64,000 nucleotides of DNA from Rhabdothermincola salaria (GTDB taxonomy: Bacteria; Actinomycetota; Acidimicrobiia; Acidimicrobiales; Acidimicrobilacustridaceae), in contig NZ_JAJQXW010000004.1 of the NCBI RefSeq assembly GCF_021246445.1, positions 186,001-250,000 on the forward strand, in the 5' to 3' direction. The translations under genes were made by a program, and so were the position numbers. This document shows, in pieces, positions 1 to 64,000 of this stretch; positions within the stretch are counted from its first letter, which is position 1; each line of letters begins with the position of its first letter. The notes under the pieces were generated by a model. That model was not told where the DNA came from and searched no databases. It saw nothing but the letters and a program-made list of their open reading frames with translations.

Positions 1-2
1 AC

Positions 3-1178
3 GAGGCGAGCGAGCGCCTCGAGCACTATGCGAGCCGTGGCCGACGGGTCCTCCTCCTCACCCAGGCACCGGGAGGGCTCACGGGGGAGCAGCTGCCGGC
101 GGTGCTCGAACCCACCGCGCTCGTCGTCCTCGACGAGCAGCTCCGCGAGTCCGCTCCCGCCACCATCGCCTACTTCGGCGAGCAGGGCGTGGCCGTCAAG
201 GTGATCTCCGGCGACAGCCCGATCACGGTGGGCGCAGTGGCCGAGCGGGTGGGCGTGCCCGGGGCCCACGAGCCCGTCGACGCCCGCGACCTACCCGACG
301 ACGACCAGGAAGCGCTGGCCGAGATCCTCGAGTCCCACTCGGTGTTCGGGCGGGTCACCCCTCAGCAGAAGCGAGCGATGGTGCACGCCCTGCAGAGCAG
401 GGGCCACACCGTGGCCATGACCGGCGACGGGGTGAACGACACCCTCGCCCTCAAGGACGCGGACATCGGCGTGGCCATGGGCTCGGGTTCCGCGGCCGCT
501 CGGGCCGTGGCCCGCTTCGTCCTGTTGGCCAACGACTTCTCCGTCTTCCCGTCGGTCGTGGCCGAGGGTCGACGCGTCATCGCCAACGTCGAGCGGGTGG
601 CCAACCTCTTCCTCACCAAGAGCTTCTACGCCATGAGCCTGGCTCTGGCCACCGGCGTGGGGCAGCTCCCCTTCCCGTTCCTCCCACGCCACTTCACCAT
701 CATCTCGACGCTCACGATCGGGATCCCCGGCTTCTTCCTCGCGCTGGCGCCGAACAGCCGGCTGGCCCGACCGGGGTTCCTGGGCCGGGTGCTGCGCTTC
801 GCCATCCCCGCCGGCGTGGTCGCCGCCATCGCCACCTTCGCCGCCTACCTCGTGGCGCGAGACGGCTCCGACGACGACCTGGCCGAGGCCCGCACGGTGG
901 CCGTGATCGTGCTGTTCGTCGTCGCCCTCTGGGTGCTGGGGTTCCTCAGCCGCCCCCTCACCAGTTGGCGCGGAGGGCTGGTGGTCGCCATGGGGCTGCT
1001 CTTCGTCGTCGCGCTCGCGGTGCCGTTCTCGCAGGACTTCTTCGCCCTCGTCCTCCCGGATGCCATGACCATCGCCGCCGCGGTGGGGATCGGCGCCATC
1101 GCCGGGGGGCTCCTCCAAATCGGCTGGCACCTGAGCGGCTGGGCTCCGCCACCGGCCAACGCCCCCCACGACGTCTGA
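3..1178 (+). CDS. Cation-translocating P-type ATPase, C-terminal part (5' end outside window)
   Basis: This is the C-terminal portion of a P-type ATPase that pumps a cation across the membrane at the cost of ATP. The frame is open from base 3, so the gene enters the window from the left; a GTG at 102 is internal. The hinge motif TGDGVND is at 420-440, and GVAMGSG follows, both typical of the HAD phosphatase domain. Six hydrophobic segments follow, matching the usual C-terminal transmembrane bundle. The stretch EQGVAVKVISGD resembles mycobacterial CtpE, a calcium-linked pump, so CtpE-like is the best subfamily guess. The phosphorylated Asp (DKTG) would lie upstream and cannot be checked. The ion is inferred, not shown. 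Convergent with the devR-like gene 17 bases downstream. Confidence 0.85.
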   Translation, partial: EASERLEHYASRGRRVLLLTQAPGGLTGEQLPAVLEPTALVVLDEQLRESAPATIAYFGEQGVAVKVISGDSPITVGAVAERVGVPGAHEPVDARDLPDDDQEALAEILESHSVFGRVTPQQKRAMVHALQSRGHTVAMTGDGVNDTLALKDADIGVAMGSGSAAARAVARFVLLANDFSVFPSVVAEGRRVIANVERVANLFLTKSFYAMSLALATGVGQLPFPFLPRHFTIISTLTIGIPGFFLALAPNSRLARPGFLGRVLRFAIPAGVVAAIATFAAYLVARDGSDDDLAEARTVAVIVLFVVALWVLGFLSRPLTSWRGGLVVAMGLLFVVALAVPFSQDFFALVLPDAMTIAAAVGIGAIAGGLLQIGWHLSGWAPPPANAPHDV

Positions 1179-1195
1179 CCCTGCACCGAGCGCGC

Positions 1196-1849
1196 CTACT
1201 CGACGCTGCGCCGATGCCGTTCGTTGAGCCGTGCCGCGTAGACGGCCGCCTCCGTGCGACGCTGCATGCCCATCTTGGCCAGGAGGTTCGACACGTAGTT
1301 CTTCACCGTCTTCTCGGCGAGGAACATGCGGTCGGCGATCTCGCGGTTGGTGAGGCCCTCGGCCAACAGATCCAGGATGCGTCGTTCCTGGTCGGTGAGG
1401 TGCTCGAGCTTCTCGTCCTCGCCGGACCCGGTGCGCAGGCGCTCGAGCACCTTGGCGGTGACCCCGGGGTCGAGCAACGACTGCCCTGCCGCCACCTTGC
1501 GGATGGCCTCCACCAGCTCCGTGCCCCGGATCTGCTTGAGGAGGTAGCCGGCGGCCCCGGCCATGATGGCGTCGAACAGGGCCTCGTCGTCGGCGTAGGA
1601 GGTCAGCATCAGGCACTGCACCTCCGGCATCTTGGAGCGGATGTCGCGGCAGACCTGCACACCGTCGCCGTCGGGGAGCCGCACGTCGAGCACGGCCACC
1701 TCGGGCGCCGCGGCCGGCACCCGGCGCAGCGCTTCCTCGGCCGTGCCGGCCTCGCCCACGACCTCGATGTCGCCCGCAGCTTCGAGCAGCTCGCGCAGCC
1801 CACGGCGGACGATCTCGTGGTCGTCGAGGAGGAACACCTTGATGGTCAC
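1196..1849 (-). CDS. devR: DevR/DosR-like NarL-family response regulator
   Basis: A 217-residue response regulator. Residues 1-120 form a receiver domain with the acidic pair in LLDDHE, the phospho-acceptor Asp in [11 protein letters not shown] and the conserved Lys in YLLKQI. Residues 150-210 form a LuxR-type helix-turn-helix ([22 protein letters not shown]). Both domains read very like mycobacterial DevR/DosR, which controls the hypoxia and dormancy response. The GTG at 1849 is chosen because it begins exactly at the receiver strand ([10 protein letters not shown]). The gene is divergent from the GAF-domain histidine kinase at 1946, its likely partner, across 96 bases. Whether it responds to oxygen is inference; no clear DosR box was seen in the intergenic region. 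Confidence 0.85.
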
Positions 1850-1855
1850 GAGGCC

Positions 1856-1861
1856 ATTCTG
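1856..1861 (-). promoter_or_regulatory. Weak -10-like box for devR-like gene
   Basis: CAGAAT on the minus strand ends 6 bases before the GTG start. It deviates from the TAnnnT pattern seen at other genes in the window, so it is a weak candidate. Confidence 0.2.
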
Positions 1862-1933
1862 CCTGCTGGCGGGCCGCCGACCGGCATGCGGTGCCGACCG
1901 GGAGCGGCCTGGGAGCGTCCGGTGACCCACCGG

Positions 1934-1939
1934 TAGCAT
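1934..1939 (+). promoter_or_regulatory. -10 box of devS-like kinase (leaderless)
   Basis: TAGCAT sits 6 bases before the ATG at 1946 and there is no Shine-Dalgarno sequence. Transcription would begin at or next to the start codon. No convincing -35 was seen. Confidence 0.45.
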
Positions 1940-1945
1940 CCCCGC

Positions 1946-3079
1946 ATGCCCACGCCGAGCGTCGACCACAAGGAGCTGCAGCACCTCCTCGACGCCATCA
2001 ACAGCGTCGGCTCCGAGCTCAGCCTCCCGGTCGTGCTGCGGCGCATCGTCGACGCCGCCACCGTGCTGGTGGGGGCCCGGTACGGCGCCCTGGGAGTCCT
2101 CGACGAGACCGGCACGGGCCTCTCGGAGTTCCTCACCACCGGTCTCGACGAGGAGGCCGAGGCCGCCATCGGGCCCCTCCCCCAGGGCCACGGGATCCTC
2201 GGGCTGTTGATCGTCGACCCCCGCCCCATCCGGCTCCCCGACCTCACCGCCCACCCCGACAGCTACGGCTTCCCGCCCAACCACCCGCCGATGACGACGT
2301 TCCTCGGCGTCCCCATCCGCGTGCGCGGCGCGGTGTTCGGAAACCTGTACCTCACCGAGAAGGCCGACGGCGCCGCGTTCACCGACGTCGACGAGGAGCT
2401 GGCCGTCGGCCTGGCGGCCGCGGCCGGGGTCGCGGTCGAGACCGCCCGGCTCCACGACCAGGTGGGGCGGCTGCGGGTGGTCGAGGATCGCGAGCGCATC
2501 GCCCGCGAGCTCCACGACACCGTCATCCAACGGCTCTTCGCCACCGGCCTGGCGCTGCAGAGCGCCGCGGCCCGCACCTCCGACTCCGCCATGGCCGAAC
2601 GGCTGGCCCATGCCGTCGACGACCTCGACGACACGGTGCGCCACATCCGCACCACCATCTTCGAGCTGCAGCGCGACCGCATCCCCGGACGCAGCATCCG
2701 CCGAGAGGTCCTCGACCTGGTCACCGAGACCACCGAGTCCACGTCCCTCGAAGCCGTGGTGCGCTTCGAGGGACCGGTCGACCTCACCGTGCCCGAAGGA
2801 GTGGCCGACCAGCTCGTGGCCGTGGTCCGCGAAGCCGCGACCAACGTCGTGAAGCACGCCGAGGCCTCGGCGGTCGACATCCGGGTGCGCGTCGGCGACG
2901 ACACCCTCACCCTCACCGTGATCGACGACGGGGTCGGCGTGCCCCTCGAGCGCCGAGCCGACGGCAACGGGCTGGGCAACCTCCGCCACCGGGCCGAGCG
3001 CCTCGGCGGCTCCATGGCCGTCGACCACGGAGTCGACGGTGGCACCACCCTCGAGTGGCGCGTCCCGCTCAGCCCCTGA
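1946..3079 (+). CDS. GAF-domain sensor histidine kinase, DevS/DosT-like
   Basis: A 377-residue soluble histidine kinase. One GAF domain spans about residues 25-170, followed by a HisKA_3 dimerisation domain with His190 in [14 protein letters not shown], a signature close to mycobacterial DevS/DosT, and then an HATPase_c domain with DDGVGVP and GLGNL boxes. DevS and DosT have two GAF domains, the first binding haem; only one is present here, so the sensed signal is unknown. It is divergent from the devR-like regulator, which suggests a cognate pair. The 3' end overlaps the convergent kinase-fusion gene by 11 bases. Confidence 0.85.
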
Positions 3080-4607
3080 GTTCCGGGCTCCCCCCGACCT
3101 CGGCGCCCCGCTGCACCAGGGTCACCGCCCGGGCCACGACATGGTCGATCGGCGCATCGGTGTCGAGCACCAGGGCCTCGGGCCAGTCGTCGGTGTCGGC
3201 CGCCATGGCAGAGGCCACCGCCTCGTCGGCGTCGGACGCCCCGCCGCCCGCGGCCCGGCGGGACCGGATGCGCGTGGCCGCCACCTCCGCCGGGCAGACG
3301 CAGCGCACCTCGACCAGGTCGACCTCGGCCTCCGCGGCGAGACGACGAGCGGCCCGGCGGTGGGCCTCGTCGCTCCAGGATGCGTCGAGGACGACCGTGG
3401 TGCCCCGTCCGAGAGCCACCCGAGCGCGGTCGAGCATGGCGTCGTAGGTCGCCGAGGTGGTGGCGGGGTCGTAGAGGCCCTCTCGGTACCCGGCCGGGGC
3501 CGGCCGGTCCCCGGGGATCCCGGCGCGTTCCTTGCGGGTGAGATCGGAACCCAACACGATCGCGTCGGTCTCGGTGCTGAGGACCTCGGCCACGGTCGAC
3601 TTGCCGGTGCCGGGCAGACCCCCCACCAGCACCAGGCGCACCTCGGCGGCGGCCAGGTCCCGGCGGGCCAGGTCGACCAGGGCGCGGGCCTGCTCGGTGG
3701 CCGCCGCCTGCGCCGTCCCGGCGTCGAGCTGACGGGCGCGCAGAGCCAGCACCTTGGCGCGGATCAGCGCCCGCCGGGCGGCGAAGAACGCCACCAGCGA
3801 GGCCGGGGCCCGGTCGCCGGAGTAGCGGCGGTAGGCATCAGCGAAGGCCTCGCCGAGGTCGGCTCGACCCAGCCGCTGCAGGTCCATCACCAGGAAGGCC
3901 ACGTCGTCCCAGACGTCGACGTGGCGGAGGCGATCGGAGAACTCGATGCTGTCGAGCACCCGGGGGCCGTCGTCGAGGCAGAAGACGTCCTCGGCCTGGA
4001 GGTCACCGTGACCGTCCACGACGTGCCCCCCGGAGGCCCTCTCGGCGAACAGCGGGGCCCGGCCCGCCAACCAGCGCCGAGCCGCCCCGGCCACCTCGGC
4101 CAGCACCGCCGGGTCGAGGACGGGCGCGTCGCCCTCGGCCCCGGCCCGCAGCTCTTCCAGCTCGCGCTCGAGGGCGGTGGTGGCCGCCGCGTGGCCGGCG
4201 TCGACCTGGAGGGTCGGACCCCGGCGGGCGTCGGCATGGAAGTCGGCGATCGTGCGTGCCAGCGCGTCGAGCCCCTCGGCCAGGCCCGGGTCGTCGTCGG
4301 TCACCAGCGTGGCGAGGCGGCGATCGGGAGGCAGGCGGACCATCTCGACGAGGTGGTCGCGTAGGCGGCCCTCGGCGTCGACCACGTCGAGGACCCCCAG
4401 GTACACGTCGGGGCTCAGACGGCGGTTGACCTGGACCTCCCGGTGGCACGCCTCACGGCGCTGCTCGCGACGGCGGAAGTCCAAGAAGTCGAAGTGGACC
4501 GGCTTCTTGAGCTTGTAGACGCGATCACCGACGAACGTGAGCACGGAGATGTGGGTCTCGACCACGGCCGCCGGGCCCACCCAGCCGGCCGCCGGACGCG
4601 GGGCCAC
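3069..4607 (-). CDS. Fused phosphotransferase-like and P-loop kinase protein
   Basis: A 512-residue two-domain protein. The N-terminal ~320 residues resemble aminoglycoside phosphotransferase-like kinases, with [11 protein letters not shown] near the start and [10 protein letters not shown] as a Brenner-type catalytic loop. The C-terminal ~180 residues are a small P-loop kinase with Walker [10 protein letters not shown] and a downstream Arg-rich segment. This COG2187 plus COG0645 fusion is widespread in bacteria; its substrate is unknown. The GTG at 4607 lies 9 bases downstream of the PPOX gene stop at 4617 on the same strand, so the two are probably co-transcribed. The stop overlaps the end of the histidine kinase gene. 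Confidence 0.75.
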
Positions 4608-4616
4608 CGCGGCGGC

Positions 4617-5090
4617 TCAGGTCGGGCCGGTCGCGGTGACGGCCGGCATGCTCTGGTGGGCGCCGCGACCGTCGCCGTGACCGGGCTGACGCCAGAAGCG
4701 CCGGCCGCTCACCAGCTCGGTGCTGATGGTCACCCACTGGTCGGCGGTGTCGCCGACCCAGAGGGCTCGGTCCCCCACCGGTGGCGGCTGCTCGGGCGGT
4801 TCGCCCAACACGGCCGTCGAACCCCGTACCAGCACGCTCCAGGCATCGCCGGTGCGGGCGTCGTAGTCGTCGGCCTCGAACGCCACCACGGCCCCGGCCA
4901 ACGCGGCGTCCAGCTTGGTGCCTCGCGCCGTGCGCACGACCAGACGCTCCCGGTCGACGACGAAGCTCACCGGCAACACGACGGGCAGGGCATTCATCGA
5001 CAGGCCGAGGCGCCCCACCGGGACGGTGCGCAGCAGGGCGAGGCAGTCCTCTCGTCCCAGCACCTCGAGGCCGTTGCGGTCCAGCTCCAT
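4617..5090 (-). CDS. Pyridoxamine 5'-phosphate oxidase-family (PPOX) protein
   Basis: A 157-residue protein of the PPOX split-barrel fold, a family of small FMN, F420 or haem-binding proteins. The segment MELDRNGLEVLGREDCLALL followed by a VGRLGL strand is typical of the actinobacterial branch, which also supports the ATG at 5090. An in-frame ATG at 5153 would add 21 residues with no family resemblance. The gene is divergent from the LigC gene and lies just upstream of the kinase fusion on the same strand. Cofactor and substrate cannot be read from the sequence. Confidence 0.7.
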   Translation of the reverse strand: MELDRNGLEVLGREDCLALLRTVPVGRLGLSMNALPVVLPVSFVVDRERLVVRTARGTKLDAALAGAVVAFEADDYDARTGDAWSVLVRGSTAVLGEPPEQPPPVGDRALWVGDTADQWVTISTELVSGRRFWRQPGHGDGRGAHQSMPAVTATGPT

Positions 5091-5144
5091 GGGGTCAATG
5101 CTGGCGGCGTCCCCACGAAGCCCACTAGGGCCGAACGACCCCGG

Positions 5145-5150
5145 TACTGT
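5145..5150 (+). promoter_or_regulatory. -10 box of ligC (leaderless)
   Basis: TACTGT lies 7 bases before the ATG at 5158, with no ribosome-binding sequence between. Confidence 0.4.
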
Positions 5151-5157
5151 CATCGCC

Positions 5158-6171
5158 ATGCCCGCTCCGGTGGTGCCGATGAAAGCGGTCGCCACCGACC
5201 AACTGCCCCCCGACGACGACCGCTGGGCGTTCGAGGTCAAGTGGGACGGCATGCGCGTCGTCGCCGAGGTCCGAGCGGCCACGCCCGGTGGCGACGAAGG
5301 GGCGCTGCGGCTGTGGTCGGCCAGCGGGTCCGACGCGACCGACCGCTTCCCGGAGCTGGCCGGCCTCCCCGGCGCGGTGCACGAGGCCGGGTCCGTCGTG
5401 CTCGACGGCGAGGTGGTGGCCCTCGATCCCACCTCTGGCCGGCCCGAGTTCGGCCTGCTCCAGCCCCGCATCCAGGCCACCACCCCCGGTGCGGTCCAGC
5501 GGGCGGCGGCGCGCCAGAGCGTGCAGTACATCGTCTTCGACGTGGTGTCGGTGGACGATCAGCCCCTCCTCGACCACCCCTACCGAGACCGCCGGAGCCG
5601 GCTCGAGGAGCTCCTCGAGGCCGGCCCCAACTGGCGGGTCGGCCCCAGCCAGCGCGGCGACGGCGAGCTCCTCCTCGACGCGGTGCGCCGCCAGGGCCTC
5701 GAGGGCGTGGTGGCCAAGCGGATCGACAGCCCCTACGTGGCCGGCAGCCGTTCGTCGGCCTGGCGCAAGATCAAGGTGCGCCTCCACCAGGAGCTGGTGG
5801 TCGGGGGTTGGCTCCCCGGCGAAGGAGGTCGGGTCTCGACCTTCGGCGCCGTGCTGGTCGGCTACCGGGATCCACCGGCGCACGGTGCAGAGCCGGCCGG
5901 TCCCCTGCGCTACGCCGGACGGGTGGGCACAGGCTTTCGCCAGCGCGACCTGATCACCACCCTGACCGAGCTCGAGCGCCGGCAGCGACCCAACTGCCCC
6001 TTCGATCCGCCTCCCCCCGCTCCGGTGGCCCGCCTCGCCCGCTGGGTGGATCCGACGCTCGTGGCCGAGGTGGCCCATGCCGAATGGACCCGCGACGGAG
6101 TCCTGCGCCACCCCTCGTTCCTCGGCTGGCGCACCGACAAGGACCCCTCCACGATCGGACGTACCCCGTGA
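5158..6171 (+). CDS. ligC: ATP-dependent DNA ligase, LigC/LigD ligase-domain type
   Basis: A 337-residue stand-alone ATP-dependent DNA ligase. The adenylation motif is FEVKWDGMR near residue 25, where Lys accepts AMP; LDGEVVAL, EGVVAKR and WRKIKVR provide the other nucleotidyltransferase motifs. The last ~110 residues form the OB domain. The size and order match the ligase module of LigD and the mycobacterial LigC enzymes, which seal nicks in end-joining and ribonucleotide repair. A second such ligase (46184-47254) and a LigD-type polymerase (47295-48314) lie elsewhere in the window. Its TGA overlaps the GTG of the MFS gene by 4 bases (GTGA). Confidence 0.85.
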   Translation: MPAPVVPMKAVATDQLPPDDDRWAFEVKWDGMRVVAEVRAATPGGDEGALRLWSASGSDATDRFPELAGLPGAVHEAGSVVLDGEVVALDPTSGRPEFGLLQPRIQATTPGAVQRAAARQSVQYIVFDVVSVDDQPLLDHPYRDRRSRLEELLEAGPNWRVGPSQRGDGELLLDAVRRQGLEGVVAKRIDSPYVAGSRSSAWRKIKVRLHQELVVGGWLPGEGGRVSTFGAVLVGYRDPPAHGAEPAGPLRYAGRVGTGFRQRDLITTLTELERRQRPNCPFDPPPPAPVARLARWVDPTLVAEVAHAEWTRDGVLRHPSFLGWRTDKDPSTIGRTP

Positions 6172-7448
6172 GCACCGACCGCCACCACACCGCCGGGCCA
6201 GGAGGCGACGAGGCGGCCGAGTCCGATCCCGGCTCCTCCGCCCTCACCGACGGCGCGCCGACCGCACCGACCGACCCCGCCGTGCGGCGGGCCCGATCCA
6301 CCTCCCTGCCCCTGCTGTTCCTCGTCACCGGCGCCATGTCGCTCGGCTACGGCAGCATCCTCACGCTGCTCGCCGACATCCGCGACCAGTTCGGGTTCGA
6401 CGACGCCGCCGTCGGGCTCATCGCCTTCGCCGGCTTCCTCACCGGCTTCGCCAGCCAGGTGGGGCTCTCCCGCTTCGCCGACCGCGGCCACACCGCCACC
6501 ATGGTGCGCACCGGCATCACCATCGCTGCGCTGGCCTCGGGGTGGATGCTGGTCGCCGACCAGCTCTGGCAGTGGGTCGGCGCCCGTCTCCTGCTCGGGC
6601 TCGGGGCGGGCATGGTCGGTCCGGCCGTCCGCCGCCTGGTGATCACCCGGGATCCGGCCAACGTCGGCGCCAACCTCGGGCGCCAGGCCGCCTTCGACGT
6701 CGGCGGCTTCGTGGTCGGGCCCCTCCTGGCCGCCGCGGCCGCCGAGCTGCTGGGGCTACGAGCGCCCTTCGGTGTCCTCATCGTGCTGTACGGGGCCGTG
6801 CTGGTGCTCCTCGCCCGCATCGACCTGACCTCCGCCGAGACAGAACGCTCGCACCGGGCCATGCGCAGCCTCCTGGCCCGACCCGCCGTCCAGGCCGCCC
6901 TGGCCGGCGCCATCGCGTTCTACCTCACCATCGGGATGTTCGAGGCCCTCTGGTCGTTGCTGCTACGCGACCTCGGTGCCGCCACCTGGCTCATCGGGGC
7001 GACCCTCAGCTTGTTCACCATCCCGATGGTGCTCTTCGCCCCCCGAGGAGGTCGCGCCGCCCAGGAACGAGGACCCATCACGGTGCTCTCGGTCTCCATC
7101 ACGGTGGCAGCCGCCTGCACCCTCGTCTACGGCTTCGGACCGTTGTGGTTGCTCATCGTCATCTCGGGGGTCCACGCCCTCGCCGACGCCTACACCCTTC
7201 CGTCGAACCAGGTCGGCGTGGCCCTCGCCAGCCCGCCCGACCAGCTGGCCAGCGGCCAGGGGCTGCTCGGCGCCACCGGCCTGGCGGTGGCCGGGCTGGC
7301 GGCCCTCGGGGGGGCGGCGGTGTACGAGGCGTTCGGGCGGGCGACCGTGTTCAGCGGCACCGCGGCGCTGATGATGGTGTTCCTGCTCCTCGCCCGCTGG
7401 CGCTTCGCCGTCCACGTCCGCGACCAGGCCGTCGCCGACCCGGCCTGA
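6168..7448 (+). CDS. MFS transporter
   Basis: A 426-residue major facilitator protein. About 45 polar N-terminal residues precede 12 predicted hydrophobic helices starting at LPLLFLVTGAMSLGYGS. The cytoplasmic loop after helix 2 reads SRFADRGHT, a degenerate form of the MFS signature. The GTG at 6168 overlaps the ligase stop, so translation is probably coupled. Substrate is unknown; drug or metabolite efflux is the usual role for this size class. Confidence 0.8.
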   Translation: MSTDRHHTAGPGGDEAAESDPGSSALTDGAPTAPTDPAVRRARSTSLPLLFLVTGAMSLGYGSILTLLADIRDQFGFDDAAVGLIAFAGFLTGFASQVGLSRFADRGHTATMVRTGITIAALASGWMLVADQLWQWVGARLLLGLGAGMVGPAVRRLVITRDPANVGANLGRQAAFDVGGFVVGPLLAAAAAELLGLRAPFGVLIVLYGAVLVLLARIDLTSAETERSHRAMRSLLARPAVQAALAGAIAFYLTIGMFEALWSLLLRDLGAATWLIGATLSLFTIPMVLFAPRGGRAAQERGPITVLSVSITVAAACTLVYGFGPLWLLIVISGVHALADAYTLPSNQVGVALASPPDQLASGQGLLGATGLAVAGLAALGGAAVYEAFGRATVFSGTAALMMVFLLLARWRFAVHVRDQAVADPA

Positions 7449-7501
7449 ACGACGATGCCGATGGCCGGGGCCGACCGTCGACGGCGTGGAAGAGTGGGCC
7501 G

Positions 7502-7963
7502 ATGAGCCTCGGGGACCACGGCCAGCCGGACACCGCGGCGGACCCCCGTGCCCTCGGTGACGACCAGATCCGCCTCGAGATGCCCGCCGACTCCCGCTTC
7601 GCCCGGGTGGCCCGGGTCGCGGTCTCGTCGTTGGCCGTCCGCCTCGGGTTCGACGTGGGCGTGGTCGAGGACCTGCGCATCGCGGTCGACGAGGCCCTCG
7701 TGCTGTTGCTACGCGACCTCCCGGGGCCGGCGACGGCACCGACCGACGGTCCGCCCGTCACGGTGGTCATGACCCTCACCGCACGCGTCCCCGACCTCCA
7801 GGTCGAGCTGCGGCTCGACCCGCCCCCGACGGGCGCACCGAGCAGCGACGACGTCACGGACGACGACGACCCGCTGTCCCGGTTCGCCGAGCTGGTGCCG
7901 CCCCGCGTCACCTCGTCGGTGACCCGCCACGACGGCATCGTGCGCCTGGGCCTCGACGACTGA
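7502..7963 (+). CDS. RsbW-like anti-sigma fold protein, ATP site degenerate
   Basis: A 153-residue protein resembling the serine kinase/anti-sigma (RsbW, HATPase_c_2) family. The helix VVEDLRIAVDEALVLLL corresponds to the N-box helix, but the Mg-binding Asn expected after DEA is absent. The glycine-rich ATP lid (GxGxG) at the C-terminal end is also missing. It may therefore bind a partner without hydrolysing ATP. A STAS protein that could be such a partner is encoded at 21247-21591, but not nearby. It stands alone between the MFS gene and the convergent dut gene. Confidence 0.6.
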   Translation: MSLGDHGQPDTAADPRALGDDQIRLEMPADSRFARVARVAVSSLAVRLGFDVGVVEDLRIAVDEALVLLLRDLPGPATAPTDGPPVTVVMTLTARVPDLQVELRLDPPPTGAPSSDDVTDDDDPLSRFAELVPPRVTSSVTRHDGIVRLGLDD

Positions 7964-7976
7964 GGTCCCCGACCGG

Positions 7977-8423
7977 TCAGCGGCCGGTGTGGCCGAAGCC
8001 GCCCTCGCCCCGAGCCGAGGCTCCGAGCTGGTCGAGGTCGGCCACCTCCACGAGGGCCACGTGCTCCACCCGCTGGACGACCAGTTGGGCGATGCGCTCG
8101 CCCCGCCGGACGGTGAACGCCTCGTCGGGGTCGGTGTTCACCAACAGCACCTTCAGCTCGCCTCGGTAGCCGCTGTCGATCAGGCCCGGGGTGTTGAGGC
8201 AGGTGACGCCGTGGCGCAGCGCCAGGCCGCTGCGGGGCTGCACGAACCCGGCGTGGCCCTCGGGGATGGCCACGCTGACGCCGGTGGGCACGAGGGCCCG
8301 GCCTCCCCCGGCGGCCAGCACGGCGTCGTGGCGAGCGCAGAGGTCGAGGCCGGCGTCGCCGGGCGTGGCGTAGGCCGGCAGCGGCAGGTCCGGGTCGAGG
8401 CGGACGACGGGGAGCTCGAGCAC
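7977..8423 (-). CDS. dut: dUTP diphosphatase
   Basis: A 148-residue trimeric-type dUTPase, which hydrolyses dUTP to dUMP and keeps uracil out of DNA. All five motifs are visible: [15 protein letters not shown], the uracil-binding region [23 protein letters not shown] and the C-terminal flexible arm GEGGFGHTG. The GTG at 8423 begins directly at the first strand (VLELPVVRL). Length is normal. It lies on the same strand as orn, 32 bases downstream. Confidence 0.93.
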
Positions 8424-8430
8424 GGCGCCG

Positions 8431-8436
8431 ATGCTA
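8431..8436 (-). promoter_or_regulatory. -10 box of dut (leaderless)
   Basis: TAGCAT on the minus strand ends 7 bases before the GTG at 8423. It gives dut its own promoter downstream of orn. Confidence 0.45.
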
Positions 8437-8455
8437 CGGGCCCGCGTGCCTCGGG

Positions 8456-9001
8456 TCAGGCGGAGCCGTCCAGGCGGAAGAAGTGGTCGCGGTAGTAGGC
8501 CAGCTCGGCCACGCTCTCGCGGATGTCGTCGAGGGCGCGGTGGCCCTCGGCCTTGCGGGGTGCGCCCTCGAGCAGCACCGGGTTCCAGCGCTTCAACAGC
8601 TCCTTCACGCTGGAGACGTCGACCGACCGGTAGTGCAGGAACTCCTCGACCTCGGGCAGGTAGGTGGCCAGGAACCGACGGTCGGTGCCGATGCTGTTGC
8701 CGCACAAGGGCACGGAGCGGGCGTCGCCGATGTGCTCGCGCAGGAACTCGAGCGTGGCGGCGCCGGCGTCCTCGAGGGTGACGGTGGAGGCCGCGATGGC
8801 GGGCAGCAGCCCGCTCTTGGTGTGCATGGCCACGACCACGTCGTCCATCTCGGCCAAGGCGTCCGGCGGCTGGTGGACGACCAGGTCCGGTCCTTCGGCG
8901 ACGATCGTGAGGTCGTCGTCGGTGAGCAACGTCGCGATCTCGACGATGCGGTGGCGGGCCGGGTCGAGCCCGGTCATCTCGAGGTCCATCCAGGCGAGCA
9001 C
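8456..9001 (-). CDS. orn: Oligoribonuclease
   Basis: A 181-residue DEDDh 3'-5' exoribonuclease that degrades di- and short oligoribonucleotides, including pGpG. The catalytic residues appear in MDLEMTGLD, the central [11 protein letters not shown] region and [10 protein letters not shown]. Length matches the family (about 180-200). The GTG at 9001 gives VLAWMDLE, the conserved start. The upstream intergenic region (9002-9196) holds a hairpin and repeats that serve the divergent gene. Confidence 0.93.
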
Positions 9002-9007
9002 CCGACG

Positions 9008-9013
9008 AATCTA
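9008..9013 (-). promoter_or_regulatory. -10 box of orn (leaderless)
   Basis: TAGATT on the minus strand lies 6 bases before the GTG at 9001. Confidence 0.45.
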
Positions 9014-9057
9014 GTGCCCGGTGCCCGCGGGTACGCCTGCCCCATCCCTCGCGACAC

Positions 9058-9109
9058 CAACCGGTCAGGGAAGGGCGCCAACAGGTGACGCCCTTTCCTG
9101 ACCGGTTTT
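9058..9109. repeat. Inverted repeat (hairpin) upstream of MBL-fold gene
   Basis: AACCGGTCAGGGAAGGGCG at 9058-9076 pairs with CGCCCTTTCCTGACCGGTT at about 9089-9107 with one mismatch over 19 bases. There is no T-run, so a terminator is unlikely. The right arm is also the first unit of the direct repeats that follow. Confidence 0.7.
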
Positions 9110-9163
9110 GCGAGAACTCTCCTGACGGGTTCGCGAGAGCGTTCCCGACCGGATTGCGAGAAG
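9096..9163 (+). repeat. Three imperfect direct repeats, 23-24 base period
   Basis: Units at 9096-9117, 9120-9140 and 9143-9163 follow the pattern TCCYGACSGGNTTNGCGAGA. Together with the inverted copy at 9058 they make four sites in front of the MBL-fold hydrolase gene. Spacing near two helical turns puts the units on one face of the DNA, as expected for a protein-binding array. Confidence 0.65.
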
Positions 9164-9182
9164 GCGAGCGGAGCAGGGCCGA

Positions 9183-9188
9183 TAGGGT
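9183..9188 (+). promoter_or_regulatory. -10 box of MBL-fold hydrolase gene
   Basis: TAGGGT lies 8 bases before the GTG at 9197. The repeat array ends 19 bases upstream, so it would cover the -35 region and beyond. Confidence 0.35.
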
Positions 9189-9196
9189 CGATCGGC

Positions 9197-10312
9197 GTGA
9201 CCGATCCGCATGCCCACGATCCCTCGGCCGTCCGAGTTCCCAAGCAGGAGCAGGAAGAGGCCTCCACGGAGATCACCGAGGTCGGGCGGGGCATCCTGCG
9301 CCTGCAGCTGCCCACCAACTTCACCGGTCTCGGTCACGTCAACACCTACGCCATCGAGGACGGCCGCGGGGTGACCCTCGTCGATCCCGGCCTGCCCTCC
9401 GAGGAGTCGTGGGCGGCCCTGCTCGACCGCCTGGCGGCGGCCGGCATCCCCCTCGCCCGCGTCCACACCGTCTACGTGACCCACTCCCACCCCGACCACT
9501 TCGGGGGTGCCCACCGCCTGGTCGAGGAGGCGGGCTCCGATGTGCTCACCTCGACCATGTTCCGGCGCTGGGCCGACCTGCTCGACCTCGACGAGACGCC
9601 GCTCGAACCCCGCGACCCGGCCGACGAGGGCGAGGCGATCACCCTGCTGGCCGCCGAGGAGGACCTCGACGAGGAGGCCCGCCGCGAGCTCGAGGCCTCC
9701 TTCCCCGGCCTGGCCGGCTTCCGCGACCGGGTCCGCACCGCCATCGCCGAGGGTCGACTGGACGAGGTGGCCTGGATGAAGGTCCCCCGTCCCACGATCG
9801 CCGTCGACGACCGAGCGGTCGTGCGCATGGGCGATCGCGACTGGGTGGCGCTCACCACGCCCGGCCACACCCACGACCACCTGTGCATGTGGTCGCCCGA
9901 GGACGGCATCGTGCTGTCCGGCGACCACGTGCTGCCCACCATCACCCCTCACATCGGGGGCCTGTTCGGGGGCGATCCGCTGGCGTCGTACCTCGAGAAC
10001 CTCGACAAGGTCGCCGCCCTCGAGGGCATCACCCAGGTCCTCCCCGCCCACGGGCACCCCTTCTCGGACCTGGCGGGCCGCTGCCAGGCCATCAAGGACC
10101 ACCACGCCCGGCGCCTCGCCCAGCTGGCCGATGCGGCCGACGAGGTCGGGTTCGCCGGTGTCACCCGCTGGTCCGAGGAGCTGTTCTCCCCGCGGAGCCG
10201 GGGCCAGATGGCCGACAGCGAGACCCACGCCCACCTCGAGCACCTCCGCCTGGCCGGCCGCGCCGAGCGTCGCACGGTCGACGACGAGCTGCAGTTCCGC
10301 GTCCTGGCCTGA
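9197..10312 (+). CDS. Metallo-beta-lactamase-fold hydrolase
   Basis: A 371-residue MBL-fold hydrolase. The metal-binding motif is HSHPDHFGG, with later ligands in the strand [11 protein letters not shown], in SGDHVLP and in PAHGHPF. An acidic insertion of about 80 residues follows the first metal motif, and a C-terminal helical extension contains [10 protein letters not shown], which could be a small winged-helix tail as in LACTB2-type enzymes. The substrate is not evident. The GTG at 9197 follows a TAGGGT box. The upstream repeats suggest dedicated regulation. Confidence 0.8.
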
Positions 10313-10384
10313 GCCTCGCGGTGCCGAGCACCACCCCGACACCCCAGCGACGATCGACCGGCGTGCGGCCGTCGGCCTGCTGAC

Positions 10385-11800
10385 GTGACCGTCACCGCCC
10401 GTGACCTGTTCCGCGACCGTCAGGTGGTCGCCGCGCTCGTCACCACCCTGGGGGCCACCGCGGCGGCGGTCACCCAGGTCACCGCCCTCGGGATCCTCGT
10501 CTACGACCTCACCGGACGAGAGCTGGACCTGGGCCTGTTGGGCCTGGCCGAGTTCCTCCCCGCCATCGTCCTCGTCCTCGTCACCGGCGCGGTGGCCGAC
10601 CGCCTGGACCGCCGCCACGTCATCGTGGGCGGGCTGGTGGGCGAGGTCGCCTGCTCGGCCGCCCTGGTCGCCCTCGTCCAGTCCGGCAACCGCTCGGCGA
10701 CCCCGATCTTCGCCGTCGTCGTGGTGTTCGGCGTGGCTCGGGCGTTCCTGGCGCCGGCCACCCGCTCGCTCACGGCCGACAACGCACCGCCGGGTGGCCT
10801 GCCCCGTCTCGTCGCCTTCAACGCCGCCACCTGGCAGGTGGCGCTCATCGGCGGTCCGGTCATCGCCGGGGTGCTCTACACGGTGGGGCCGTCGTGGCCC
10901 TTCGTGGCCTGCATGGTCATGGCCGGGGTGGGGGCCGTCGCCGTGGCCTTCACCCACCCGACCGACCACACCCGCGAGATCGATCACGGCGACGCGGCCG
11001 CGAGCCCTTCCATCGAGGACTCGCCCGCCGGCGGACTGGTCGACCTGGCCGACGAGGCCCGCCCGGCCGAGGCGCTCGACGTGCTCGGCGAAGCCTCCGC
11101 CGAGGGCGTCATGGCCGGCCACGACGAGGGGACCGCGGGCCCCACGGTGGCCACCGAGCCCCGGGCCCGCCTGCGCCAGGCCGTCGAGGGCCTGGTGGTC
11201 ATCCGCCGTCATCCGGTGCTGCTCGGCGCCATCTCGCTCGACCTGTTCGCCGTGCTCTTCGGCGGCGCCGTCGCGCTGCTGCCGGCGATCGCCCGCGACC
11301 GGCTCGGGGTCGACGCCAGCGGGGTGGGCTGGCTGCGCGCCGCCGGCGGCATCGGGGCGGCGGCCACGACCCTCTGGCTGACGGTCCGCCCGGTGCAGCG
11401 TCGGGTCGGCACCACCTTGTTCGCCATGGTGGCGTTGTTCGGGGTGGGCACCATCGTCCTCGGCCTCACCCGCAGCTTCGCCGTGGCCTTCGCCGCCATG
11501 CTCGTGCTGAGCGCCGCCGACGCCGTGAGCGTCTACATCCGCTCCACGATCGTGCCGCTGGTGACCCCGGCGGCTGCTCGCGGCCGGGTGCTCGCCGTCG
11601 AGGGGGTGTTCGTCGGTGCCTCCAACGAACTCGGCGCGTTCGAGTCCGGCGTCGTGGCCGCCCTGCTCGGCACGACCGTCGCCGTGGTGTCGGGCGGCAC
11701 CGCCACCCTCGCCGTCGTCGGCATCTGGATGGTGGCCTTCCCCGCCCTGCGCCGGATCGACCGCTTCAGCGACCTGCGCCCCGACGCCACCCGGCGCTGA
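10385..11800 (+). CDS. MFS transporter, MFS_3/enterobactin-exporter-like
   Basis: A 471-residue major facilitator protein with 12 predicted helices. The loop VADRLDRRHVIVGG after helix 2 fits the MFS_3 group, which exports siderophores and drugs. An acidic cytoplasmic loop of about 75 residues separates the two halves. It begins with GTG 72 bases after the MBL gene on the same strand and could share its transcript. Substrate unknown. Confidence 0.8.
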   Translation: MTVTARDLFRDRQVVAALVTTLGATAAAVTQVTALGILVYDLTGRELDLGLLGLAEFLPAIVLVLVTGAVADRLDRRHVIVGGLVGEVACSAALVALVQSGNRSATPIFAVVVVFGVARAFLAPATRSLTADNAPPGGLPRLVAFNAATWQVALIGGPVIAGVLYTVGPSWPFVACMVMAGVGAVAVAFTHPTDHTREIDHGDAAASPSIEDSPAGGLVDLADEARPAEALDVLGEASAEGVMAGHDEGTAGPTVATEPRARLRQAVEGLVVIRRHPVLLGAISLDLFAVLFGGAVALLPAIARDRLGVDASGVGWLRAAGGIGAAATTLWLTVRPVQRRVGTTLFAMVALFGVGTIVLGLTRSFAVAFAAMLVLSAADAVSVYIRSTIVPLVTPAAARGRVLAVEGVFVGASNELGAFESGVVAALLGTTVAVVSGGTATLAVVGIWMVAFPALRRIDRFSDLRPDATRR

Positions 11801-11833
11801 GTGCACGGACGTCGCTCGGGGCCCGCAGATCGG

Positions 11834-12691
11834 TCAGGCGATGGACCACTTCCCGGTGAGGGTGCGTCCGGTGACGACGCCCTCGGAAGCCAGCTTCAGC
11901 AGGTGAGCGTGCACCGAGTAGCGCGCCACGGCGTACCGCTCGGGGTCCACGTCGGTGTAGATGTCGGGCACCAGCACGTCGATCTTGGCCGTGCCTCGGG
12001 CCCGGAGCGCGTCGAGCACCATCTGCTCGCGCTCCACCCGATGGTCGATGTACCACTGCAGCGCGGGCTTCGGATCCTCGATGAGGTGCCCGTGGCCCGG
12101 GGCGATGGACTTGAGGCGCAGGGCCTTCACCTTCTCCAGCGACTCGAGGTAGGCGGCCATGTCGCCGTCCGGCGGCTTGATGACGACCGTCGATCCCTCC
12201 ATCACGTGGTCGCCGGTGAAGAGCATCCGCTCCTCCTCCAGCATGTAGCAGAGGTGGTTGGAGGCGTGACCGGGGGTGTGGTGGGCGGTGAGCCGGAACT
12301 CGGTCGCCTCGAGGCGGTACCCGTGAGCGATGCGCCGGTCGACCTTGAGGCCGTCGCGGCTGCCGTAGGCCAGGATCTCGGCACCGGTATGCGCGGCCAA
12401 CGCCGCCGCACCGGGAGCGTGGTCCGGGTGGGTGTGGGTGCACAGGATCCACCGGATGCGGTCACCGCCGCAGCCGGCGATGGCCTCGAGGTGGTCGGCG
12501 TCGTCGGGTCCGGGGTCGATGACCGCGATCTCGTCGATGCCCACCAGATAGGTGTTGGTGCCGGGGCCCGTCATCATCCCGGCGTTGGCGGCCACGATGC
12601 GACGGACCAGGGGGGACAGGGCGCGGGCCACGCCCGGCACGATCGGTGGCGGTCCGGGGGCCTCGTCGGCCTCGTCGACGGCATCGGCCAT
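11834..12691 (-). CDS. Metallo-beta-lactamase-fold hydrolase, LACTB2-like
   Basis: A 285-residue MBL-fold protein. The metal motif is THTHPDHAPG, followed by HHTPGHASNHLC and FTGDHVMEG, with GHGHLIEDP as the late ligand region. The C-terminal ~80 residues form a winged-helix-like tail, as in human LACTB2, an RNA-cleaving member. The substrate here is unknown. It starts one base after the NUDIX gene stop on the same strand, so FxsA, NUDIX and this gene form an operon. Confidence 0.82.
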   Translation of the reverse strand: MADAVDEADEAPGPPPIVPGVARALSPLVRRIVAANAGMMTGPGTNTYLVGIDEIAVIDPGPDDADHLEAIAGCGGDRIRWILCTHTHPDHAPGAAALAAHTGAEILAYGSRDGLKVDRRIAHGYRLEATEFRLTAHHTPGHASNHLCYMLEEERMLFTGDHVMEGSTVVIKPPDGDMAAYLESLEKVKALRLKSIAPGHGHLIEDPKPALQWYIDHRVEREQMVLDALRARGTAKIDVLVPDIYTDVDPERYAVARYSVHAHLLKLASEGVVTGRTLTGKWSIA

Positions 12692-12692
12692 G

Positions 12693-13619
12693 TCAGCTCG
12701 ACTCCCTCTCGTCGCTCGCGGAGCGTTGTGCCCGGCGGCGAGCCATCAGCGCCATGTCGTCGACGCCGACCCGCGGCGAGCCCCCGGCCGGTCCCACGTC
12801 TTCGTAGCCGTGGTCGCCCGGGACCAGGAGTCGCAGCTCGCCATCGGGCGCGGTGGTGAACCGGGGCAGGATGGCGGAGATCTCGGTGATGGCGTCGGCG
12901 GCGGCCAACGCGTCGGCCGCGGTGGGGTGCGCTTCGAGCCACTCCAGGCTGCGCAGGGTGGGGAAGATCATCTCCATCTCACCGGCGCGGTGACGGGCCA
13001 GGGCGTCGGCGGGACGCACCCAGACGTTGGCGATGACCTCTCGGTCGTCGTGCAGGGCCACCTGGTGGTCGGGGGCCCGAGCGACGAAGAAGCGGGTGTC
13101 GTAGCGGCGAGGAGCCCCTACGGGCGTGATCCACCGGCTCACGTAGCGCAGGTCGTCGACCGCCAGATCGACCCCCTCTTCGTGGCAGATCTCGACGAGA
13201 CGACGTTCGCCGCGGTCGACGGTGAGGCGGTGGGTGGCGAACCTGGCCTCGACATCGGGCTCGTCGAAGCGCAGCAGCTCACGCTGGCCTCGTCGGCGGG
13301 CCAGGAGCACGCCGGCCTCCTCGAAGCTCTCGCGCAGGGCGGCCACCCAGAACGCCAGCCCACCCTGGGCCACGCCGACGCGGGTCGAGGCCGCAGCATC
13401 GTCGAGACCGCAGCACACCGCACCCACCTCGGGGCGGCGGTCGTGGTCGTCGACCCCACCGCCGGGGAAGACGTAGGCCCCACCGACGAAGTCGGACCGG
13501 AGGTTGCGACGCAGCATGCAGACCTCGAGCCCGGCGTCGGCGTCGCGCACCAGCATGAGGGTGGAGGCGTCGCGCACCGGCACCGAGGCGACGTCGACAC
13601 GGTTCGCAGTGAGGCTCAT
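12693..13619 (-). CDS. NUDIX hydrolase, NUDT19-like
   Basis: A 308-residue NUDIX protein. The sequence FPGGGVDDHD is followed about 40 residues later by RESFEEAGVLL, which keeps the catalytic helix. The spacer between them is longer than in the classical NUDIX box and lacks its first Glu, as in the NUDT7/NUDT19 branch that cleaves CoA derivatives. CoA diphosphatase activity is therefore a reasonable inference. The ATG overlaps the fxsA stop by 4 bases (ATGA), indicating translational coupling. Confidence 0.8.
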   Translation of the reverse strand: MSLTANRVDVASVPVRDASTLMLVRDADAGLEVCMLRRNLRSDFVGGAYVFPGGGVDDHDRRPEVGAVCCGLDDAAASTRVGVAQGGLAFWVAALRESFEEAGVLLARRRGQRELLRFDEPDVEARFATHRLTVDRGERRLVEICHEEGVDLAVDDLRYVSRWITPVGAPRRYDTRFFVARAPDHQVALHDDREVIANVWVRPADALARHRAGEMEMIFPTLRSLEWLEAHPTAADALAAADAITEISAILPRFTTAPDGELRLLVPGDHGYEDVGPAGGSPRVGVDDMALMARRRAQRSASDERESS

Positions 13620-14098
13620 CGGCCACCACCGAGCGGCGGCGGGCCGTCGTCGGAGGGACGGTCGGTGGGGGTGACGTCGCCCACGAACTCGACGTCGACG
13701 ATACGACCCCGCCCGGCCAGGCCGCCGGCGGCGAGGCCCGACCGGCGCTCCCAGCGCCGGATGAGCCGGTTGCGCAGCAACGCTCGCACGGGGGGCACGA
13801 CGAGCAGCAGCCCGAGCGCGTCGGTCACGAAGCCGGGGACCACCAACATGGATCCGGCGGCGAGGAGCAGGGCGCCGTCGACCATCTCGCGAGCGGGCAG
13901 ATCGCCGGACTGCAGGGTGGCCTGGGTGCGGCGCAGCACGCCGATCCCCTCGCGCCGCACCAGCCAGGCCCCGGCGAAGCTGATGACCAGCAACAAGGCG
14001 ATGGTGGGCAGGGCCCCGATCTCGGACGCCACGGCCACGATGACGTACAGCTCGACGAGCGGGACGACCACGAAGAGCACGAAGAGCAGGCCGACCAT
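13616..14098 (-). CDS. fxsA: FxsA family membrane protein
   Basis: A 160-residue protein with hydrophobic segments near residues 3-20, 29-47 and 76-103, and a polar, proline-rich C-terminus. The pattern VPLVELYVIVAVASEIG and the strand VVPGFVTDALGLLLVVPP are FxsA hallmarks. In E. coli, FxsA relieves F-plasmid exclusion of phage T7; its general role is unclear. It is first in the operon with the NUDIX and MBL genes and divergent from selA. Confidence 0.85.
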   Translation of the reverse strand: MVGLLFVLFVVVPLVELYVIVAVASEIGALPTIALLLVISFAGAWLVRREGIGVLRRTQATLQSGDLPAREMVDGALLLAAGSMLVVPGFVTDALGLLLVVPPVRALLRNRLIRRWERRSGLAAGGLAGRGRIVDVEFVGDVTPTDRPSDDGPPPLGGGR

Positions 14099-14106
14099 GG
14101 CGTCCC

Positions 14107-14112
14107 ATCCTA
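14107..14112 (-). promoter_or_regulatory. -10 box of fxsA operon
   Basis: TAGGAT on the minus strand lies 8 bases before the fxsA ATG at 14098. Confidence 0.4.
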
Positions 14113-14147
14113 CCGGCCGACCCCCGTTCTCCCCGGGCGGCGGCCCC

Positions 14148-14153
14148 TATCCT
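14148..14153 (+). promoter_or_regulatory. -10 box of selA (leaderless)
   Basis: TATCCT lies 7 bases before the GTG at 14161. The fxsA and selA promoters sit back to back in 62 bases. Confidence 0.45.
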
Positions 14154-14160
14154 CGGCGCC

Positions 14161-15567
14161 GTGGACGATCCCGCCGAACCCCGCGCCGACCGGCACCCGC
14201 CCGTCGGCGGCGGTCCCGATGGGACCGGGGGCCGCCCCGCCACGACGGTCGGCGAGCCCGGCCGGCCCCCCTCGATCGACGCCCTGGCCCGCTCGCTGGC
14301 CGGCACCGGGTTGCCGCACCCGGTCCTCGTCGAGGTGGCCCGCGAGGCGGTGGCCGCCGGCGACGCGGCGTCGGCCGCCGCCCGGGCCGACGAACGCTCC
14401 CGACGTCTCCTGCGACCGGTCGTCAACGCCACCGGCGTGCTGCTGCACACCAACATGGGCCGGGCCCCGCTGGGCCACACCCAGCCGGAGGGCTACACGA
14501 ACCTCGAGTTGGACCTCACCTCCGGCGAGCGGGGTTCCCGCCACGACCACGTCGGCGCCCTGCTGGCGACCGCCTGCGGGGCGCAGGCCGCCATCGTGGT
14601 GAACAACGGGGCGGCCGCGGTCTTGTTGGCGCTGGCCGCCCTCGCCCGCGACCGCGACGTGGTGGTCTCGCGCGGCGAGCTCGTCGAGATCGGCGGCGGG
14701 TTCCGCATCCCCGAGGTCATGGCCACGTCCGGCTGCCGACTGGTCGAGGTGGGGACCACCAACCGCACCCGCCTGGCCGACGTGCGAGCGGCGGTCGACG
14801 CACCCCAGGCCGACGTGGCCGTCCTGCTCAAGGTGCACCAGAGCAACTACCGCATCACCGGGTTCACCGAGGCGGTCGGGGTGGCCGAGCTGGCCGCGGT
14901 CGGGCCGCCCGTGGTGGTCGACCTCGGTTCGGGCCTGCTCGACGCCGCCTGCCCGTGGCTGGCCGACGGCCCACCGGCGTGGCTGCGCTCCGAGCCCGCC
15001 GTGCGCCAGACCCTCGCCGCCGGCGCCGACCTCGTCGTGATCTCCGGCGACAAGCTCCTCGGGGGACCTCAGGCCGGCGTCATCGCCGGGTCCCCGGAGC
15101 TCGTGGCCCGCTGCGCGGCCCACCCCCTGGCCCGGGCCCTGCGCCCCGGAGGCCTGGTGCTCGGCGCCCTCCAGGAGGTGGCCCTGGCCTACCTGCGCCG
15201 CGACGCGGGCGCCCTCCCCTTCTGGCGGATGGCCACCCTGGACACCGACACCCTGCAGCGTCGGGCCCAGACCATCGTCGACTCGCTGGCGACCGCAGCC
15301 CCCGCCCCCACGACGGATCGAGCTGCCGAGGTGGTCCGGTGCGCCTCGGTGACCGGTGGGGGCACCCTCCCGGGGATCGAGATCCCGTCGGTCGGGGTGG
15401 CCGTGCCCGGCGACCGGCGAACGATCCTCCGATCGGGCCGACCCCCGATCGTGGCGCGGGTGGAGGACGGACGCACGGTGTGCGACCTGCGCACCGTCGA
15501 CCCGGCCCACGACGAGGCCCTCGTCGACGCGCTGGCTCGCGCCCTGGCCGATCCGGGCGGCTCGTGA
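14161..15567 (+). CDS. selA: L-seryl-tRNA(Sec) selenium transferase
   Basis: A 468-residue PLP enzyme that converts seryl-tRNA(Sec) to selenocysteyl-tRNA(Sec) using selenophosphate. The sequence shows HTNMGRAPLG, the SGERGSRHDH region and the PLP lysine in ISGDKLLGGPQAG (Lys298). Length is typical. It is coupled to selB by a GTGA overlap. The presence of selA-selB implies the organism makes selenoproteins. No selD, tRNA-Sec gene or gene with an in-frame selenocysteine TGA was recognised in this window. Confidence 0.93.
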   Translation: MDDPAEPRADRHPPVGGGPDGTGGRPATTVGEPGRPPSIDALARSLAGTGLPHPVLVEVAREAVAAGDAASAAARADERSRRLLRPVVNATGVLLHTNMGRAPLGHTQPEGYTNLELDLTSGERGSRHDHVGALLATACGAQAAIVVNNGAAAVLLALAALARDRDVVVSRGELVEIGGGFRIPEVMATSGCRLVEVGTTNRTRLADVRAAVDAPQADVAVLLKVHQSNYRITGFTEAVGVAELAAVGPPVVVDLGSGLLDAACPWLADGPPAWLRSEPAVRQTLAAGADLVVISGDKLLGGPQAGVIAGSPELVARCAAHPLARALRPGGLVLGALQEVALAYLRRDAGALPFWRMATLDTDTLQRRAQTIVDSLATAAPAPTTDRAAEVVRCASVTGGGTLPGIEIPSVGVAVPGDRRTILRSGRPPIVARVEDGRTVCDLRTVDPAHDEALVDALARALADPGGS

Positions 15568-17309
15568 CCGACGGTGCCGTGGTGCGGGTGGTGGCCACCG
15601 CCGGGCACGTCGACCACGGCAAGTCGACGTTGGTGCAGGCCCTCACCGGCACCGACCCCGACCGCTGGGCCGAGGAGAAGGCCCGCGGCCTCACCATCGA
15701 CCTCGGGTTCGCCTCCGCCCGGCTGCCCTCCGGTGCGACCGTCGCCTTCGTCGACGTCCCCGGGCACACCCGGTTCCTGAAGAACATGCTGGCCGGGGTG
15801 GGGGCGGTGCAGGCGTGCGTCTTCGTCGTGGCGGCCACCGAGGGGTGGAAACCCCAGAGCGAGGAGCACCTCCGGATCCTCGACCTCCTCGGCGTGGAGC
15901 ACGGCCTCGTCGCCCTCACCAAGGTCGGGCTGGTCGACGACGACACCGCCGAGCTGGCGGTCCTCGAGCTGGCCGAGCGGGTGGCCGGGACCTTCCTCGC
16001 CGACGCCGAGGTCGTCCCCGTCGATGCCGTCCACGGGACCGGGCTCCCCGCGCTCACCGCCGCGCTCGACCGGCTGGTGAGGGCCACCCCACCGGCCCCC
16101 GACCGGGGCCGGCCCCGTCTGTGGGTCGACCGCAGCTTCGCGCCGAAGGGGGCGGGCACGGTGGTCACCGGCACGCTCGGGCACGGCGCCCTGGCGGTCG
16201 ACGACGAGGTGGTGGTCCTGCCGTCCCGCCGCCCGGCGCGGATCCGCCGCCTGCAGTCCCTCCACGTCGACGTCGACCGCATCGGACCCGGTACCCGGGT
16301 GGCGGTCAACCTCAGCGGGATCGACCATGGCGACGTGGGCCGCGGGGATGCCCTGGTGACCCAGGACGGGTGGCACACCACGACCACGGTGGATGCCCTG
16401 CTCACCACCCTGCCCACGCTCGGCCATCCCGTCTCCCGGCGAGGGGCCCATCTGCTCCACCTGGGCAGCGGCGAGCTCCCCGTGCGCCTCCGGGTGCTGG
16501 GCGACGATGCCATCGAGCCCGGCGCCACCGCCCCCGTCCGCGTCCACCTACCCCGCCCCCTCCCCCTGGTGCCCGGCGATCGGTTCGTGCTGCGCGACGC
16601 CGGACGAGGCGAGACCGTGGGCGGCGGGGAGGTGCTCGACGTCGACCCCGTCCGGCCGGCGTCGCACGCCCGCCCCGACCGCAGCATCGATCGGGTCGTC
16701 GCCGAACGGGGGTGGGTCGAGGTCGAGCACCTCGAACGGCTCACCGGCGTGCACCGCGCCCCCGACGTGGGACGTTGGACCGTCGACCCCGCCGAGCTGG
16801 CCCGCACCCGCGAGGAGCTGCGCGGGGCGGTGGCCGCCGCCGGTCCCCACGGTCTCGACCTGGCCCCGATGGACGAACGGCGCCGGGCGGTGCTCGACAC
16901 CCTCGACGACGTGGTCCGTGACGCAGGGCGGGCCCGCGTCGCGGCGGAGGATCACGCCGAGCCCTTCGCCGATCACCCGTGGTTGGCCGCCGTCGAGGCC
17001 GAACCCTTCGCGCCGCCTCCACCCGACGGCGTCGAGCCCTCTGACCTCCAGGCCCTCACCCGGGCCGGGCTGGTGGTGCGCACCGGTTCCGTGTGGTTCG
17101 CGGCGTCGGCGATCGAGACTGCGGCCGCCCGGGTGGCCGACCTGTTGGCCACCCGACCCGAAGGCGTCACCGTGGCCGAGGTGCGCGAGGCCCTGGGAAC
17201 CTCCCGCAAGTACGTGATCCCGCTGCTCACCCACTTCGACGAGACCGGCCGGACCCGACGGCGGGGCGATCACCGCATCGCCGGACCCCGCTTGGCCGTC
17301 GGGCGGTGA
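15564..17309 (+). CDS. selB: Selenocysteine-specific elongation factor
   Basis: A 581-residue translational GTPase that delivers Sec-tRNA to UGA codons beside a SECIS hairpin. G1 is GHVDHGKST, G2 region RGLTID and G3 DVPGH. The G4 position reads LTKVG, where the base-specifying Asp of NKxD/TKxD would be expected; this is odd. Domains II and III follow, then winged-helix repeats ending in TSRKYVIPLLTHFD, the conserved SelB C-terminus that contacts SECIS RNA. The GTG at 15564 overlaps selA. Length is close to E. coli SelB. Confidence 0.92.
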   Translation: MTDGAVVRVVATAGHVDHGKSTLVQALTGTDPDRWAEEKARGLTIDLGFASARLPSGATVAFVDVPGHTRFLKNMLAGVGAVQACVFVVAATEGWKPQSEEHLRILDLLGVEHGLVALTKVGLVDDDTAELAVLELAERVAGTFLADAEVVPVDAVHGTGLPALTAALDRLVRATPPAPDRGRPRLWVDRSFAPKGAGTVVTGTLGHGALAVDDEVVVLPSRRPARIRRLQSLHVDVDRIGPGTRVAVNLSGIDHGDVGRGDALVTQDGWHTTTTVDALLTTLPTLGHPVSRRGAHLLHLGSGELPVRLRVLGDDAIEPGATAPVRVHLPRPLPLVPGDRFVLRDAGRGETVGGGEVLDVDPVRPASHARPDRSIDRVVAERGWVEVEHLERLTGVHRAPDVGRWTVDPAELARTREELRGAVAAAGPHGLDLAPMDERRRAVLDTLDDVVRDAGRARVAAEDHAEPFADHPWLAAVEAEPFAPPPPDGVEPSDLQALTRAGLVVRTGSVWFAASAIETAAARVADLLATRPEGVTVAEVREALGTSRKYVIPLLTHFDETGRTRRRGDHRIAGPRLAVGR

Positions 17310-17336
17310 CGCCTCGACCCCGCGCCACCCGACCAC

Positions 17337-17386
17337 AAAAATGCCCCGACGCCGGGGCGGACGTGAGTCCGCACTCCGGCGTCGGG
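17337..17386 (-). terminator. Intrinsic terminator of whiB
   Basis: On the minus strand CCCGACGCCGG pairs with CCGGCGTCGGG and, inside it, GCGGAC pairs with GTCCGC around a 4-base loop. The stem is followed by GCATTTTTG. It also lies 28 bases past the selB stop and may stop readthrough from the other side. Confidence 0.8.
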
Positions 17387-17392
17387 TACACA

Positions 17393-17426
17393 GCGATCCA
17401 CCCGTCCCCCCGAACGGGTGGATCGC
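17393..17426. repeat. Perfect 13-bp inverted repeat beside the terminator
   Basis: GCGATCCACCCGT (17393-17405) and ACGGGTGGATCGC (17414-17426) pair perfectly around an 8-base loop. It lies between the whiB stop and its T-tailed terminator, giving two stacked hairpins in the 3' untranslated region. It may protect the mRNA 3' end or aid termination. Confidence 0.7.
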
Positions 17427-17438
17427 AGGGCTCGAGCG

Positions 17439-17702
17439 TCAGCCTGCTCGTTGAGTGAGCAGCTGCTTGCGCTCCAGTTCGTTGAGGCCGCCCCAGATGC
17501 CGTGGGGCTCACGGATCGAGATGGCGTAGTCGAGGCACTCCGACTTCACCGAGCAGGAGGTGCAGATCTCCTTGGCTCGGCTCTCACGGAAGATCTTGTC
17601 GTCCTTGCGCTCGAACTGCGGAGGAGGGAAGAAGACCGCCGCCTGCGGTCCTCGACACGCCGCCTTGAGCTGCCAGGAATCGTCGCTGCGCTGCGCACTC
17701 AC
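17439..17702 (-). CDS. WhiB-family iron-sulfur transcription factor
   Basis: An 87-residue WhiB-like protein. The four cluster cysteines appear as one in KAACRG and three in ICTSCSVKSEC (C-x2-C-x5-C), followed by the turn GIWGGLNELER. Such proteins hold a [4Fe-4S] cluster and act with the primary sigma factor. GTG at 17702 is chosen because AAAGGGGG precedes it by about 10 bases; longer upstream readings lack family similarity. In mycobacteria, whiB4 neighbours two ArsA-type ATPases; here whiB sits near such a pair, with an nfeD-like gene between. The protein itself does not clearly read as WhiB4. Confidence 0.9.
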   Translation of the reverse strand: MSAQRSDDSWQLKAACRGPQAAVFFPPPQFERKDDKIFRESRAKEICTSCSVKSECLDYAISIREPHGIWGGLNELERKQLLTQRAG

Positions 17703-17730
17703 TCGTCCTGACCCCCTTTCCCGGTTGGCG

Positions 17731-17759
17731 AACTTACCGCCGGTCCTGGGGCAGAACAA
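17731..17759 (-). promoter_or_regulatory. Promoter of whiB
   Basis: TTGTTC at 17754-17759 and TAAGTT at 17731-17736 on the minus strand are 17 bases apart. The -10 lies 28 bases before the GTG, leaving room for the AAAGGGGG ribosome-binding site. Confidence 0.5.
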
Positions 17760-17778
17760 GGGATTTTTGCGACGGATG

Positions 17779-19104
17779 TCACTCGGCCGGAGCGTCACCC
17801 GCTTCACCGGAGGCGCCCTTGGGCCGACGTTCGCGGTAGTCGCGGGCCGCGCCCTCTTCGGGTTCGACCTCGAGCACGAGCCCGTCGATCCCCACCACGC
17901 GCACCCGATCGAGCTCCTCGATCGGCGTGGCCCGGTTGGTGGACGCCCGCCACAGGGCCTCGCGGATCTGCACCACCCCGTCGGGATCGACGCTCGAGAC
18001 GGCCCGTCCCATCTCGCCGATCATCCACTCACGGCCGATGGTCGGCGTCGAGAACCGGGTGCGCACCATCGACGGCATGCCGCCGACGAACGCCAGCACG
18101 ACGCCGACGATGCCCACCACCAGGGTGATCCACGACAGCGACAGGCCGTCGAACAGGAAGATCGACGACACCGCGAACATCACCACGCCGGCGCCGGTCC
18201 AGAAGCGGGGGACGCCCGTCTGGACGTCGACCGCGAAGGCCAGCATGGACGCCACCAGCAGCGCCAGGGCCCACCACCGCACGGGCAGGATGGCCAGGCC
18301 GTAGCAGGCCAGGACGAAGGACCCCGCCCCGACCACGCCGGCCACACCGACGCCGGCGGTGAAGAGCTCGAAGATCATGAGGGCCAGGCCCACGGTGATC
18401 AGCAGGTAGGCGACCGCCGGGCTGGCGACGGTGTGCATCATCTGGTCGACGAGCGAGAGCTGACCGAACTGGACCTGGGTGACGGGCTCGCGTCGGGTCT
18501 GGTCGCCCTGGGTGATCTCGCGGGTCTCGACCTCGGGCAGGTTGACGAGGAAGTCGCCGATGGTGGGGGCCTCGACGGTGGTGACCCCGAGCTCGGCCGC
18601 CTCCTGGGAGCTGACGGTGCGGTCGGCGATGAGGGCCAGGCGCTGCTCGTCGAGGGTGTCGGTGAGCGGCACCCCCGCGTTGCCGAGACGGGTGCCCGGC
18701 GCCATGCCGACCTCGCCGGCGGCGCCGACCAGCTGGGCGGCGGTGCCGGTGAGGTTGGAGCCCGACGGTCCGACCCACACGTCGACGGGCACCGAGGCCG
18801 ACCCCATGCGTTCGAGCAGCTGCACCATGCGGCTGTCGTCGACGACGACGCCGGTGGAGTTCACCTGCAGCACGAGGGCCACCGCCCCTTCCTCCTCGGC
18901 CTCGCCGATGGAGGTGGTCACGAAGTCCACCATCACGGGGTCGAGCAGGCCGCTGACCTTGACGACGGCGACGTAGCCGGCATCGGAGCCGGTGGTGGGT
19001 CCCCCGTCGCTGTCCTGGGCCGCGGCCGCACCGACGGGGCCCACCAGGGCGAGCACGACCCCCAGCATGGCCACCACGGCGCCGGTCACCGATAGTCTGC
19101 GCAC
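17779..19104 (-). CDS. NfeD-family ClpP-class membrane protein
   Basis: A 441-residue protein. It has an N-terminal signal or anchor segment (residues 1-28), a ClpP/crotonase-like domain to about residue 200, then four or five hydrophobic segments and a C-terminal OB-fold NfeD domain. In active long NfeD proteases a catalytic Ser and Lys are expected in the ClpP-like part. Here the region corresponding to NTPGG reads NSTGVVV, so activity is doubtful. GTG at 19104 is chosen because GGAGG lies 8 bases upstream. Divergent from the ArsA pair by 23 bases and upstream of whiB on the same strand. Confidence 0.75.
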   Translation of the reverse strand: MRRLSVTGAVVAMLGVVLALVGPVGAAAAQDSDGGPTTGSDAGYVAVVKVSGLLDPVMVDFVTTSIGEAEEEGAVALVLQVNSTGVVVDDSRMVQLLERMGSASVPVDVWVGPSGSNLTGTAAQLVGAAGEVGMAPGTRLGNAGVPLTDTLDEQRLALIADRTVSSQEAAELGVTTVEAPTIGDFLVNLPEVETREITQGDQTRREPVTQVQFGQLSLVDQMMHTVASPAVAYLLITVGLALMIFELFTAGVGVAGVVGAGSFVLACYGLAILPVRWWALALLVASMLAFAVDVQTGVPRFWTGAGVVMFAVSSIFLFDGLSLSWITLVVGIVGVVLAFVGGMPSMVRTRFSTPTIGREWMIGEMGRAVSSVDPDGVVQIREALWRASTNRATPIEELDRVRVVGIDGLVLEVEPEEGAARDYRERRPKGASGEAGDAPAE

Positions 19105-19127
19105 CGAAGGTCCTCCGAGGAGTGTGA

Positions 19128-20102
19128 GTGGATCCTGCGCAGTTCTTCGCAGCATCGCGCCTGCTCATCGTGGCCGGGAAGGGGGGCGTGGGCAAAAGCA
19201 CGGTGAGCGCGGCCCTGGCCCGCACCGCGGCCCGCGCCGGTCTGTCGACCCTCGTCGTGGAGGTCGAGGGCAAGAGCGGGTTGTCCAGGCTGTTCGGCCG
19301 GCCGAGCTTCGGCTACGACGAGGTGGTGCTGTCCCCCGGTGGCGGACCGGGCGGCGACGCCGATGTCCGGGCCCGCACCCTGACCCCCGACGACGCCCTC
19401 CTCGAGTACCTGGCCGACCACGGGATGCACCGGATCAGCCGACGGCTGACCTCCTCGGGTGCCCTCGACGTGGTGGCCACCGCCGCACCCGGCATCAAGG
19501 ACATCCTCGTGCTGGGCAAGGTCAAGCAGCTCGAACGCGAGGGGGTCGCCGACCTCGTCGTCCTCGACGCCCCCGCGGCCGGCCACGCCATCTCCTTCCT
19601 GCGCTCCGCCCGGGGGCTGCTCGACGCCGTGCGGATGGGCCCCATCCGCACCCAGGCCGCCGACGTGCTGGAGATGCTCACCGATCCGCAGCGGTGCCAG
19701 GTGGTGCTGGTGACGCTGCCCGAGGAGACGCCGGTGAACGAGCTCGTCGAGACGGCCTTCAGCCTCGAGGACGAGGTCGGCGTGAGCCTCGGGCCGGTGG
19801 TGGTCAACGCCCTCTACCCCACCCGTGGCGGCCTCGACGTCGACCCGGTCGAGGCCGCCGCCGCCGCCGGCGCGGCCCTCCACGCCGGTGAGGCCGAGTC
19901 CCTCGCGGCGGCGGCGCGCTTCCGGCGAGCCCGCACCGCGCTGCAGGCCGAGCAGATCGAACGGCTCGCCGGCGCGCTCCCCCTGCCCCAGCTCCACCTC
20001 CCGTTCCTCTTCTCCACCGACCTGGGCCCGGTCGACGTCGACACCCTCGCCGACGTCCTCTCCACCCAGATCGAGGGCCTGACCCCCCTCCCCGAGCGAT
20101 GA
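19128..20102 (+). CDS. ArsA/Get3-type ATPase, first of pair
   Basis: A 324-residue deviant Walker ATPase. The P-loop is GKGGVGKST with the signature Lys near the N-terminus, and LVVLDAPAAGHA gives the Walker B/switch II region. It resembles the mycobacterial pair Rv3679/Rv3680 (reported as BagA/BagB) rather than true arsenite pumps, because the metalloid cysteines are absent. The GTG at 19128 is preceded by GAGGAG. Its stop overlaps the next ATPase start (ATGA), so the two are probably made in equal amounts and form a heteromer. Confidence 0.85.
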   Translation: MDPAQFFAASRLLIVAGKGGVGKSTVSAALARTAARAGLSTLVVEVEGKSGLSRLFGRPSFGYDEVVLSPGGGPGGDADVRARTLTPDDALLEYLADHGMHRISRRLTSSGALDVVATAAPGIKDILVLGKVKQLEREGVADLVVLDAPAAGHAISFLRSARGLLDAVRMGPIRTQAADVLEMLTDPQRCQVVLVTLPEETPVNELVETAFSLEDEVGVSLGPVVVNALYPTRGGLDVDPVEAAAAAGAALHAGEAESLAAAARFRRARTALQAEQIERLAGALPLPQLHLPFLFSTDLGPVDVDTLADVLSTQIEGLTPLPER

Positions 20103-21193
20103 GCGCCCTGCCGAGCCTCGGGGCCGTGGTCGACCACCACCGCATCGTGGTGTGCACCGGCTCCGGCGGCGTCGGCAAGACCACCACGGCCGCGGTGGTG
20201 GCCATGGAGGCGGCCCGGCGAGGACGGCGGGCATGCGTCGTCACCATCGACCCCGCCCGCCGGTTGGCCAACGCCATGGGGCTGGCCGGCCTCACCGACA
20301 CCGCCACCCGGGTCGACGGCCCCTGGCCGGGCGAGCTGTGGGCCCTGATGCTCGACACCAAGTCCACCTTCGACGCCCTCGTGGCCAAGCACGCCGGCGA
20401 CCCCGACCAGGCCCAGGCCATCCTCTCCAACCGCTTCTATCGCAACATCTCCGGCGCCCTCTCGGGCACCCAGGAGTACATGGCGATGGAGAAGCTCTAC
20501 GAGCTGCACCACGAGGGCGGCTACGACGTGGTCGTGGTCGACACGCCGCCCACCCGCAACGCCCTCGACTTCCTCGAGGCCCCCCGTCGCCTCACCCGGT
20601 TCCTCGACCACCGCCTCTACAAGCTGCTGATGACCCCGACCAGGGGGCTGGCCCGCGCCGTGAACGTGGCCGCCCAGGCGTTCCTGCGCACCGTGTCCAA
20701 GGTGGTGGGCGGCGACGTGGTGGCCGACTCCATCGAGTTCTTCACCGCCTTCGACGGCATGGAGGCCGGCTTCAGCGAGCGCGCCGACGCCGTGGTCGAG
20801 CTGCTCACCCACGACGAGACGGCGTTCGTGCTGGTGACCGCCCCCCGCCGCGACGTGGTCGAGGAGGCCACCTTCTTCGCCGAGAAGCTGCACGAGGCCG
20901 ACATCCCGGTGCGGGCCCTCGTCGTGAACCGGGTCCACCCCCACTTCACCGATGCCCCGGCCGACACCCTCAGGATGCGCGCGGCCACCCACGCCGGCTC
21001 CGACCTCGGTGAGCTCTACGCCAACCTGGCCGAGTTCGCCACCGTGGCCGCCAGCGAGGACGGCCACCTCCACGGCCTCTCGACCCGAGTGGCCCCGGCC
21101 CCGGTCGTCAAGGTGCCGTTCCTCGACACCGACGTCCACGATCTCGAGGGCCTGGCCCGCATCGCCCGCCACCTCTTCCCCGAGGATCGCTGA
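20099..21193 (+). CDS. ArsA/Get3-type ATPase, second of pair
   Basis: A 364-residue ATPase of the same fold. The P-loop reads TGSGGVGKTTT: the signature Lys that reaches across the dimer in MinD/Get3 proteins is replaced by Ser. VVVDTPPTRNALDFLEAP provides the Walker B region, and a long helical insertion follows, as in Get3's client-binding part. Pairing with the first ATPase would give one signature Lys per heterodimer. Role unknown; a membrane-protein or anion-related function is only analogy. Confidence 0.85.
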   Translation: MSALPSLGAVVDHHRIVVCTGSGGVGKTTTAAVVAMEAARRGRRACVVTIDPARRLANAMGLAGLTDTATRVDGPWPGELWALMLDTKSTFDALVAKHAGDPDQAQAILSNRFYRNISGALSGTQEYMAMEKLYELHHEGGYDVVVVDTPPTRNALDFLEAPRRLTRFLDHRLYKLLMTPTRGLARAVNVAAQAFLRTVSKVVGGDVVADSIEFFTAFDGMEAGFSERADAVVELLTHDETAFVLVTAPRRDVVEEATFFAEKLHEADIPVRALVVNRVHPHFTDAPADTLRMRAATHAGSDLGELYANLAEFATVAASEDGHLHGLSTRVAPAPVVKVPFLDTDVHDLEGLARIARHLFPEDR

Positions 21194-21246
21194 GCGGCCT
21201 GCGGCTGCAGTTGCGGCGCAGGCGACCCCACCACCGACGACCCTGG

Positions 21247-21591
21247 TCAGTCGACGGGGTCGAGCAGGGCGGCCTCGGCGGCCTCGACGGTGTCGGCCAC
21301 CGCCACGATGCGATCGAAGCCGGTCGTGTGCAACAAGCGGGTGAGGGTCGGGCGGCTGCAGGCCACCGTGACCTCGCCGTCGGCCTCGCGAGCCCGGCGG
21401 ATGCCACCGATCAGCGCACCGAGGCCGGAGGAGTCCATGAACGGCACGTCGGAGAGGTCGATCAGCAGCCGCGGGCTGGAGGCCAGCTCGGCCAGCGCCT
21501 CGCGGAAGGCGCCGACGGTGTAGGCGTCGAGCTCCCCCACCGGGCGGCACAGCGTGTACTGCCCGGTGTGCTCCACCGTGATCTCCAGCAA
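21247..21591 (-). CDS. STAS-domain anti-sigma factor antagonist
   Basis: A 114-residue SpoIIAA/RsbV-like protein. The phosphorylated Ser lies in MDSSGLGALIGG, after the strand LLIDLSDVPF. Such proteins bind RsbW-type kinases to free sigma factors. The start is taken as TTG at 21591 because GGAGGG lies 7 bases upstream and the protein then begins at the first strand; no ATG or GTG fits as well. Divergent from a single-domain response regulator, convergent with the ArsA pair. Confidence 0.85.
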   Translation of the reverse strand: MLEITVEHTGQYTLCRPVGELDAYTVGAFREALAELASSPRLLIDLSDVPFMDSSGLGALIGGIRRAREADGEVTVACSRPTLTRLLHTTGFDRIVAVADTVEAAEAALLDPVD

Positions 21592-21715
21592 CGAACAACC
21601 CTCCGCACGACGACGTCCGGCGCCAGGACCGGTGGAGGACCGATGGTAGCGGCGGGCCGGGGGCAGGACCACCGTCGGGCGAGGTGGTCGGTTGGGTGGG
21701 CGAGCCGCGCCCGAC

Positions 21716-21721
21716 TACCCT
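21716..21721 (+). promoter_or_regulatory. -10 box of single-domain response regulator
   Basis: TACCCT lies 8 bases before the GTG at 21730. Confidence 0.4.
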
Positions 21722-21729
21722 CTCGCAGC

Positions 21730-22161
21730 GTGCCGACCGTGCTCCTCGCCACCGATGCCGACTGGATCTTCGACGAGGTCGACGCCGCCTTGGGCGACGC
21801 CGACACCACCGTCTACCGGGTGCGGGCCGGCATCGATGTCCTGGGCGCCATCGACGAGGTCGCGCCCGATCTCGTCGTGCTCGACCAGCAGATCGGCAAC
21901 ATGGGCGGCATGGCCACCTGCATGGCCATCCGCAACGCCGAGGGCATCGATCGCATCCCGATCACGGCGGTGCTGATGCTGCTCGACCGGGGCCACGACG
22001 CCTTCCTGGCCCGGCGCCACGATGCCGACGGCTACCTGGTGAAGCCGGTCGACGCCTTCCGTCTCCGCCGGGCGGCCACCACCCTCCTGGCCGGCGAGAG
22101 CTGGTTCGAGGAGATCGACCCGGTCTCCAGCCAGCCGGCCGATCTCACCCTCCGCGGGTGA
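21730..22161 (+). CDS. Single-domain response regulator (receiver only)
   Basis: A 143-residue receiver domain with no output domain. The acidic pair is in LLATDAD, the phospho-acceptor Asp in LVVLDQQIGNMGG and the Lys in YLVKPVDAF. The output is therefore by protein contact. Its divergent neighbour encodes a STAS protein, so a partner-switching link is plausible but unproven. No kinase lies beside it. An in-frame GTG at 21739 is an alternative start. Confidence 0.8.
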   Translation: MPTVLLATDADWIFDEVDAALGDADTTVYRVRAGIDVLGAIDEVAPDLVVLDQQIGNMGGMATCMAIRNAEGIDRIPITAVLMLLDRGHDAFLARRHDADGYLVKPVDAFRLRRAATTLLAGESWFEEIDPVSSQPADLTLRG

Positions 22162-22205
22162 CCGCAGGGCCCTTCCGGGATTCGTGGGCCATCCGCAGCG
22201 TCGGG

Positions 22206-22211
22206 TAGGCT
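22206..22211 (+). promoter_or_regulatory. -10 box of tRNA-Pro gene
   Basis: TAGGCT lies 11 bases before the mature tRNA 5' end. The -35 is not evident. Confidence 0.35.
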
Positions 22212-22222
22212 CGTCCCTTCTT

Positions 22223-22299
<77 letters not shown>

Positions 22300-22300
22300 C

Positions 22301-22330
22301 CCGCCCCGCCTCGTGCGGGGCGGTTCCCTT
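22301..22330 (+). terminator. Intrinsic terminator of tRNA-Pro
   Basis: CCGCCCCGC and GCGGGGCGG pair perfectly around CTCGT, followed by the pyrimidine-rich TTCCCTTTCC. It starts two bases after the CCA. Confidence 0.75.
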
Positions 22331-22469
22331 TCCGACGTCGGACCGCGCGCCGACTTCCGACCGGCGGTGGCACCCGGTCCGATGCGGGATCCCACGCGGT
22401 GTCGGACGCGGCGTCGGACGCGACGGGGGGCGGTTCGACCCGGCCCGACGGGGCCGCCATCATGGCCCG

Positions 22470-22724
22470 GTGACCCTCATCGAGCTGCAGGCCCTGATGG
22501 ACCGCCTCTACGGCGAGGCCGACCGCGACCGGGGCCTCGCCCCCACGGTGGCCTGGCTGTGCGAGGAGATGGGTGAGCTGGCCCAGGCCGTGCGCAAGGG
22601 CAGCACCGAGGAGCAGCTCCACGAGCTGGGCGACGTGCTGGCCTGGCTGGCCTCGTTGGCCAACCAGCTGGGCCTCAGCCTCGACGAGGCGATGGTGCGC
22701 TACACCCTCGATCCGCCGCCCTGA
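22470..22724 (+). CDS. MazG-like nucleotide pyrophosphohydrolase
   Basis: An 84-residue all-alpha NTP pyrophosphohydrolase. The metal-binding helices read CEEMGELAQAV and LHELGDVLAWLA, the EExxE and ExxD motifs of the MazG fold. These enzymes cleave NTPs to NMP and pyrophosphate, often for house-cleaning. The GTG at 22470 is directly at the conserved helix start (VTLIELQALMDRLY). Single gene between the tRNA and the convergent asd. Confidence 0.8.
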   Translation: MTLIELQALMDRLYGEADRDRGLAPTVAWLCEEMGELAQAVRKGSTEEQLHELGDVLAWLASLANQLGLSLDEAMVRYTLDPPP

Positions 22725-22740
22725 GCGCGGGCGGGGCCGG

Positions 22741-23778
<1,038 letters not shown>

Positions 23779-23844
23779 CCGGGAGCGCCCACGAGGTCCC
23801 TCCCCGGTTCCGGCCAGGGGCATCGTCCGGCCGCCGGGCGGGGC

Positions 23845-25077
23845 TCAATCGATGTAGGCGGGGCCCTCGTCGAGGCGGAAGCCGTCGTGGAGGACCTGGA
23901 TGGCCTGCTCGGCCTGCTCGACGGCCACGACGACCGAGATGCGGATGGCCGAGCTGGCGATCATCAAGATGTTGATGTCGTGGGCGGCGAGGGTCTCGAA
24001 CACGGTGGCCGCCACCCCGGGGTGGGTCTTCATGCCGGCCCCGATGACGCTGATCCGGGCGATGTCGGGATCGCCGGTGACCTCGTCGGCGCCCACGGCA
24101 GCCGCCTCGCGCTCGCACACGGCCATGGCCGTGGCCAGCTCGTCGTCGGGCACCGTGAAGGAGATGTCGGTCCGGCCCGCCTCGGAGGTGTTCTGGACGA
24201 TGAGGTCGACGCTCACCTGCTCGCCGGCCAACGCCCGGAAGACGCGGGCGGCGATGCCGGGGCGGTCCTCCACACCACCGATGGTGACCTTGGCGTCCGA
24301 GGCGTCGTGCACGACCGCCGAGACGATGGCCTGCTCCATGTCGTCGTCCTCCTTGGTGACACGCGTGCCGGGCTCCCACGTGAACGCGGAGCGCACGTGG
24401 AGGTCGACACCGTGGGTGCGGGCGTACTCGACGGACCGCATGGCCGGCTTGGGACAGCCGTTGGCCGTCATCTCCATCAGCTCGTCGAAGCTGATGGTGG
24501 TGAGCTTGCGGGCGTCGTCGACGACCCGGGGATCGGTGGTGAACACGCCGGACACGTCGGTGTAGAGCTCGCAGACGTCGGCGCCGAGGGCGTGGGCCAG
24601 CGCCACCGCGGTGGTGTCGGAGCCGCCGCGGCCGAGGAAGGTGATGTTGCGCTCGGGCGAGATGCCCTGCGCCCCACCGACGACGGCGACCGACCCCCGA
24701 TCGAGCGCCTCTCGCACCCGTTCGGGCCGGACGTCGACGATCTTGGCGTCCATGTGGGTGGAGTCGGTGAGGAACCCCGCCTGGGAGCCGGTGAAGGACT
24801 CCGCCGGTACGCCGCGGTCGGCGATGGCCATGCACAGCAGCGACATGGCCTTGCGCTCGCCGGCGGTGATCAACATGTCCATCTCCCGCCCCGGGCGGGT
24901 TTCGGACACCTCACGGGCCAGGCGCAGGAGCTCGTCGGTCTCCTTGCCCATGGCGGAGATGACGACCACGACCTGGTTGCCCCTGCGGACCGTGCGAGCA
25001 ACGTGGTCGGCCACGGCGCGCATGCGCTCGGGATCGGCCACCGACGTGCCACCGAACTTCTGAACCAGGAGAGCCAC
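23845..25077 (-). CDS. lysC: Aspartate kinase
   Basis: A 410-residue aspartokinase catalysing ATP-dependent phosphorylation of aspartate. The start VALLVQKFGGTSVADPERM carries the KFGGTS motif, and ELYTDVSGVFTTDPR marks the kinase core. Two ACT domains fill residues about 265-405 and confer feedback inhibition by lysine or threonine. The GTG at 25077 is chosen because it begins at the first strand. In many actinobacteria an internal start makes a separate beta subunit; a candidate was not located. Confidence 0.95.
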   Translation of the reverse strand: MALLVQKFGGTSVADPERMRAVADHVARTVRRGNQVVVVISAMGKETDELLRLAREVSETRPGREMDMLITAGERKAMSLLCMAIADRGVPAESFTGSQAGFLTDSTHMDAKIVDVRPERVREALDRGSVAVVGGAQGISPERNITFLGRGGSDTTAVALAHALGADVCELYTDVSGVFTTDPRVVDDARKLTTISFDELMEMTANGCPKPAMRSVEYARTHGVDLHVRSAFTWEPGTRVTKEDDDMEQAIVSAVVHDASDAKVTIGGVEDRPGIAARVFRALAGEQVSVDLIVQNTSEAGRTDISFTVPDDELATAMAVCEREAAAVGADEVTGDPDIARISVIGAGMKTHPGVAATVFETLAAHDINILMIASSAIRISVVVAVEQAEQAIQVLHDGFRLDEGPAYID

Positions 25078-25085
25078 GGCGCTCC

Positions 25086-25091
25086 ACGCTA
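25086..25091 (-). promoter_or_regulatory. -10 box of lysC
   Basis: TAGCGT on the minus strand lies 8 bases before the GTG at 25077. Confidence 0.4.
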
Positions 25092-25134
25092 CCGGTCTCG
25101 GCAGGGCGCTCCCGAATCCCCACGTCACGGGCGG

Positions 25135-25140
25135 TACCGT
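25135..25140 (+). promoter_or_regulatory. -10 box of first cyclophilin-like gene
   Basis: TACCGT lies 10 bases before the ATG at 25151; GGAGG sits between them, so the leader, if any, is very short. Confidence 0.3.
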
Positions 25141-25150
25141 CGGAGGCGCC

Positions 25151-25999
25151 ATGGCCCCGACCTCCCGACGCACCCACGACCCCTCCCGCCGACCCGCCGC
25201 CGAGGCGACCGCTCAGCGCCGGCGGGCCTCGCTGCGCAAGAAGCGCATCGTCGCCATCATCATCGCCGGCGCCCTCGTGCTGTCCACCGTCGCCGGGGTG
25301 ATCGCCGCCTCCACGTCCACCACCACGGACTCGACGGCCCCGACCTCCACCACCCTCCCCACCACCACGGAGGTGCCGGCCACGGGCATCGAGCCGACGG
25401 GCGCGCCGAGGGGAGAGGCCCTCACCGGGGCCACGCCGTGCCCCCCGGTCGACGGCTCCGCGGTGCGCACCACCTCGTTCGCCGAGCCCCCGCCGATGTG
25501 CATCGACCCGACCCGCTTCCACACCGCGGTGGTGACCACCGATGCCGGGGCCCTCACCTTCCAGCTCAACCCGCAGCGGGCGCCGGAGTCGGTGAACGCC
25601 TTCGTGGTCCTGGCCCGCTACGGCTTCTACGACGATGCCCCGATCACCGCTATCGCCCCGCGCGGCTGGTTCGAGGCCGGCGGGCTGCTCGCCGGCGACG
25701 GACCCCCGGCCGGCTTCACCATCCCCGACGAGGCACCCCCGCAGGGCCAGATCTTCACGCCCGGCACCATCGCCATGGTCGGCGACGCCGGCACCGCCGG
25801 ACCCAACAGGGGGGCGTTCCTGGTGGCCACCTTCGAGAACGCCCCCGCCATCGACCAGGGCGTCTCGTCGTTCGGCATCCTCCTCGACGGCACCGCCACC
25901 CTGGCAGCCATCGACGCCGCGGCAACGGCCGACGGGCGGCCGGCGCGGCCGATCACCATCGAGTCGGTCACCGTCACCGAGAGCGACCCCATCCCGTGA
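25151..25999 (+). CDS. Membrane-anchored cyclophilin-like protein, degenerate
   Basis: A 282-residue protein: a basic N-terminus, one transmembrane segment at about residues 33-52, a Thr/Pro-rich linker, then a cyclophilin-type peptidyl-prolyl isomerase fold outside the membrane. The start of the fold resembles the next gene (MCIDP, then FVVLARYGFYDD). The active-site region is eroded: the FHR and QFF motifs of cyclophilins are replaced (GAFLV where QFF is expected). It probably arose by duplication of the neighbour and may bind rather than isomerise proline peptides. Confidence 0.7.
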   Translation: MAPTSRRTHDPSRRPAAEATAQRRRASLRKKRIVAIIIAGALVLSTVAGVIAASTSTTTDSTAPTSTTLPTTTEVPATGIEPTGAPRGEALTGATPCPPVDGSAVRTTSFAEPPPMCIDPTRFHTAVVTTDAGALTFQLNPQRAPESVNAFVVLARYGFYDDAPITAIAPRGWFEAGGLLAGDGPPAGFTIPDEAPPQGQIFTPGTIAMVGDAGTAGPNRGAFLVATFENAPAIDQGVSSFGILLDGTATLAAIDAAATADGRPARPITIESVTVTESDPIP

Positions 26000-26076
26000 G
26001 GCGCCTGGGCCCAGGTTCCCCGGGCCGGAGCTCGCGGGGCGAGGCACCCGCGGCCGATCTGCCGGGTGCGCCGCGG

Positions 26077-26082
26077 TAGCGT
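26077..26082 (+). promoter_or_regulatory. -10 box of second cyclophilin-like gene
   Basis: TAGCGT lies 9 bases before the ATG at 26092. Confidence 0.35.
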
Positions 26083-26091
26083 CCCGGCCCG

Positions 26092-26949
26092 ATGGGAACC
26101 TCCAAGCGTGAACGTCAAAAGGCCGGCCACCAGGCTCGCCAGTCGGCCATCGCCCGGGCCGAGGCGGCGGCGGCGCGTCGGCGGCGCTACGTCCAGGCCG
26201 GGGTGCTCGCCCTGTTCGTCCTCGTGGTGATCGGCGGCGCCGTGGTGCTGTCGAACCGCGACGACGGCTCCGACACCGCCGCCCCGACGACCACCGTCGA
26301 CCCGCAGGCCGGCACGCCCGTCGAGCTGCCGACGCCGCCGGGACCCGGTGCCACGATCGAAGGCGAGACCCCGTGCCCCGAGGCCGACGGCTCGTCGGAG
26401 CGCACCACGTCGTTCAGCGCCGCCCCGCCGATGTGCATCGACCCGGCCAGCAGCTACACCGCTCGCTTCGACACCAGCGCCGGGCCGATCAGCGTGGAGC
26501 TCGATGCCGCCTCGAACCCCGAGACGGTCAACAACTTCGTGGTGCTGGCCCGCTACCACTACTACGACGACACGGCCATCTTCCGGGCCGACCGGAGCAT
26601 CGAGATCATCCAGGGTGGGGCGCCCACCACCAACAGCGCCAGCGACCCCGGCCCGGGCTACACGATCGCCGACGAGGGGGGGCCCTACACCTACGAGCCC
26701 GGTCAGCTGGTCATGGCCCGCACCGCGGCGGAGGACTCCGCCGGCGCCCAGTTCTTCTTCACCGCCGGCCCCGCCTCCTCGGCGCTCGACAGCCAGGGCA
26801 CGTACGTCGTCTTCGGCACCACCGACGAGGCGGGCCTGGCCGTCGTCCAGCAGATCCTGGCTTCGGCGGTCGACGACCCCACCAGCGGCCTGGGCGGCAC
26901 CCCGGACCCGCCCGTGGTGATCGAGGGCATCGAGATCACCGAGTCCTGA
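26092..26949 (+). CDS. Membrane-anchored cyclophilin-type peptidyl-prolyl isomerase
   Basis: A 285-residue protein with a highly basic N-terminus, one transmembrane helix at about residues 38-56, a linker, and a cyclophilin domain. The domain keeps IFRADR, IIQGG, SAGAQFFF and YVVFG, so several active-site positions (Arg, Gln, Phe) are retained. It would fold proteins at the outer face of the membrane. It follows its degenerate paralogue by 92 bases. Conserved Cys in TPCPEADG and PPMCIDP could form a disulfide; both copies keep them. Confidence 0.8.
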   Translation: MGTSKRERQKAGHQARQSAIARAEAAAARRRRYVQAGVLALFVLVVIGGAVVLSNRDDGSDTAAPTTTVDPQAGTPVELPTPPGPGATIEGETPCPEADGSSERTTSFSAAPPMCIDPASSYTARFDTSAGPISVELDAASNPETVNNFVVLARYHYYDDTAIFRADRSIEIIQGGAPTTNSASDPGPGYTIADEGGPYTYEPGQLVMARTAAEDSAGAQFFFTAGPASSALDSQGTYVVFGTTDEAGLAVVQQILASAVDDPTSGLGGTPDPPVVIEGIEITES

Positions 26950-26991
26950 CGGAGGTGCGCCCCGGCCCGGCGGCGACGCCCGGGCGCCCCG

Positions 26992-27666
26992 TCAGAGGGT
27001 GTCGGCGGGGAGGTCGGCGAGGGTGGCCTGGTGGCCGCCGTGGTGCACGGTGACGAGCCCGTCGCCGATGCTGCGCCACGTGCCGTCGGGGTCGCGCACG
27101 ATCCCGGAGCGCTCCGGGAGGCTCACCAGGTGCAACGACGGGGGGGCCAGCTCGACGGTGCGGCGGACCTTGTCCGGTGACCAGGTGTCGGCGCGGGGGA
27201 TGACGGCCACGCCGGGCACGACGCCGAGGCCCACGGTGAAGGCCCCGCCCCGGGTGTCGACCATGGGATCGCAGAGCACGTCGGCCCCGGCCCCGCTGCC
27301 GGCCAGCACGGCGCCGTCGTGCCAGGCGTCGACCAGCGCGGTGAACAGCGGCGTGTCCTTGAGCACCGAGCGCAGGTGCATGGGAGAGGTGCCCACCATG
27401 TACACGAAGCGGGCTCGACGGATGACCTCGACGTGCTCGGCGACGAGAGCGTCGGCCCGGCTGTAGACGGGCACCTCGCGCACTTCGGCCCCGAGGTCGC
27501 CGAACCAGCTGGTGGCCGCCTCCACCGCCCGCTGGGGCCCCTCGTAGGCGAGGCCGGTGGGGAGCAGGGCGACCTCGGCGCCGCCCGAGGCCTCGAGCAG
27601 CTCGGTGTCGAACTCGCAACCGGCGGTGAACTCGCCGCCACCGACGAGGGCCAGCAGGCCGGTCAT
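26992..27666 (-). CDS. Cyanophycinase/peptidase S51-like protein lacking catalytic Ser
   Basis: A 224-residue protein of the class I glutamine amidotransferase-like fold, closest to peptidase family S51 (cyanophycinase, PepE). The start GLLALVGGGEF and the segment FVYMVGTSPMHL fit. The nucleophile turn, normally G-T-S-A-G-A, reads GSGAGA, so Gly replaces the catalytic Ser. It may be an inactive binding protein. The ATG at 27664-27666 is preceded by GGAGGGG. It is divergent from the hydroxyacyl-CoA dehydrogenase gene. Confidence 0.65.
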   Translation of the reverse strand: MTGLLALVGGGEFTAGCEFDTELLEASGGAEVALLPTGLAYEGPQRAVEAATSWFGDLGAEVREVPVYSRADALVAEHVEVIRRARFVYMVGTSPMHLRSVLKDTPLFTALVDAWHDGAVLAGSGAGADVLCDPMVDTRGGAFTVGLGVVPGVAVIPRADTWSPDKVRRTVELAPPSLHLVSLPERSGIVRDPDGTWRSIGDGLVTVHHGGHQATLADLPADTL

Positions 27667-27827
27667 CGCGACCCCTCCCACCCTCGGTTCGGGGTTCCCG
27701 GTCGAACCCCGCCGCTCTCGCTCACACCGATCGACATCACGGCCCTTTCCGACTCGCTCGTACCGACAGTCTGGCCCGTCGGGCGGCTCCCGCCCGCCGG
27801 CCGTCACCTCGCCGGGCCCGATGGCCC

Positions 27828-27857
27828 TGGACCCTCGAACCTACCGACCGGTAACAT
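27828..27857 (+). promoter_or_regulatory. Promoter and TetR-type operator of hydroxyacyl-CoA dehydrogenase gene
   Basis: TGGACC (27828-27833) and TAACAT (27852-27857) are 18 bases apart. The palindrome TACCGACCGGTA (27842-27853) overlaps the spacer and -10. Such palindromes are common operators of TetR regulators of acyl-CoA genes. A related site lies before the ethylmalonyl-CoA mutase gene. Confidence 0.45.
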
Positions 27858-27904
27858 GCGGGAGCACGCAGGCGACGGAACCTGCGCGGGGAAGGGAACT
27901 CGTC

Positions 27905-28762
27905 ATGGCGATCGCACGCATCGGCATCATCGGATCCGGGATCATGGGCTCGGGCATCGCCGAGGTGGCCGCCACCTCGGGCATCGAGGTCGTCCTGCGG
28001 AGTCGCCAGCGGGCCTCCGCCGACGCCATGGTGGCCGCCCTCGAGAAGTCCCTGAACCGGCAGGTGGAGAAGGGGCGCCGCCAGGCCGACGATGCCGCGG
28101 CCGCCTTGGCCCGGGTCACCGCCACCGATTCGCTGGCCGCGCTGGCCGACTGCGACCTGGTGATCGAGTCGGTGGTCGAGGACCTCGACGTGAAGAAGGC
28201 CCTCTTCGCCGAGCTCGACGGCATCTGCGCCCCCGGCACCATCCTCGCCACCAACACCTCGACCCTCCCGGTGGTCGAGATGGCGATGACCACCGAACGC
28301 CCCGACCGGGTGTGCGGAGTCCACTTCTTCAACCCGGCACCGGCCATGAGCCTGGTCGAGATCGTCCGTCCCCTCACCGCCAGCGACGACACCATCGCCC
28401 AGGCCCGGGCCTTCGCCGAGGCGTGCGGCAAGGACGCCGTGGAGGTGAAGGACCGGGCCGGCTTCATCGTGAACGCCCTGCTGTTCCCGTACCTCAACAA
28501 CGCGGTGCGCATGCTCGAGAGCGGCACGGCCAGCCGTGACGACATCGACACCGCCATGAAGGGCGGCTGCAACTTCCCGATGGGGCCCCTCGCCCTGCTC
28601 GACCTGGTCGGGTTGGACACGTCGCTGGCCATCCTCGACGCCCTCTACGACGAGTTCCGCGACCCCAACTACGCGGCCATGCCCCTGCTGCGGCGCATGG
28701 TCACCGCCGGCCACCTCGGCCGGAAGTCCGGTCGGGGCTTCTACGACTACGCCACGCGCTGA
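27905..28762 (+). CDS. 3-hydroxybutyryl-CoA dehydrogenase
   Basis: A 285-residue NAD(P)-dependent 3-hydroxyacyl-CoA dehydrogenase. The Rossmann motif is GIIGSGIMGSGIAE, HFFNPAP carries the catalytic His, and GFIVNALLFPYLNNAVRM is the conserved substrate-domain helix. Short size (about 285) matches the single-function butyryl-chain type. Together with the ethylmalonyl-CoA mutase downstream it may serve C4 acyl-CoA conversion. The ATG at 27905 follows a GGGAAGGGAAC purine stretch that can act as ribosome-binding site; the mRNA leader is about 40 bases. Confidence 0.88.
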   Translation: MAIARIGIIGSGIMGSGIAEVAATSGIEVVLRSRQRASADAMVAALEKSLNRQVEKGRRQADDAAAALARVTATDSLAALADCDLVIESVVEDLDVKKALFAELDGICAPGTILATNTSTLPVVEMAMTTERPDRVCGVHFFNPAPAMSLVEIVRPLTASDDTIAQARAFAEACGKDAVEVKDRAGFIVNALLFPYLNNAVRMLESGTASRDDIDTAMKGGCNFPMGPLALLDLVGLDTSLAILDALYDEFRDPNYAAMPLLRRMVTAGHLGRKSGRGFYDYATR

Positions 28763-28851
28763 CCCGATCCCCGCGCCGAGCCCACCCGACTCGGGAGCGA
28801 GCCTCGCCCGCCCGGCTCGACCACCCCGGCCGGGCGGGTAGAACGAGGGGC

Positions 28852-29520
28852 GTGCCCGTCGAGCCGCCCCGCACCCCGTGGGAGTTCCCCGATCTGGCCG
28901 ACGTGCCCGGGGGCGACGACCTGGTGGCCGTCGGTGCCGACCTCGAGCCGGGCACCCTCGTGGCCGCCTACCGCCACGGGTTGTTCCCCATGCCGCTGTC
29001 CGGACACCGGGCCATGGCCTGGTGGTCGCCGGACCCACGGGGCGTGCTGCCCCTCGACGGCCTCCGGGTCACCCGGTCGCTGCGACGTTCGCAGCGGCGC
29101 TACGAGGTCCGCGTCGACACCGCCTTCGACGACGTCGTCGAGGCCTGCGCCGACCCGGCCCGCGACGGAGGATGGATCTCCGACGAGATCCGCCGGGCCT
29201 ACGCACGCCTGCACGAGCTGGGCTGGGCCCACTCGGTGGAGACGTGGGACCCGGCCACCGGCACCCTCGTCGGCGGCCTCTACGGCGTGCACGTCGACGG
29301 CCTCTTCGCCGGGGAGTCGATGTTCCACCGTGCCCCCGACGCGTCCAAGGTGGCCCTCGTCGCCCTCGTCGAGCACCTCCGATCCATCGGCGTCGTGCTC
29401 CTCGACGTGCAGTGGCTCACCGACCACCTCACCAGCCTCGGCGCCGTCGAGATCCCCCGCGTCGACTACCTCGCCCGCCTCCGACAGGCACTCGACACCA
29501 CCACCGCGCCCTTCGCCTGA
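28852..29520 (+). CDS. aat: Leucyl/phenylalanyl-tRNA-protein transferase
   Basis: A 222-residue enzyme that adds Leu or Phe to the N-terminus of proteins starting with Arg or Lys, marking them for ClpAP (N-degron pathway). The sequence shows YRHGLFPMPL, AWWSPDPRGVLPLDGLRV and GGLYGVHVDGLFAGESMFH, the core motifs. The start is GTG at 28852. It lies between two acyl-CoA genes but has no metabolic link to them. Length is usual for the family (about 200-240). Confidence 0.92.
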   Translation: MPVEPPRTPWEFPDLADVPGGDDLVAVGADLEPGTLVAAYRHGLFPMPLSGHRAMAWWSPDPRGVLPLDGLRVTRSLRRSQRRYEVRVDTAFDDVVEACADPARDGGWISDEIRRAYARLHELGWAHSVETWDPATGTLVGGLYGVHVDGLFAGESMFHRAPDASKVALVALVEHLRSIGVVLLDVQWLTDHLTSLGAVEIPRVDYLARLRQALDTTTAPFA

Positions 29521-29608
29521 GCGGGCCTTCCCCGAGATGTCCCGCGGCCTTCGACGTGGACGCCCGGCCCTGTCGGCTCCTGTGTCGACGTCGCCGGGCG
29601 AGGTCGAC

Positions 29609-29648
29609 GGGACCACAGGGTCCCCCATGCGAGTTACCGGACGGTCAT
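29609..29648 (+). promoter_or_regulatory. Two palindromic sites upstream of ethylmalonyl-CoA mutase gene
   Basis: GGGACC-ACAG-GGTCCC (29609-29624) is a perfect 6-base-arm palindrome. TACCGGACGGTC (29635-29646) shares the TACCGnnCGGT core with the site before the hydroxyacyl-CoA dehydrogenase gene. The start codon is only 6 bases further, so a repressor here would block initiation. Confidence 0.4.
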
Positions 29649-29652
29649 CGTT

Positions 29653-31665
29653 GTGACAGCGGGGCCGATCTTGGGGAACGATTGGGAGATGGACGCCGCC
29701 GAGTCGCCCACCCCGGCCCACCACGAGCGCGACCGCCCCTGGGTCATGCGCACCTACTCCGGGCACTCCACCGCCAAGGCGTCCAACGAGCTGTACCGCA
29801 CCAACCTGGCCAAGGGCCAGACCGGCCTGTCCATCGCCTTCGACCTGCCCACCCAGACCGGCTACGACCCCGACGACCCCAAGGCCCGGGGCGAGGTCGG
29901 CAAGGTCGGCGTGCCGGTCGCCCACCTCGGGCACATGCGAGAGCTGCTCGACGGCATCCCGCCCGGCGAGATGAACACCTCGATGACGATCAACGCCCCG
30001 GCGGCCTGGCTGCTCGCCCTCTACGTGGCCAACGCCACCGAGCAGGGCGTGGCCACCGATTCGCTGCGGGGCACCACCCAGAACGACATCGTCAAGGAGT
30101 ACCTCTCCCGGGGCACCTACATCTTCCCGCCGGAGCCCTCCAAGCGGCTCATCGTCGACATGGTCGCCTACTGCGCCCACCACGTCCCCAAGTGGAACCC
30201 GATGAACGTCTGCAGCTACCACCTGCAGGAAGCGGGCGCCACGCCGGTGCAGGAGATCGCCTACTCCCTGGCCACGGCGATCGACGTGCTCGACGCCGTA
30301 CGGGACTCCGGCCAGGTCGAGCCGGAGCAGTTCCCCCAGGTCGTCGCCTCCATCTCCTTCTTCGTGAACGCCGGCATCCGCTTCGTCGAGGAGGTGTGCA
30401 AGATGCGGGCCTTCACCGAGCTCTGGGACCGCATCACCCTCGAGCGCTACGGCGTGACCGACCCCAAGGCCCGCCGCTTCCGCTACGGCGTGCAGGTCAA
30501 CTCCCTCGGCCTCACCGAGGCCCAGCCCGAGAACAACGTGCAGCGCATCGTGCTCGAGATGCTCGCCGTCACGCTCTCCAAGGACGCTCGGGCCCGCTCG
30601 GTGCAGCTCCCGGCCTGGAACGAGGCGCTCGGACTCCCCCGACCGTGGGACCAGCAGTGGTCGTTGCGCATGCAACAGGTCCTGGCCTTCGAGACCGACC
30701 TGCTGGAGTACGACGACCTCTTCGCCGGGTCCCACGTCGTCGAGGCCCGCACGGCCGAGCTGGTCGAGGCCGCCACCACCGAGCTCGACGAGGTCCTGGG
30801 CATGGGCGGCGCCTTCGCGGCCATCGACGAGCTCAAGGGCCGTCTGGTGGCGTCGAACACCGAGCGGGTCCGCCGCATCGAGTCCGGCGAGCTGGTGGTG
30901 GTCGGCGTGAACCGCTTCACCGAGACGGCCGAGTCCCCCCTCGGCGGCGAGGAGAACATCCTCAAGGTCGACCCCGCCCTCGAGGCCCGCACCATCGCCG
31001 AGGTGCAGGCCTGGCGAGCCGACCGTGACGCCGACGCGGTCGCCGGGGCCCTCGACGAGCTGCGCCGGGTCGCCGGCACCGACGAGAACATCATGGACGC
31101 CACCATCGCCGTGGCGGCCGCCGGGGGCACCACGGGCGAGTGGGCCGGCGCTCTGCGCGAGGTCTTCGGCGAGTACCGGGCCCCCACGGGTGTCGCCGCG
31201 GCCGCCGGGACGGGCGCGCTCTCCACCGGCCTGCAGGCCGTCGCCGACCGGGTGAAGGCCGATCCCGGCGGACCTCCTCGCCTCCTGGTCGCCAAGCCCG
31301 GCCTCGACGGGCACTCCAACGGCGCCGAGCAGATCGCGGTGGCCGCCCGCGACGCGGGCATGGAGGTCATCTACCAGGGCATCCGGCTCACCCCCGAGCA
31401 GATCGCGGCCGTCGCCCGCGACGAGGACGTCGAGGTGGTCGGCCTGTCGATCCTCTCGGGCAGCCACCTGGACCTGGTGCCCGACGTGGTCGACCGCCTC
31501 CGGGCCGCCGGGGTCGACGCACCCGTCGTCGTCGGCGGCATCATCCCCGAGGACGACCGGCCCCGCCTGCTCGCCGCCGGCGTCGCCCGGGTGTACACAC
31601 CCAAGGACTTCGAGCTCGCCCGCATCATGGGCGACATCGCCGATCTCGCCCTCGAGGCCCGCTGA
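29653..31665 (+). CDS. meaA: Ethylmalonyl-CoA mutase (MeaA-like, cobalamin-dependent)
   Basis: A 670-residue single-chain acyl-CoA mutase. The N-terminal ~530 residues form the substrate-binding barrel with RTYSGHSTAKASNELYR and FDLPTQTGYDPD, a signature close to Ecm/MeaA. The C-terminal ~135 residues are the B12 domain with DGHSNGAEQ (the His that ligates cobalt), GLSILSGSH and VVGGIIP. Ethylmalonyl-CoA mutase makes methylsuccinyl-CoA in the ethylmalonyl-CoA pathway for C2 assimilation. Crotonyl-CoA carboxylase/reductase is not in the window, so pathway assignment is inferred. GTG at 29653 is given; ATG at 29689 in frame is an alternative. Confidence 0.85.
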   Translation: MTAGPILGNDWEMDAAESPTPAHHERDRPWVMRTYSGHSTAKASNELYRTNLAKGQTGLSIAFDLPTQTGYDPDDPKARGEVGKVGVPVAHLGHMRELLDGIPPGEMNTSMTINAPAAWLLALYVANATEQGVATDSLRGTTQNDIVKEYLSRGTYIFPPEPSKRLIVDMVAYCAHHVPKWNPMNVCSYHLQEAGATPVQEIAYSLATAIDVLDAVRDSGQVEPEQFPQVVASISFFVNAGIRFVEEVCKMRAFTELWDRITLERYGVTDPKARRFRYGVQVNSLGLTEAQPENNVQRIVLEMLAVTLSKDARARSVQLPAWNEALGLPRPWDQQWSLRMQQVLAFETDLLEYDDLFAGSHVVEARTAELVEAATTELDEVLGMGGAFAAIDELKGRLVASNTERVRRIESGELVVVGVNRFTETAESPLGGEENILKVDPALEARTIAEVQAWRADRDADAVAGALDELRRVAGTDENIMDATIAVAAAGGTTGEWAGALREVFGEYRAPTGVAAAAGTGALSTGLQAVADRVKADPGGPPRLLVAKPGLDGHSNGAEQIAVAARDAGMEVIYQGIRLTPEQIAAVARDEDVEVVGLSILSGSHLDLVPDVVDRLRAAGVDAPVVVGGIIPEDDRPRLLAAGVARVYTPKDFELARIMGDIADLALEAR

Positions 31666-31808
31666 CCGGCCCGCCGGGGTGCGACGACGGTCGACATGGG
31701 GTGCCCGCCACGAGGCACGATGGTGGGCAGGGCGCCGACGAGCATGAGGACGCGACCGGCGGGGAAGGTACGGGCCCGGCAGGGGCGTGCTCCGGGGGGA
31801 GACCACGA

Positions 31809-32405
31809 GTGATCGACGAACCAGCCACGGACACCTCCGCCGCTCCCGCCCGCCGGCGTGGTCCGACCGCCGCCCGGGTGGTGCTCGCCCTGGGGCTCGT
31901 CCTGGTGGCGGTGGCGCTGGTCGTCACCGCACTGGAGACCACCAGCACTCCGATGCCCGGCCCCGTCGAGGTGGCGGCCGGCGTCGATCCGGGTGAACCC
32001 GGTTCCGGGGGCCCCGAACGGGTCGAGCCGCTCGGTCCCCGGGTCCTCGCCCCCGACCGGGCCGACCCGACGGCCTCCACCGCGACCGCCCCGACGACGT
32101 CTGCTCCGGCGATCACCGCGGCCCCGGCCCCACCGCCGCCACCGACGGGTGGCTCGGCGACCCGGGCCCCCACGTCCTCGGTCGCGCCCGACCCGGTCGC
32201 GATCCCGGCCCCCGGGTCCCTCCTCGAGGACCCGACCGCTCCACTCGACCCGATCACCTCACCCACCTCCACGCTGCTGCCACCGCTGCTCGACCCCGAC
32301 GAGCCGCTCGTGGTCCCCTTGCCGGGGCCCGACCTCACCGTCCCCCTCCTGCCCGGGATCGATCCCGAGCTCGGCGGCCTGGACGACCTGCTCCGCCCCC
32401 GGTGA
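31809..32405 (+). CDS. Membrane-anchored Pro/Thr-rich extracytoplasmic protein
   Basis: A 198-residue protein with no recognised family. A basic N-terminal tail is followed by one transmembrane helix at about residues 22-42, then a disordered Pro/Ala/Thr/Ser-rich outer part. The C-terminus is richer in Pro, Leu and Asp (VVPLPGPDLTVPLLPG). The GTG at 31809 follows a GGGGGGAGA purine run. Its TGA overlaps the histidine kinase start (GTGA), so it is translationally coupled to that sensor and may be its outer accessory part. The secreted protein at 34575-35660 has a similar PLP-rich tail. Confidence 0.7.
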   Translation: MIDEPATDTSAAPARRRGPTAARVVLALGLVLVAVALVVTALETTSTPMPGPVEVAAGVDPGEPGSGGPERVEPLGPRVLAPDRADPTASTATAPTTSAPAITAAPAPPPPPTGGSATRAPTSSVAPDPVAIPAPGSLLEDPTAPLDPITSPTSTLLPPLLDPDEPLVVPLPGPDLTVPLLPGIDPELGGLDDLLRPR

Positions 32406-33796
32406 ACCGGCCCCGAGGCTGGGCCCGCATCGGTGTCCGGGGACGGGTCGTCGCCGCCTTCCTGGTCATGCTGGTGCTGGCCGAAGGGGTGTCGCTCGTC
32501 GTGTTGCGCCAGGTCGGCGAGGCCCGCATCGACGAGCAGGCCACCGACGAGCTCCTGGCCGCCGCCGAGCCGTTCCGGACCAGCGTGGCCGACACCCTGG
32601 AGCCCGGCTCGGGCGCGCTCACCGAGGTGTTCGACGACTACCTGAGGACCCGACCGGCGCGCACCGACCAGGCCTACCTGGCCCTGCGGCGAGGTGAGCC
32701 CTACGCCGTCTCCGCCGGGGCACCCGTCGAGCTCGACCGGCTGCCGGAGGTCGAACGCTGGGCCGACCTCTCCACCACGACCGAAGGAACCACGACCACG
32801 GCGGCCGGAGCGACGCGCTGGTTGGCCGTCCCGGTCGTCGCCGGGTCCGACGTGCTCGGCACGCTGGTGGTCGCCCAGTTCACCGATGCCCAGAGCCAGG
32901 CGCTCGAGTCGACCGTGGTGACGGTCAGCCTGGTCACGTTGCTGTTGCTCGCCGGCGCCGCGCTCCTCGCCTGGGTGGCGGCGGGGCGGGCGCTGGTGCC
33001 CCTGCGGCGCCTGGCCCGCACCGCCGAGTCCGTCAGCGGCGGCGGCGACCTCGACGCCCGGATCGAGGTGGTCACCGATGACGAGACGGGACACCTGGCG
33101 CGGTCCTTCAACGCCATGCTCGACCGCCTCAGGGGGGCCTTCGACAGCCAACGGCAGTTCCTCGACGACGCCGGCCACGAGCTGCGGGCGCCCATCACCA
33201 TCGTGCGGGGGCACGTCGAGCTCCTCGACGACGACCCTGCGGTGCGCCAGCAGGAGGTGGCCCTGGTGCTCGACGAGCTCGACCGGATGGACCGTCTCGT
33301 CACCGACCTGCGCCTCCTCGCCCGATCCCAGCGACCCGACTTCCTCAGCACCGCACCGGTGGACGTCGACGCCTTCGTCACCGCCGTGGCCGCCAAGGCC
33401 GGGGCGCTGGGCGAACGCACCTGGGTGGTGTCCGCCGACAGCGAGGCCACGGTGCGGGTCGACGCCCAGCGCCTCACCCAGGCCGTGCTCAACCTCGCCG
33501 ACAACGCCGTGCGGGTCACCGACGCAGACGCCACCATCGAGATCGGGGCCCGTCGCGACGGGGACGCGACGGTCACCTTCTGGGTGGCCGACGACGGGCC
33601 CGGCATCGATCCCGCCGACGTGCCCCACCTCTTCGACCGCACCCAGCACACCGTCCCCACCCGGCCCGGGGGCACCGGGCTGGGCCTGCCGATCGTGGAG
33701 GCCATCGTGCGCGCCCACGGCGGTAGGGTCGCCGTGCACAGCGATGTCGGCGTGGGGACCCGCATCGAGCTCACCCTTCCGGAGGCGCCCGCGTGA
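32402..33796 (+). CDS. HAMP-domain sensor histidine kinase
   Basis: A 464-residue membrane kinase. The first transmembrane helix is at about residues 15-36, an outer sensor loop runs to about 175, then a second helix and a HAMP domain. The phospho-accepting His lies in DDAGHELRAPI, and HATPase boxes appear as NLADNAV, DDGPGIDP and GTGLGLPIV. The outer loop shows no named sensor domain. It sits between the coupled anchored protein and its OmpR-type regulator, both with 4-base overlaps, so the three act as one unit. Confidence 0.88.
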   Translation: MNRPRGWARIGVRGRVVAAFLVMLVLAEGVSLVVLRQVGEARIDEQATDELLAAAEPFRTSVADTLEPGSGALTEVFDDYLRTRPARTDQAYLALRRGEPYAVSAGAPVELDRLPEVERWADLSTTTEGTTTTAAGATRWLAVPVVAGSDVLGTLVVAQFTDAQSQALESTVVTVSLVTLLLLAGAALLAWVAAGRALVPLRRLARTAESVSGGGDLDARIEVVTDDETGHLARSFNAMLDRLRGAFDSQRQFLDDAGHELRAPITIVRGHVELLDDDPAVRQQEVALVLDELDRMDRLVTDLRLLARSQRPDFLSTAPVDVDAFVTAVAAKAGALGERTWVVSADSEATVRVDAQRLTQAVLNLADNAVRVTDADATIEIGARRDGDATVTFWVADDGPGIDPADVPHLFDRTQHTVPTRPGGTGLGLPIVEAIVRAHGGRVAVHSDVGVGTRIELTLPEAPA

Positions 33797-34452
33797 ACCG
33801 TGTGCTCGTCGTCGACGACGAGGAACGCATCACCGCGTTCGTCGAGAAGGGGCTGCGCAAGCACGGGTTCACCACCATGGCGGTGCACGACGGCGACAGC
33901 GCCGTCGATCTGGCCCGCGACGGCGACTTCGACCTGGTGGTCCTCGACGTCGGCCTGCCCCGCCGAGACGGCTTCGAGGTGCTGCGCTGCCTGCGCGAAC
34001 GCGGCGAGCGCCTCCCGGTGATCCTGCTGACCTCACGCGACGGCATCGACGACACCGTGCGGGGCTTCGACGTCGGCGCCGACGACTACCTCACCAAGCC
34101 GTTCCGCTTCGACGAGCTGCTGGCCCGGGCCCGGGCCCGGCTGCGGGAGCCGGGCCGGGCCGAACCCACCACGGTGTCCGCGGCCGGGGTCACCCTGGAC
34201 CTGCGCACCCGCCAGGCCACGGTCGACGGCGACGAGGTCGACCTCTCGACCCGCGAGTTCACCCTGGCCGAAGCGCTCATGACCAACGCCGGCGCCGTGC
34301 TGACCCGAGAGCAGCTCCTGAGCCGCGTCTGGGGCTACGACTTCGAGGGGAGCTCGAACGTGGTCGAGGTGTACGTGGGCTACCTGCGCCGCAAGCTGGG
34401 CTCGTCCTGCATCGAGACGGTCCGGGGGACCGGCTACCGGTTCCGGCGCTGA
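33793..34452 (+). CDS. OmpR/PhoB-family response regulator
   Basis: A 219-residue regulator. The receiver domain (1-118) has VVDDEE, the phospho-acceptor in VVLDVGLPRRDG and Lys in YLTKPF. The C-terminal winged helix (about 125-218) ends in the VVEVYVGYLRRKLG and TVRGTGYRF motifs. It is the likely partner of the preceding kinase, with which it overlaps (GTGA). A 14-bp hairpin follows the gene. Possible targets are the envelope genes downstream; the palindrome at 35742-35755 is one candidate site. Confidence 0.9.
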   Translation: MNRVLVVDDEERITAFVEKGLRKHGFTTMAVHDGDSAVDLARDGDFDLVVLDVGLPRRDGFEVLRCLRERGERLPVILLTSRDGIDDTVRGFDVGADDYLTKPFRFDELLARARARLREPGRAEPTTVSAAGVTLDLRTRQATVDGDEVDLSTREFTLAEALMTNAGAVLTREQLLSRVWGYDFEGSSNVVEVYVGYLRRKLGSSCIETVRGTGYRFRR

Positions 34453-34489
34453 GCCTCAGGTCGGGCAGCCGCGGCCTGTGAAGAACGCG

Positions 34490-34521
34490 GCAGTGGCTGC
34501 CCCCGACGGGGCAGCCACTGC
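34490..34521. terminator. Hairpin between convergent genes, terminator-like
   Basis: GCAGTGGCTGCCCC and GGGGCAGCCACTGC form a perfect 14-bp stem around CGAC. No T-run follows on either strand. It lies between the response regulator and the convergent secreted-protein gene and could act in both directions. Confidence 0.55.
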
Positions 34522-34574
34522 GCTCGGACCACCCGGGAGGGGAGGCCTCGTCGCCTCCCGCCAGGGGGTCGCCG

Positions 34575-35660
34575 TCAGAGCCCGAGGTCGGCGGTGACGT
34601 CGGTCTCGACGCCGACGTCGGCCGAGAGCCCACCGTCACCGGGGGCGGGGAGAGGGAGCGGCAGGCCGTCACCGGGCAGGGGGAGCCCGCCACCCGGGAG
34701 GGGCAGTGCGCCACCGTCGGGCAGCGGCAGGGGCAGCCCGCCCACGTCGGGGAGGGGCAGGGGCGGCACCGGCACGGGCAGAGGCGGCAGCGGCAGGGGC
34801 AGCCCGCCCGGCGCCGGCGGAGCCGGGGTGTCGCCCTCGCCGCCCTCGCCGCCACCGTCGGTCTCCGGGGGCACGCTCACGCACCCGGGGGCGGGGACCG
34901 GCGCACCGCTGACCGACACGCAGACCTCGGCCTGGGCGGGGGCCGGCGCTCCCGGCTGAGCGGGCGGATCGGCGGGGGGATCGACCGGCGCGTCAGTCAG
35001 GGGGGCCGTCGTGGGCGGGGCGGTGGTGGGCATGGGCTGCTCACCGGCACCTTCGTCGATGGCGGTCGTGTTGAGGTTGAGCGCCGGGTCGTTCGGCGTG
35101 CAGGTGGCCACGCCGAAGTTGGTGTCGGCCACCACCTCGGACCACACCTTCCACTCGATGAGGTCGTCGGCCGGGGCGTCGGTGATCGTCTGGTCCACCA
35201 CCACGGTGGGGATCTCCACGGCGCTGGAGCTCACCGGGCCGGTGAAGGTCACGACCAGGTCGGTTCCGACGATCTCGTGGCTGCCGGCCATGTTCCCGCC
35301 CTCGAAAGCGACCGCATCGGTGGACACCACCTCCTCGGGGATGGGGGTGGTGACCTTGAGGCTGTTGATGGTCACCTCGACGGGCATGGCGCCGAACCCC
35401 TGGTCGATGCGCAGGGTCTGGGCGCCGCCGGGGGCGATGGGGTCCACGGCATCGTCGACGCCCATGGGCACCACCATGTCGACGGCGGAGCCCCCGAGCG
35501 AACAGGTCGCGGCCACGTCCGTCTGGACCGGGTCGGCCGACGCACCGCCGTGGAGCCACACGGCCCCGCCGGCGGCGACGAGCAACGTCGCCCCTGCCCC
35601 GGCGGCCAACGCTCGGCGGCCCCTCGTGCGGGGAACCATGGTCTCTCCGGTCGTGGTCAT
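34575..35660 (-). CDS. Secreted protein with C-terminal PLP-rich repeats
   Basis: A 361-residue exported protein with no confident family. The signal sequence (about residues 13-45) contains an Arg-rich start RTRGRRALAAG and an Ala-rich core ending near GGASA. A beta-rich domain follows (about 50-200), bounded by Cys in ATCSLGG and VATCTPND that may pair. The last ~150 residues are Pro-rich with many PLP, PLPLP and GGLPLP units, suggesting an extended cell-wall-spanning stalk. The ATG at 35660 follows GAGGAGG. No LPXTG or terminal membrane anchor is present. It lies beside the envelope two-component operon. Confidence 0.65.
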   Translation of the reverse strand: MTTTGETMVPRTRGRRALAAGAGATLLVAAGGAVWLHGGASADPVQTDVAATCSLGGSAVDMVVPMGVDDAVDPIAPGGAQTLRIDQGFGAMPVEVTINSLKVTTPIPEEVVSTDAVAFEGGNMAGSHEIVGTDLVVTFTGPVSSSAVEIPTVVVDQTITDAPADDLIEWKVWSEVVADTNFGVATCTPNDPALNLNTTAIDEGAGEQPMPTTAPPTTAPLTDAPVDPPADPPAQPGAPAPAQAEVCVSVSGAPVPAPGCVSVPPETDGGGEGGEGDTPAPPAPGGLPLPLPPLPVPVPPLPLPDVGGLPLPLPDGGALPLPGGGLPLPGDGLPLPLPAPGDGGLSADVGVETDVTADLGL

Positions 35661-35741
35661 GCATCCTCCTCGTGTCGTCGCCCTGGGCGATCCGTGGGGG
35701 TGAGGATGGACGGGAACCCTGTGGCCGGCCTGTGGGGGCGA

Positions 35742-35755
35742 TGAGAACCTTCTCA
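35742..35755. promoter_or_regulatory. Palindrome TGAGAA-CC-TTCTCA in divergent promoter region
   Basis: Six-base perfect arms in the 251-base region between the secreted-protein gene and the GGDEF-like gene. It may be an operator; the neighbouring OmpR-type regulator is a possible binder. The rest of the region shows only short hairpins. Confidence 0.35.
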
Positions 35756-35911
35756 GGATCCTCGGCGCGCCGATCGCGGGCGGGACGGTCCGCCACGCGC
35801 GATCCTCTCGGGGTGCAGAAGCCCGCCCCGACCGGCCCGCCACCGGGCGCCCCTCGTCGCCGGCACGCCGACCGCGCTCACGAGACGCCGCCAGGAGCCG
35901 ACAGGCAGCAG

Positions 35912-36688
35912 ATGGATCGACGCACACCGCTCGCGGCCGGAAGCGGCCTGCTCGCCGTGGTGGCCGGCGTGTCCGCCGCTCTCGGCGCGCCCGCGGCGGT
36001 GGGCCTGGTGGCGGCCCTGGCTGGGGCGATGGCGGCGGTCCTGGCCGTGGGCGCACTGACCCAGGCCCGGGCCAGCGAACGGAGGGCGGTGGCGGCCGAG
36101 ACCCAGATCGACGGCCTGCGCGGTGAGCTCCACGTGGCCGATCAGGGGCGACGAGACGCCGAGGCCCGCCTCGAGTGGCGCACCCAGCTGACGGCGGTCC
36201 GACGGGCCACCGAGGACGACCACCTCACCGACGCCACCACCGGGCTGCTGGCTGAGGGCTGGTTCGTGGTCGCGCTCGAGTCCCGGCTGGCCGGCGCCCG
36301 CCGCAACCTCCGTCCGGTCGCCGTCGTGGTGCTCGACGTCGTCGTCGGCCTCAGCGGCGGACGACCCGCCCCGGCCGACCCCCGCCGGGTGGCCGCCGCC
36401 GTCACCGCCACGATCCGCGAAGCCGACGACGCGTTCCGTCTGCGCGACGGTGTCTTCGCCCTGCTGTTGGACGACACCACCGACACCGGCGCCATGTGGA
36501 CCGCCGAGCGGGTTCGCGATGCCATCGCCGGCGTCGAGCCCGATGCCGTGCTCTGGGCCGGAGTCGCCTGCTACCCGGCCCACGGCCTCACGACCGACGA
36601 GGTCCTCGACCGAGCCGACACCGCGCTCGATGCGGCCCGAGAGTGGCGCCAGCACCGCATCGAGGTGGCGACGAGCGTCGAGAGCTGA
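35912..36688 (+). CDS. GGDEF-fold protein without the GGDEF motif
   Basis: A 258-residue membrane protein. Two close hydrophobic segments lie at about residues 8-50, a coiled-coil-prone stretch (RASERRAVAAETQ) follows, then a GGDEF-type fold from about residue 95. Where diguanylate cyclases have GG(D/E)EF the sequence reads FRLRDGVFALLLDD, so the catalytic motif is lost and cyclic di-GMP synthesis is not expected. It could still bind a nucleotide or a partner. It lies between the secreted protein and a convergent multispan membrane protein. Confidence 0.65.
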   Translation: MDRRTPLAAGSGLLAVVAGVSAALGAPAAVGLVAALAGAMAAVLAVGALTQARASERRAVAAETQIDGLRGELHVADQGRRDAEARLEWRTQLTAVRRATEDDHLTDATTGLLAEGWFVVALESRLAGARRNLRPVAVVVLDVVVGLSGGRPAPADPRRVAAAVTATIREADDAFRLRDGVFALLLDDTTDTGAMWTAERVRDAIAGVEPDAVLWAGVACYPAHGLTTDEVLDRADTALDAAREWRQHRIEVATSVES

Positions 36689-36691
36689 GCC

Positions 36692-36715
36692 GCGGCGGCC
36701 CCACGGGACCGCCGC
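36692..36715. terminator. Hairpin between convergent genes
   Basis: GCGGCGG and CCGCCGC pair, with an inner CCC/GGG pairing around AC. It starts 4 bases after the GGDEF-like gene stop. No T-run, so a weak terminator candidate. Confidence 0.4.
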
Positions 36716-36730
36716 TCCGGCACCAAGACC

Positions 36731-37873
36731 TCAGGCCGGACCCTTGACGATGCGTCGGACGTGGCCGCCCCCGGAGCGCCACATCACGGCGTCCACCGCG
36801 TAGTGGTGCAGGTTGAAGTAGGCGAACAACAACACCGCCACCAGCGGCCCGGCGGCCGTGGAGGCCATGGCCCCACCCAGCCACATGGGCAACCAGTACG
36901 ACAGCAACATGCCCGTGGCCAGCGCCGTCCCGAACACCGTGGCCCACCACACGACCGGACGCGGCTCGCGGCGCTCGGCCCCCCAGCTCACTTCGGCCCG
37001 ATGCGCGCACACCAGGTACTGCAGACCGTGGAGGGCACCGAGCACCAGGAAGGTGCTCACATGGCCAGGGGTCCACACGAAGAAGAGGTAGGCGACCAGG
37101 TAGGGGGTCCACATGGTGGCGGGCGGCAACGTCCGGGCGTGGACGGCGAGGCGCACGAAGGCGCCCCCCACCACCACCAGCGAGACGACGGCCACGACCT
37201 CGAGGGCTCGTTCCGTGATCGGGGGGAACACCTCGAAGCCGCCGGCGAAGCCGTAGCTGGCCGGCCGGTAGCCCCGGGTCCACACGATGGAGGCATTGAG
37301 GAACCACAGCGGGTACAGCCCGTAGCGCAGCACCCGGGTGGACGCCCGATCCAGGGGCAGCCCCCCGAGCGAGGCCCCGACCCGCGCCACGCCGTAGGCC
37401 TGCTTGACGTAGTGCCAGCCGGTGAGGGTGAAGACGGAGACGAGCAGGAGGCGCACGCCGAGCACGGCCAGGCCGCCGGCACCGAGCACGGCTGCCACCA
37501 CCACCGCGAACGACACCACCCCCAGCGCCGCCGGCACCCCGACGAGGGCCGGCCAGTTGCGGCGCACCTCGGCCCGTCCCTGCCCGTAGGCCAGGTGGTA
37601 GCTGATCCCGAAGTGGGTGCCGGTGATCGCGAGCAGCAGCCACATGAAGGGGCCGGTGATGGTCGGGATGCCGTCGCCGCCCAGGCCGAAGGGGCGGGCC
37701 AGCACCACCCAGGCCACGATGCCGACGCCGCCCACCAGCCACCCGTCGAGCCGGGGGCTGACGAGGCGTCGTCGGCCGGCCCCGGCTCCGGGGTCTGCCG
37801 GTGCGGCCTGTGGACCGGGGCTCGATCCGCCGGCCGAGGAGGTGTCCCCCTCGAGGGGGACGACCGTCGCCAC
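36731..37873 (-). CDS. Multispan membrane protein with conserved-looking histidines
   Basis: A 380-residue protein of unknown function with about nine hydrophobic segments after a 40-residue polar start. Histidines occur at several membrane borders: HFGISYH, GWHYVKQAYG, PGHVSTF, LHGLQYL and FNLHHYAVD. Such a pattern resembles membrane metal- or haem-binding enzymes, but no family could be named. The GTG at 37873 lies 2 bases after the stop of the LPYTG protein gene, so the two are co-transcribed, which ties this protein to the cell envelope. Confidence 0.6.
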   Translation of the reverse strand: MATVVPLEGDTSSAGGSSPGPQAAPADPGAGAGRRRLVSPRLDGWLVGGVGIVAWVVLARPFGLGGDGIPTITGPFMWLLLAITGTHFGISYHLAYGQGRAEVRRNWPALVGVPAALGVVSFAVVVAAVLGAGGLAVLGVRLLLVSVFTLTGWHYVKQAYGVARVGASLGGLPLDRASTRVLRYGLYPLWFLNASIVWTRGYRPASYGFAGGFEVFPPITERALEVVAVVSLVVVGGAFVRLAVHARTLPPATMWTPYLVAYLFFVWTPGHVSTFLVLGALHGLQYLVCAHRAEVSWGAERREPRPVVWWATVFGTALATGMLLSYWLPMWLGGAMASTAAGPLVAVLLFAYFNLHHYAVDAVMWRSGGGHVRRIVKGPA

Positions 37874-37875
37874 GG

Positions 37876-38490
37876 TCAGGTACGACGGCGGGACGCGACG
37901 AGGAGGAAGGATCCGCCGACGACCAGCGTGAGGCCGATCGCGCCGCTCAGCCAGGTGGCGGCGTCGACGCCCGTGTAGGGCAGGGTCTCGGCGGGCGCCG
38001 CCGAGGCCGTGGCCGGGCGGACCTCCTCCGCCCCGACGACCTCGACCCCGTCGCCGTCGACGACGACCTCCTCGACGATCACCACGTCGTCCTCGACGAT
38101 CACCACGTCCTCCTCGACGGGCCCCGCCCCTTCGTCACCGACCTCGTCGGGGCACTCGTCGGGAGCGACGAACGCGACACCGCCCACGCTGTCGGTGGGG
38201 CACTCCTCTTCGGGGACGACCTCGTCCTCCGGGCAGTCTCCGGGGGCGCGGATGGAGCCCGGGGCGCACGCGTCGTCGCCACCGCCCTGGTCCTCGCACT
38301 CGTCGGGGCTGGCGTCCGGCGGGCACTTGGCGAAGACGGCGCCGGCGTTGCCGACCGACCCGGAGGCGCCCACCGAGGCCAACGGCGTGAACAACAGCAC
38401 GAGCCCGAACACGATCACGAGGATCGGCCCGATGGTCCGGATGTCGGTCCAGCCGGGACGCGACGGGTCGGTGGATGAGCTCTGGGTCAC
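37876..38490 (-). CDS. LPXTG-type surface protein (LPYTG)
   Basis: A 204-residue protein. An N-terminal membrane segment (about residues 20-42) is followed by an acidic, Cys-rich region with repeats such as DECEDQ, GDCPEDE and DECPDEV, then a Val/Asp/Glu repeat (EEDVVIVEDDVVIVEE). Near the C-terminus LPYTG precedes a hydrophobic helix and the tail RRRT, the full sortase sorting signal. No sortase gene lies in the window. GTG at 38490 follows AAGGA. The acidic repeats could bind cations; this is inference. Co-transcribed with the multispan membrane protein. Confidence 0.75.
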   Translation of the reverse strand: MTQSSSTDPSRPGWTDIRTIGPILVIVFGLVLLFTPLASVGASGSVGNAGAVFAKCPPDASPDECEDQGGGDDACAPGSIRAPGDCPEDEVVPEEECPTDSVGGVAFVAPDECPDEVGDEGAGPVEEDVVIVEDDVVIVEEVVVDGDGVEVVGAEEVRPATASAAPAETLPYTGVDAATWLSGAIGLTLVVGGSFLLVASRRRT

Positions 38491-38525
38491 GAGACGTCCT
38501 TCAGGTTGGTCCAAGGATGTGGGTG

Positions 38526-38586
38526 CGCCGCCCGCAGGCGGCGACCCGAGCAGCATGACCAGCGGGCGCGAACGGAGCGCGAACGG
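38526..38586. repeat. Hairpin and 10-base direct repeat upstream of LPYTG gene
   Basis: CGCCGCC/GGCGGCG (38526-38543) forms a 7-bp stem with a 4-base loop. GCGCGAACGG occurs at 38566-38575 and again at 38577-38586. Both lie upstream of the LPYTG protein gene, within 100 bases, and may be regulatory. Confidence 0.4.
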
Positions 38587-38636
38587 CCCTCCCGACGGCC
38601 CGGCGCCATCGCTCCGGAGCCGCCCGGAGCTCGGCC

Positions 38637-39827
38637 TCAGACCTGCTCGTCGAGCTCGGCCAGGACCTCGTCGGTGTCGGCCCCGAGGTCCCGGGCCGGG
38701 AAGCGCACGCGGCCCGGCGTGGCGGACAGCCGGGCGATCACGTTCTGCATGCGCACGCCCCCCACGTCGACGAGCACGTCGCGGGCCAGCACGTGCGGAT
38801 CGGCGGCCACCTCGGCCTGGCCGTACACCGGGGCGGCCGCGGCATGGGCGGCCTCGGCCTCGGCCAGGACCTCGTCGAGGGACCGACCGGCCACCCAGGC
38901 CGCGACGAGGGCCTCGACCTCGTCGCGGTGCTCGACCCGCCCCTCGAAGCTCCAGAAGCGCTCGTCGTCGCCGGCCCCGACGAGCGCCATCATGCGCCGG
39001 GCCACGGGTTCGGCGGTGGCCGAGATCGCCACCCACCTCCCGTCGGCACATCGGTAGGTGCCCCGCGGGACGCTGTAGGGGATGCCCGACCCGAGTCGGG
39101 GTTGCTCGTAGCCGGTGGCCGCGTAGGCCGACGGCAGGGCCCCCATGAGCTGCAGCATCGTCTCCAGCAGGTTGACGTCGACCACCTGGCCCACACCGCT
39201 GTGGACCGCGACCATGGTGGCAAAGGCAGCGGCGAGGGCCGTGACCTCGTCGGTGAGGGCGATGGGCGGCAACAGGGGTCCGCCGTCGGGCTCGCCGTTG
39301 ACCGAGGCGAAGCCGCTCATGGCCTCGGCCAACGTGGCGAACCCCGGCCGCCCGGCGTAGGGCCCCGTCTGACCGAAACCGGTCACCCGGGTGATCACCA
39401 ACGTCGGGTGCTGCTCCAGCAGCTCCTCCGGTACCAGGCCCAGGGCCTCCAGCTTGCCGGGCCGGAGGTTCTCGACGAGCACGTCGGCGGTGGCGACCAG
39501 TTGGCGCAGGCGGGCGATGCCCTCGTCGGTCTTGAGGTCGAGGACGACGCTGCGCTTGCCCCGGCCCGCCAGCTTCCAGAAGAGGGTCACGTCGTCGACC
39601 GGATCGCGCCAGCCCATGGCCCGGACGGTGTCGCCCGACCCCGGCCGCTCGATCTTGATGACGTCGGCCCCGAAGTCGGCCAGGTGGCGAGCGCACCCGG
39701 GGCCGGCCAGGACGGTGGACAGGTCGATGACCCGCAGATCGGCCAGGGGCAGCGGGCCGGGCGCCGGGGCGGAGCGACCCGCGGACGAGGGAGGGGGCAC
39801 CGGGCGCTCAGGCGGGAGCGAGGTCAT
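38637..39827 (-). CDS. Class III (CaiB/BaiF) CoA-transferase
   Basis: A 396-residue family III acyl-CoA transferase that moves CoA between carboxylic acids. The start of the fold reads LADLRVIDLSTVLAGPGCARHLADFGADVIKIE, typical of the family, followed by VLVENLRPGKLEALGL and GFGQTGPYA. The substrate is unknown; alpha-methylacyl-CoA racemases share this fold. The ATG at 39827 overlaps the metallophosphoesterase stop (ATGA), so the two are coupled. Confidence 0.85.
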   Translation of the reverse strand: MTSLPPERPVPPPSSAGRSAPAPGPLPLADLRVIDLSTVLAGPGCARHLADFGADVIKIERPGSGDTVRAMGWRDPVDDVTLFWKLAGRGKRSVVLDLKTDEGIARLRQLVATADVLVENLRPGKLEALGLVPEELLEQHPTLVITRVTGFGQTGPYAGRPGFATLAEAMSGFASVNGEPDGGPLLPPIALTDEVTALAAAFATMVAVHSGVGQVVDVNLLETMLQLMGALPSAYAATGYEQPRLGSGIPYSVPRGTYRCADGRWVAISATAEPVARRMMALVGAGDDERFWSFEGRVEHRDEVEALVAAWVAGRSLDEVLAEAEAAHAAAAPVYGQAEVAADPHVLARDVLVDVGGVRMQNVIARLSATPGRVRFPARDLGADTDEVLAELDEQV

Positions 39828-40834
39828 GTGGGGGCGACGGCGGGGATGGCGAAGCAGCGGTCGCCGAGCTCGCCGAAGGCGTAGCCGAAGTACATCCCAC
39901 CGAACATGTGGCGCGTCTTCTCGGTCCACAGCAGCGCCTCGGGGGTGGAGATGCGGTGGAAGACCTGGAGGATGCCACCCTCGAACACCCGGTACTCGGC
40001 CCACGCCCCGGGGAAGTCCTTCACGCAGGCCACCTCGACCCAGGGGATGTCGCGGCTGACGCTGATGTGGCGCACCCGGTTGCGGTGGCTGTGACCGGCG
40101 AAGTAGCCGCGGATGTTGCGATGGGCGGCGACCACCTCGATGAGGCGCTCCGAGGAGTCGGGGTCGATGCCGAAGTAGTCGTCGGCCCGGGTCGAGGAGT
40201 CGGGACTCCAGACGTGGTGGTGGCCCATCAACAGGATCGGTCGATCGGCCTCGACGGCGAGGTCGTGCAACCAGGTCAGCTGGTCGCCGGTGACCCGTCC
40301 GCCGGCCCGACCCTCGGTGGAGGTGTCGAGGAGGGCGACCGTGACGCCGGGGAGGTCGAGCCGCTGGGTGGGGACGGCCGCCAGATCGGTCCCGTGGTAG
40401 CTCTCGTGGTTGCCTCGGACGTGCACGAGCGCCTCGCCGAACGCCTCCTCGTAGAACTCGAGGAACTGGTGGTACTCCTCCTCGGTCCCCTGCGAGGTGA
40501 GATCCCCCTTGACGACCACCGCGTGGGGGGCGAGCTGTTCGATCTCGTGGATCGCCCCGCGGTTCATCGTCTCCGGATAGGGCTCCTCGCCGTCGGCCAC
40601 CCGGAACGTGGGCCCCATCTCCAGGCCTTCCATCACCCCGCACTCGGTCTCACCGAAGTGCACGTCGTTCACGGTGGCGAAGGTGGACAGGCGCTCGCCC
40701 GCCGGGCGGGCCAGGGTGCGGAACACGAAGCCGTCGTACTCGTACACCGTGTCGGGCAGCAGGTCGTCGTACACCCGCACCTCGAGGCCGTCGTGCACGA
40801 CAGCATGGTCGTCGGCGACGGTGGTGAGCTCCAT
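39824..40834 (-). CDS. Calcineurin-like metallophosphoesterase
   Basis: A 336-residue metallophosphoesterase with the full motif set: NDVHFGE (D-x-H), KGDLTSQG (GD), RGNHES (GNH), GHHHVW and GHSHRN. The first ~50 residues look like a short beta-sheet domain as in purple acid phosphatases. No signal peptide is visible, so it is probably cytosolic. The substrate is not apparent; its coupling to a CoA-transferase gene is unusual. CACAAT lies 6 bases before the ATG and may be a weak -10. Confidence 0.82.
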   Translation of the reverse strand: MELTTVADDHAVVHDGLEVRVYDDLLPDTVYEYDGFVFRTLARPAGERLSTFATVNDVHFGETECGVMEGLEMGPTFRVADGEEPYPETMNRGAIHEIEQLAPHAVVVKGDLTSQGTEEEYHQFLEFYEEAFGEALVHVRGNHESYHGTDLAAVPTQRLDLPGVTVALLDTSTEGRAGGRVTGDQLTWLHDLAVEADRPILLMGHHHVWSPDSSTRADDYFGIDPDSSERLIEVVAAHRNIRGYFAGHSHRNRVRHISVSRDIPWVEVACVKDFPGAWAEYRVFEGGILQVFHRISTPEALLWTEKTRHMFGGMYFGYAFGELGDRCFAIPAVAPT

Positions 40835-40921
40835 GTCCCCATTGTGGCCGCGGTCGCCGGGGGTCCAGAGATCGGTGTCGCGGAGCCGGTCGCAGCTGGT
40901 GCCGCCGGCAGGACCCGAGGC

Positions 40922-43900
40922 TCAGCGGCGAACCGCCGCCCCCTGGGCCAGGCGGGCGGCGAAGAGCCGGTCACCGACATCGCCGCACATGGCTTCGGCC
41001 TCGCCGAGCCAGTTGGCGGCGGTGTTGTGGTCGCCCACCAACGCCGCCAGCCCGGCCAGCTGGGCCGACACGGGCCCCCACACCGACCCGCCGCCGCCAT
41101 AGCAGTTGAGCACGACGTACAGGTCCCGGTACGGGAGGAGCAGCTCGGACAGCGGCCCGGCCAGCGACCGCTCGCCGAGGCCTACCGTGGTCTCCGCCAA
41201 CATGGCCAGGGTGAGCAGGCGGTTCGAGTCGTGCGGCACGGACGCGAAGCCGTCGGCGGCGAAGCGGCCGAGCTCGGCGGCCGCGGTCGTCGCCTCTCCC
41301 GCCTGGAGGGCGGCGAAGGCCTTCACCGCCCGATAGCAGGGCACCCGAGGGTTCTCGAGGGCGGCCCGGTCGAGGAGGGGGATGACCTCGCCGGCGCGGC
41401 CCTGCAGCGTGCACAACAGGACCCGGTGCACCCCGAAGCAGGCCATCGCCCACGAGCTGTCACCTTCGTCCGTCGCCCGCTGCAGCGACTCCACGCTGGC
41501 GGCTTCGGCCGCCTCCAGGTCGCCTTCGAGCACCAGATCGAGCACCTTCCAGGTGGACAGCGCCCACGACCAATAGGGGTCGGGGAAGCGTTCGAGGTGC
41601 CGGGTGGCCCGGAGCATGGCCTCGCGGGCGGCGGCTCGGTCGCCGAGCACCAGCGCGTCCTCGTGGCGGTAGACGAGCGCGGCCGCGGTGACCTCGGGCA
41701 GGTGGCAGCGCTCCGACAAGGCCAACGCCTCTTCGCCTTCGCGGAACCGTTCGGCGGTGCGGTCCTGGGCCACCCGGTAGCGCTGGTCGAGCAGGGCGCG
41801 CGCCATCACCGCCGGGTCGCCGTGGCGACGAGCACGGTCCAGGGCCTCCTCGGCCGCCCGCTCGCGCTCGTCGTCGCGATCGGTCAGCAGCAGCGCCAGC
41901 GCCAACGAGCCGAGGAGCGGGATGCGCAGGTCGTCGTCGCCGGCGCTCAGGCCAACCAGGGCTTCCTCGACCAGCGCCACGTGGCGGTAGCGCGCCGGGT
42001 CGGGTGCACCCACGCCGCCCCCGCCCACGATGGCATGGACGGCCTCGGCCAAGCGGCGCGGCAGGGCGTAGAGGCGAGCGAGCTCCACGGCCTCGCCCAG
42101 GGCGTCGTCGGCGCCGGTCAGATCGCCGAGGCCGCGCCGGGCGCGACCGCGCACCACCAGCGCCCCCACCCGGTCGGCCGGCGCGGAGACGCGCGCCGAG
42201 AGCACGCCGCCCGCCAGGTGCTCGGCCATCTCCCAACCGCTGCGGTCGAGGGCGTCCTCGGCCGCGGCGAGCGCCCAGGTGCGGGCGGCGTCACCGTGGC
42301 CCTCCCCCGATCCGGCGTAGTGCCGGGCCAGCTCGATGGGGACGCCCGGGCGACCGGCCCACGGCAGGAGGGCCTCGGCCAGGCGGAGGTGGAACCAGGC
42401 CCGGCGGGCGGGTCCCAGCCCGGCGTCGACTGCGTCGCGCACCAGGGCGTGGCCGAACCGGACCCCGTCGCCGACCTCCACCAGCAGGCGGGCCCGCACC
42501 GTGGCGTCGACGGCCTCGTACAGGGCGCGATCGTCGAGCCCGGTGGCTTCCGAGAGCACGGTCAGATCGACCGACGAGCCCGCCAACGCCGCCACCGACA
42601 CCACCAGCTCGGCCTCGGGGGCCAGGGTGGCCACGCGCTGGCCCACGAGCTCGGTGAGACCGGGAGGCAGCGCCGCCGGGTCGAGGTGGCCCTCGGCGCT
42701 GGCGGCCGTCTTCACCAGCTCGGCGAGGAACAGCGGGTTGCCACCCGTGCGCTCGTGGACGACGGTGGCGACCTCGTCGGGTCGGACCACGCCGGCGTCG
42801 GCCAGCCAGCGGGCCACCGCGTCGCGGTCGAGCCCGTCGAGCTCCACGACGGCGCTCGGCACCTTCCACGCCAGATCGGCGAGGGCGGCGGCCAGGGCCG
42901 GATGGCGCTCCCGGCAGGTGGCCACGAGCGTCACGTCCCGATCGCCGAGCTGGACCAGCACGTGGGCGAGCATCGCCAACGACTCGGCGCCGGCCCACTG
43001 CAGGTCGTCGACGACCCACACCAGCGGGCGGTCGGCCAGGCGGTCGACGACCGCCGTGACGGCACCGAACAGGCGCGAGCGGGTGATGCCCGGGGCCGCA
43101 TCCTTGTCGCGGTGACCGAGGCGGACGGTCCCGAGGCCCAGCAGCGCCAGGTCGTCGCCCGACCGGGCGATCTCGGCGGTCACCCCCTCGTCGTCGGACA
43201 GGGCGTGGCGCAGCGCCGCGGCGACCGGCTCGTAGGGCAGTTCCGGAAAGGGGTCGCAGGCGCCCCACAGCACCCTGACGCCGTCGTCGCGAAGGCGTCC
43301 GCTGATCTCGGCGACCAGTCGGGTCTTGCCGACACCCGGCTCGCCCTCGATGACCAGGACCTGGGCTCGCCGATCGTCACGGTGGAAGGTGGCCAGAAGG
43401 TTCTCGAGGAGGGCGTCGCGCCCCACGAAGGGCCCGACCTGGCGATCGTTCGCGCCGCCCACGGCCCGCCTCGTCTCGGAGGACCGCTCATCGGACCGCC
43501 GGCTCACGTCCGAGCCGTCGAGGAGCTGCTCGCGAACGGCGACGAGGCGGGGGGACGGGCCCACCCCCAACTCCCGGCGCAGGGCCTCGACGTGGGCGTC
43601 GTGGGCCTTGCGGGCCTCGTAGTGGTCTCCGCTGCCGACCAGCGCCCGGAGCAGCAGGATGAACGCGTCCTCGTCGTAGGGGTCGGTGGCGAGGAGCTGG
43701 CGCAGGGGGGTCAGGGCCTCGAGGGGGGAACCGGCCTCGACCTGGGCCCGAGCGTGGAGCCGGGAGGCTCGGCGGCACATCTCCTCGATCTCCCGACGAC
43801 GCTCGTCGGCCCACACCAGGTCGACACCGGGGAGGAACCCGCCGACGAGCGCCTCGGCCGCGCCGGCCGCCAGGTCCACCGCACGCGAGGCCATGCCGTC

Positions 43901-44251
43901 TCGCAGGGCCACCTCGGCCCGCTGGGTGTCGAGGCGGGCGGCGTCGACGTCGATGCGGGCGTGGGTCGGGATGTCGAGGGTGATCACCCCGCCGTTGGTG
44001 ACGAGCACCTCTCGACCCGCACCGCTGGCCTCGAACGCCGCCCGCAGCTTGGCCAGCACCCCCCGCAACGCCCCCTGCCAGTGCGGCGAGAGCTCATCAC
44101 CCCAGAGCAGGTGGGCCAACTCGTCGCGGGCGATCGGCCGGTGCCGCTCGAGGGCCAGCACGGCCAGCGCCACCTGCACCTGGGGACGGCTCACCACCAC
44201 GGCGCCGGTCGGGCCGGCGATCGTCACCCCACCACAGAGCTGCAGCCGCAC
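40922..44251 (-). CDS. Large SARP-family regulator (BTAD-AAA ATPase)
   Basis: A 1109-residue AfsR-like regulator. An N-terminal OmpR-type winged helix (about residues 1-95) precedes a bacterial transcriptional activation domain (to about 245). An AAA/STAND ATPase follows with Walker A IEGEPGVGKTR and Walker B VWVVDDLQWAG, then a long helical repeat region of TPR type. These proteins activate operons from 11-base direct repeats, often for secondary metabolism. A second protein of the same design is at 53857-57483. It starts with GTG at 44251 and lies between accE and the metallophosphoesterase on the same strand. Confidence 0.88.
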   Translation of the reverse strand: MRLQLCGGVTIAGPTGAVVVSRPQVQVALAVLALERHRPIARDELAHLLWGDELSPHWQGALRGVLAKLRAAFEASGAGREVLVTNGGVITLDIPTHARIDVDAARLDTQRAEVALRDGMASRAVDLAAGAAEALVGGFLPGVDLVWADERRREIEEMCRRASRLHARAQVEAGSPLEALTPLRQLLATDPYDEDAFILLLRALVGSGDHYEARKAHDAHVEALRRELGVGPSPRLVAVREQLLDGSDVSRRSDERSSETRRAVGGANDRQVGPFVGRDALLENLLATFHRDDRRAQVLVIEGEPGVGKTRLVAEISGRLRDDGVRVLWGACDPFPELPYEPVAAALRHALSDDEGVTAEIARSGDDLALLGLGTVRLGHRDKDAAPGITRSRLFGAVTAVVDRLADRPLVWVVDDLQWAGAESLAMLAHVLVQLGDRDVTLVATCRERHPALAAALADLAWKVPSAVVELDGLDRDAVARWLADAGVVRPDEVATVVHERTGGNPLFLAELVKTAASAEGHLDPAALPPGLTELVGQRVATLAPEAELVVSVAALAGSSVDLTVLSEATGLDDRALYEAVDATVRARLLVEVGDGVRFGHALVRDAVDAGLGPARRAWFHLRLAEALLPWAGRPGVPIELARHYAGSGEGHGDAARTWALAAAEDALDRSGWEMAEHLAGGVLSARVSAPADRVGALVVRGRARRGLGDLTGADDALGEAVELARLYALPRRLAEAVHAIVGGGGVGAPDPARYRHVALVEEALVGLSAGDDDLRIPLLGSLALALLLTDRDDERERAAEEALDRARRHGDPAVMARALLDQRYRVAQDRTAERFREGEEALALSERCHLPEVTAAALVYRHEDALVLGDRAAAREAMLRATRHLERFPDPYWSWALSTWKVLDLVLEGDLEAAEAASVESLQRATDEGDSSWAMACFGVHRVLLCTLQGRAGEVIPLLDRAALENPRVPCYRAVKAFAALQAGEATTAAAELGRFAADGFASVPHDSNRLLTLAMLAETTVGLGERSLAGPLSELLLPYRDLYVVLNCYGGGGSVWGPVSAQLAGLAALVGDHNTAANWLGEAEAMCGDVGDRLFAARLAQGAAVRR

Positions 44252-44258
44252 CTGCTCG

Positions 44259-44264
44259 AAGCTA
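44259..44264 (-). promoter_or_regulatory. -10 box of first SARP gene (leaderless)
   Basis: TAGCTT on the minus strand ends 7 bases before the GTG at 44251. Confidence 0.4.
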
Positions 44265-44316
44265 CCGGCCAGCCCCGCGGCAGGCAGACCGGGCTGTGGT
44301 CAGGGGCGGGTGCCGG

Positions 44317-44535
44317 TCAGGGGCGGGCGCGGCGGGCCGGGACGGGCTTGGCCCACCAGCGACCCGAGAAGCGCCAGCGCGACGGCTGGTTGCTCGGAAC
44401 GGAGTCGGCCACGACGAGGCGGGGCCAGCCCGCCTCGAGCGCGGCGGCGACGGCCACCGCCTCTTCCACCGTGGGGACCGGCGTGATGCCGGCCACCTGA
44501 GGGGTGCTCGTCTCGGGGATCTCTGCGTCGGTCAT
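44317..44535 (-). CDS. accE: Acyl-CoA carboxylase epsilon subunit
   Basis: A 72-residue small subunit found in actinobacterial acyl-CoA carboxylases, which stabilises the alpha-beta complex. The pattern PTVEEAVAVAAALEAGW and the basic, Trp-containing end SRWRFSGRWW fit the family. The ATG at 44535 lies 10 bases after the accD stop, so it is co-expressed with the beta subunit. Confidence 0.75.
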   Translation of the reverse strand: MTDAEIPETSTPQVAGITPVPTVEEAVAVAAALEAGWPRLVVADSVPSNQPSRWRFSGRWWAKPVPARRARP

Positions 44536-44545
44536 CGACAGGTCC

Positions 44546-46102
44546 TCACAACGGCACGTTGCCGTGCTTGCGGTGCGGGAGCTCCTCGCGCTTGGACTTG
44601 AGCATCTCGAACCCGGCAATGACCTTGCGTCGGGTCTCGGCGGGATCGATGACGTCGTCGACGAACCCTCGCTCGGCGGCCACGTAGGGGTTGGCGTAGC
44701 GCTCGGTGTACTCGTCGACCAGCTCGGCGCGGCGGGCGACGGGATCGGCCGAGCTCTGCAGCTCCCGCCGGTAGAGGATCTCGACGGCGCCCTGGGGCCC
44801 CATCACGGCCAGCTCGGCCGACGGCCAGGCGAAGGCGAGATCGGCCCCGATGGACTTGGAGTTCATGACGACGTAGGCGCCGCCGTAGGCCTTGCGGGTG
44901 ATCACCTGGATGCGGGGCACGGTGGCCTCGCAGAAGGCGTACAGCAGCTTGGCGCCGTGGCGGATGATGCCGCCGTACTCCTGGTCGACGCCGGGGAGGA
45001 AGCCGGGGACGTCGACGAACGTGAGCAGCGGGATGTTGAAGGCGTCGCAGGTGCGCACGAAGCGAGCGGCCTTCTCGGCCGACTCGATGTCGAGCACGCC
45101 GGCGAGGACCATGGGCTGGTTGCCGACGACGCCGACGGGCTGGCCGTTCACCCGGGCGAAGCCGCAGACGATGCTGCCGGCCCACCGGGGGAAGTACTCG
45201 AAGAAGTCACCGTCGTCGACGACCGCCTCGATGATCGTGTGCATGTCGTAGGGCACGTTGGGGCTGCTCGGCATGATGTCGTTCAGCTCCGTGCACAGCC
45301 GGTCCGGCGGGTCGGCGGGCACGTCGATCGGCGGCATCTCGAGGTTGTTCGAGGGCAGGAACCCGAAGAGGTACCGCACGTCGTCGAGGCAGGACTTCTC
45401 GTCGGGCGACACGAAGGTGGCCACGCCCGACTTGGTGGCATGGCTCTTGGCCCCGCCCAGCTCCTCGAGCGTGACCTCCTCGCCCGTCACCGTCTTCACC
45501 ACGTCGGGACCGGTGATGAACATGTGGGAGGTCTCGTCGACCATGAAGATGAAGTCGGTCATGGCCGGGCTGTAGACCGCCCCGCCCGCGCACGGACCGA
45601 GGATCACCGAGATCTGCGGGGTGACGCCCGAGGCCAGCACGTTGCGGTGGAAGATCCCGCCGTAGCTGGCGAGGGAGACCACGCCTTCCTGGATGCGGGC
45701 ACCCGCGCCGTCGTTGAGGCCGATGAGCGGCGCCCCGACGGAGAGGGCCAGGTCCATGACCTTGTGGATCTTCTCGGCGAAGACCTCGCCGAGAGCCCCA
45801 CCGAAGACCGTGAAGTCCTGGGAGAAGATGAACACCTTGCGCCCGTCGATGGTGCCCCACCCGGTGATCACACCGTCGGTGTAGGGGCGCTCCTCGATGC
45901 CGCTCTCGTGGGCCCGGTGACGGGCCAGCATGTCGAGCTCGTGGAAGGAGCCCTCGTCGAGCAGGTACTCGATCCGCTCCCGGGCGAGCAGCTTGCCCTT
46001 CGAGTGCTGGCGCTCCACCGATCGCTCGGAACCGGCGTGGATGGCCTGGTCCTTGCGCTCGGCGAGCTCATCGAGCCGTTCCTGCATCGATCGTTCCGAC
46101 AT
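44546..46102 (-). CDS. accD: Acyl-CoA (propionyl-CoA) carboxylase beta subunit
   Basis: A 518-residue carboxyltransferase. It transfers CO2 from biotin to an acyl-CoA, making malonyl-CoA or methylmalonyl-CoA. Oxyanion-hole glycines are in GLNDGAGARIQEG and GPCAGGAVYSPA in the N half and RKAYGGAYVVMNS in the C half. The level of similarity to PccB suggests propionyl-CoA as a substrate, but the choice is not certain. The biotin-carrying alpha subunit is not in the window. With the epsilon subunit it forms a two-gene operon. Confidence 0.92.
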   Translation of the reverse strand: MSERSMQERLDELAERKDQAIHAGSERSVERQHSKGKLLARERIEYLLDEGSFHELDMLARHRAHESGIEERPYTDGVITGWGTIDGRKVFIFSQDFTVFGGALGEVFAEKIHKVMDLALSVGAPLIGLNDGAGARIQEGVVSLASYGGIFHRNVLASGVTPQISVILGPCAGGAVYSPAMTDFIFMVDETSHMFITGPDVVKTVTGEEVTLEELGGAKSHATKSGVATFVSPDEKSCLDDVRYLFGFLPSNNLEMPPIDVPADPPDRLCTELNDIMPSSPNVPYDMHTIIEAVVDDGDFFEYFPRWAGSIVCGFARVNGQPVGVVGNQPMVLAGVLDIESAEKAARFVRTCDAFNIPLLTFVDVPGFLPGVDQEYGGIIRHGAKLLYAFCEATVPRIQVITRKAYGGAYVVMNSKSIGADLAFAWPSAELAVMGPQGAVEILYRRELQSSADPVARRAELVDEYTERYANPYVAAERGFVDDVIDPAETRRKVIAGFEMLKSKREELPHRKHGNVPL

Positions 46103-46110
46103 GGGACGGG

Positions 46111-46123
46111 ATAGTACCGACCG
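46111..46123 (-). promoter_or_regulatory. -10 box and half operator of accD
   Basis: TACTAT (46111-46116, minus strand) lies 8 bases before the ATG. TACCGACCG (46115-46123, plus strand) overlaps it and matches 9 bases of the palindrome before the hydroxyacyl-CoA dehydrogenase gene. Confidence 0.4.
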
Positions 46124-46183
46124 CCCGGGCCCCCTCCGAAACGGCGGGCTCGTCGGGGGTGTCCGGCGGCGTTCCCGGGCGGC

Positions 46184-47254
46184 TCAGAGATCGAAGATCT
46201 GGTGCAGTTCGTAGGGGGCCACATGGTCGAGCTGGCCGTACGTGCACGAGGCCGGATCCCGGTCGGGCCGGAAGCGCACCAGCCGGGTGGCGTGGCGGAA
46301 GCGGTCGCCCTGGAGGTGCTCGTAGGCCACCTCGGCCACCAGCTCGGGCCGCAACGGGTGCCAGGAGAGGTCCTTCTTGGCGTTCCACCGGCTGGGGGCG
46401 CCCGGCATCCGGGTGGGCTCGGCCCCGCCGGCGGCCCCTCCCCACCCTCGCCACGGATGGTCGGCCAGGGCGTCGCGCTCGTAGGGGGCGACTTCGTCGA
46501 CGAGCTCCCCTCGACGACGCGCCGTGAACGACGTGGCCACCCCGACGTGGTGGAGTCGCCCGCCGTCGTCGTGGAGGCCCAACAGCAACGACCCGATGCC
46601 GTCGCCGCTCTTGTGGCGCCGGTAGCCGGCCACCACCACGTCGGCGGTGCGCTGGTGCTTGACCTTGAGCTGGCTGCGCTTGTCGGGCGTGTAGACGCCG
46701 TCGAGCGCCTTGGCCATCACGCCGTCGAGCCCGGCCCCCTCGAAGCGCACGAACCAGTCCTCGGCGATGGCTCGGTCGGTCGTGGCCGGCGTGAGGTGCA
46801 CCGGCGGGCGCACGCCCGCGAGCGCGGCCTCGAGCAGGGCTCGGCGCTCGGCCAGCGGACGGCCCATGAGGTCGGCGTCGTCGAGGGCGAGGAGGTCGAA
46901 GGCCACGAAGCTGGCGGGCGTCTCGGCGGCCAGCCGGTCGACGCGCGAGGCGGCCGGGTGGATGCGCTGCTGGAGGGCGTCGAAGTCGAGGCCGTCCGGG
47001 GTGGCGATCACGATCTCGCCGTCGACGACGCCGCGGTCGGGGAGCGCGGCGGACAGCGCCGCGACGAGCTCCGGGAAGTACCGGGTGAGCGGACGTTCGT
47101 TGCGGCTGCCCAGCTCGAGCTCGTCGCCGTCGCGGAAGACGATGCAGCGGAAGCCGTCCCACTTCGGTTCGAAGTGCCACCCGTCGCCCTCGGGCAACCG
47201 GTCGGCGGCCTTGGCCAGCATCGGCTTGACGGGCGGCATCACCGGCAGGTCCAC
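46184..47254 (-). CDS. ATP-dependent DNA ligase, LigC type (second copy)
   Basis: A 356-residue ligase. The AMP-accepting Lys is in EPKWDGFRC at about residue 30; VVDGEIVI, DGVMAKALDG and QLKVKHQR are the remaining nucleotidyltransferase motifs, and an OB domain completes it. It is clearly diverged from the ligase at 5158-6171, so they are not recent duplicates. It lies downstream of the PolDom gene on the same strand (40 bases), a pairing that mirrors the fused ligase and polymerase of LigD. Confidence 0.87.
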   Translation of the reverse strand: MDLPVMPPVKPMLAKAADRLPEGDGWHFEPKWDGFRCIVFRDGDELELGSRNERPLTRYFPELVAALSAALPDRGVVDGEIVIATPDGLDFDALQQRIHPAASRVDRLAAETPASFVAFDLLALDDADLMGRPLAERRALLEAALAGVRPPVHLTPATTDRAIAEDWFVRFEGAGLDGVMAKALDGVYTPDKRSQLKVKHQRTADVVVAGYRRHKSGDGIGSLLLGLHDDGGRLHHVGVATSFTARRRGELVDEVAPYERDALADHPWRGWGGAAGGAEPTRMPGAPSRWNAKKDLSWHPLRPELVAEVAYEHLQGDRFRHATRLVRFRPDRDPASCTYGQLDHVAPYELHQIFDL

Positions 47255-47260
47255 GGCTCG

Positions 47261-47266
47261 ACCGTA
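47261..47266 (-). promoter_or_regulatory. -10 box of second LigC gene (leaderless)
   Basis: TACGGT on the minus strand lies 6 bases before the GTG at 47254. Confidence 0.4.
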
Positions 47267-47294
47267 CCGCCCGGCCCTTGCCGTCGAGCGGGGA

Positions 47295-48314
47295 TCAGCC
47301 GGTCCCGTCGGGGTGCCGGGCCCGGCTGGGCTGCACCCGGGCCGGTTCGCCGGCGGCCTTCGGGAAGTTCGGGGGCCAGGGCGCATCGCCGAGACCTTCG
47401 GCCTCGTCGCGGGCCGCCAGGTCGAGCAGGGGCTGGAGCGAGAACGCCTGGTCGTCCATGGGCTTCTCGAGGTCGCCGACGTCGGCCCAGCGCGCCGGCA
47501 CGGTGGCCAGCGTGAAGTCGGCCAGCTCGACGGCATCGAGCTCCTCCCACCGGAACGGCGCCGACACCCTGGCCTCGGGGTTGGCCCGCACCGAGTACAC
47601 CGACGCCACCGTGCGATCCCGAGCGTTCTGGTTGTAGTCGAGGAACACCCGGTCGCCTCGCTCCTCCTTCCACCACTTCGAGGTGGCCAGGTGGGGCACC
47701 CGCCGCTCGACCTCGCGGGCCAGGGCCAAGGCGGCCCGCCGCACCTCGAGGAAGCCCCACATGGCGGCGATGCGCACGTTGACGTGGATGCCCCGCGATC
47801 CCGAGGTCTTGGGCCACCCGACGAGCTGGTGCTCCTGGAGGACGTCTCGCACCACCCCGGCGACCTCTCGGACGGCGGCGAAGGGGACCCCCGGCTGGGG
47901 ATCGAGGTCGACCCGCAGCTCGTCGGGGTGGTCGAGGTCGAAGCGCCGCACGGCCCAGGGGTTGAGGTCGAGGCAACCGAGGTTCACCGCCCAGACGACG
48001 TGGGCCAGGTCGGCGGGGCAGAGCTCCTCGGCCGTGCGACCGCTCGGGAAGGCCACCGTGGTGGTCCTCAGCCACTCGGGGCGGCTCTTGGGCACCCGCT
48101 TCTGGAAGAACACCTTGCCCTCGGCGCCGTCCGGGAAGCGCTTCAGCACCGTGGGCCGGAGGTGCACGCCGCGCAGCGCCCCCTCGCCGACGAGGAGGTA
48201 GTGCTGGACCAGGTCGAGCTTGGTCTCGCCGCGAGCCGAGAAGAACACCTTGTCGGGATTGGTGACCTTCACCTCTCGGCCGGCCACCTCCACCATGGTG
48301 AACGGGCTCGCCAT
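47295..48314 (-). CDS. LigD-type primase-polymerase (PolDom)
   Basis: A 339-residue archaeo-eukaryotic primase-like polymerase, as in the polymerase module of LigD. It fills gaps with ribonucleotides in end joining or excision repair. Catalytic Asp residues lie in VDLDPQPG, the conserved His in TSGSRGIHVNV and the third Asp in FLDYNQN. Actinobacteria often carry such stand-alone PolDoms beside LigC ligases; Ku is not in this window. ATG at 48314 is used; another in-frame ATG 18 bases later is possible. Confidence 0.88.
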   Translation of the reverse strand: MASPFTMVEVAGREVKVTNPDKVFFSARGETKLDLVQHYLLVGEGALRGVHLRPTVLKRFPDGAEGKVFFQKRVPKSRPEWLRTTTVAFPSGRTAEELCPADLAHVVWAVNLGCLDLNPWAVRRFDLDHPDELRVDLDPQPGVPFAAVREVAGVVRDVLQEHQLVGWPKTSGSRGIHVNVRIAAMWGFLEVRRAALALAREVERRVPHLATSKWWKEERGDRVFLDYNQNARDRTVASVYSVRANPEARVSAPFRWEELDAVELADFTLATVPARWADVGDLEKPMDDQAFSLQPLLDLAARDEAEGLGDAPWPPNFPKAAGEPARVQPSRARHPDGTG

Positions 48315-48322
48315 GGCCGCAC

Positions 48323-48328
48323 AGGCTA
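48323..48328 (-). promoter_or_regulatory. -10 box of PolDom gene
   Basis: TAGCCT on the minus strand lies 8 bases before the ATG at 48314. Confidence 0.35.
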
Positions 48329-48380
48329 GGTCGGCCGGCCGTCTCGAGCCCTCTGACCGACGGGCGGATGCCGGGGGCGG

Positions 48381-48410
48381 GTGACACTCCGGGCGCGGAC
48401 CCCTTACCCT
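48381..48410 (+). promoter_or_regulatory. Promoter of tatA
   Basis: GTGACA (48381-48386) and TACCCT (48405-48410) are 18 bases apart. The leader of about 50 bases carries a GAAAGGA ribosome-binding site. Confidence 0.45.
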
Positions 48411-48467
48411 GTGAGGGAGGCACCCGTCGCCACACCCCGCGCGGCGTGCCGGACGAAAGGACGCCCC

Positions 48468-48671
48468 GTGTTCGCAAGCATCGGTCCCCCCGAGATCCTC
48501 ATCGCCCTCCTCGTGATCGCCCTGCTCTTCGGCAGCACCAAGCTGCCCAAGCTGGCCCGGTCCCTCGGCTCGGCCAAGGGCGAGTTCGAGAAGGGCCTCA
48601 AGGACGGCGAGCAGATCAGCGCCGAGTCCGACGACGAGCCCACCAAGGACGCCAGGGACACCAAGGCCTGA
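48468..48671 (+). CDS. tatA: Twin-arginine translocase subunit TatA
   Basis: A 67-residue single-span protein. The start VFASIGPPEILIALLVIALLF is the membrane helix, followed by the hinge FGSTKLPKLARSLG and an amphipathic, charged tail (FEKGLKDGEQ). TatA oligomers form the pore for folded proteins carrying an RR signal. GTG at 48468 is chosen because GAAAGGA lies 7 bases upstream and the helix then starts at once. TatC and TatB are not in the window. A perfect 11-bp hairpin follows. Confidence 0.9.
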   Translation: MFASIGPPEILIALLVIALLFGSTKLPKLARSLGSAKGEFEKGLKDGEQISAESDDEPTKDARDTKA

Positions 48672-48730
48672 TCGCGGTCTCGGGCCTGGTCGACGGCCCG
48701 GCCTCGCCCGCTCCGACCCACCTCAGGATG

Positions 48731-48756
48731 CACAGCCCGGCGTCGGCCGGGCTGTG
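48731..48756. terminator. Hairpin between tatA and exonuclease gene
   Basis: CACAGCCCGGC and GCCGGGCTGTG form a perfect 11-bp stem with a 4-base loop between convergent genes. No T-run. Confidence 0.5.
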
Positions 48757-48768
48757 GCGCGTCGGGGC

Positions 48769-49647
48769 TCAGGTCCGGGCGGCCGCCAGCCGCTCGGCCC
48801 GCGCGGCCAGGTCGGGGGCGTCGAGCGCCGCCGCCACCTCGGCGAAGCCCGGGGTGGGGCCGGTCCAGGCCAGCTCGGCCACCGATTCGATGGTGGGGGC
48901 ATCGGTCTCGATGGTGGCGATGCGGCGGAACAGCAGGGCCAGGTCGAGGTCCTGTTGGAGGGTGCTGGCCAGCTTGGCCGCCCCTCGCACCGACACGTCC
49001 CAGTCGGTGGCCGCCGCCGGGATCTCCTCGAGGTGCCCGTAGCGGGCCAGCACGGAGGCCGCCGACTTGGCTCCCCATCCCGGGAGCCCGGGGAACCCGT
49101 CGGCGCTGTCGCCGACCAGCGCGAGGTAGTCGGGGATCGACGCCGGCGGCACGCCGAACTTCTCCTCCACGCCGGCGGCGTCGAGGACCACGCCCTTGCG
49201 TCGATCGAGCTGCACGATTCGGTCGCCGACCACGCACTGGCCGAGGTCCTTGTCGGGGGTGCAGATGCGCACCTGGTCGACGGCCGGGTCGGTGGCCGCG
49301 ATCGCCGCTGCCGCCCCGAGGGCGTCGTCGGCCTCGAACTCGATCATGGCGAAGACGGTGAAGCCGGCGGCCGCGAGCGCGTCCTCGAGCAGGGGGAACT
49401 GCGCCAGCAGCTCGGGGGGCATGCCCTCGCTGGTCTTGTAGCCCTCCCACAGCTCGTTGCGGAACGACTCGACCACGTGGTCGGTGGCGATGCCGACGTG
49501 GGTGGCGCCCTCCGCGAGCAGTTGGAGCATCGAGCCCACCACGCCGCGGGTGGCCGCCACCTCCCGTCCGTCGGCCGTCACGTGCGACGGCACGGCGAAG
49601 TGGTACCGGAACAGCTCGTAGGTCCCGTCGACCAGGTGCACCTGCAT
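48769..49647 (-). CDS. 5'-3' exonuclease (PolI N-domain-like)
   Basis: A 292-residue flap-type nuclease like the N-terminal domain of DNA polymerase I. Metal-binding acidic residues lie in VHLVDGTYE, EFEADDALG and TPDKDLGQ, and the helix-3-turn-helix reads GDSADGFPGLPGWGAKSAA. Stand-alone forms remove RNA primers or flaps. It lies alone on the minus strand between tatA and the O-methyltransferase. Confidence 0.9.
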   Translation of the reverse strand: MQVHLVDGTYELFRYHFAVPSHVTADGREVAATRGVVGSMLQLLAEGATHVGIATDHVVESFRNELWEGYKTSEGMPPELLAQFPLLEDALAAAGFTVFAMIEFEADDALGAAAAIAATDPAVDQVRICTPDKDLGQCVVGDRIVQLDRRKGVVLDAAGVEEKFGVPPASIPDYLALVGDSADGFPGLPGWGAKSAASVLARYGHLEEIPAAATDWDVSVRGAAKLASTLQQDLDLALLFRRIATIETDAPTIESVAELAWTGPTPGFAEVAAALDAPDLAARAERLAAART

Positions 49648-49710
49648 GACGGCAGCCTCGCACGACCGAGGAGGAGGTGCCGTCCGGGGGTCAGGACGGA
49701 AAGGCGGGCA

Positions 49711-50841
49711 TCAACGCTCCACGCGACCGACGCGAACCCCGAACACGTGGGCGACGTCGCCGGACGCCAGCCGGGTGCTGTGGTCGAGCTCCAGACCGGC
49801 GGAGCGGCCGAGCGTGCGGAGCTCCGACGCCGTGCGCTCCTTGCCCCCGTCGGTGAGCGCCGCCATCAACACGTCGGCGGCCACGGCCATGTCCGGGCGA
49901 GGAACGATCGTGCGCTCGCTGTCCACGACCACCACACGCGCTCGCCCCTCCGCCGCCTCGGCAACACGCTGGAGGATCCGGGACGCGTCGCGGTCGTCCC
50001 AATCGTGAACGACGTTGACCAGGAGGTAGGTGTCGAACCCCGGCGGCACCTGTTCGAAGGCATCACCACCGACGGCGGTCAACCGTGGATGGTCGACGGC
50101 ACGCTCGACGACGCCGGGGAGATCGAGAACGGTCGCCCGCCGACCGGGCAGCATCTCGAGCAGGGTCGCAGCCAGGGCGCCGGTGCCGCCGCCCACATCG
50201 CAGATGCTCTCGGTGCCGTCCCAGTCGAGGGCGGCGGCCAGCACGAGACCGTGCATGCGACCACCGGCAGCCATCGCCCGATCGAACGTCGCCCACCGGT
50301 CGGGATGGTCGGCCATCCACTCGAAGAAGGGGGCCCCGTTGGCCTGCGCGAAGCCGTCGGCTCTGCTGGAGTCGGCGGTGAGCCCGGCAACGGCGGTGAC
50401 GACCTCCTCGCCGCCGGAGAAGTCGACCCAGGCCCTCCAACCGCCGGGATGATCGTGTCGGAGGAAGGCGGTGACGGCGTTGGGTCGAACTCGACCTCGT
50501 CGATCCATGCCGACCCACCCGCGTGTGGCCGCGAAGCGAAGGAGCCGCTCGAGCATGGCCGGATCGGCGTCGAGCTCGGCCGCGAGATCGAGGATGCGTC
50601 TGGGGCCGGTGAGCGCTTCGGGGACCCCGGCCTGACAGATGGCCACCAGAACTCGGTGGTCGAGCATCCCGAAGACGCCCTCGAGGATCCTCGCCGGAGG
50701 CGGTGCCATGGATGCGTGGACCCGACCGAGGAGGGCTCGGATGCGGTTCCCGACGAGGGTGACCCTGCCAGATGGAAGGAACGGGACGCCCAGCACGTCC
50801 TTCGAGGTGGGCGCTGTGGCGAGGACGCTGGTCGTGTTCAC
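49711..50841 (-). CDS. SAM-dependent O-methyltransferase (family 2 type)
   Basis: A 376-residue methyltransferase. The N-terminal ~160 residues form a winged-helix dimerisation domain, and the SAM fold follows with DVGGGTGALAATLLEMLPG. The segment VNVVHDWDD matches the catalytic His-x-W region of plant and antibiotic O-methyltransferases. Small hydroxylated aromatic or polyketide substrates are typical. GTG at 50841 gives a full-length family member; a weak GAGAGAG site precedes it. It lies 73 bases after the MMPL gene with a perfect hairpin between. Probably part of the SARP-hemerythrin-MMPL block. Confidence 0.85.
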   Translation of the reverse strand: MNTTSVLATAPTSKDVLGVPFLPSGRVTLVGNRIRALLGRVHASMAPPPARILEGVFGMLDHRVLVAICQAGVPEALTGPRRILDLAAELDADPAMLERLLRFAATRGWVGMDRRGRVRPNAVTAFLRHDHPGGWRAWVDFSGGEEVVTAVAGLTADSSRADGFAQANGAPFFEWMADHPDRWATFDRAMAAGGRMHGLVLAAALDWDGTESICDVGGGTGALAATLLEMLPGRRATVLDLPGVVERAVDHPRLTAVGGDAFEQVPPGFDTYLLVNVVHDWDDRDASRILQRVAEAAEGRARVVVVDSERTIVPRPDMAVAADVLMAALTDGGKERTASELRTLGRSAGLELDHSTRLASGDVAHVFGVRVGRVER

Positions 50842-50866
50842 AGGATCTCTCTCGGGGTGAGTGGGT

Positions 50867-50898
50867 GGCTGGCGCCGGATCGGAGCTCGGCGCCAGCC
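50867..50898 (-). repeat. Perfect inverted repeat between MMPL and O-methyltransferase genes
   Basis: GGCTGGCGCC and GGCGCCAGCC pair over 10 bases around a 12-base loop, with no T-run. It may attenuate readthrough or stabilise the upstream message, lowering methyltransferase output relative to the exporter. Confidence 0.6.
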
Positions 50899-50914
50899 CG
50901 CTTGTCGGTTTGGA

Positions 50915-53083
50915 TCAGGCCGCGGCAACGAGCGGGTCCGCTTCAACGGGCGCTCTGGTCTCGAGCGCGAGCTGGGGCAAGCGGCGGTCGAGCCAGCCGG
51001 GCAGCCACCAATTGCGCTCGCCGAGGAGCTCCATGGTGGCCGGCACGAGGATCATGCGCACGAGTGTGGCGTCGAGGAGGACGGCCGTGGCGAGCCCGAG
51101 GCCGGCGAGTTTCGCGATCACGTCGTCGTTCAAGAGGAAGGCGCCGAAGACGACGACCATGATGGCCGCGGCGGCGGAGATCACCCGAGCGGTCGTGGCC
51201 AGTCCCTCCACCACGGCGTCGCTGTTGCTGCGCCCGCGCTGGTGCTCCTCGCGGATTCGGCTCAGGAGGAACACCTCGTAGTCCATCGAGAGGCCGAACA
51301 GCATCGCGAACATGAGGATGGGCACGAACACGGGCACTGGGGTGGCTTCGGGGATGCCGAGGAGCTCTCCGAACCGTCCGCCCTGCACGGCCAAGGCGAC
51401 CACCCCATAGGCCGCGGCGATTCCCAGGAGGTTCAGCACCGCCGCCTTGAGGGCCACCAGTGGTGCCCGGAAGACCGCCAGCAACAGAACGAAGGACAAG
51501 AGCAGGACGGCGGCGATGAACCACGGCAGGCGGCTTCCCTCGTGGTCCGCCTCGTCGATGAACAGCGCCGTGAGTCCACCGACGAGCACCCCGGTGCCCG
51601 TCTCCGCCGACACCGCCGGGAGCACCTCTGCCCGCAGCCGACGAACCAGAGCTTCGGTGGACGCGTCCTGGGGACCACCGACCGGCACAACCGTGAGCAG
51701 CGTGGTGGTGCCGCCGTCGTCCGTGGCACCGGGCAGCACCGCGGCGACGGCCGGATCGTCGACGAGTCGATCGGTCGCCACCTGCGCGGCCACCGGGGCA
51801 TCACCGGCCGGGGCATCGACGGTCACCAGGAGCGGCCCATTGGCGCCCGCCCCGAAGGCGGCGGCCGTCAGATCGAAGGCCCGCCGACTGGTGAGCGACG
51901 TGGGGTTGGTGCCGGCATCGGGGAATCCGAAGCGCAGGGTCGTCACCGGTGCGGCGAGACCAACGAGAATCACGACCGCGAGCAGGCCGAGGACGACCGG
52001 ACGGCGCTGGACGCTTCGGCTCCAGCGAGCCCATCGCTCCGAGCGTCCGGAATGGCGCCGAGCTCCAGGCATGTGGAAACGGTCGATGCCGTGCCCGACG
52101 AAGCCGAGGACCGCAGGAAGCAGGGTCAGCGCTGTGCCCATCACTGCTGCGACGGCGATCACCATCGCCAAGGCCGCGCCCCACATGTACTCGAGGCCGA
52201 TGATGCCGAGCCCGAGCAACGAGATGACCACCGTGCCCCCGGCGAAGACCACCGCACGCCCGGCGGTCGACATGGCCGTGACCACAGCTTCGTGCGGACT
52301 GGCTCCGGAGGCCAGTTCGTTGCGGTAGCGGGTGACGATGAACAACGCATAGTCGATGCCCACGCCGATGCCGATCATCGTCGCCAGCATCGAGCCCCAT
52401 TCGGGGATGTCGATCAGGTGGGCGATCAGCATGGCCAGGCCCGATCCCACTCCGAGGCCCACCAGGGCGAGAGCGATCGGCACCCCGGCAGCGAGGACCG
52501 ACCCGAAGGCAACGAGAAGGACCAGCAGAGCAGCGATGAGGCCGAGCCCTTCCTTGCCGGCGTCGCCCTGCTCGGCGTACTGGACGGGCCATCCCCCGAG
52601 CTCGATCTGCAGTCCGTCGCCGCCGGCAGCGACCGATCGGTCGATCAGCGCCCCGACGGCATCCGGGGGAACGGCTTCCGCCCGATCGTCGAGGGTCACC
52701 GCGACGAGCGTCGTTCGACCATCGGGTGCCGGTAGGGGCGCACCGACGTCGGCGACATGGGCCATGCCGGCCAGGCCGGCACGAAGTTCCTCGAGCCGAC
52801 GGGTGGCATCTTCGGTCGCCAGACCGGTCGACGCCTTGGCGACCAGGTACACGGCGTCACCTGCCCGGTCGGGGAACCGGTCGGTCATGAGCTGGCGGAC
52901 CGCAGCCGAGTCGGAGCCCGGCATCGAGTAGTCGGCGCGATGCTGGCCACCGGCGACGAACGCCAGTGCGGTCGCCAACGCCAACGCCATGGCCCAAGCA
53001 ACGACGACCCGGCGGCGTCGGTGGTAGCACCACGAGGCCAACCGTGCGATCCCGCTGGTGACCGGAGTCGAGCTGTGGCTCAT
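50915..53083 (-). CDS. MMPL-family RND transporter
   Basis: A 722-residue membrane exporter with 12 predicted helices in two halves, each with a large outer loop. The proton-relay Asp-Tyr pairs are seen as GIDYALFIVTRYRNE and SMDYEVFLLSRIREEH. The family exports lipids and natural products driven by the proton gradient. Here it is translationally coupled to the hemerythrin gene (ATGA) and followed by an O-methyltransferase, so export of a methylated small molecule or lipid is a reasonable guess. Confidence 0.88.
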   Translation of the reverse strand: MSHSSTPVTSGIARLASWCYHRRRRVVVAWAMALALATALAFVAGGQHRADYSMPGSDSAAVRQLMTDRFPDRAGDAVYLVAKASTGLATEDATRRLEELRAGLAGMAHVADVGAPLPAPDGRTTLVAVTLDDRAEAVPPDAVGALIDRSVAAGGDGLQIELGGWPVQYAEQGDAGKEGLGLIAALLVLLVAFGSVLAAGVPIALALVGLGVGSGLAMLIAHLIDIPEWGSMLATMIGIGVGIDYALFIVTRYRNELASGASPHEAVVTAMSTAGRAVVFAGGTVVISLLGLGIIGLEYMWGAALAMVIAVAAVMGTALTLLPAVLGFVGHGIDRFHMPGARRHSGRSERWARWSRSVQRRPVVLGLLAVVILVGLAAPVTTLRFGFPDAGTNPTSLTSRRAFDLTAAAFGAGANGPLLVTVDAPAGDAPVAAQVATDRLVDDPAVAAVLPGATDDGGTTTLLTVVPVGGPQDASTEALVRRLRAEVLPAVSAETGTGVLVGGLTALFIDEADHEGSRLPWFIAAVLLLSFVLLLAVFRAPLVALKAAVLNLLGIAAAYGVVALAVQGGRFGELLGIPEATPVPVFVPILMFAMLFGLSMDYEVFLLSRIREEHQRGRSNSDAVVEGLATTARVISAAAAIMVVVFGAFLLNDDVIAKLAGLGLATAVLLDATLVRMILVPATMELLGERNWWLPGWLDRRLPQLALETRAPVEADPLVAAA

Positions 53084-53748
53084 CGGGTCACCGCCGAAGA
53101 GTTGACCGTGAAGGCCGCCGCTGTCCGACGTGCGTAACGTCGTCGGCTCATTCGCCAGATCAACTCGATCATCTTCGGGGTGCTGTCGAACATCGCTTGC
53201 GTCTCGTCGGCGCTGAATGTCGAGACGAGCCACGGGACGGTGAAGGCCAGCTTGCGGGGGTCGTGATACTTCACAGCGCGTGCGTTCAGGGCCTCGAACT
53301 CAGCGGCAGTGAAGTGCCGCTCGAAGAGTGGCACCACGTCATCGTCCTCGGTTTCCAGATGTGACTGCACCAGCCGCGCCATCTGGACCGATGCATCGAT
53401 GGCAACTCGTTGGTTCACCGACCAGTCGCCGTCGAGAGCCAGTCCTTCGATGGCTTCCCCGAGACGGCCGCCGACGTCGTCGAGGTGGTCATGATCGGCG
53501 GCCAAGCCCGTCTCGTAGGCGGCGAACGTCGGTACCCGCTCGGCCAGGGCCGGGAAGAAGATGTCGTCCTCGATGACATGGTGGTCATGGAGGTACGCCG
53601 CAAAACCTCGGTACCACCAGTGCAGGGCACGGGCCCGGCTCCGGTCCCCCGTGGGGATCTGGCCGATGGTCACGGCGAGGTCGCCGGCACTCTGGCGGAG
53701 CGCTCGGTGGATGAGGCGGAAGGTCGTGGTGTCGGGGGCGTCGTCCAT
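53080..53748 (-). CDS. Hemerythrin-like cation-binding protein
   Basis: A 222-residue four-helix-bundle protein of the hemerythrin HHE type. Iron ligands are visible as HDHHVIEDDIFFP, ADHDHLDD and the HLETEDDDVVPLFERHF helix. Such domains bind a di-iron site that senses or stores oxygen, or repairs iron-sulfur damage. The C-terminal ~60 residues add a helical tail with VKYHDPRK. GAGGAG lies 6 bases before the ATG. It is first in the operon, just after three 11-base repeats. Pairing with an MMPL exporter is uncommon. Confidence 0.85.
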   Translation of the reverse strand: MDDAPDTTTFRLIHRALRQSAGDLAVTIGQIPTGDRSRARALHWWYRGFAAYLHDHHVIEDDIFFPALAERVPTFAAYETGLAADHDHLDDVGGRLGEAIEGLALDGDWSVNQRVAIDASVQMARLVQSHLETEDDDVVPLFERHFTAAEFEALNARAVKYHDPRKLAFTVPWLVSTFSADETQAMFDSTPKMIELIWRMSRRRYARRTAAAFTVNSSAVTR

Positions 53749-53782
53749 GGTGTCTCCTCAGTCGTCGGAACGGACTGGAAGC

Positions 53783-53832
53783 ACCGTGGGGCACGCCGGT
53801 TGGCGGGGACTTGGCGGGCACTTGGCGTGGGG
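53783..53832 (-). promoter_or_regulatory. SARP-type operator: three 11-base direct repeats before the hemerythrin operon
   Basis: On the minus strand the heptamer-like core CGCCAAG/C recurs three times with an exact 11-base period; on the plus strand the units are TTGGCGGGGAC, TTGGCGGGCAC and TTGGCGTGGGG (53800-53832). The proximal repeat lies 10 bases before CACGGT (53783-53788), a weak -10, close to the 8-base spacing known for SARP sites. A SARP gene ends 24 bases away. Confidence 0.55.
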
Positions 53833-53856
53833 CGGGCTCATCCCCGGTCGCGTACG

Positions 53857-56800
53857 TCAGCGGCGGCTTTCGGCAACCTGTCGGGCCACGTAGACCAGAT
53901 CGTGGGTGGAGGCCAGGGCCTCAACTCGCCGCAACGCATCCTCTCCGCGGGAGCGGTCGCCCGGCCCGGCCATGTCGAGGAGGAATCGCCCCTGGTAGAG
54001 GAGCGACCGTGCGAGCCAGGCCGGCGTTCGCAGCCGCTCGTGGCCGGCGACCGCCTCGTCGAAGAGAGTTCGGGCTCGCTCCGTGTCCCCGAGGAGCACA
54101 GCCGAACGGGCCAGGGCCAACCCGACGAGACCGGCGCTCCCGCCGCCGGATCCCGTCGCCGCCCATCGCCCCTCGAAGGGCTCGAGTTGAGACGCGATGG
54201 CCGATGCTCCAGCGATGTCACCGAGGCTGACCCGGGTGTGCAGGCCATAGGTCGCTGCGCTGAGCATCGTGTAGTCGTCGGCGAACGGGATGCCGGTGTC
54301 GATCTGATCGACGACCGACGCCGCCATGTCGAGCCGACCAGCCTCGGTCACCAGCCATCCGGAGAACTCGGCGGCGAGTCGCCCGTAGTGAGGGCTGGCG
54401 GCCGCCGCCGCCCTGATCCGGGGCATGGTCGCGTCGATGCCACCTCGGTCAGCGGCGATGGCCGCGACCTGAGCCATCTCCATGAGGTCGGCATCCATTC
54501 GCCGGGTCCGTCGGTAACGGAGGGCCGCCTCGCTGCACAACGCCTGTGCCTCCTCGTACCGGCCGTGCGCGAGCGCCATGGCGCCCTGGAACCATCCGAG
54601 CTGAGCGAGCAACGGACCTCCGCCGATCCGGTCGGCCACGGCGCGGCACTCGGCGATGTGCGACGCGGCGCCGTCGTGGTCAGCCGATTCGTAGTGCGTC
54701 AGCGCGAGCTGAAAGCGAGCGATGAGTGCGAGGTGGTCGTCGAGCCCGTGCGTCTCGACGAGCTCGAGCACCTCGAGAGCGGACCTTCGACGCTCAGCGA
54801 GCTTGGTCGGTTCGAGGGGCCCACTGGCGTTCAGCATGACGCGACCGAGGACGTAGGGGTCGCCCGAGGCCCGGGCGGCCTCCACCGCCTCCGACCGGAC
54901 TCCTTCGATCGCGGCGCTGTCTCCATAGGTCAACTCGACGGCAAGAGCCCCGAGCACGAGAGCCCGGCTCACGAAGTCGCCATGGTCGAGGAGGTCCGCA
55001 GTGCGCCGGAGAGCGGCGATGCACCGGGGATCGACCGTCCCGTAGCTCTGGTTGGGCCACAGATGGGGGCTGCCGAGCAGCGCCGCGGCCCGGCCGAGTG
55101 CCGCCACGTCACCTGCCACCTCCGCCAGTTCCATTGCCTCGAGCGCCGCCCTCCTCGCCGCTTCCACCAGATCGGCTTCGAAGCGGACGGCCGCCAGGTT
55201 GCACAGGGCACCGATCCGTCCGGCGAGGTCGCCGGGACGGAACGAAGCCAACGACTCGACCACGCGAGCCCAGTGACCGGCCGCGTCCTCGAAGCCGAAC
55301 TGGTCGCTGGCCAGGCGGGCCGCCTCCGTGGAGGCCTCGATCGCCAACTCGGCCGTCCCGGCCATGGCCCCGGCCATGGCGTGGTGGGCGACCAGCGCAG
55401 CGCTCGAGCCCAGTACCGGGCCGGTGCGCCGGGCGACCGTGCGAGCGACGGCGGCATGGATACGGGCGCTGCGAACGGAATTGACCTCCGCCGCCAGCGC
55501 GTCGCAGACGAGGGCGTGGGAGAAGCGGAAGCGGCCGCCTTCCTCGTCGACCACCAGTCCAGCGTCGAGAGCCGGGGCAAGGGCATCGAGGGCTGCATCC
55601 AGCGGCTCCTCCGCCACGGTGGCCACCACAGTCAGCTCGAACCGGCGGCCGACCACCGACGCAACGGTCAACAGCTGCTGGGTGGGGGCGGGCAGTCGGG
55701 CGACCCGGCGCCTCACCACGAACTGCACCCCGGGCGGGATGGCGGTAGCAGCACGAGCCGCTGATGCATCCGTGAGCCGACCCTCGGAGGCCAACAACTC
55801 ACTGAGCTCTTTGACGAACAGGGGATTGCCCCCCGTGCGGTCGTGGACCAGGGCGGCGACGTCGCTCGGCACGTCGACACCTGTTCGAGCGGCGAGCCAC
55901 TCGGAAACTGCGCCCTTCTCGAGGCCGAAGAGCGGGACCTGCACGATCCCGGGGGTCCGGGACAAGGCGCCGAGTGCATCGACCAGCGCCACCCCGCTGT
56001 CATCCTCGAGCGGCCTGACCGTCACCACCACCAGGATCGAAAGGTCGGTCAGCTCACCGGCGACGTGAACGAGGAGGCGAAGGCTGTCGGCATCGGCCCA
56101 TTGGAGATCGTCGATCACCAGCAACAGAGGCACCTTCGCCGAGCGCAACGTGTCCACGACGGCGCGATACAGGGCGAAAACGGCACCCGGGGCGACCTCG
56201 GACGACTGGTGGTATTCGTCGGGCGGAACGAGAACCCGGTCGACGACGCCTGCCTCGCGGACCTGTTCGGCGAGATGGGTCGCGGACCAGAACGACGGTG
56301 TGGCGCCGCTCTCGGGACAGCGGGCCCACGCGGTGACGAAGCCGCGCTGTCGGGCCGCGGCGGCCACCTCCTCGACCAGTCGCGTCTTCCCGACTCCCGG
56401 TTCCCCGAGCACCACGGCGGCAGCACCTCGACCGGCCGCGGCGCCGGCGAGGGCCGCCATGAGGGCGGCCAGCTCCCCGTGGCGGCCTATCAGCACGGGC
56501 CGGTCGGGTACCGCCACCGGCGACGCTGATCCCGAACCAGCGTCGTCGACGGGCGACGACCTCCGTGGCGGCTCGTCGGGCGCCGACGGGCTCGAAGGGC
56601 GCCACTGGAGCGCCATCGAGTGGTTCAAGAGATCGGCCTCGAGATCCCGCAACTCCGGGCCGGGGTCGAGACCGGCCGTGTTCGCCAGCGCTCGCCGAAC
56701 TCGCTCAACCACACGCAAGGCCTCGGCCTGTCGGCCGGACCGGTACAGACCGAGAGCAAGGAGGGTGTGGAGGTGCTCGTCGAGCGGGTACTCGGCGACA

Positions 56801-57483
56801 GCCGACTCCAGCATGCCCACGACCTCGATGTGGTGGCCGAGACCGAGACGAGCCTGCGCGGCGAGGGCCAACGCGGCAAGGCGCCTCGACGAGAGGCGGG
56901 CGGTCGCCTCCACCACGAACGGCTCGTGGGCGAACTCGGGCAGCGGCGGACCGGTCCACAGGGCCAGGGCTTGATCGAGAGCTGCTACGGCGCCCGCCGG
57001 GTCGCCGGTGCGGAGACGGGTTCGGCCGTTGGCCACGAGATCCTCGAAGTGCAAGACGTCGACCTCGCGCCGACTCACATCGAGGCTGTACCCGGGGGCC
57101 TGCGTCCGCAGCACCTTGGCCGCCTGTCGCGGCCGACGGTCGGGTTCGAGCGCCCGGCGGAGGTTCGACACATAGGTCTGCAACGACACCCGCGCCTTCG
57201 GAGAGTCGTCCCAGAGCAGTTCGACGAGGCGATCAGAGGCGACGACCCTGCCGGCTTCGAGCAGGAGTACGGCCAGCACCGAGCGCTGCTTGGGAGGGCC
57301 GAGTTCGACCACCTGCCCGTCCACACGGACTTCGAGCCCGCCGAACAGTCGGTGGTACCGAATGGGGGAGCCCGCTCCTCTCGCCGAAACGGAACGGCTC
57401 TCATCGCCCACCGCCAGGGTCGGCCCCCCGGGATCGCCGTTCATGAGCCGGGGATCGTAGTCATCCGTGCGATGAGAGCGCAT
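53857..57483 (-). CDS. Large SARP-family regulator (second), BTAD-AAA ATPase
   Basis: A 1208-residue AfsR-like regulator. About 40 extra residues precede the winged helix (about 42-135, with LGPPKQRSVLAVLLLEAG), then the BTAD domain to about 290. The ATPase has Walker A VLGEPGVGKTR and Walker B LLLVIDDLQWADADS, with GGNPLF typical of the STAND group. A long TPR-like repeat region fills the C-terminal half. ATG at 57444 is a likely alternative start. It lies immediately upstream of the hemerythrin-MMPL operon, whose promoter carries 11-base repeats. Confidence 0.88.
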   Translation of the reverse strand: MRSHRTDDYDPRLMNGDPGGPTLAVGDESRSVSARGAGSPIRYHRLFGGLEVRVDGQVVELGPPKQRSVLAVLLLEAGRVVASDRLVELLWDDSPKARVSLQTYVSNLRRALEPDRRPRQAAKVLRTQAPGYSLDVSRREVDVLHFEDLVANGRTRLRTGDPAGAVAALDQALALWTGPPLPEFAHEPFVVEATARLSSRRLAALALAAQARLGLGHHIEVVGMLESAVAEYPLDEHLHTLLALGLYRSGRQAEALRVVERVRRALANTAGLDPGPELRDLEADLLNHSMALQWRPSSPSAPDEPPRRSSPVDDAGSGSASPVAVPDRPVLIGRHGELAALMAALAGAAAGRGAAAVVLGEPGVGKTRLVEEVAAAARQRGFVTAWARCPESGATPSFWSATHLAEQVREAGVVDRVLVPPDEYHQSSEVAPGAVFALYRAVVDTLRSAKVPLLLVIDDLQWADADSLRLLVHVAGELTDLSILVVVTVRPLEDDSGVALVDALGALSRTPGIVQVPLFGLEKGAVSEWLAARTGVDVPSDVAALVHDRTGGNPLFVKELSELLASEGRLTDASAARAATAIPPGVQFVVRRRVARLPAPTQQLLTVASVVGRRFELTVVATVAEEPLDAALDALAPALDAGLVVDEEGGRFRFSHALVCDALAAEVNSVRSARIHAAVARTVARRTGPVLGSSAALVAHHAMAGAMAGTAELAIEASTEAARLASDQFGFEDAAGHWARVVESLASFRPGDLAGRIGALCNLAAVRFEADLVEAARRAALEAMELAEVAGDVAALGRAAALLGSPHLWPNQSYGTVDPRCIAALRRTADLLDHGDFVSRALVLGALAVELTYGDSAAIEGVRSEAVEAARASGDPYVLGRVMLNASGPLEPTKLAERRRSALEVLELVETHGLDDHLALIARFQLALTHYESADHDGAASHIAECRAVADRIGGGPLLAQLGWFQGAMALAHGRYEEAQALCSEAALRYRRTRRMDADLMEMAQVAAIAADRGGIDATMPRIRAAAAASPHYGRLAAEFSGWLVTEAGRLDMAASVVDQIDTGIPFADDYTMLSAATYGLHTRVSLGDIAGASAIASQLEPFEGRWAATGSGGGSAGLVGLALARSAVLLGDTERARTLFDEAVAGHERLRTPAWLARSLLYQGRFLLDMAGPGDRSRGEDALRRVEALASTHDLVYVARQVAESRR

Positions 57484-57591
57484 GCGCCGCTCCGGCCCCC
57501 GATCAGGTCGGTCCCTGCCGGGAGGGGCGAAGGATCGAGATCAACCCCCGGTCACGTCGAGGATCGCTGGGTCCGGTCGAGCCCGACCCGC

Positions 57592-57660
57592 TCAGAAGAG
57601 GAGCTCCTCGCCGGCGGTCGAATCGACACCGAGACCCTGGCCCAGGATCTGATCCGAGCG
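57592..57660 (-). pseudogene. Possible remnant of an SDR gene 3' end
   Basis: Minus-strand translation before the stop at 57592-57594 ends in GEELLF, and the intact SDR at 58693-59529 ends in GEEFLF. The bases CTCAGAAGAGGAGCTCCTCGCC (57591-57612) match 58692-58713 in 20 of 22 positions. Further upstream the similarity fades. Either a small duplication or a decayed paralogue is possible; chance cannot be excluded. Confidence 0.3.
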
Positions 57661-57732
57661 CGCGCCACCAACGTCGGTGCCGAACCTCCTGTGGCGCTGG
57701 TGTCCCCACCGAGGATCCGGCATCATCCGTCG

Positions 57733-58620
57733 GTGGGACTGCCCGGCAGGACACCGATCGAACGGGCGCCGAGAGTGCTCGCCTGGATGGTGGGGGCCAC
57801 TCTCGCGCTGGCTTCGTGCGGAGGGGGCGAGTCGGGCGGACCCGCGACGGCCGACGCTCCTCCCCCCACGTCCGAGACCGATGCCTCGACGACGCCCCCG
57901 CCCTCGACGCCAGCCGTCGCGGCGGCGATCGAGTTCACCTGGACGACGTCCTACGTCGGCGATGGGTACGGGGTGAGGGTCGAGGTCAGCGGCACCGTGG
58001 GCGAAGGGTGGGCGTCGTACACGATGAACGGCGTCCCGTTGCTCGGCTCCGACGGCGGGGACTACGCCGACCTGATCCCGATGATGGTCGGTGCGGGGAT
58101 CAACGGTTTCGTCGACCCGCCATCCGGTTCGGACACGATCGACTCCGCAGGTGTCACCGAGGTCGTTGTCGACGGCGACCTCCGCTGGTACCGCCTCCCT
58201 TGGCTGCTCGACGAAGCACCGTCCGCACTCGACGACGCCGAATGGGTGCAGGTCGACGCGTCCTCGGACACACCCCCCATCGACCTGGTCACCTACGTCG
58301 TCGCCGAACGGTTCGACACCGCCCTCGCTGAGCTCCGTCGGGCGGCCGGCGCCGGTGCGACGTACACGCCTCCTCCGGGGGACGATGAGATCGCCGCCCT
58401 CTTCGGACCCTGGGTCGGCGCCGACGGCGCGATCGAACCGACGGGCAACGCCGAAGAGGGTGAGGCCCGCTGGGGCGTCACCTACACCTACGAGCCAGAC
58501 GGAGTGGACGGGTTCGCCCGAGGCGAGGTGTCGTGGCACACGACAACGGACAGCCGACCTCCAGCGCTCGCTCCCGACACGTCGATCACCGCCGGACGAG
58601 TGTCGACGGCGATGCGCTGA
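57733..58620 (+). CDS. Putative lipoprotein of unknown function
   Basis: A 295-residue exported protein. After an Arg-containing start, the hydrophobic stretch LAWMVGATLALASCGGG provides a lipobox (LASC) with Cys as the lipidated residue. A Pro/Thr/Ser-rich linker precedes a domain of about 230 residues with beta-strand character (TTSYVGDGYGVRVEVSGTVGEGWASY). No family recognised. It has GTG at 57733, with CATCAT 6 bases upstream; a GTG at 57775 is an alternative. It is the only plus-strand gene between the SARP and SDR blocks and is flanked by the short direct repeats at 57591 and 58692. Confidence 0.6.
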   Translation: MGLPGRTPIERAPRVLAWMVGATLALASCGGGESGGPATADAPPPTSETDASTTPPPSTPAVAAAIEFTWTTSYVGDGYGVRVEVSGTVGEGWASYTMNGVPLLGSDGGDYADLIPMMVGAGINGFVDPPSGSDTIDSAGVTEVVVDGDLRWYRLPWLLDEAPSALDDAEWVQVDASSDTPPIDLVTYVVAERFDTALAELRRAAGAGATYTPPPGDDEIAALFGPWVGADGAIEPTGNAEEGEARWGVTYTYEPDGVDGFARGEVSWHTTTDSRPPALAPDTSITAGRVSTAMR

Positions 58621-58692
58621 GCCGCTCGGCGAACGCGCCGTACCGCCGGAGCGTCGCCGGCGTGCGCTGTGGGCCGGCAATCGGACGAGGGC

Positions 58693-59529
58693 TCAGAAAA
58701 GGAACTCCTCGCCCGAGGCGCGCACGGTGACGTCGCTGATGGAGATGCCCCAGGGCTGGTCGATGACCCAGACCACCTGGCGGGCGAGCTCCTCGGGGCT
58801 GATCGCCCAGTAACGGATGTCGTCGGGGTCGGTCATCTCGGCGGGCAGAGCGCCCTCCATCATCTGGCCGATGTGGCCCCAGTAGCTGTCGGCGTTCTGG
58901 CCAAGCAGCCCGACCACCGCGGCGCCGTTGACGATGGAACCGCCGAGACCGGTGCCGGGCACGCCGGTGGGCTTGACCGTGGTGACCTTGATCCGCCCCT
59001 GGGACTCGGCCCGCAGCGCCTCGCCGAGCACGTTGACCGCGGCCTTGGTGGCGGCGTACACGGCGGCGCCGACGGTGGGGGTGTTGCCGTAGATCGACGA
59101 GATGTTGACGACGTGGCCGTGGCCCTGCTCGAGCATCTGGTCGTGCACGGCGATGATGCCGTGCAGCACGCCCTTGAGGTTCACGTCGATGCACCGGTCC
59201 CAGGCCCCGGCGGCCTGGGCGTGGTCGGCGTAGAAGGCGAGCGGCATGATGCCGGCGTTGTTGACCATCACGTCGATGTGGCCATAGGAGTCGACCGCCT
59301 CACGGGCGAGCGCCTTCATCTGGCCGAGGTCGGTGACGTCGGCGGCGACCGCCCGGGCCTCGCCCCCCTGGGCGCGGATGGCCTCCACCGTGGCCGTGAC
59401 GGCGGCGACATCGACGTCGGCGGCGACCACGCGCCCGCCGCGGGCCGAGACCATCTCGGCCACCAGGCGACCGAAGCCGCTGCCGGCCCCGGTGACGACG
59501 ACGACCTTGTCCACCACGTGATCAGCCAT
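58693..59529 (-). CDS. Short-chain dehydrogenase/reductase
   Basis: A 278-residue classical SDR. NAD(P) binding is TGAGSGFG, with DV (AADVTD), NNAGIM and the active-site YAATK (Tyr-x3-Lys) after SSIYG. The Asp in the ADVDV strand favours NAD over NADP. The substrate is unknown; its neighbours (acyl-CoA dehydrogenase and NTF2-like protein) suggest steroid or fatty acyl breakdown. Last gene of the minus-strand group, with its own -10 box. Confidence 0.88.
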   Translation of the reverse strand: MADHVVDKVVVVTGAGSGFGRLVAEMVSARGGRVVAADVDVAAVTATVEAIRAQGGEARAVAADVTDLGQMKALAREAVDSYGHIDVMVNNAGIMPLAFYADHAQAAGAWDRCIDVNLKGVLHGIIAVHDQMLEQGHGHVVNISSIYGNTPTVGAAVYAATKAAVNVLGEALRAESQGRIKVTTVKPTGVPGTGLGGSIVNGAAVVGLLGQNADSYWGHIGQMMEGALPAEMTDPDDIRYWAISPEELARQVVWVIDQPWGISISDVTVRASGEEFLF

Positions 59530-59535
59530 GCGCCG

Positions 59536-59541
59536 ACGCTA
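59536..59541 (-). promoter_or_regulatory. -10 box of SDR gene (leaderless)
   Basis: TAGCGT on the minus strand lies 6 bases before the ATG at 59529. Confidence 0.45.
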
Positions 59542-59562
59542 CTGCGCAGGCCCCCGGCGCGG

Positions 59563-60741
59563 TCAGGAGCGGGGCACGTCGCTCCAGGGGCGGTCCTTGT
59601 CGACGCGGACGTCGCCGGGGAGGCCGAGGATGCGCTCGCCGAGGATGTTGCGCATGACCTCGGAGGTCCCGCCCTCGATGGTGTTGGCCCGGCTGCGCAG
59701 GAACCGCGCCTGCGTGGTTCGGAACGCTCCCCCGCGACCCACGTCGTAGCTGCTGTAGAGCATCCCTTCGGCGCCCATGAGACCGAGGGCGAAGGCGTAG
59801 ATCTCCTGGTTGAGCTCGGCCGACATCATCTTGCCGATCGAGCCCTCCGGCCCCGGCGTACCCACCCGTCGGGCGGCCGCCGCCCGCATGTTGGTGAGGC
59901 GCAACGCCTCGGCCCGGATCCAGAGGTCGACGAGCTGGTCACGCTCGACCGGACCCCCGCCGTACTTGTGCCACATGGCCACCGCCTCGGCGATGGTGCC
60001 GCTGCCCCGCGGCGGGGTGCCACCGCCGAGGGAGACCCGCTCGTTCATCAGCGTGGTGAGCGACACCCGCCAGCCCTCACCCACCTCGCCGAGGCGATGC
60101 GAGTCGGGGATCCGCACGTCGGTGAAGTACACCTCGTTGAACTCGGCGTCGCCGGTCATCTGGCGCAACGGGCGGACGTCGACGCCGGGGGCGTGCATGT
60201 CGACGACGAAGTAGGTCATGCCCTTGTGCTTGACCGCGTCGGGGTCGGTGCGGGCCAGCAGCATGCCGTAGCGGGAGACGTGCGCCAGGGTGGTCCACAC
60301 CTTCTGGCCGTTCACGACCCACTCGTCGCCGTCGCGCACCGCTCGGGTCGACAGGGAGGCCACGTCGGAGCCGGCGCCGGGCTCGCTGAAGAGCTGGCAC
60401 CAGATCTCCTCGCCGGTGAACAGCGGGCGCAGGTAGCGGTCGCTCAGCTCGTCGGCGCCGTGGCTCAGCACCGTGGGGGCACCCATGCCGTGCCCGATGG
60501 GGTTGCGGGCCCAGGCGTTGGGCCCGCCGGCGGCGGCGATGGCCTCGTCGATCTGCTTCTGGTGCTGGGGCGCGAGCCCGAGGCCGCCCTTGCCCACCGG
60601 GAAGTTGACCCAGGCCAGGCCGAGGTCGAACTGGGCTCCGAGGAACGCCACCGGATCGCCCTTGGGATCGTTCTCGCCGAGCAGGCGGTCGATCAGGTCC
60701 TGCACCTGGGCGGCGTCGTTGGTCACATCGGTCGCAGTCAC
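59563..60741 (-). CDS. Acyl-CoA dehydrogenase (FadE type)
   Basis: A 392-residue FAD-dependent acyl-CoA dehydrogenase that introduces an alpha-beta double bond. The FAD/substrate region is LFSEPGAGSDVASL followed by WVVNGQKVWTT, and the C-terminal arm carries RANTIEGGTSEVMRNILGERILGLP. Many actinobacterial members of this branch act on sterol side chains or branched acyl-CoAs. GTG at 60741 is chosen, with TACCCT 7 bases upstream. It sits between the NTF2-like and SDR genes. Confidence 0.9.
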   Translation of the reverse strand: MTATDVTNDAAQVQDLIDRLLGENDPKGDPVAFLGAQFDLGLAWVNFPVGKGGLGLAPQHQKQIDEAIAAAGGPNAWARNPIGHGMGAPTVLSHGADELSDRYLRPLFTGEEIWCQLFSEPGAGSDVASLSTRAVRDGDEWVVNGQKVWTTLAHVSRYGMLLARTDPDAVKHKGMTYFVVDMHAPGVDVRPLRQMTGDAEFNEVYFTDVRIPDSHRLGEVGEGWRVSLTTLMNERVSLGGGTPPRGSGTIAEAVAMWHKYGGGPVERDQLVDLWIRAEALRLTNMRAAAARRVGTPGPEGSIGKMMSAELNQEIYAFALGLMGAEGMLYSSYDVGRGGAFRTTQARFLRSRANTIEGGTSEVMRNILGERILGLPGDVRVDKDRPWSDVPRS

Positions 60742-60748
60742 GGGCCCG

Positions 60749-60754
60749 AGGGTA
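60749..60754 (-). promoter_or_regulatory. -10 box of acyl-CoA dehydrogenase gene (leaderless)
   Basis: TACCCT on the minus strand ends 7 bases before the GTG at 60741. Confidence 0.45.
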
Positions 60755-60798
60755 GGCCCACCCGGAGGCCCGGTGCCCACCGGAGCGGGCCGGTGCGT

Positions 60799-61353
60799 TC
60801 AGTCGCCGGATCCGGCCCAGAAGCGACCCCAGGAGGGCCAGCTCTCCGGCACCGTGCCCCTCCCCCACGACCGCTCGGGCCAGTTGGCCGGCGACTGGTC
60901 GAGCGGGTTCTCGTCGCGGGGGACCCCGTAGAAGAGCTCGTGGATGCGCCGCACGAAGAACCAACGGCCGTCACGGCGCTCGTACGTGTCGCGGTAGAGG
61001 ATGGCCTGACGGATCATGCGGTGGTCCTCGACCACGTCGGCCAGGCAGTACACGCTGCCGGTGGCGTGGTCGGCGTCGACGAGGTCGACGACCTGGCTGG
61101 TGACATGGAGCATCGACGGACCGATGGCGCCCAGCGACGCCCGGAACGACTCGGCCAGCGCCTCGCGACCCGTGCGCCGGCGACCCACCTGCACGTCGTC
61201 GACGAAGAGGGCGACCAGTCCCTCGATGTCCCGCGCGTCGATGGCCACCGCGTAGCGGGAGGCCAGGGCCCGGATCTGGTCGTGGGCCCACAGCGCGCGC
61301 ACCAGGGCCTCGGGGTCGTCGCCGGAGGGTGGGGAGGAGGACAGGTCGGCCAT
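60799..61353 (-). CDS. NTF2/SnoaL-like protein
   Basis: A 184-residue protein with an N-terminal NTF2-like cone fold (about residues 20-150). The helix DQIRALASRYAVAIDARDIEGLVALFVDD is typical of SnoaL_4 members, which include isomerases, dehydratases and small-molecule-binding proteins. The C-terminal ~30 residues are rich in Trp. It is the first gene of the minus-strand group. The upstream region contains five 25-base repeats, the first beginning 7 bases from its -10 box. Confidence 0.75.
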   Translation of the reverse strand: MADLSSSPPSGDDPEALVRALWAHDQIRALASRYAVAIDARDIEGLVALFVDDVQVGRRRTGREALAESFRASLGAIGPSMLHVTSQVVDLVDADHATGSVYCLADVVEDHRMIRQAILYRDTYERRDGRWFFVRRIHELFYGVPRDENPLDQSPANWPERSWGRGTVPESWPSWGRFWAGSGD

Positions 61354-61359
61354 GGGCCA

Positions 61360-61365
61360 ACGCTA
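61360..61365 (-). promoter_or_regulatory. -10 box of NTF2-like gene (leaderless)
   Basis: TAGCGT on the minus strand lies 6 bases before the ATG at 61353. The -35 position would fall inside the first 25-base repeat. Confidence 0.45.
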
Positions 61366-61371
61366 GAGCGG

Positions 61372-61517
61372 AGCCCAGGGTGGGACCCTCCACGACAGCC
61401 CAGGGTGGGACCCTCCACGACAGCCCAGGGTGGGACCCTCCACGACAGCCCAGGGTGGGACCCTCCACGACAGCCCAGGGTGGGACCCTCCACGACAGGA
61501 CAGCCCAGCGTGGGACG
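61372..61517. repeat. Five perfect 25-base tandem repeats plus a partial copy
   Basis: The 25-base unit (61372-61396) begins AGCCCAGGGTGGGACC and ends CTCCACGAC; it repeats exactly at 61397, 61422, 61447 and 61472, then a degenerate copy AGCCCAGCGTGGGACG at 61502-61517. Each unit contains the small palindrome AGGGT-GGG-ACCCT. There are no spacers, so it is not CRISPR. It lies between the divergent NTF2-like and LLM genes. Confidence 0.95.
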
Positions 61518-61541
61518 CCGGCCGACCGGGGACCGGATCAC

Positions 61542-61547
61542 TAGCCT
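61542..61547 (+). promoter_or_regulatory. -10 box of LLM oxidoreductase gene
   Basis: TAGCCT lies 8 bases before the ATG at 61556. Confidence 0.4.
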
Positions 61548-61555
61548 CGCCCCCG

Positions 61556-62521
61556 ATGACGACCACCCCACCGTTCGCGCCCGGCTCGATCTCGCTGCGG
61601 CTCTACCCCCACAACGAGCTCGACGCCCCGGCGATCGTCGAGCACCTGTGCGCCATGGCGGCGCGGGCCATCGACGTCGGCTTCGACGGCGTCATGACCA
61701 GCGAGCACCACGGCGGCTTCGCCGGCTACCTCCCCAACCCGCTCCAGGTCACCGGCTTCCAGTTGGCCGCCATGGACGACGGGTGGGCCGCCCCGTGCCC
61801 GCTGCTCATGCCGCTGCGCCCGGTCGGCCTGCTGGCCGAGGAGGTGGCCTGGCTCGACGCCCGCTTCCCCGGCCGGGTGGGGCTGGGGGTGGGGCCCGGG
61901 TCGCTCGAGTTGGACTTCACCGTCGTGGACATGGAGCTGTCCGAGGCCGTGCCCCGGTTCAAGGCCGACCTCCCCCGCCTGGCGGCGATGCTGCGAGGCG
62001 CCGACCTGGGTGTGCTGGAGGGCGACCGAGCGCTCGCCGGCCTCGCCGCCGACGGCCGCCGCATCCCGATGCTCACCACCGCCATGAGCCCCGCCGCCGC
62101 CCGACGGGCGGCGTCGGTCGGCGCCGGCGTCCTCTACGACGGAGCCAGCGTGCTGAGCCGCCTGCGCCGCCTCTCCGACGAGCACCGCGCCGCCGGCGGC
62201 ACCGCCCCTCGGGTGCTGCTGCGTCGGGTGTGGATCGGCGAGCCTCCCGAGGAGGCGTTCGCCGCCCAGTTCGAGGTGTACCAGGGCTACACGCCCGCCG
62301 AACGCCAGAGCCACTGGGAGGGATCGGGCTGGATGACCGGCGACGACCCCGCGGCCATCGCTCAGGAGCTGGCCACCGCCGTCCACGAGTCCGGCAGCGA
62401 CGCCCTGAACCTGCGCATCCACGCCCCCGGCATCGCCGCCGAACGGGCCCACGAGCAGATCGAGGTGCTCGGCGCCGAGCTGCTCCCCCGACTCCGACCC
62501 CTGCTCGCCGCCGGAGGCTGA
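61556..62521 (+). CDS. LLM-class flavin-dependent oxidoreductase
   Basis: A 321-residue luciferase-like TIM barrel. The fold shows GFDGVMTSEHHGGFAGYLPNP, LLMPLRPVGLLAEEVAWLD and RVGLGVGPGS, characteristic of FMN or F420-dependent enzymes in actinobacteria. The substrate is unknown; its divergent acyl-CoA gene partners suggest a lipid or sterol link. It is followed after 4 bases by the alpha-galactosidase gene, so both may share a transcript. Confidence 0.83.
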   Translation: MTTTPPFAPGSISLRLYPHNELDAPAIVEHLCAMAARAIDVGFDGVMTSEHHGGFAGYLPNPLQVTGFQLAAMDDGWAAPCPLLMPLRPVGLLAEEVAWLDARFPGRVGLGVGPGSLELDFTVVDMELSEAVPRFKADLPRLAAMLRGADLGVLEGDRALAGLAADGRRIPMLTTAMSPAAARRAASVGAGVLYDGASVLSRLRRLSDEHRAAGGTAPRVLLRRVWIGEPPEEAFAAQFEVYQGYTPAERQSHWEGSGWMTGDDPAAIAQELATAVHESGSDALNLRIHAPGIAAERAHEQIEVLGAELLPRLRPLLAAGG

Positions 62522-62525
62522 CCCG

Positions 62526-64000
62526 GTGCGCCTGGTCGTCGACCGCATCGAGGTGCCCGGCGCCGGGCGGGTGCGCCTCAGCGGTCCGGGCGGGCCCGGC
62601 GGCGGGCTCGAGGGTCTGGCCACGTCGCTCTCCGGCCCGGCACCGTGGCCGGCGGAGCTGTTGCCGTCCGGGGCCGAGGGCGAGCGCTGGAGCTGGCGCA
62701 TCGTCGAGGACGCCGGCGCACCCCGGGCCGTGCGGCGCGCCGCCCTCGTGTTCCGTCTCGTCGACGTCGTCGGCCCCGTGCGGATGTTCCGCCACGGCTA
62801 CCAGTCGTGGAGCCCGTGCGGCACCGCCGTCTTCGGCCGTGACCGCGACCCGTCGCTGGCCGCCGGTTCGCTCGAGCTGGTCCGGGGGGTGCACCAGGCC
62901 GACCAGAGCGTCGTCGACGACCCCCAGGAGCTGCGCTCCGAGTGGGTGACGGTGCTGGCCGACAGCCGTGGAGAGGCGGTGCTCGTCGGAGCCGACGGCG
63001 GCACCGAGCACGACACCACCTTCCGGCTCCGGTCCGGCGAGGCCGACCCCGAGCTGTGGTGCGAGGCCTTCCTCGGCGACCTGGTGCTCGGCCCCGACGA
63101 GGTCCGCTCGTTCCACGACCTGGTGGTCGCCGCCGGCCTCCCGGCCGAGGACCTGCTGGCGGCCTGGGCCCGCCTCGCCGGCCGCGTCGGCGGGGCCCGC
63201 ACGGACGCGCCCTTCCAAGTCGGGTGGTGCAGCTGGTACCAGTACTTCCACGACGTCACCGAAGGCGACATCGTGGCCAACCTCGACCGGGCAGGCGACT
63301 GGCCCTTCGACGTCGTGCAGGTCGACGACGGCCACCAGCGCGCCATCGGCGACTGGCTGGTCACCAACGACCGCTTCCCCAGCGGCCTCGAGGCCATGGC
63401 CGCCCGCATCCGGGATGCGGGGCACCGCCCCGGCATCTGGCTGGCGCCGTTCCTCGCCGCCCCCGACTCAGAGGTGGCCACGACCCATCCCGACTGGCTG
63501 GCCCGGTTCCCCGACGGCTCCCCGCTCATCACCATGTTCAACCCGCCGTGGGGCGGCGGCCTCGACGGGTTCATGTACGGCCTCGACACCAGCCATCCGG
63601 AGGTGCTGGCCCACCTCGAGGCGGTGGCCGCCACGCTCGTGCACGCGGGCTTCACCTACCTGAAGCTGGACTTCACGTTCAGCCCTTCCTTCGACGGCGT
63701 CTGGCACGACCGCTCCCTGACCCCCGCCCAGCGGGTGCGCGCCGGGTTCGACGCCGTCCGCGCCGGCGCCGACCGGGCGGCCCGGATCGCCGCCCCCGAC
63801 GAGGGGGCCTTCCTCCTGGGCTGCGGAGCGCCGCTGGCCCACGTGGTGGGGGTCGTCGACGGCAACCGCATCGGTGCCGACGTCGCCCCCTCCTGGCCGG
63901 TCGAACCCGCCACCGAGCCGCTGGCCGGCTACGTCGAGAGCCAACCCTCCACGGCCAACGCCTGGCGCAACACCGCGGCTCGCAGCTCCATGCACCGCCG
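62526..64000 (+). CDS. GH36-type alpha-galactosidase, N-terminal part (3' end outside window)
   Basis: The first 491 complete codons of a glycoside hydrolase related to melibiase, which removes alpha-linked galactose. A beta-rich N-terminal domain (RHGYQSWSP) leads to the catalytic barrel at about residue 230 (WCSWYQYFHDV, QVDDGHQ, GIWLAPF). The nucleophile Asp382 is in YLKLDF, and the likely acid/base Asp452 lies in IGADVAPSW. The reading frame is open to the window end. GTG at 62526 starts 4 bases after the LLM gene. No signal peptide is seen, so it acts in the cytoplasm. Confidence 0.85.
   Translation, partial: MRLVVDRIEVPGAGRVRLSGPGGPGGGLEGLATSLSGPAPWPAELLPSGAEGERWSWRIVEDAGAPRAVRRAALVFRLVDVVGPVRMFRHGYQSWSPCGTAVFGRDRDPSLAAGSLELVRGVHQADQSVVDDPQELRSEWVTVLADSRGEAVLVGADGGTEHDTTFRLRSGEADPELWCEAFLGDLVLGPDEVRSFHDLVVAAGLPAEDLLAAWARLAGRVGGARTDAPFQVGWCSWYQYFHDVTEGDIVANLDRAGDWPFDVVQVDDGHQRAIGDWLVTNDRFPSGLEAMAARIRDAGHRPGIWLAPFLAAPDSEVATTHPDWLARFPDGSPLITMFNPPWGGGLDGFMYGLDTSHPEVLAHLEAVAATLVHAGFTYLKLDFTFSPSFDGVWHDRSLTPAQRVRAGFDAVRAGADRAARIAAPDEGAFLLGCGAPLAHVVGVVDGNRIGADVAPSWPVEPATEPLAGYVESQPSTANAWRNTAARSSMHR

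Follow-up and report, generated by a model that had tools for sequence, protein, structure and literature searches.

A probable SARP-dependent promoter of a hemerythrin-MMPL operon in Rhabdothermincola salaria

Promoters served by SARP regulators are known to carry direct repeats 11 or 22 bp apart, the last of which is situated near the -10 element (PMC10936776). In the case of AfsR two 11-bp repeats at -40 to -19 are found together with a -10 of CACTGT; each AfsR contacts the first 8 bp of a repeat, R92 contacting the T at repeat position 3, and the dimer holds sigma region 4, replacing a good -35 (PMC10936776). PimR, a SARP-LAL regulator, protects three CGGCAAG heptamers with 4-bp spacers, and its binding needs at least two heptamers (PMC3367932, PMC5930380). 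Operators of the PimR type are also known for ScnRI, PteR, FilR, SanG and PolR.

The window examined here, i.e. the whole stretch of 64,000 nucleotides analysed, contains three 11-bp direct repeats in exact register, TTGGCGGGGAC (53800-53810), TTGGCGGGCAC (53811-53821) and TTGGCGTGGGG (53822-53832), inside the 108-bp intergenic gap between the stop codon of a SARP gene and the ATG of a hemerythrin (HHE) gene (Table 1). The meaningful reading is that of the minus strand, the shared direction of the SARP, HHE and MMPL genes, on which three heptamers with 4-bp spacers are read as CGCCAAG-tgcc-CGCCAAG-tccc-CGCCAAC (53827-53799). The exact 11-base spacing had been recognized in a first-pass annotation made from the sequence alone and is confirmed at 53800-53832. 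The span proposed there, 53783-53832, is right at its end, while its start lies 17 bp before the repeats and coincides with the last base of the -10 box; the distance to the operon, given as 52 bases, is in fact 51 bp from the repeats to the HHE ATG. The same annotation placed the site just upstream of a -10, and a conserved one was found 10 bp downstream of the last heptamer; it also called the adjacent gene a 1208-residue SARP, with which the Pfam domains and the AfsR and EmbR matches agree.

Table 1. Features of the SARP-hemerythrin-MMPL locus, with positions in the window
Feature	Position	Strand	Basis
Large SARP regulator, 1208 aa, proposed activator	53857..57483	-	Pfam; matches AfsR and EmbR structures
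Heptamer 1, CGCCAAG, most upstream	53821..53827	-	Sequence; PimR consensus CGGCAAG except one base (PMC3367932)
Heptamer 2, CGCCAAG, preceded by 4-bp spacer tgcc	53810..53816	-	Sequence and comparison with relatives
Heptamer 3, CGCCAAC, preceded by 4-bp spacer tccc	53799..53805	-	Sequence and comparison with relatives
-10 element CACGGT (xANNNT), 10 bp after heptamer 3	53783..53788	-	Offset conserved in 13/14 SARP-linked sites
HHE ribosome-binding site GAGGAG, probable	53754..53759	-	Sequence
Hemerythrin HHE-domain protein, 222 aa, first target-operon gene	53080..53748	-	PF01814, E 3e-11
MMPL-family transporter, 722 aa	50915..53083	-	PF03176; junction sequence

The SARP has the make-up of the large AfsR/PimR type, with an N-terminal winged helix and BTAD (OmpR-type DNA-binding domain PF00486 at residues 63-133 and PF03704 at residues 141-286, both by Pfam) and a C-terminal NTPase with a sensor-like region (PF13191 AAA_16 ATPase at residues 331-486, then weak TPR matches). 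Its DNA-binding part matches the solved AfsR and EmbR structures in a phmmer search, and it matches the kinase/cyclase fusion model TIGR03903 partially and below the cut-off. It is not an AfsR orthologue, since it scores 145.8 bits against the equivalog model NF053617, for which the cut-off is 1430. In the HHE protein the expected ligands of a di-iron centre, histidines and acidic residues, are present. The ATG of the MMPL gene overlaps the HHE stop codon (ATGA), which makes translational coupling likely; an alternative GTG start at 53233 is less likely. The MMPL gene is followed by an O-methyltransferase frame (Methyltransf_2, 49711-50946, minus strand). Downstream of the operon adjoin genes for a LigD-type primase-polymerase and a 5'-3' exonuclease (47295-48314 and 48769-49647, both minus strand), which are suggestive of a repair pair.

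The site resembles the PimR operator of the pimM promoter in S. natalensis in its three heptamers and 4-bp spacers, the heptamer differing in C for G at position 3, and the regulators are alike in being large SARPs with an ATPase-containing C-terminal half and in having a single target (PMC3367932, PMC5930380). The main PimR site, however, is well upstream of the mapped promoter, whereas only 10 bp lie between the present site and its -10, the distance seen with ordinary SARPs, and the target is a hemerythrin-MMPL operon instead of a polyene activator. In the pimM promoter as printed in PMC5930380 the last PimR heptamer is followed by GATTCCGACAAAGGTC, with AAAGGT (xANNNT) at 9 bp, so this operator, reported to be far from the promoter, might have a SARP-type start nearby, a single case which could be due to chance. 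The afs box of afsS in S. coelicolor is similar in its equivalent spacing and weak -10 (CACTGT there, PMC10936776) and differs in having two repeats instead of three, another heptamer and afsS as the target. With the -10 hexamer at -12 to -7 the last heptamer would fall at -29 to -23, followed by 10 bp, which would be the AfsR geometry. As in SARP-dependent promoters, 11-bp repeats are present, the last at a fixed short distance from a weak -10, and the -35 is poor or absent; no sigma-70-type promoter was found in 53600-54000.

Judging from sequence comparison, the repeats very probably serve as operator in a SARP-dependent promoter which drives the hemerythrin-MMPL operon on the minus strand, with the adjacent SARP as the most likely activator. 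SARP monomers, most likely from the upstream gene, would line up along one face of the DNA, each on its own 11-bp unit, and would probably occupy the three repeats cooperatively. The bound SARPs would hold the RNA polymerase core and sigma region 4 in place of the missing -35, and transcription would start from the weak -10 near 53776, leaving about 28 nt ahead of the HHE ATG. As in AfsR, the activity of this large SARP may be gated by its C-terminal ATPase part. In this scheme we infer that binding and activation take place, which SARP is bound and which signal gates it; the hemerythrin suggests that the signal is oxygen, peroxide, nitric oxide or iron. Autoregulation of the SARP in the window was considered and is unsupported, the genome being without a second site.

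We gathered within the class, without use of the motif, 26 places encoding relatives of the SARP (E <= 1e-70, window included). According to the first-pass annotation, its proposal would fail if the 11-base spacing were lost in relatives that keep the gene order. One such relative was found, L027, in a genome (G022) of another genus of the same family, where the SARP-HHE-MMPL order is kept and the identities to the window are 41-44% for the SARP, 40% for the HHE protein, which also has the expected di-iron ligands, and 56% for the MMPL protein. Its gap opens with CGCCAAG-cgat-CTCCAAG, overlapping the SARP stop codon, continues with CCCCAAG and CCGCAAC, and has GACGGT 10 bp farther on; with heptamer spacings of 11, 10 and 11 bp the 11-bp spacing is largely kept. 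No homologue of the O-methyltransferase was found near L027. Pairs similar to CGCCAAG at 11 bp adjoin the SARP in L027, L029, L065, L072, L074 and L075. As these loci are related, their conserved sites count as only partly independent. The flanks of 28 other SARP loci (the collected relatives and some SARPs of the same genome) place CGCCAAG first among 210 letter permutations, with seven loci; the next best reach four, some of them being CGCCAAG shifted in frame, and 11 bp tops the spacing profile. One of the seven loci, L079, is without a -10 and was judged false. The motif is absent from about two thirds of related SARPs, which indicates that specificity varies.

Genome G022 also possesses a second SARP-HHE pair (L029:7360-7784), whose operator is directed at the SARP itself and at a gene of 127 aa, the HHE gene being divergent. 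Only 8 bp separate the -10 of this site, CACGCT, from the ATG, an arrangement suggestive of autoregulation and of a leaderless transcript.

The site could also be a genuine SARP operator to which another of the genome's SARPs binds, or one that mainly serves a gene other than HHE-MMPL, and we regard this as very improbable. The genome does hold five BTAD matches besides the studied SARP, but the site adjoins the SARP gene in the window and in relatives, and a VSNLRR-type helix is present only in the adjacent SARP among the aligned SARPs of this genome. As for the target, at other loci the operator faces genes for DUF2269, an FAD enzyme, a LuxR-type regulator and a solute-binding protein; in the window, however, its orientation and the -10 point to HHE, which has the next downstream start codon. 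No CGCCAAG site was found near the SARPs of this genome that were scanned. A second large BTAD-containing regulator (43520-43951, minus strand, open frame of 1125 aa) is situated about 10 kb from the studied SARP.

Unlike AfsR, the SARP of the window has N at the position of R92 (QTYVSNLRR). Of 16 motif-linked SARPs 12 have N at this position and none has R, while R is present in 10 of 25 SARPs without the motif (Fisher p 0.003, a value inflated by shared ancestry and taken as supporting evidence only). The recognition helix appears to covary with the heptamer motif.

A short tandem repeat made by chance or slippage in GC-rich intergenic DNA, with no regulatory role, could resemble such a site. 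For the exact spaced pattern with up to three mismatches 0.04 occurrences are expected per window, and it is present at this place; a motif-free test (a 7-mer equal at +11 and with at most one mismatch at +22) gave one place in the window and none in each of 10 Markov simulations. The triple is the only exact match in the 3.9-Mb genome; the remaining matches carry three mismatches and are as frequent as those of the reversed control. With the -10 included in the pattern it is again the sole mismatch-free match, the others having two mismatches, and the reversed control is similar. A blind scan of genome contigs for exact CGCCAAS-N4-CGCCAAS-N4-CGCCAA returned at least 120 stretches, and among the matches listed these are mostly from unrelated bacteria and evidently due to chance or tandem-repeat DNA. 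Class-wide, the relaxed CGSCAAG triple is no commoner than the reversed control, and mismatch-tolerant searches for the triple in the class and the phylum were at or near the reversed-control rate, so the motif alone is an unreliable finder and SARP context or the -10 is needed.

An xANNNT hexamer exactly 10 bp past the last heptamer is present in 13 of the 14 SARP-linked sites (nominal p 3e-21) and in at most one of them at any other offset from 0 to 34. The rule emerged from the first eight sites, and five of six further ones obeyed it, the exception being L116, with a triple near a SARP and no -10; L225 and L066 were left out of the count, having been picked with a bonus for the -10. Among the matches listed, the hexamer at this offset was found in all five SARP-linked triples of the blind scan, in 6 of 36 actinobacterial triples without a detected SARP, some of which may be real, and in 7 of 129 triples outside actinobacteria, which equals background. 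The five, each with a SARP, the full motif and a -10, are from Streptomyces phaeofaciens (L097), S. griseorubiginosus (L133), S. pyxinicus (L198), Phytohabitans suffuscus (L202) and a Streptosporangiaceae MAG (L206). The SARP and hemerythrin genes of L097 and L133 are divergent, and the triple between them faces the hemerythrin gene. A chance or slippage origin is highly improbable, as the repeats recur at SARP genes of other families and of another class, in differing gene arrangements and with differing spacers, and the -10 is conserved at a fixed distance.

Hemerythrin homologues were also gathered, without use of the motif, in 150 genomes of one genus, probably Streptomyces. By strict search the repeats are present in four of seven hemerythrin loci adjoining a SARP (L214-L217) and in none of six not adjoining one. 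The pairs without a strict match are L218, L224 and L225, the last of which has a weaker match with a -10. The 10-bp rule is also true of L215 and L217, and in L216 after a further heptamer copy, while in L214 the distance is 9 bp and the hexamer GACCCT. A search for related loci with the hemerythrin as the query found none. Two Nocardia loci (L158:983-1010 and L190) have a common CGCCAAC triple, CATAGT at 10 bp and similar downstream sequence; no SARP was detected within the 8 kb examined, and the triple may be a genuine SARP-type site that works over a distance.

The least probable reading is that of an RNA element, a terminator of the SARP gene or a structure in the HHE 5' leader, because the gap, which does come after a stop codon and can fold, contains no terminator-like site that we could find, folds with an energy no better than that of shuffles (z -1.0), and would have its repeats outside the transcript if transcription starts near 53776 as predicted.

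Taken together, the relatives, the Streptomyces SARP-hemerythrin sites and the conserved -10 support by comparison the original proposal of a SARP operator through which the adjacent SARP is linked to the hemerythrin-MMPL operon. As a switch it belongs to a known kind, being very probably a SARP-activated promoter, with an unusual target; what is new is the conserved link between SARP and hemerythrin. In our literature search we found described neither the pairing of SARP with hemerythrin nor a SARP promoter of such type outside Streptomyces-like antibiotic clusters. Both co-directional and divergent pairs occur, and their presence in two classes connects SARPs to hemerythrin genes beyond a single bacterial class. 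The locus offers a precise and testable set of regulator, promoter and target outside Streptomyces secondary metabolism, together with a rule that can be used in searches, namely heptamer repeats spaced 11 bp with an xANNNT 10 bp after the last one. It is a tentative idea, and one we would not yet favor, that SARPs of this branch and hemerythrin form an old actinobacterial module responsive to redox, oxygen or nitric oxide and outside antibiotic control, in which the SARP would activate hemerythrin, here along with an MMPL exporter of lipids or drugs, and might itself receive feedback from the di-iron protein.
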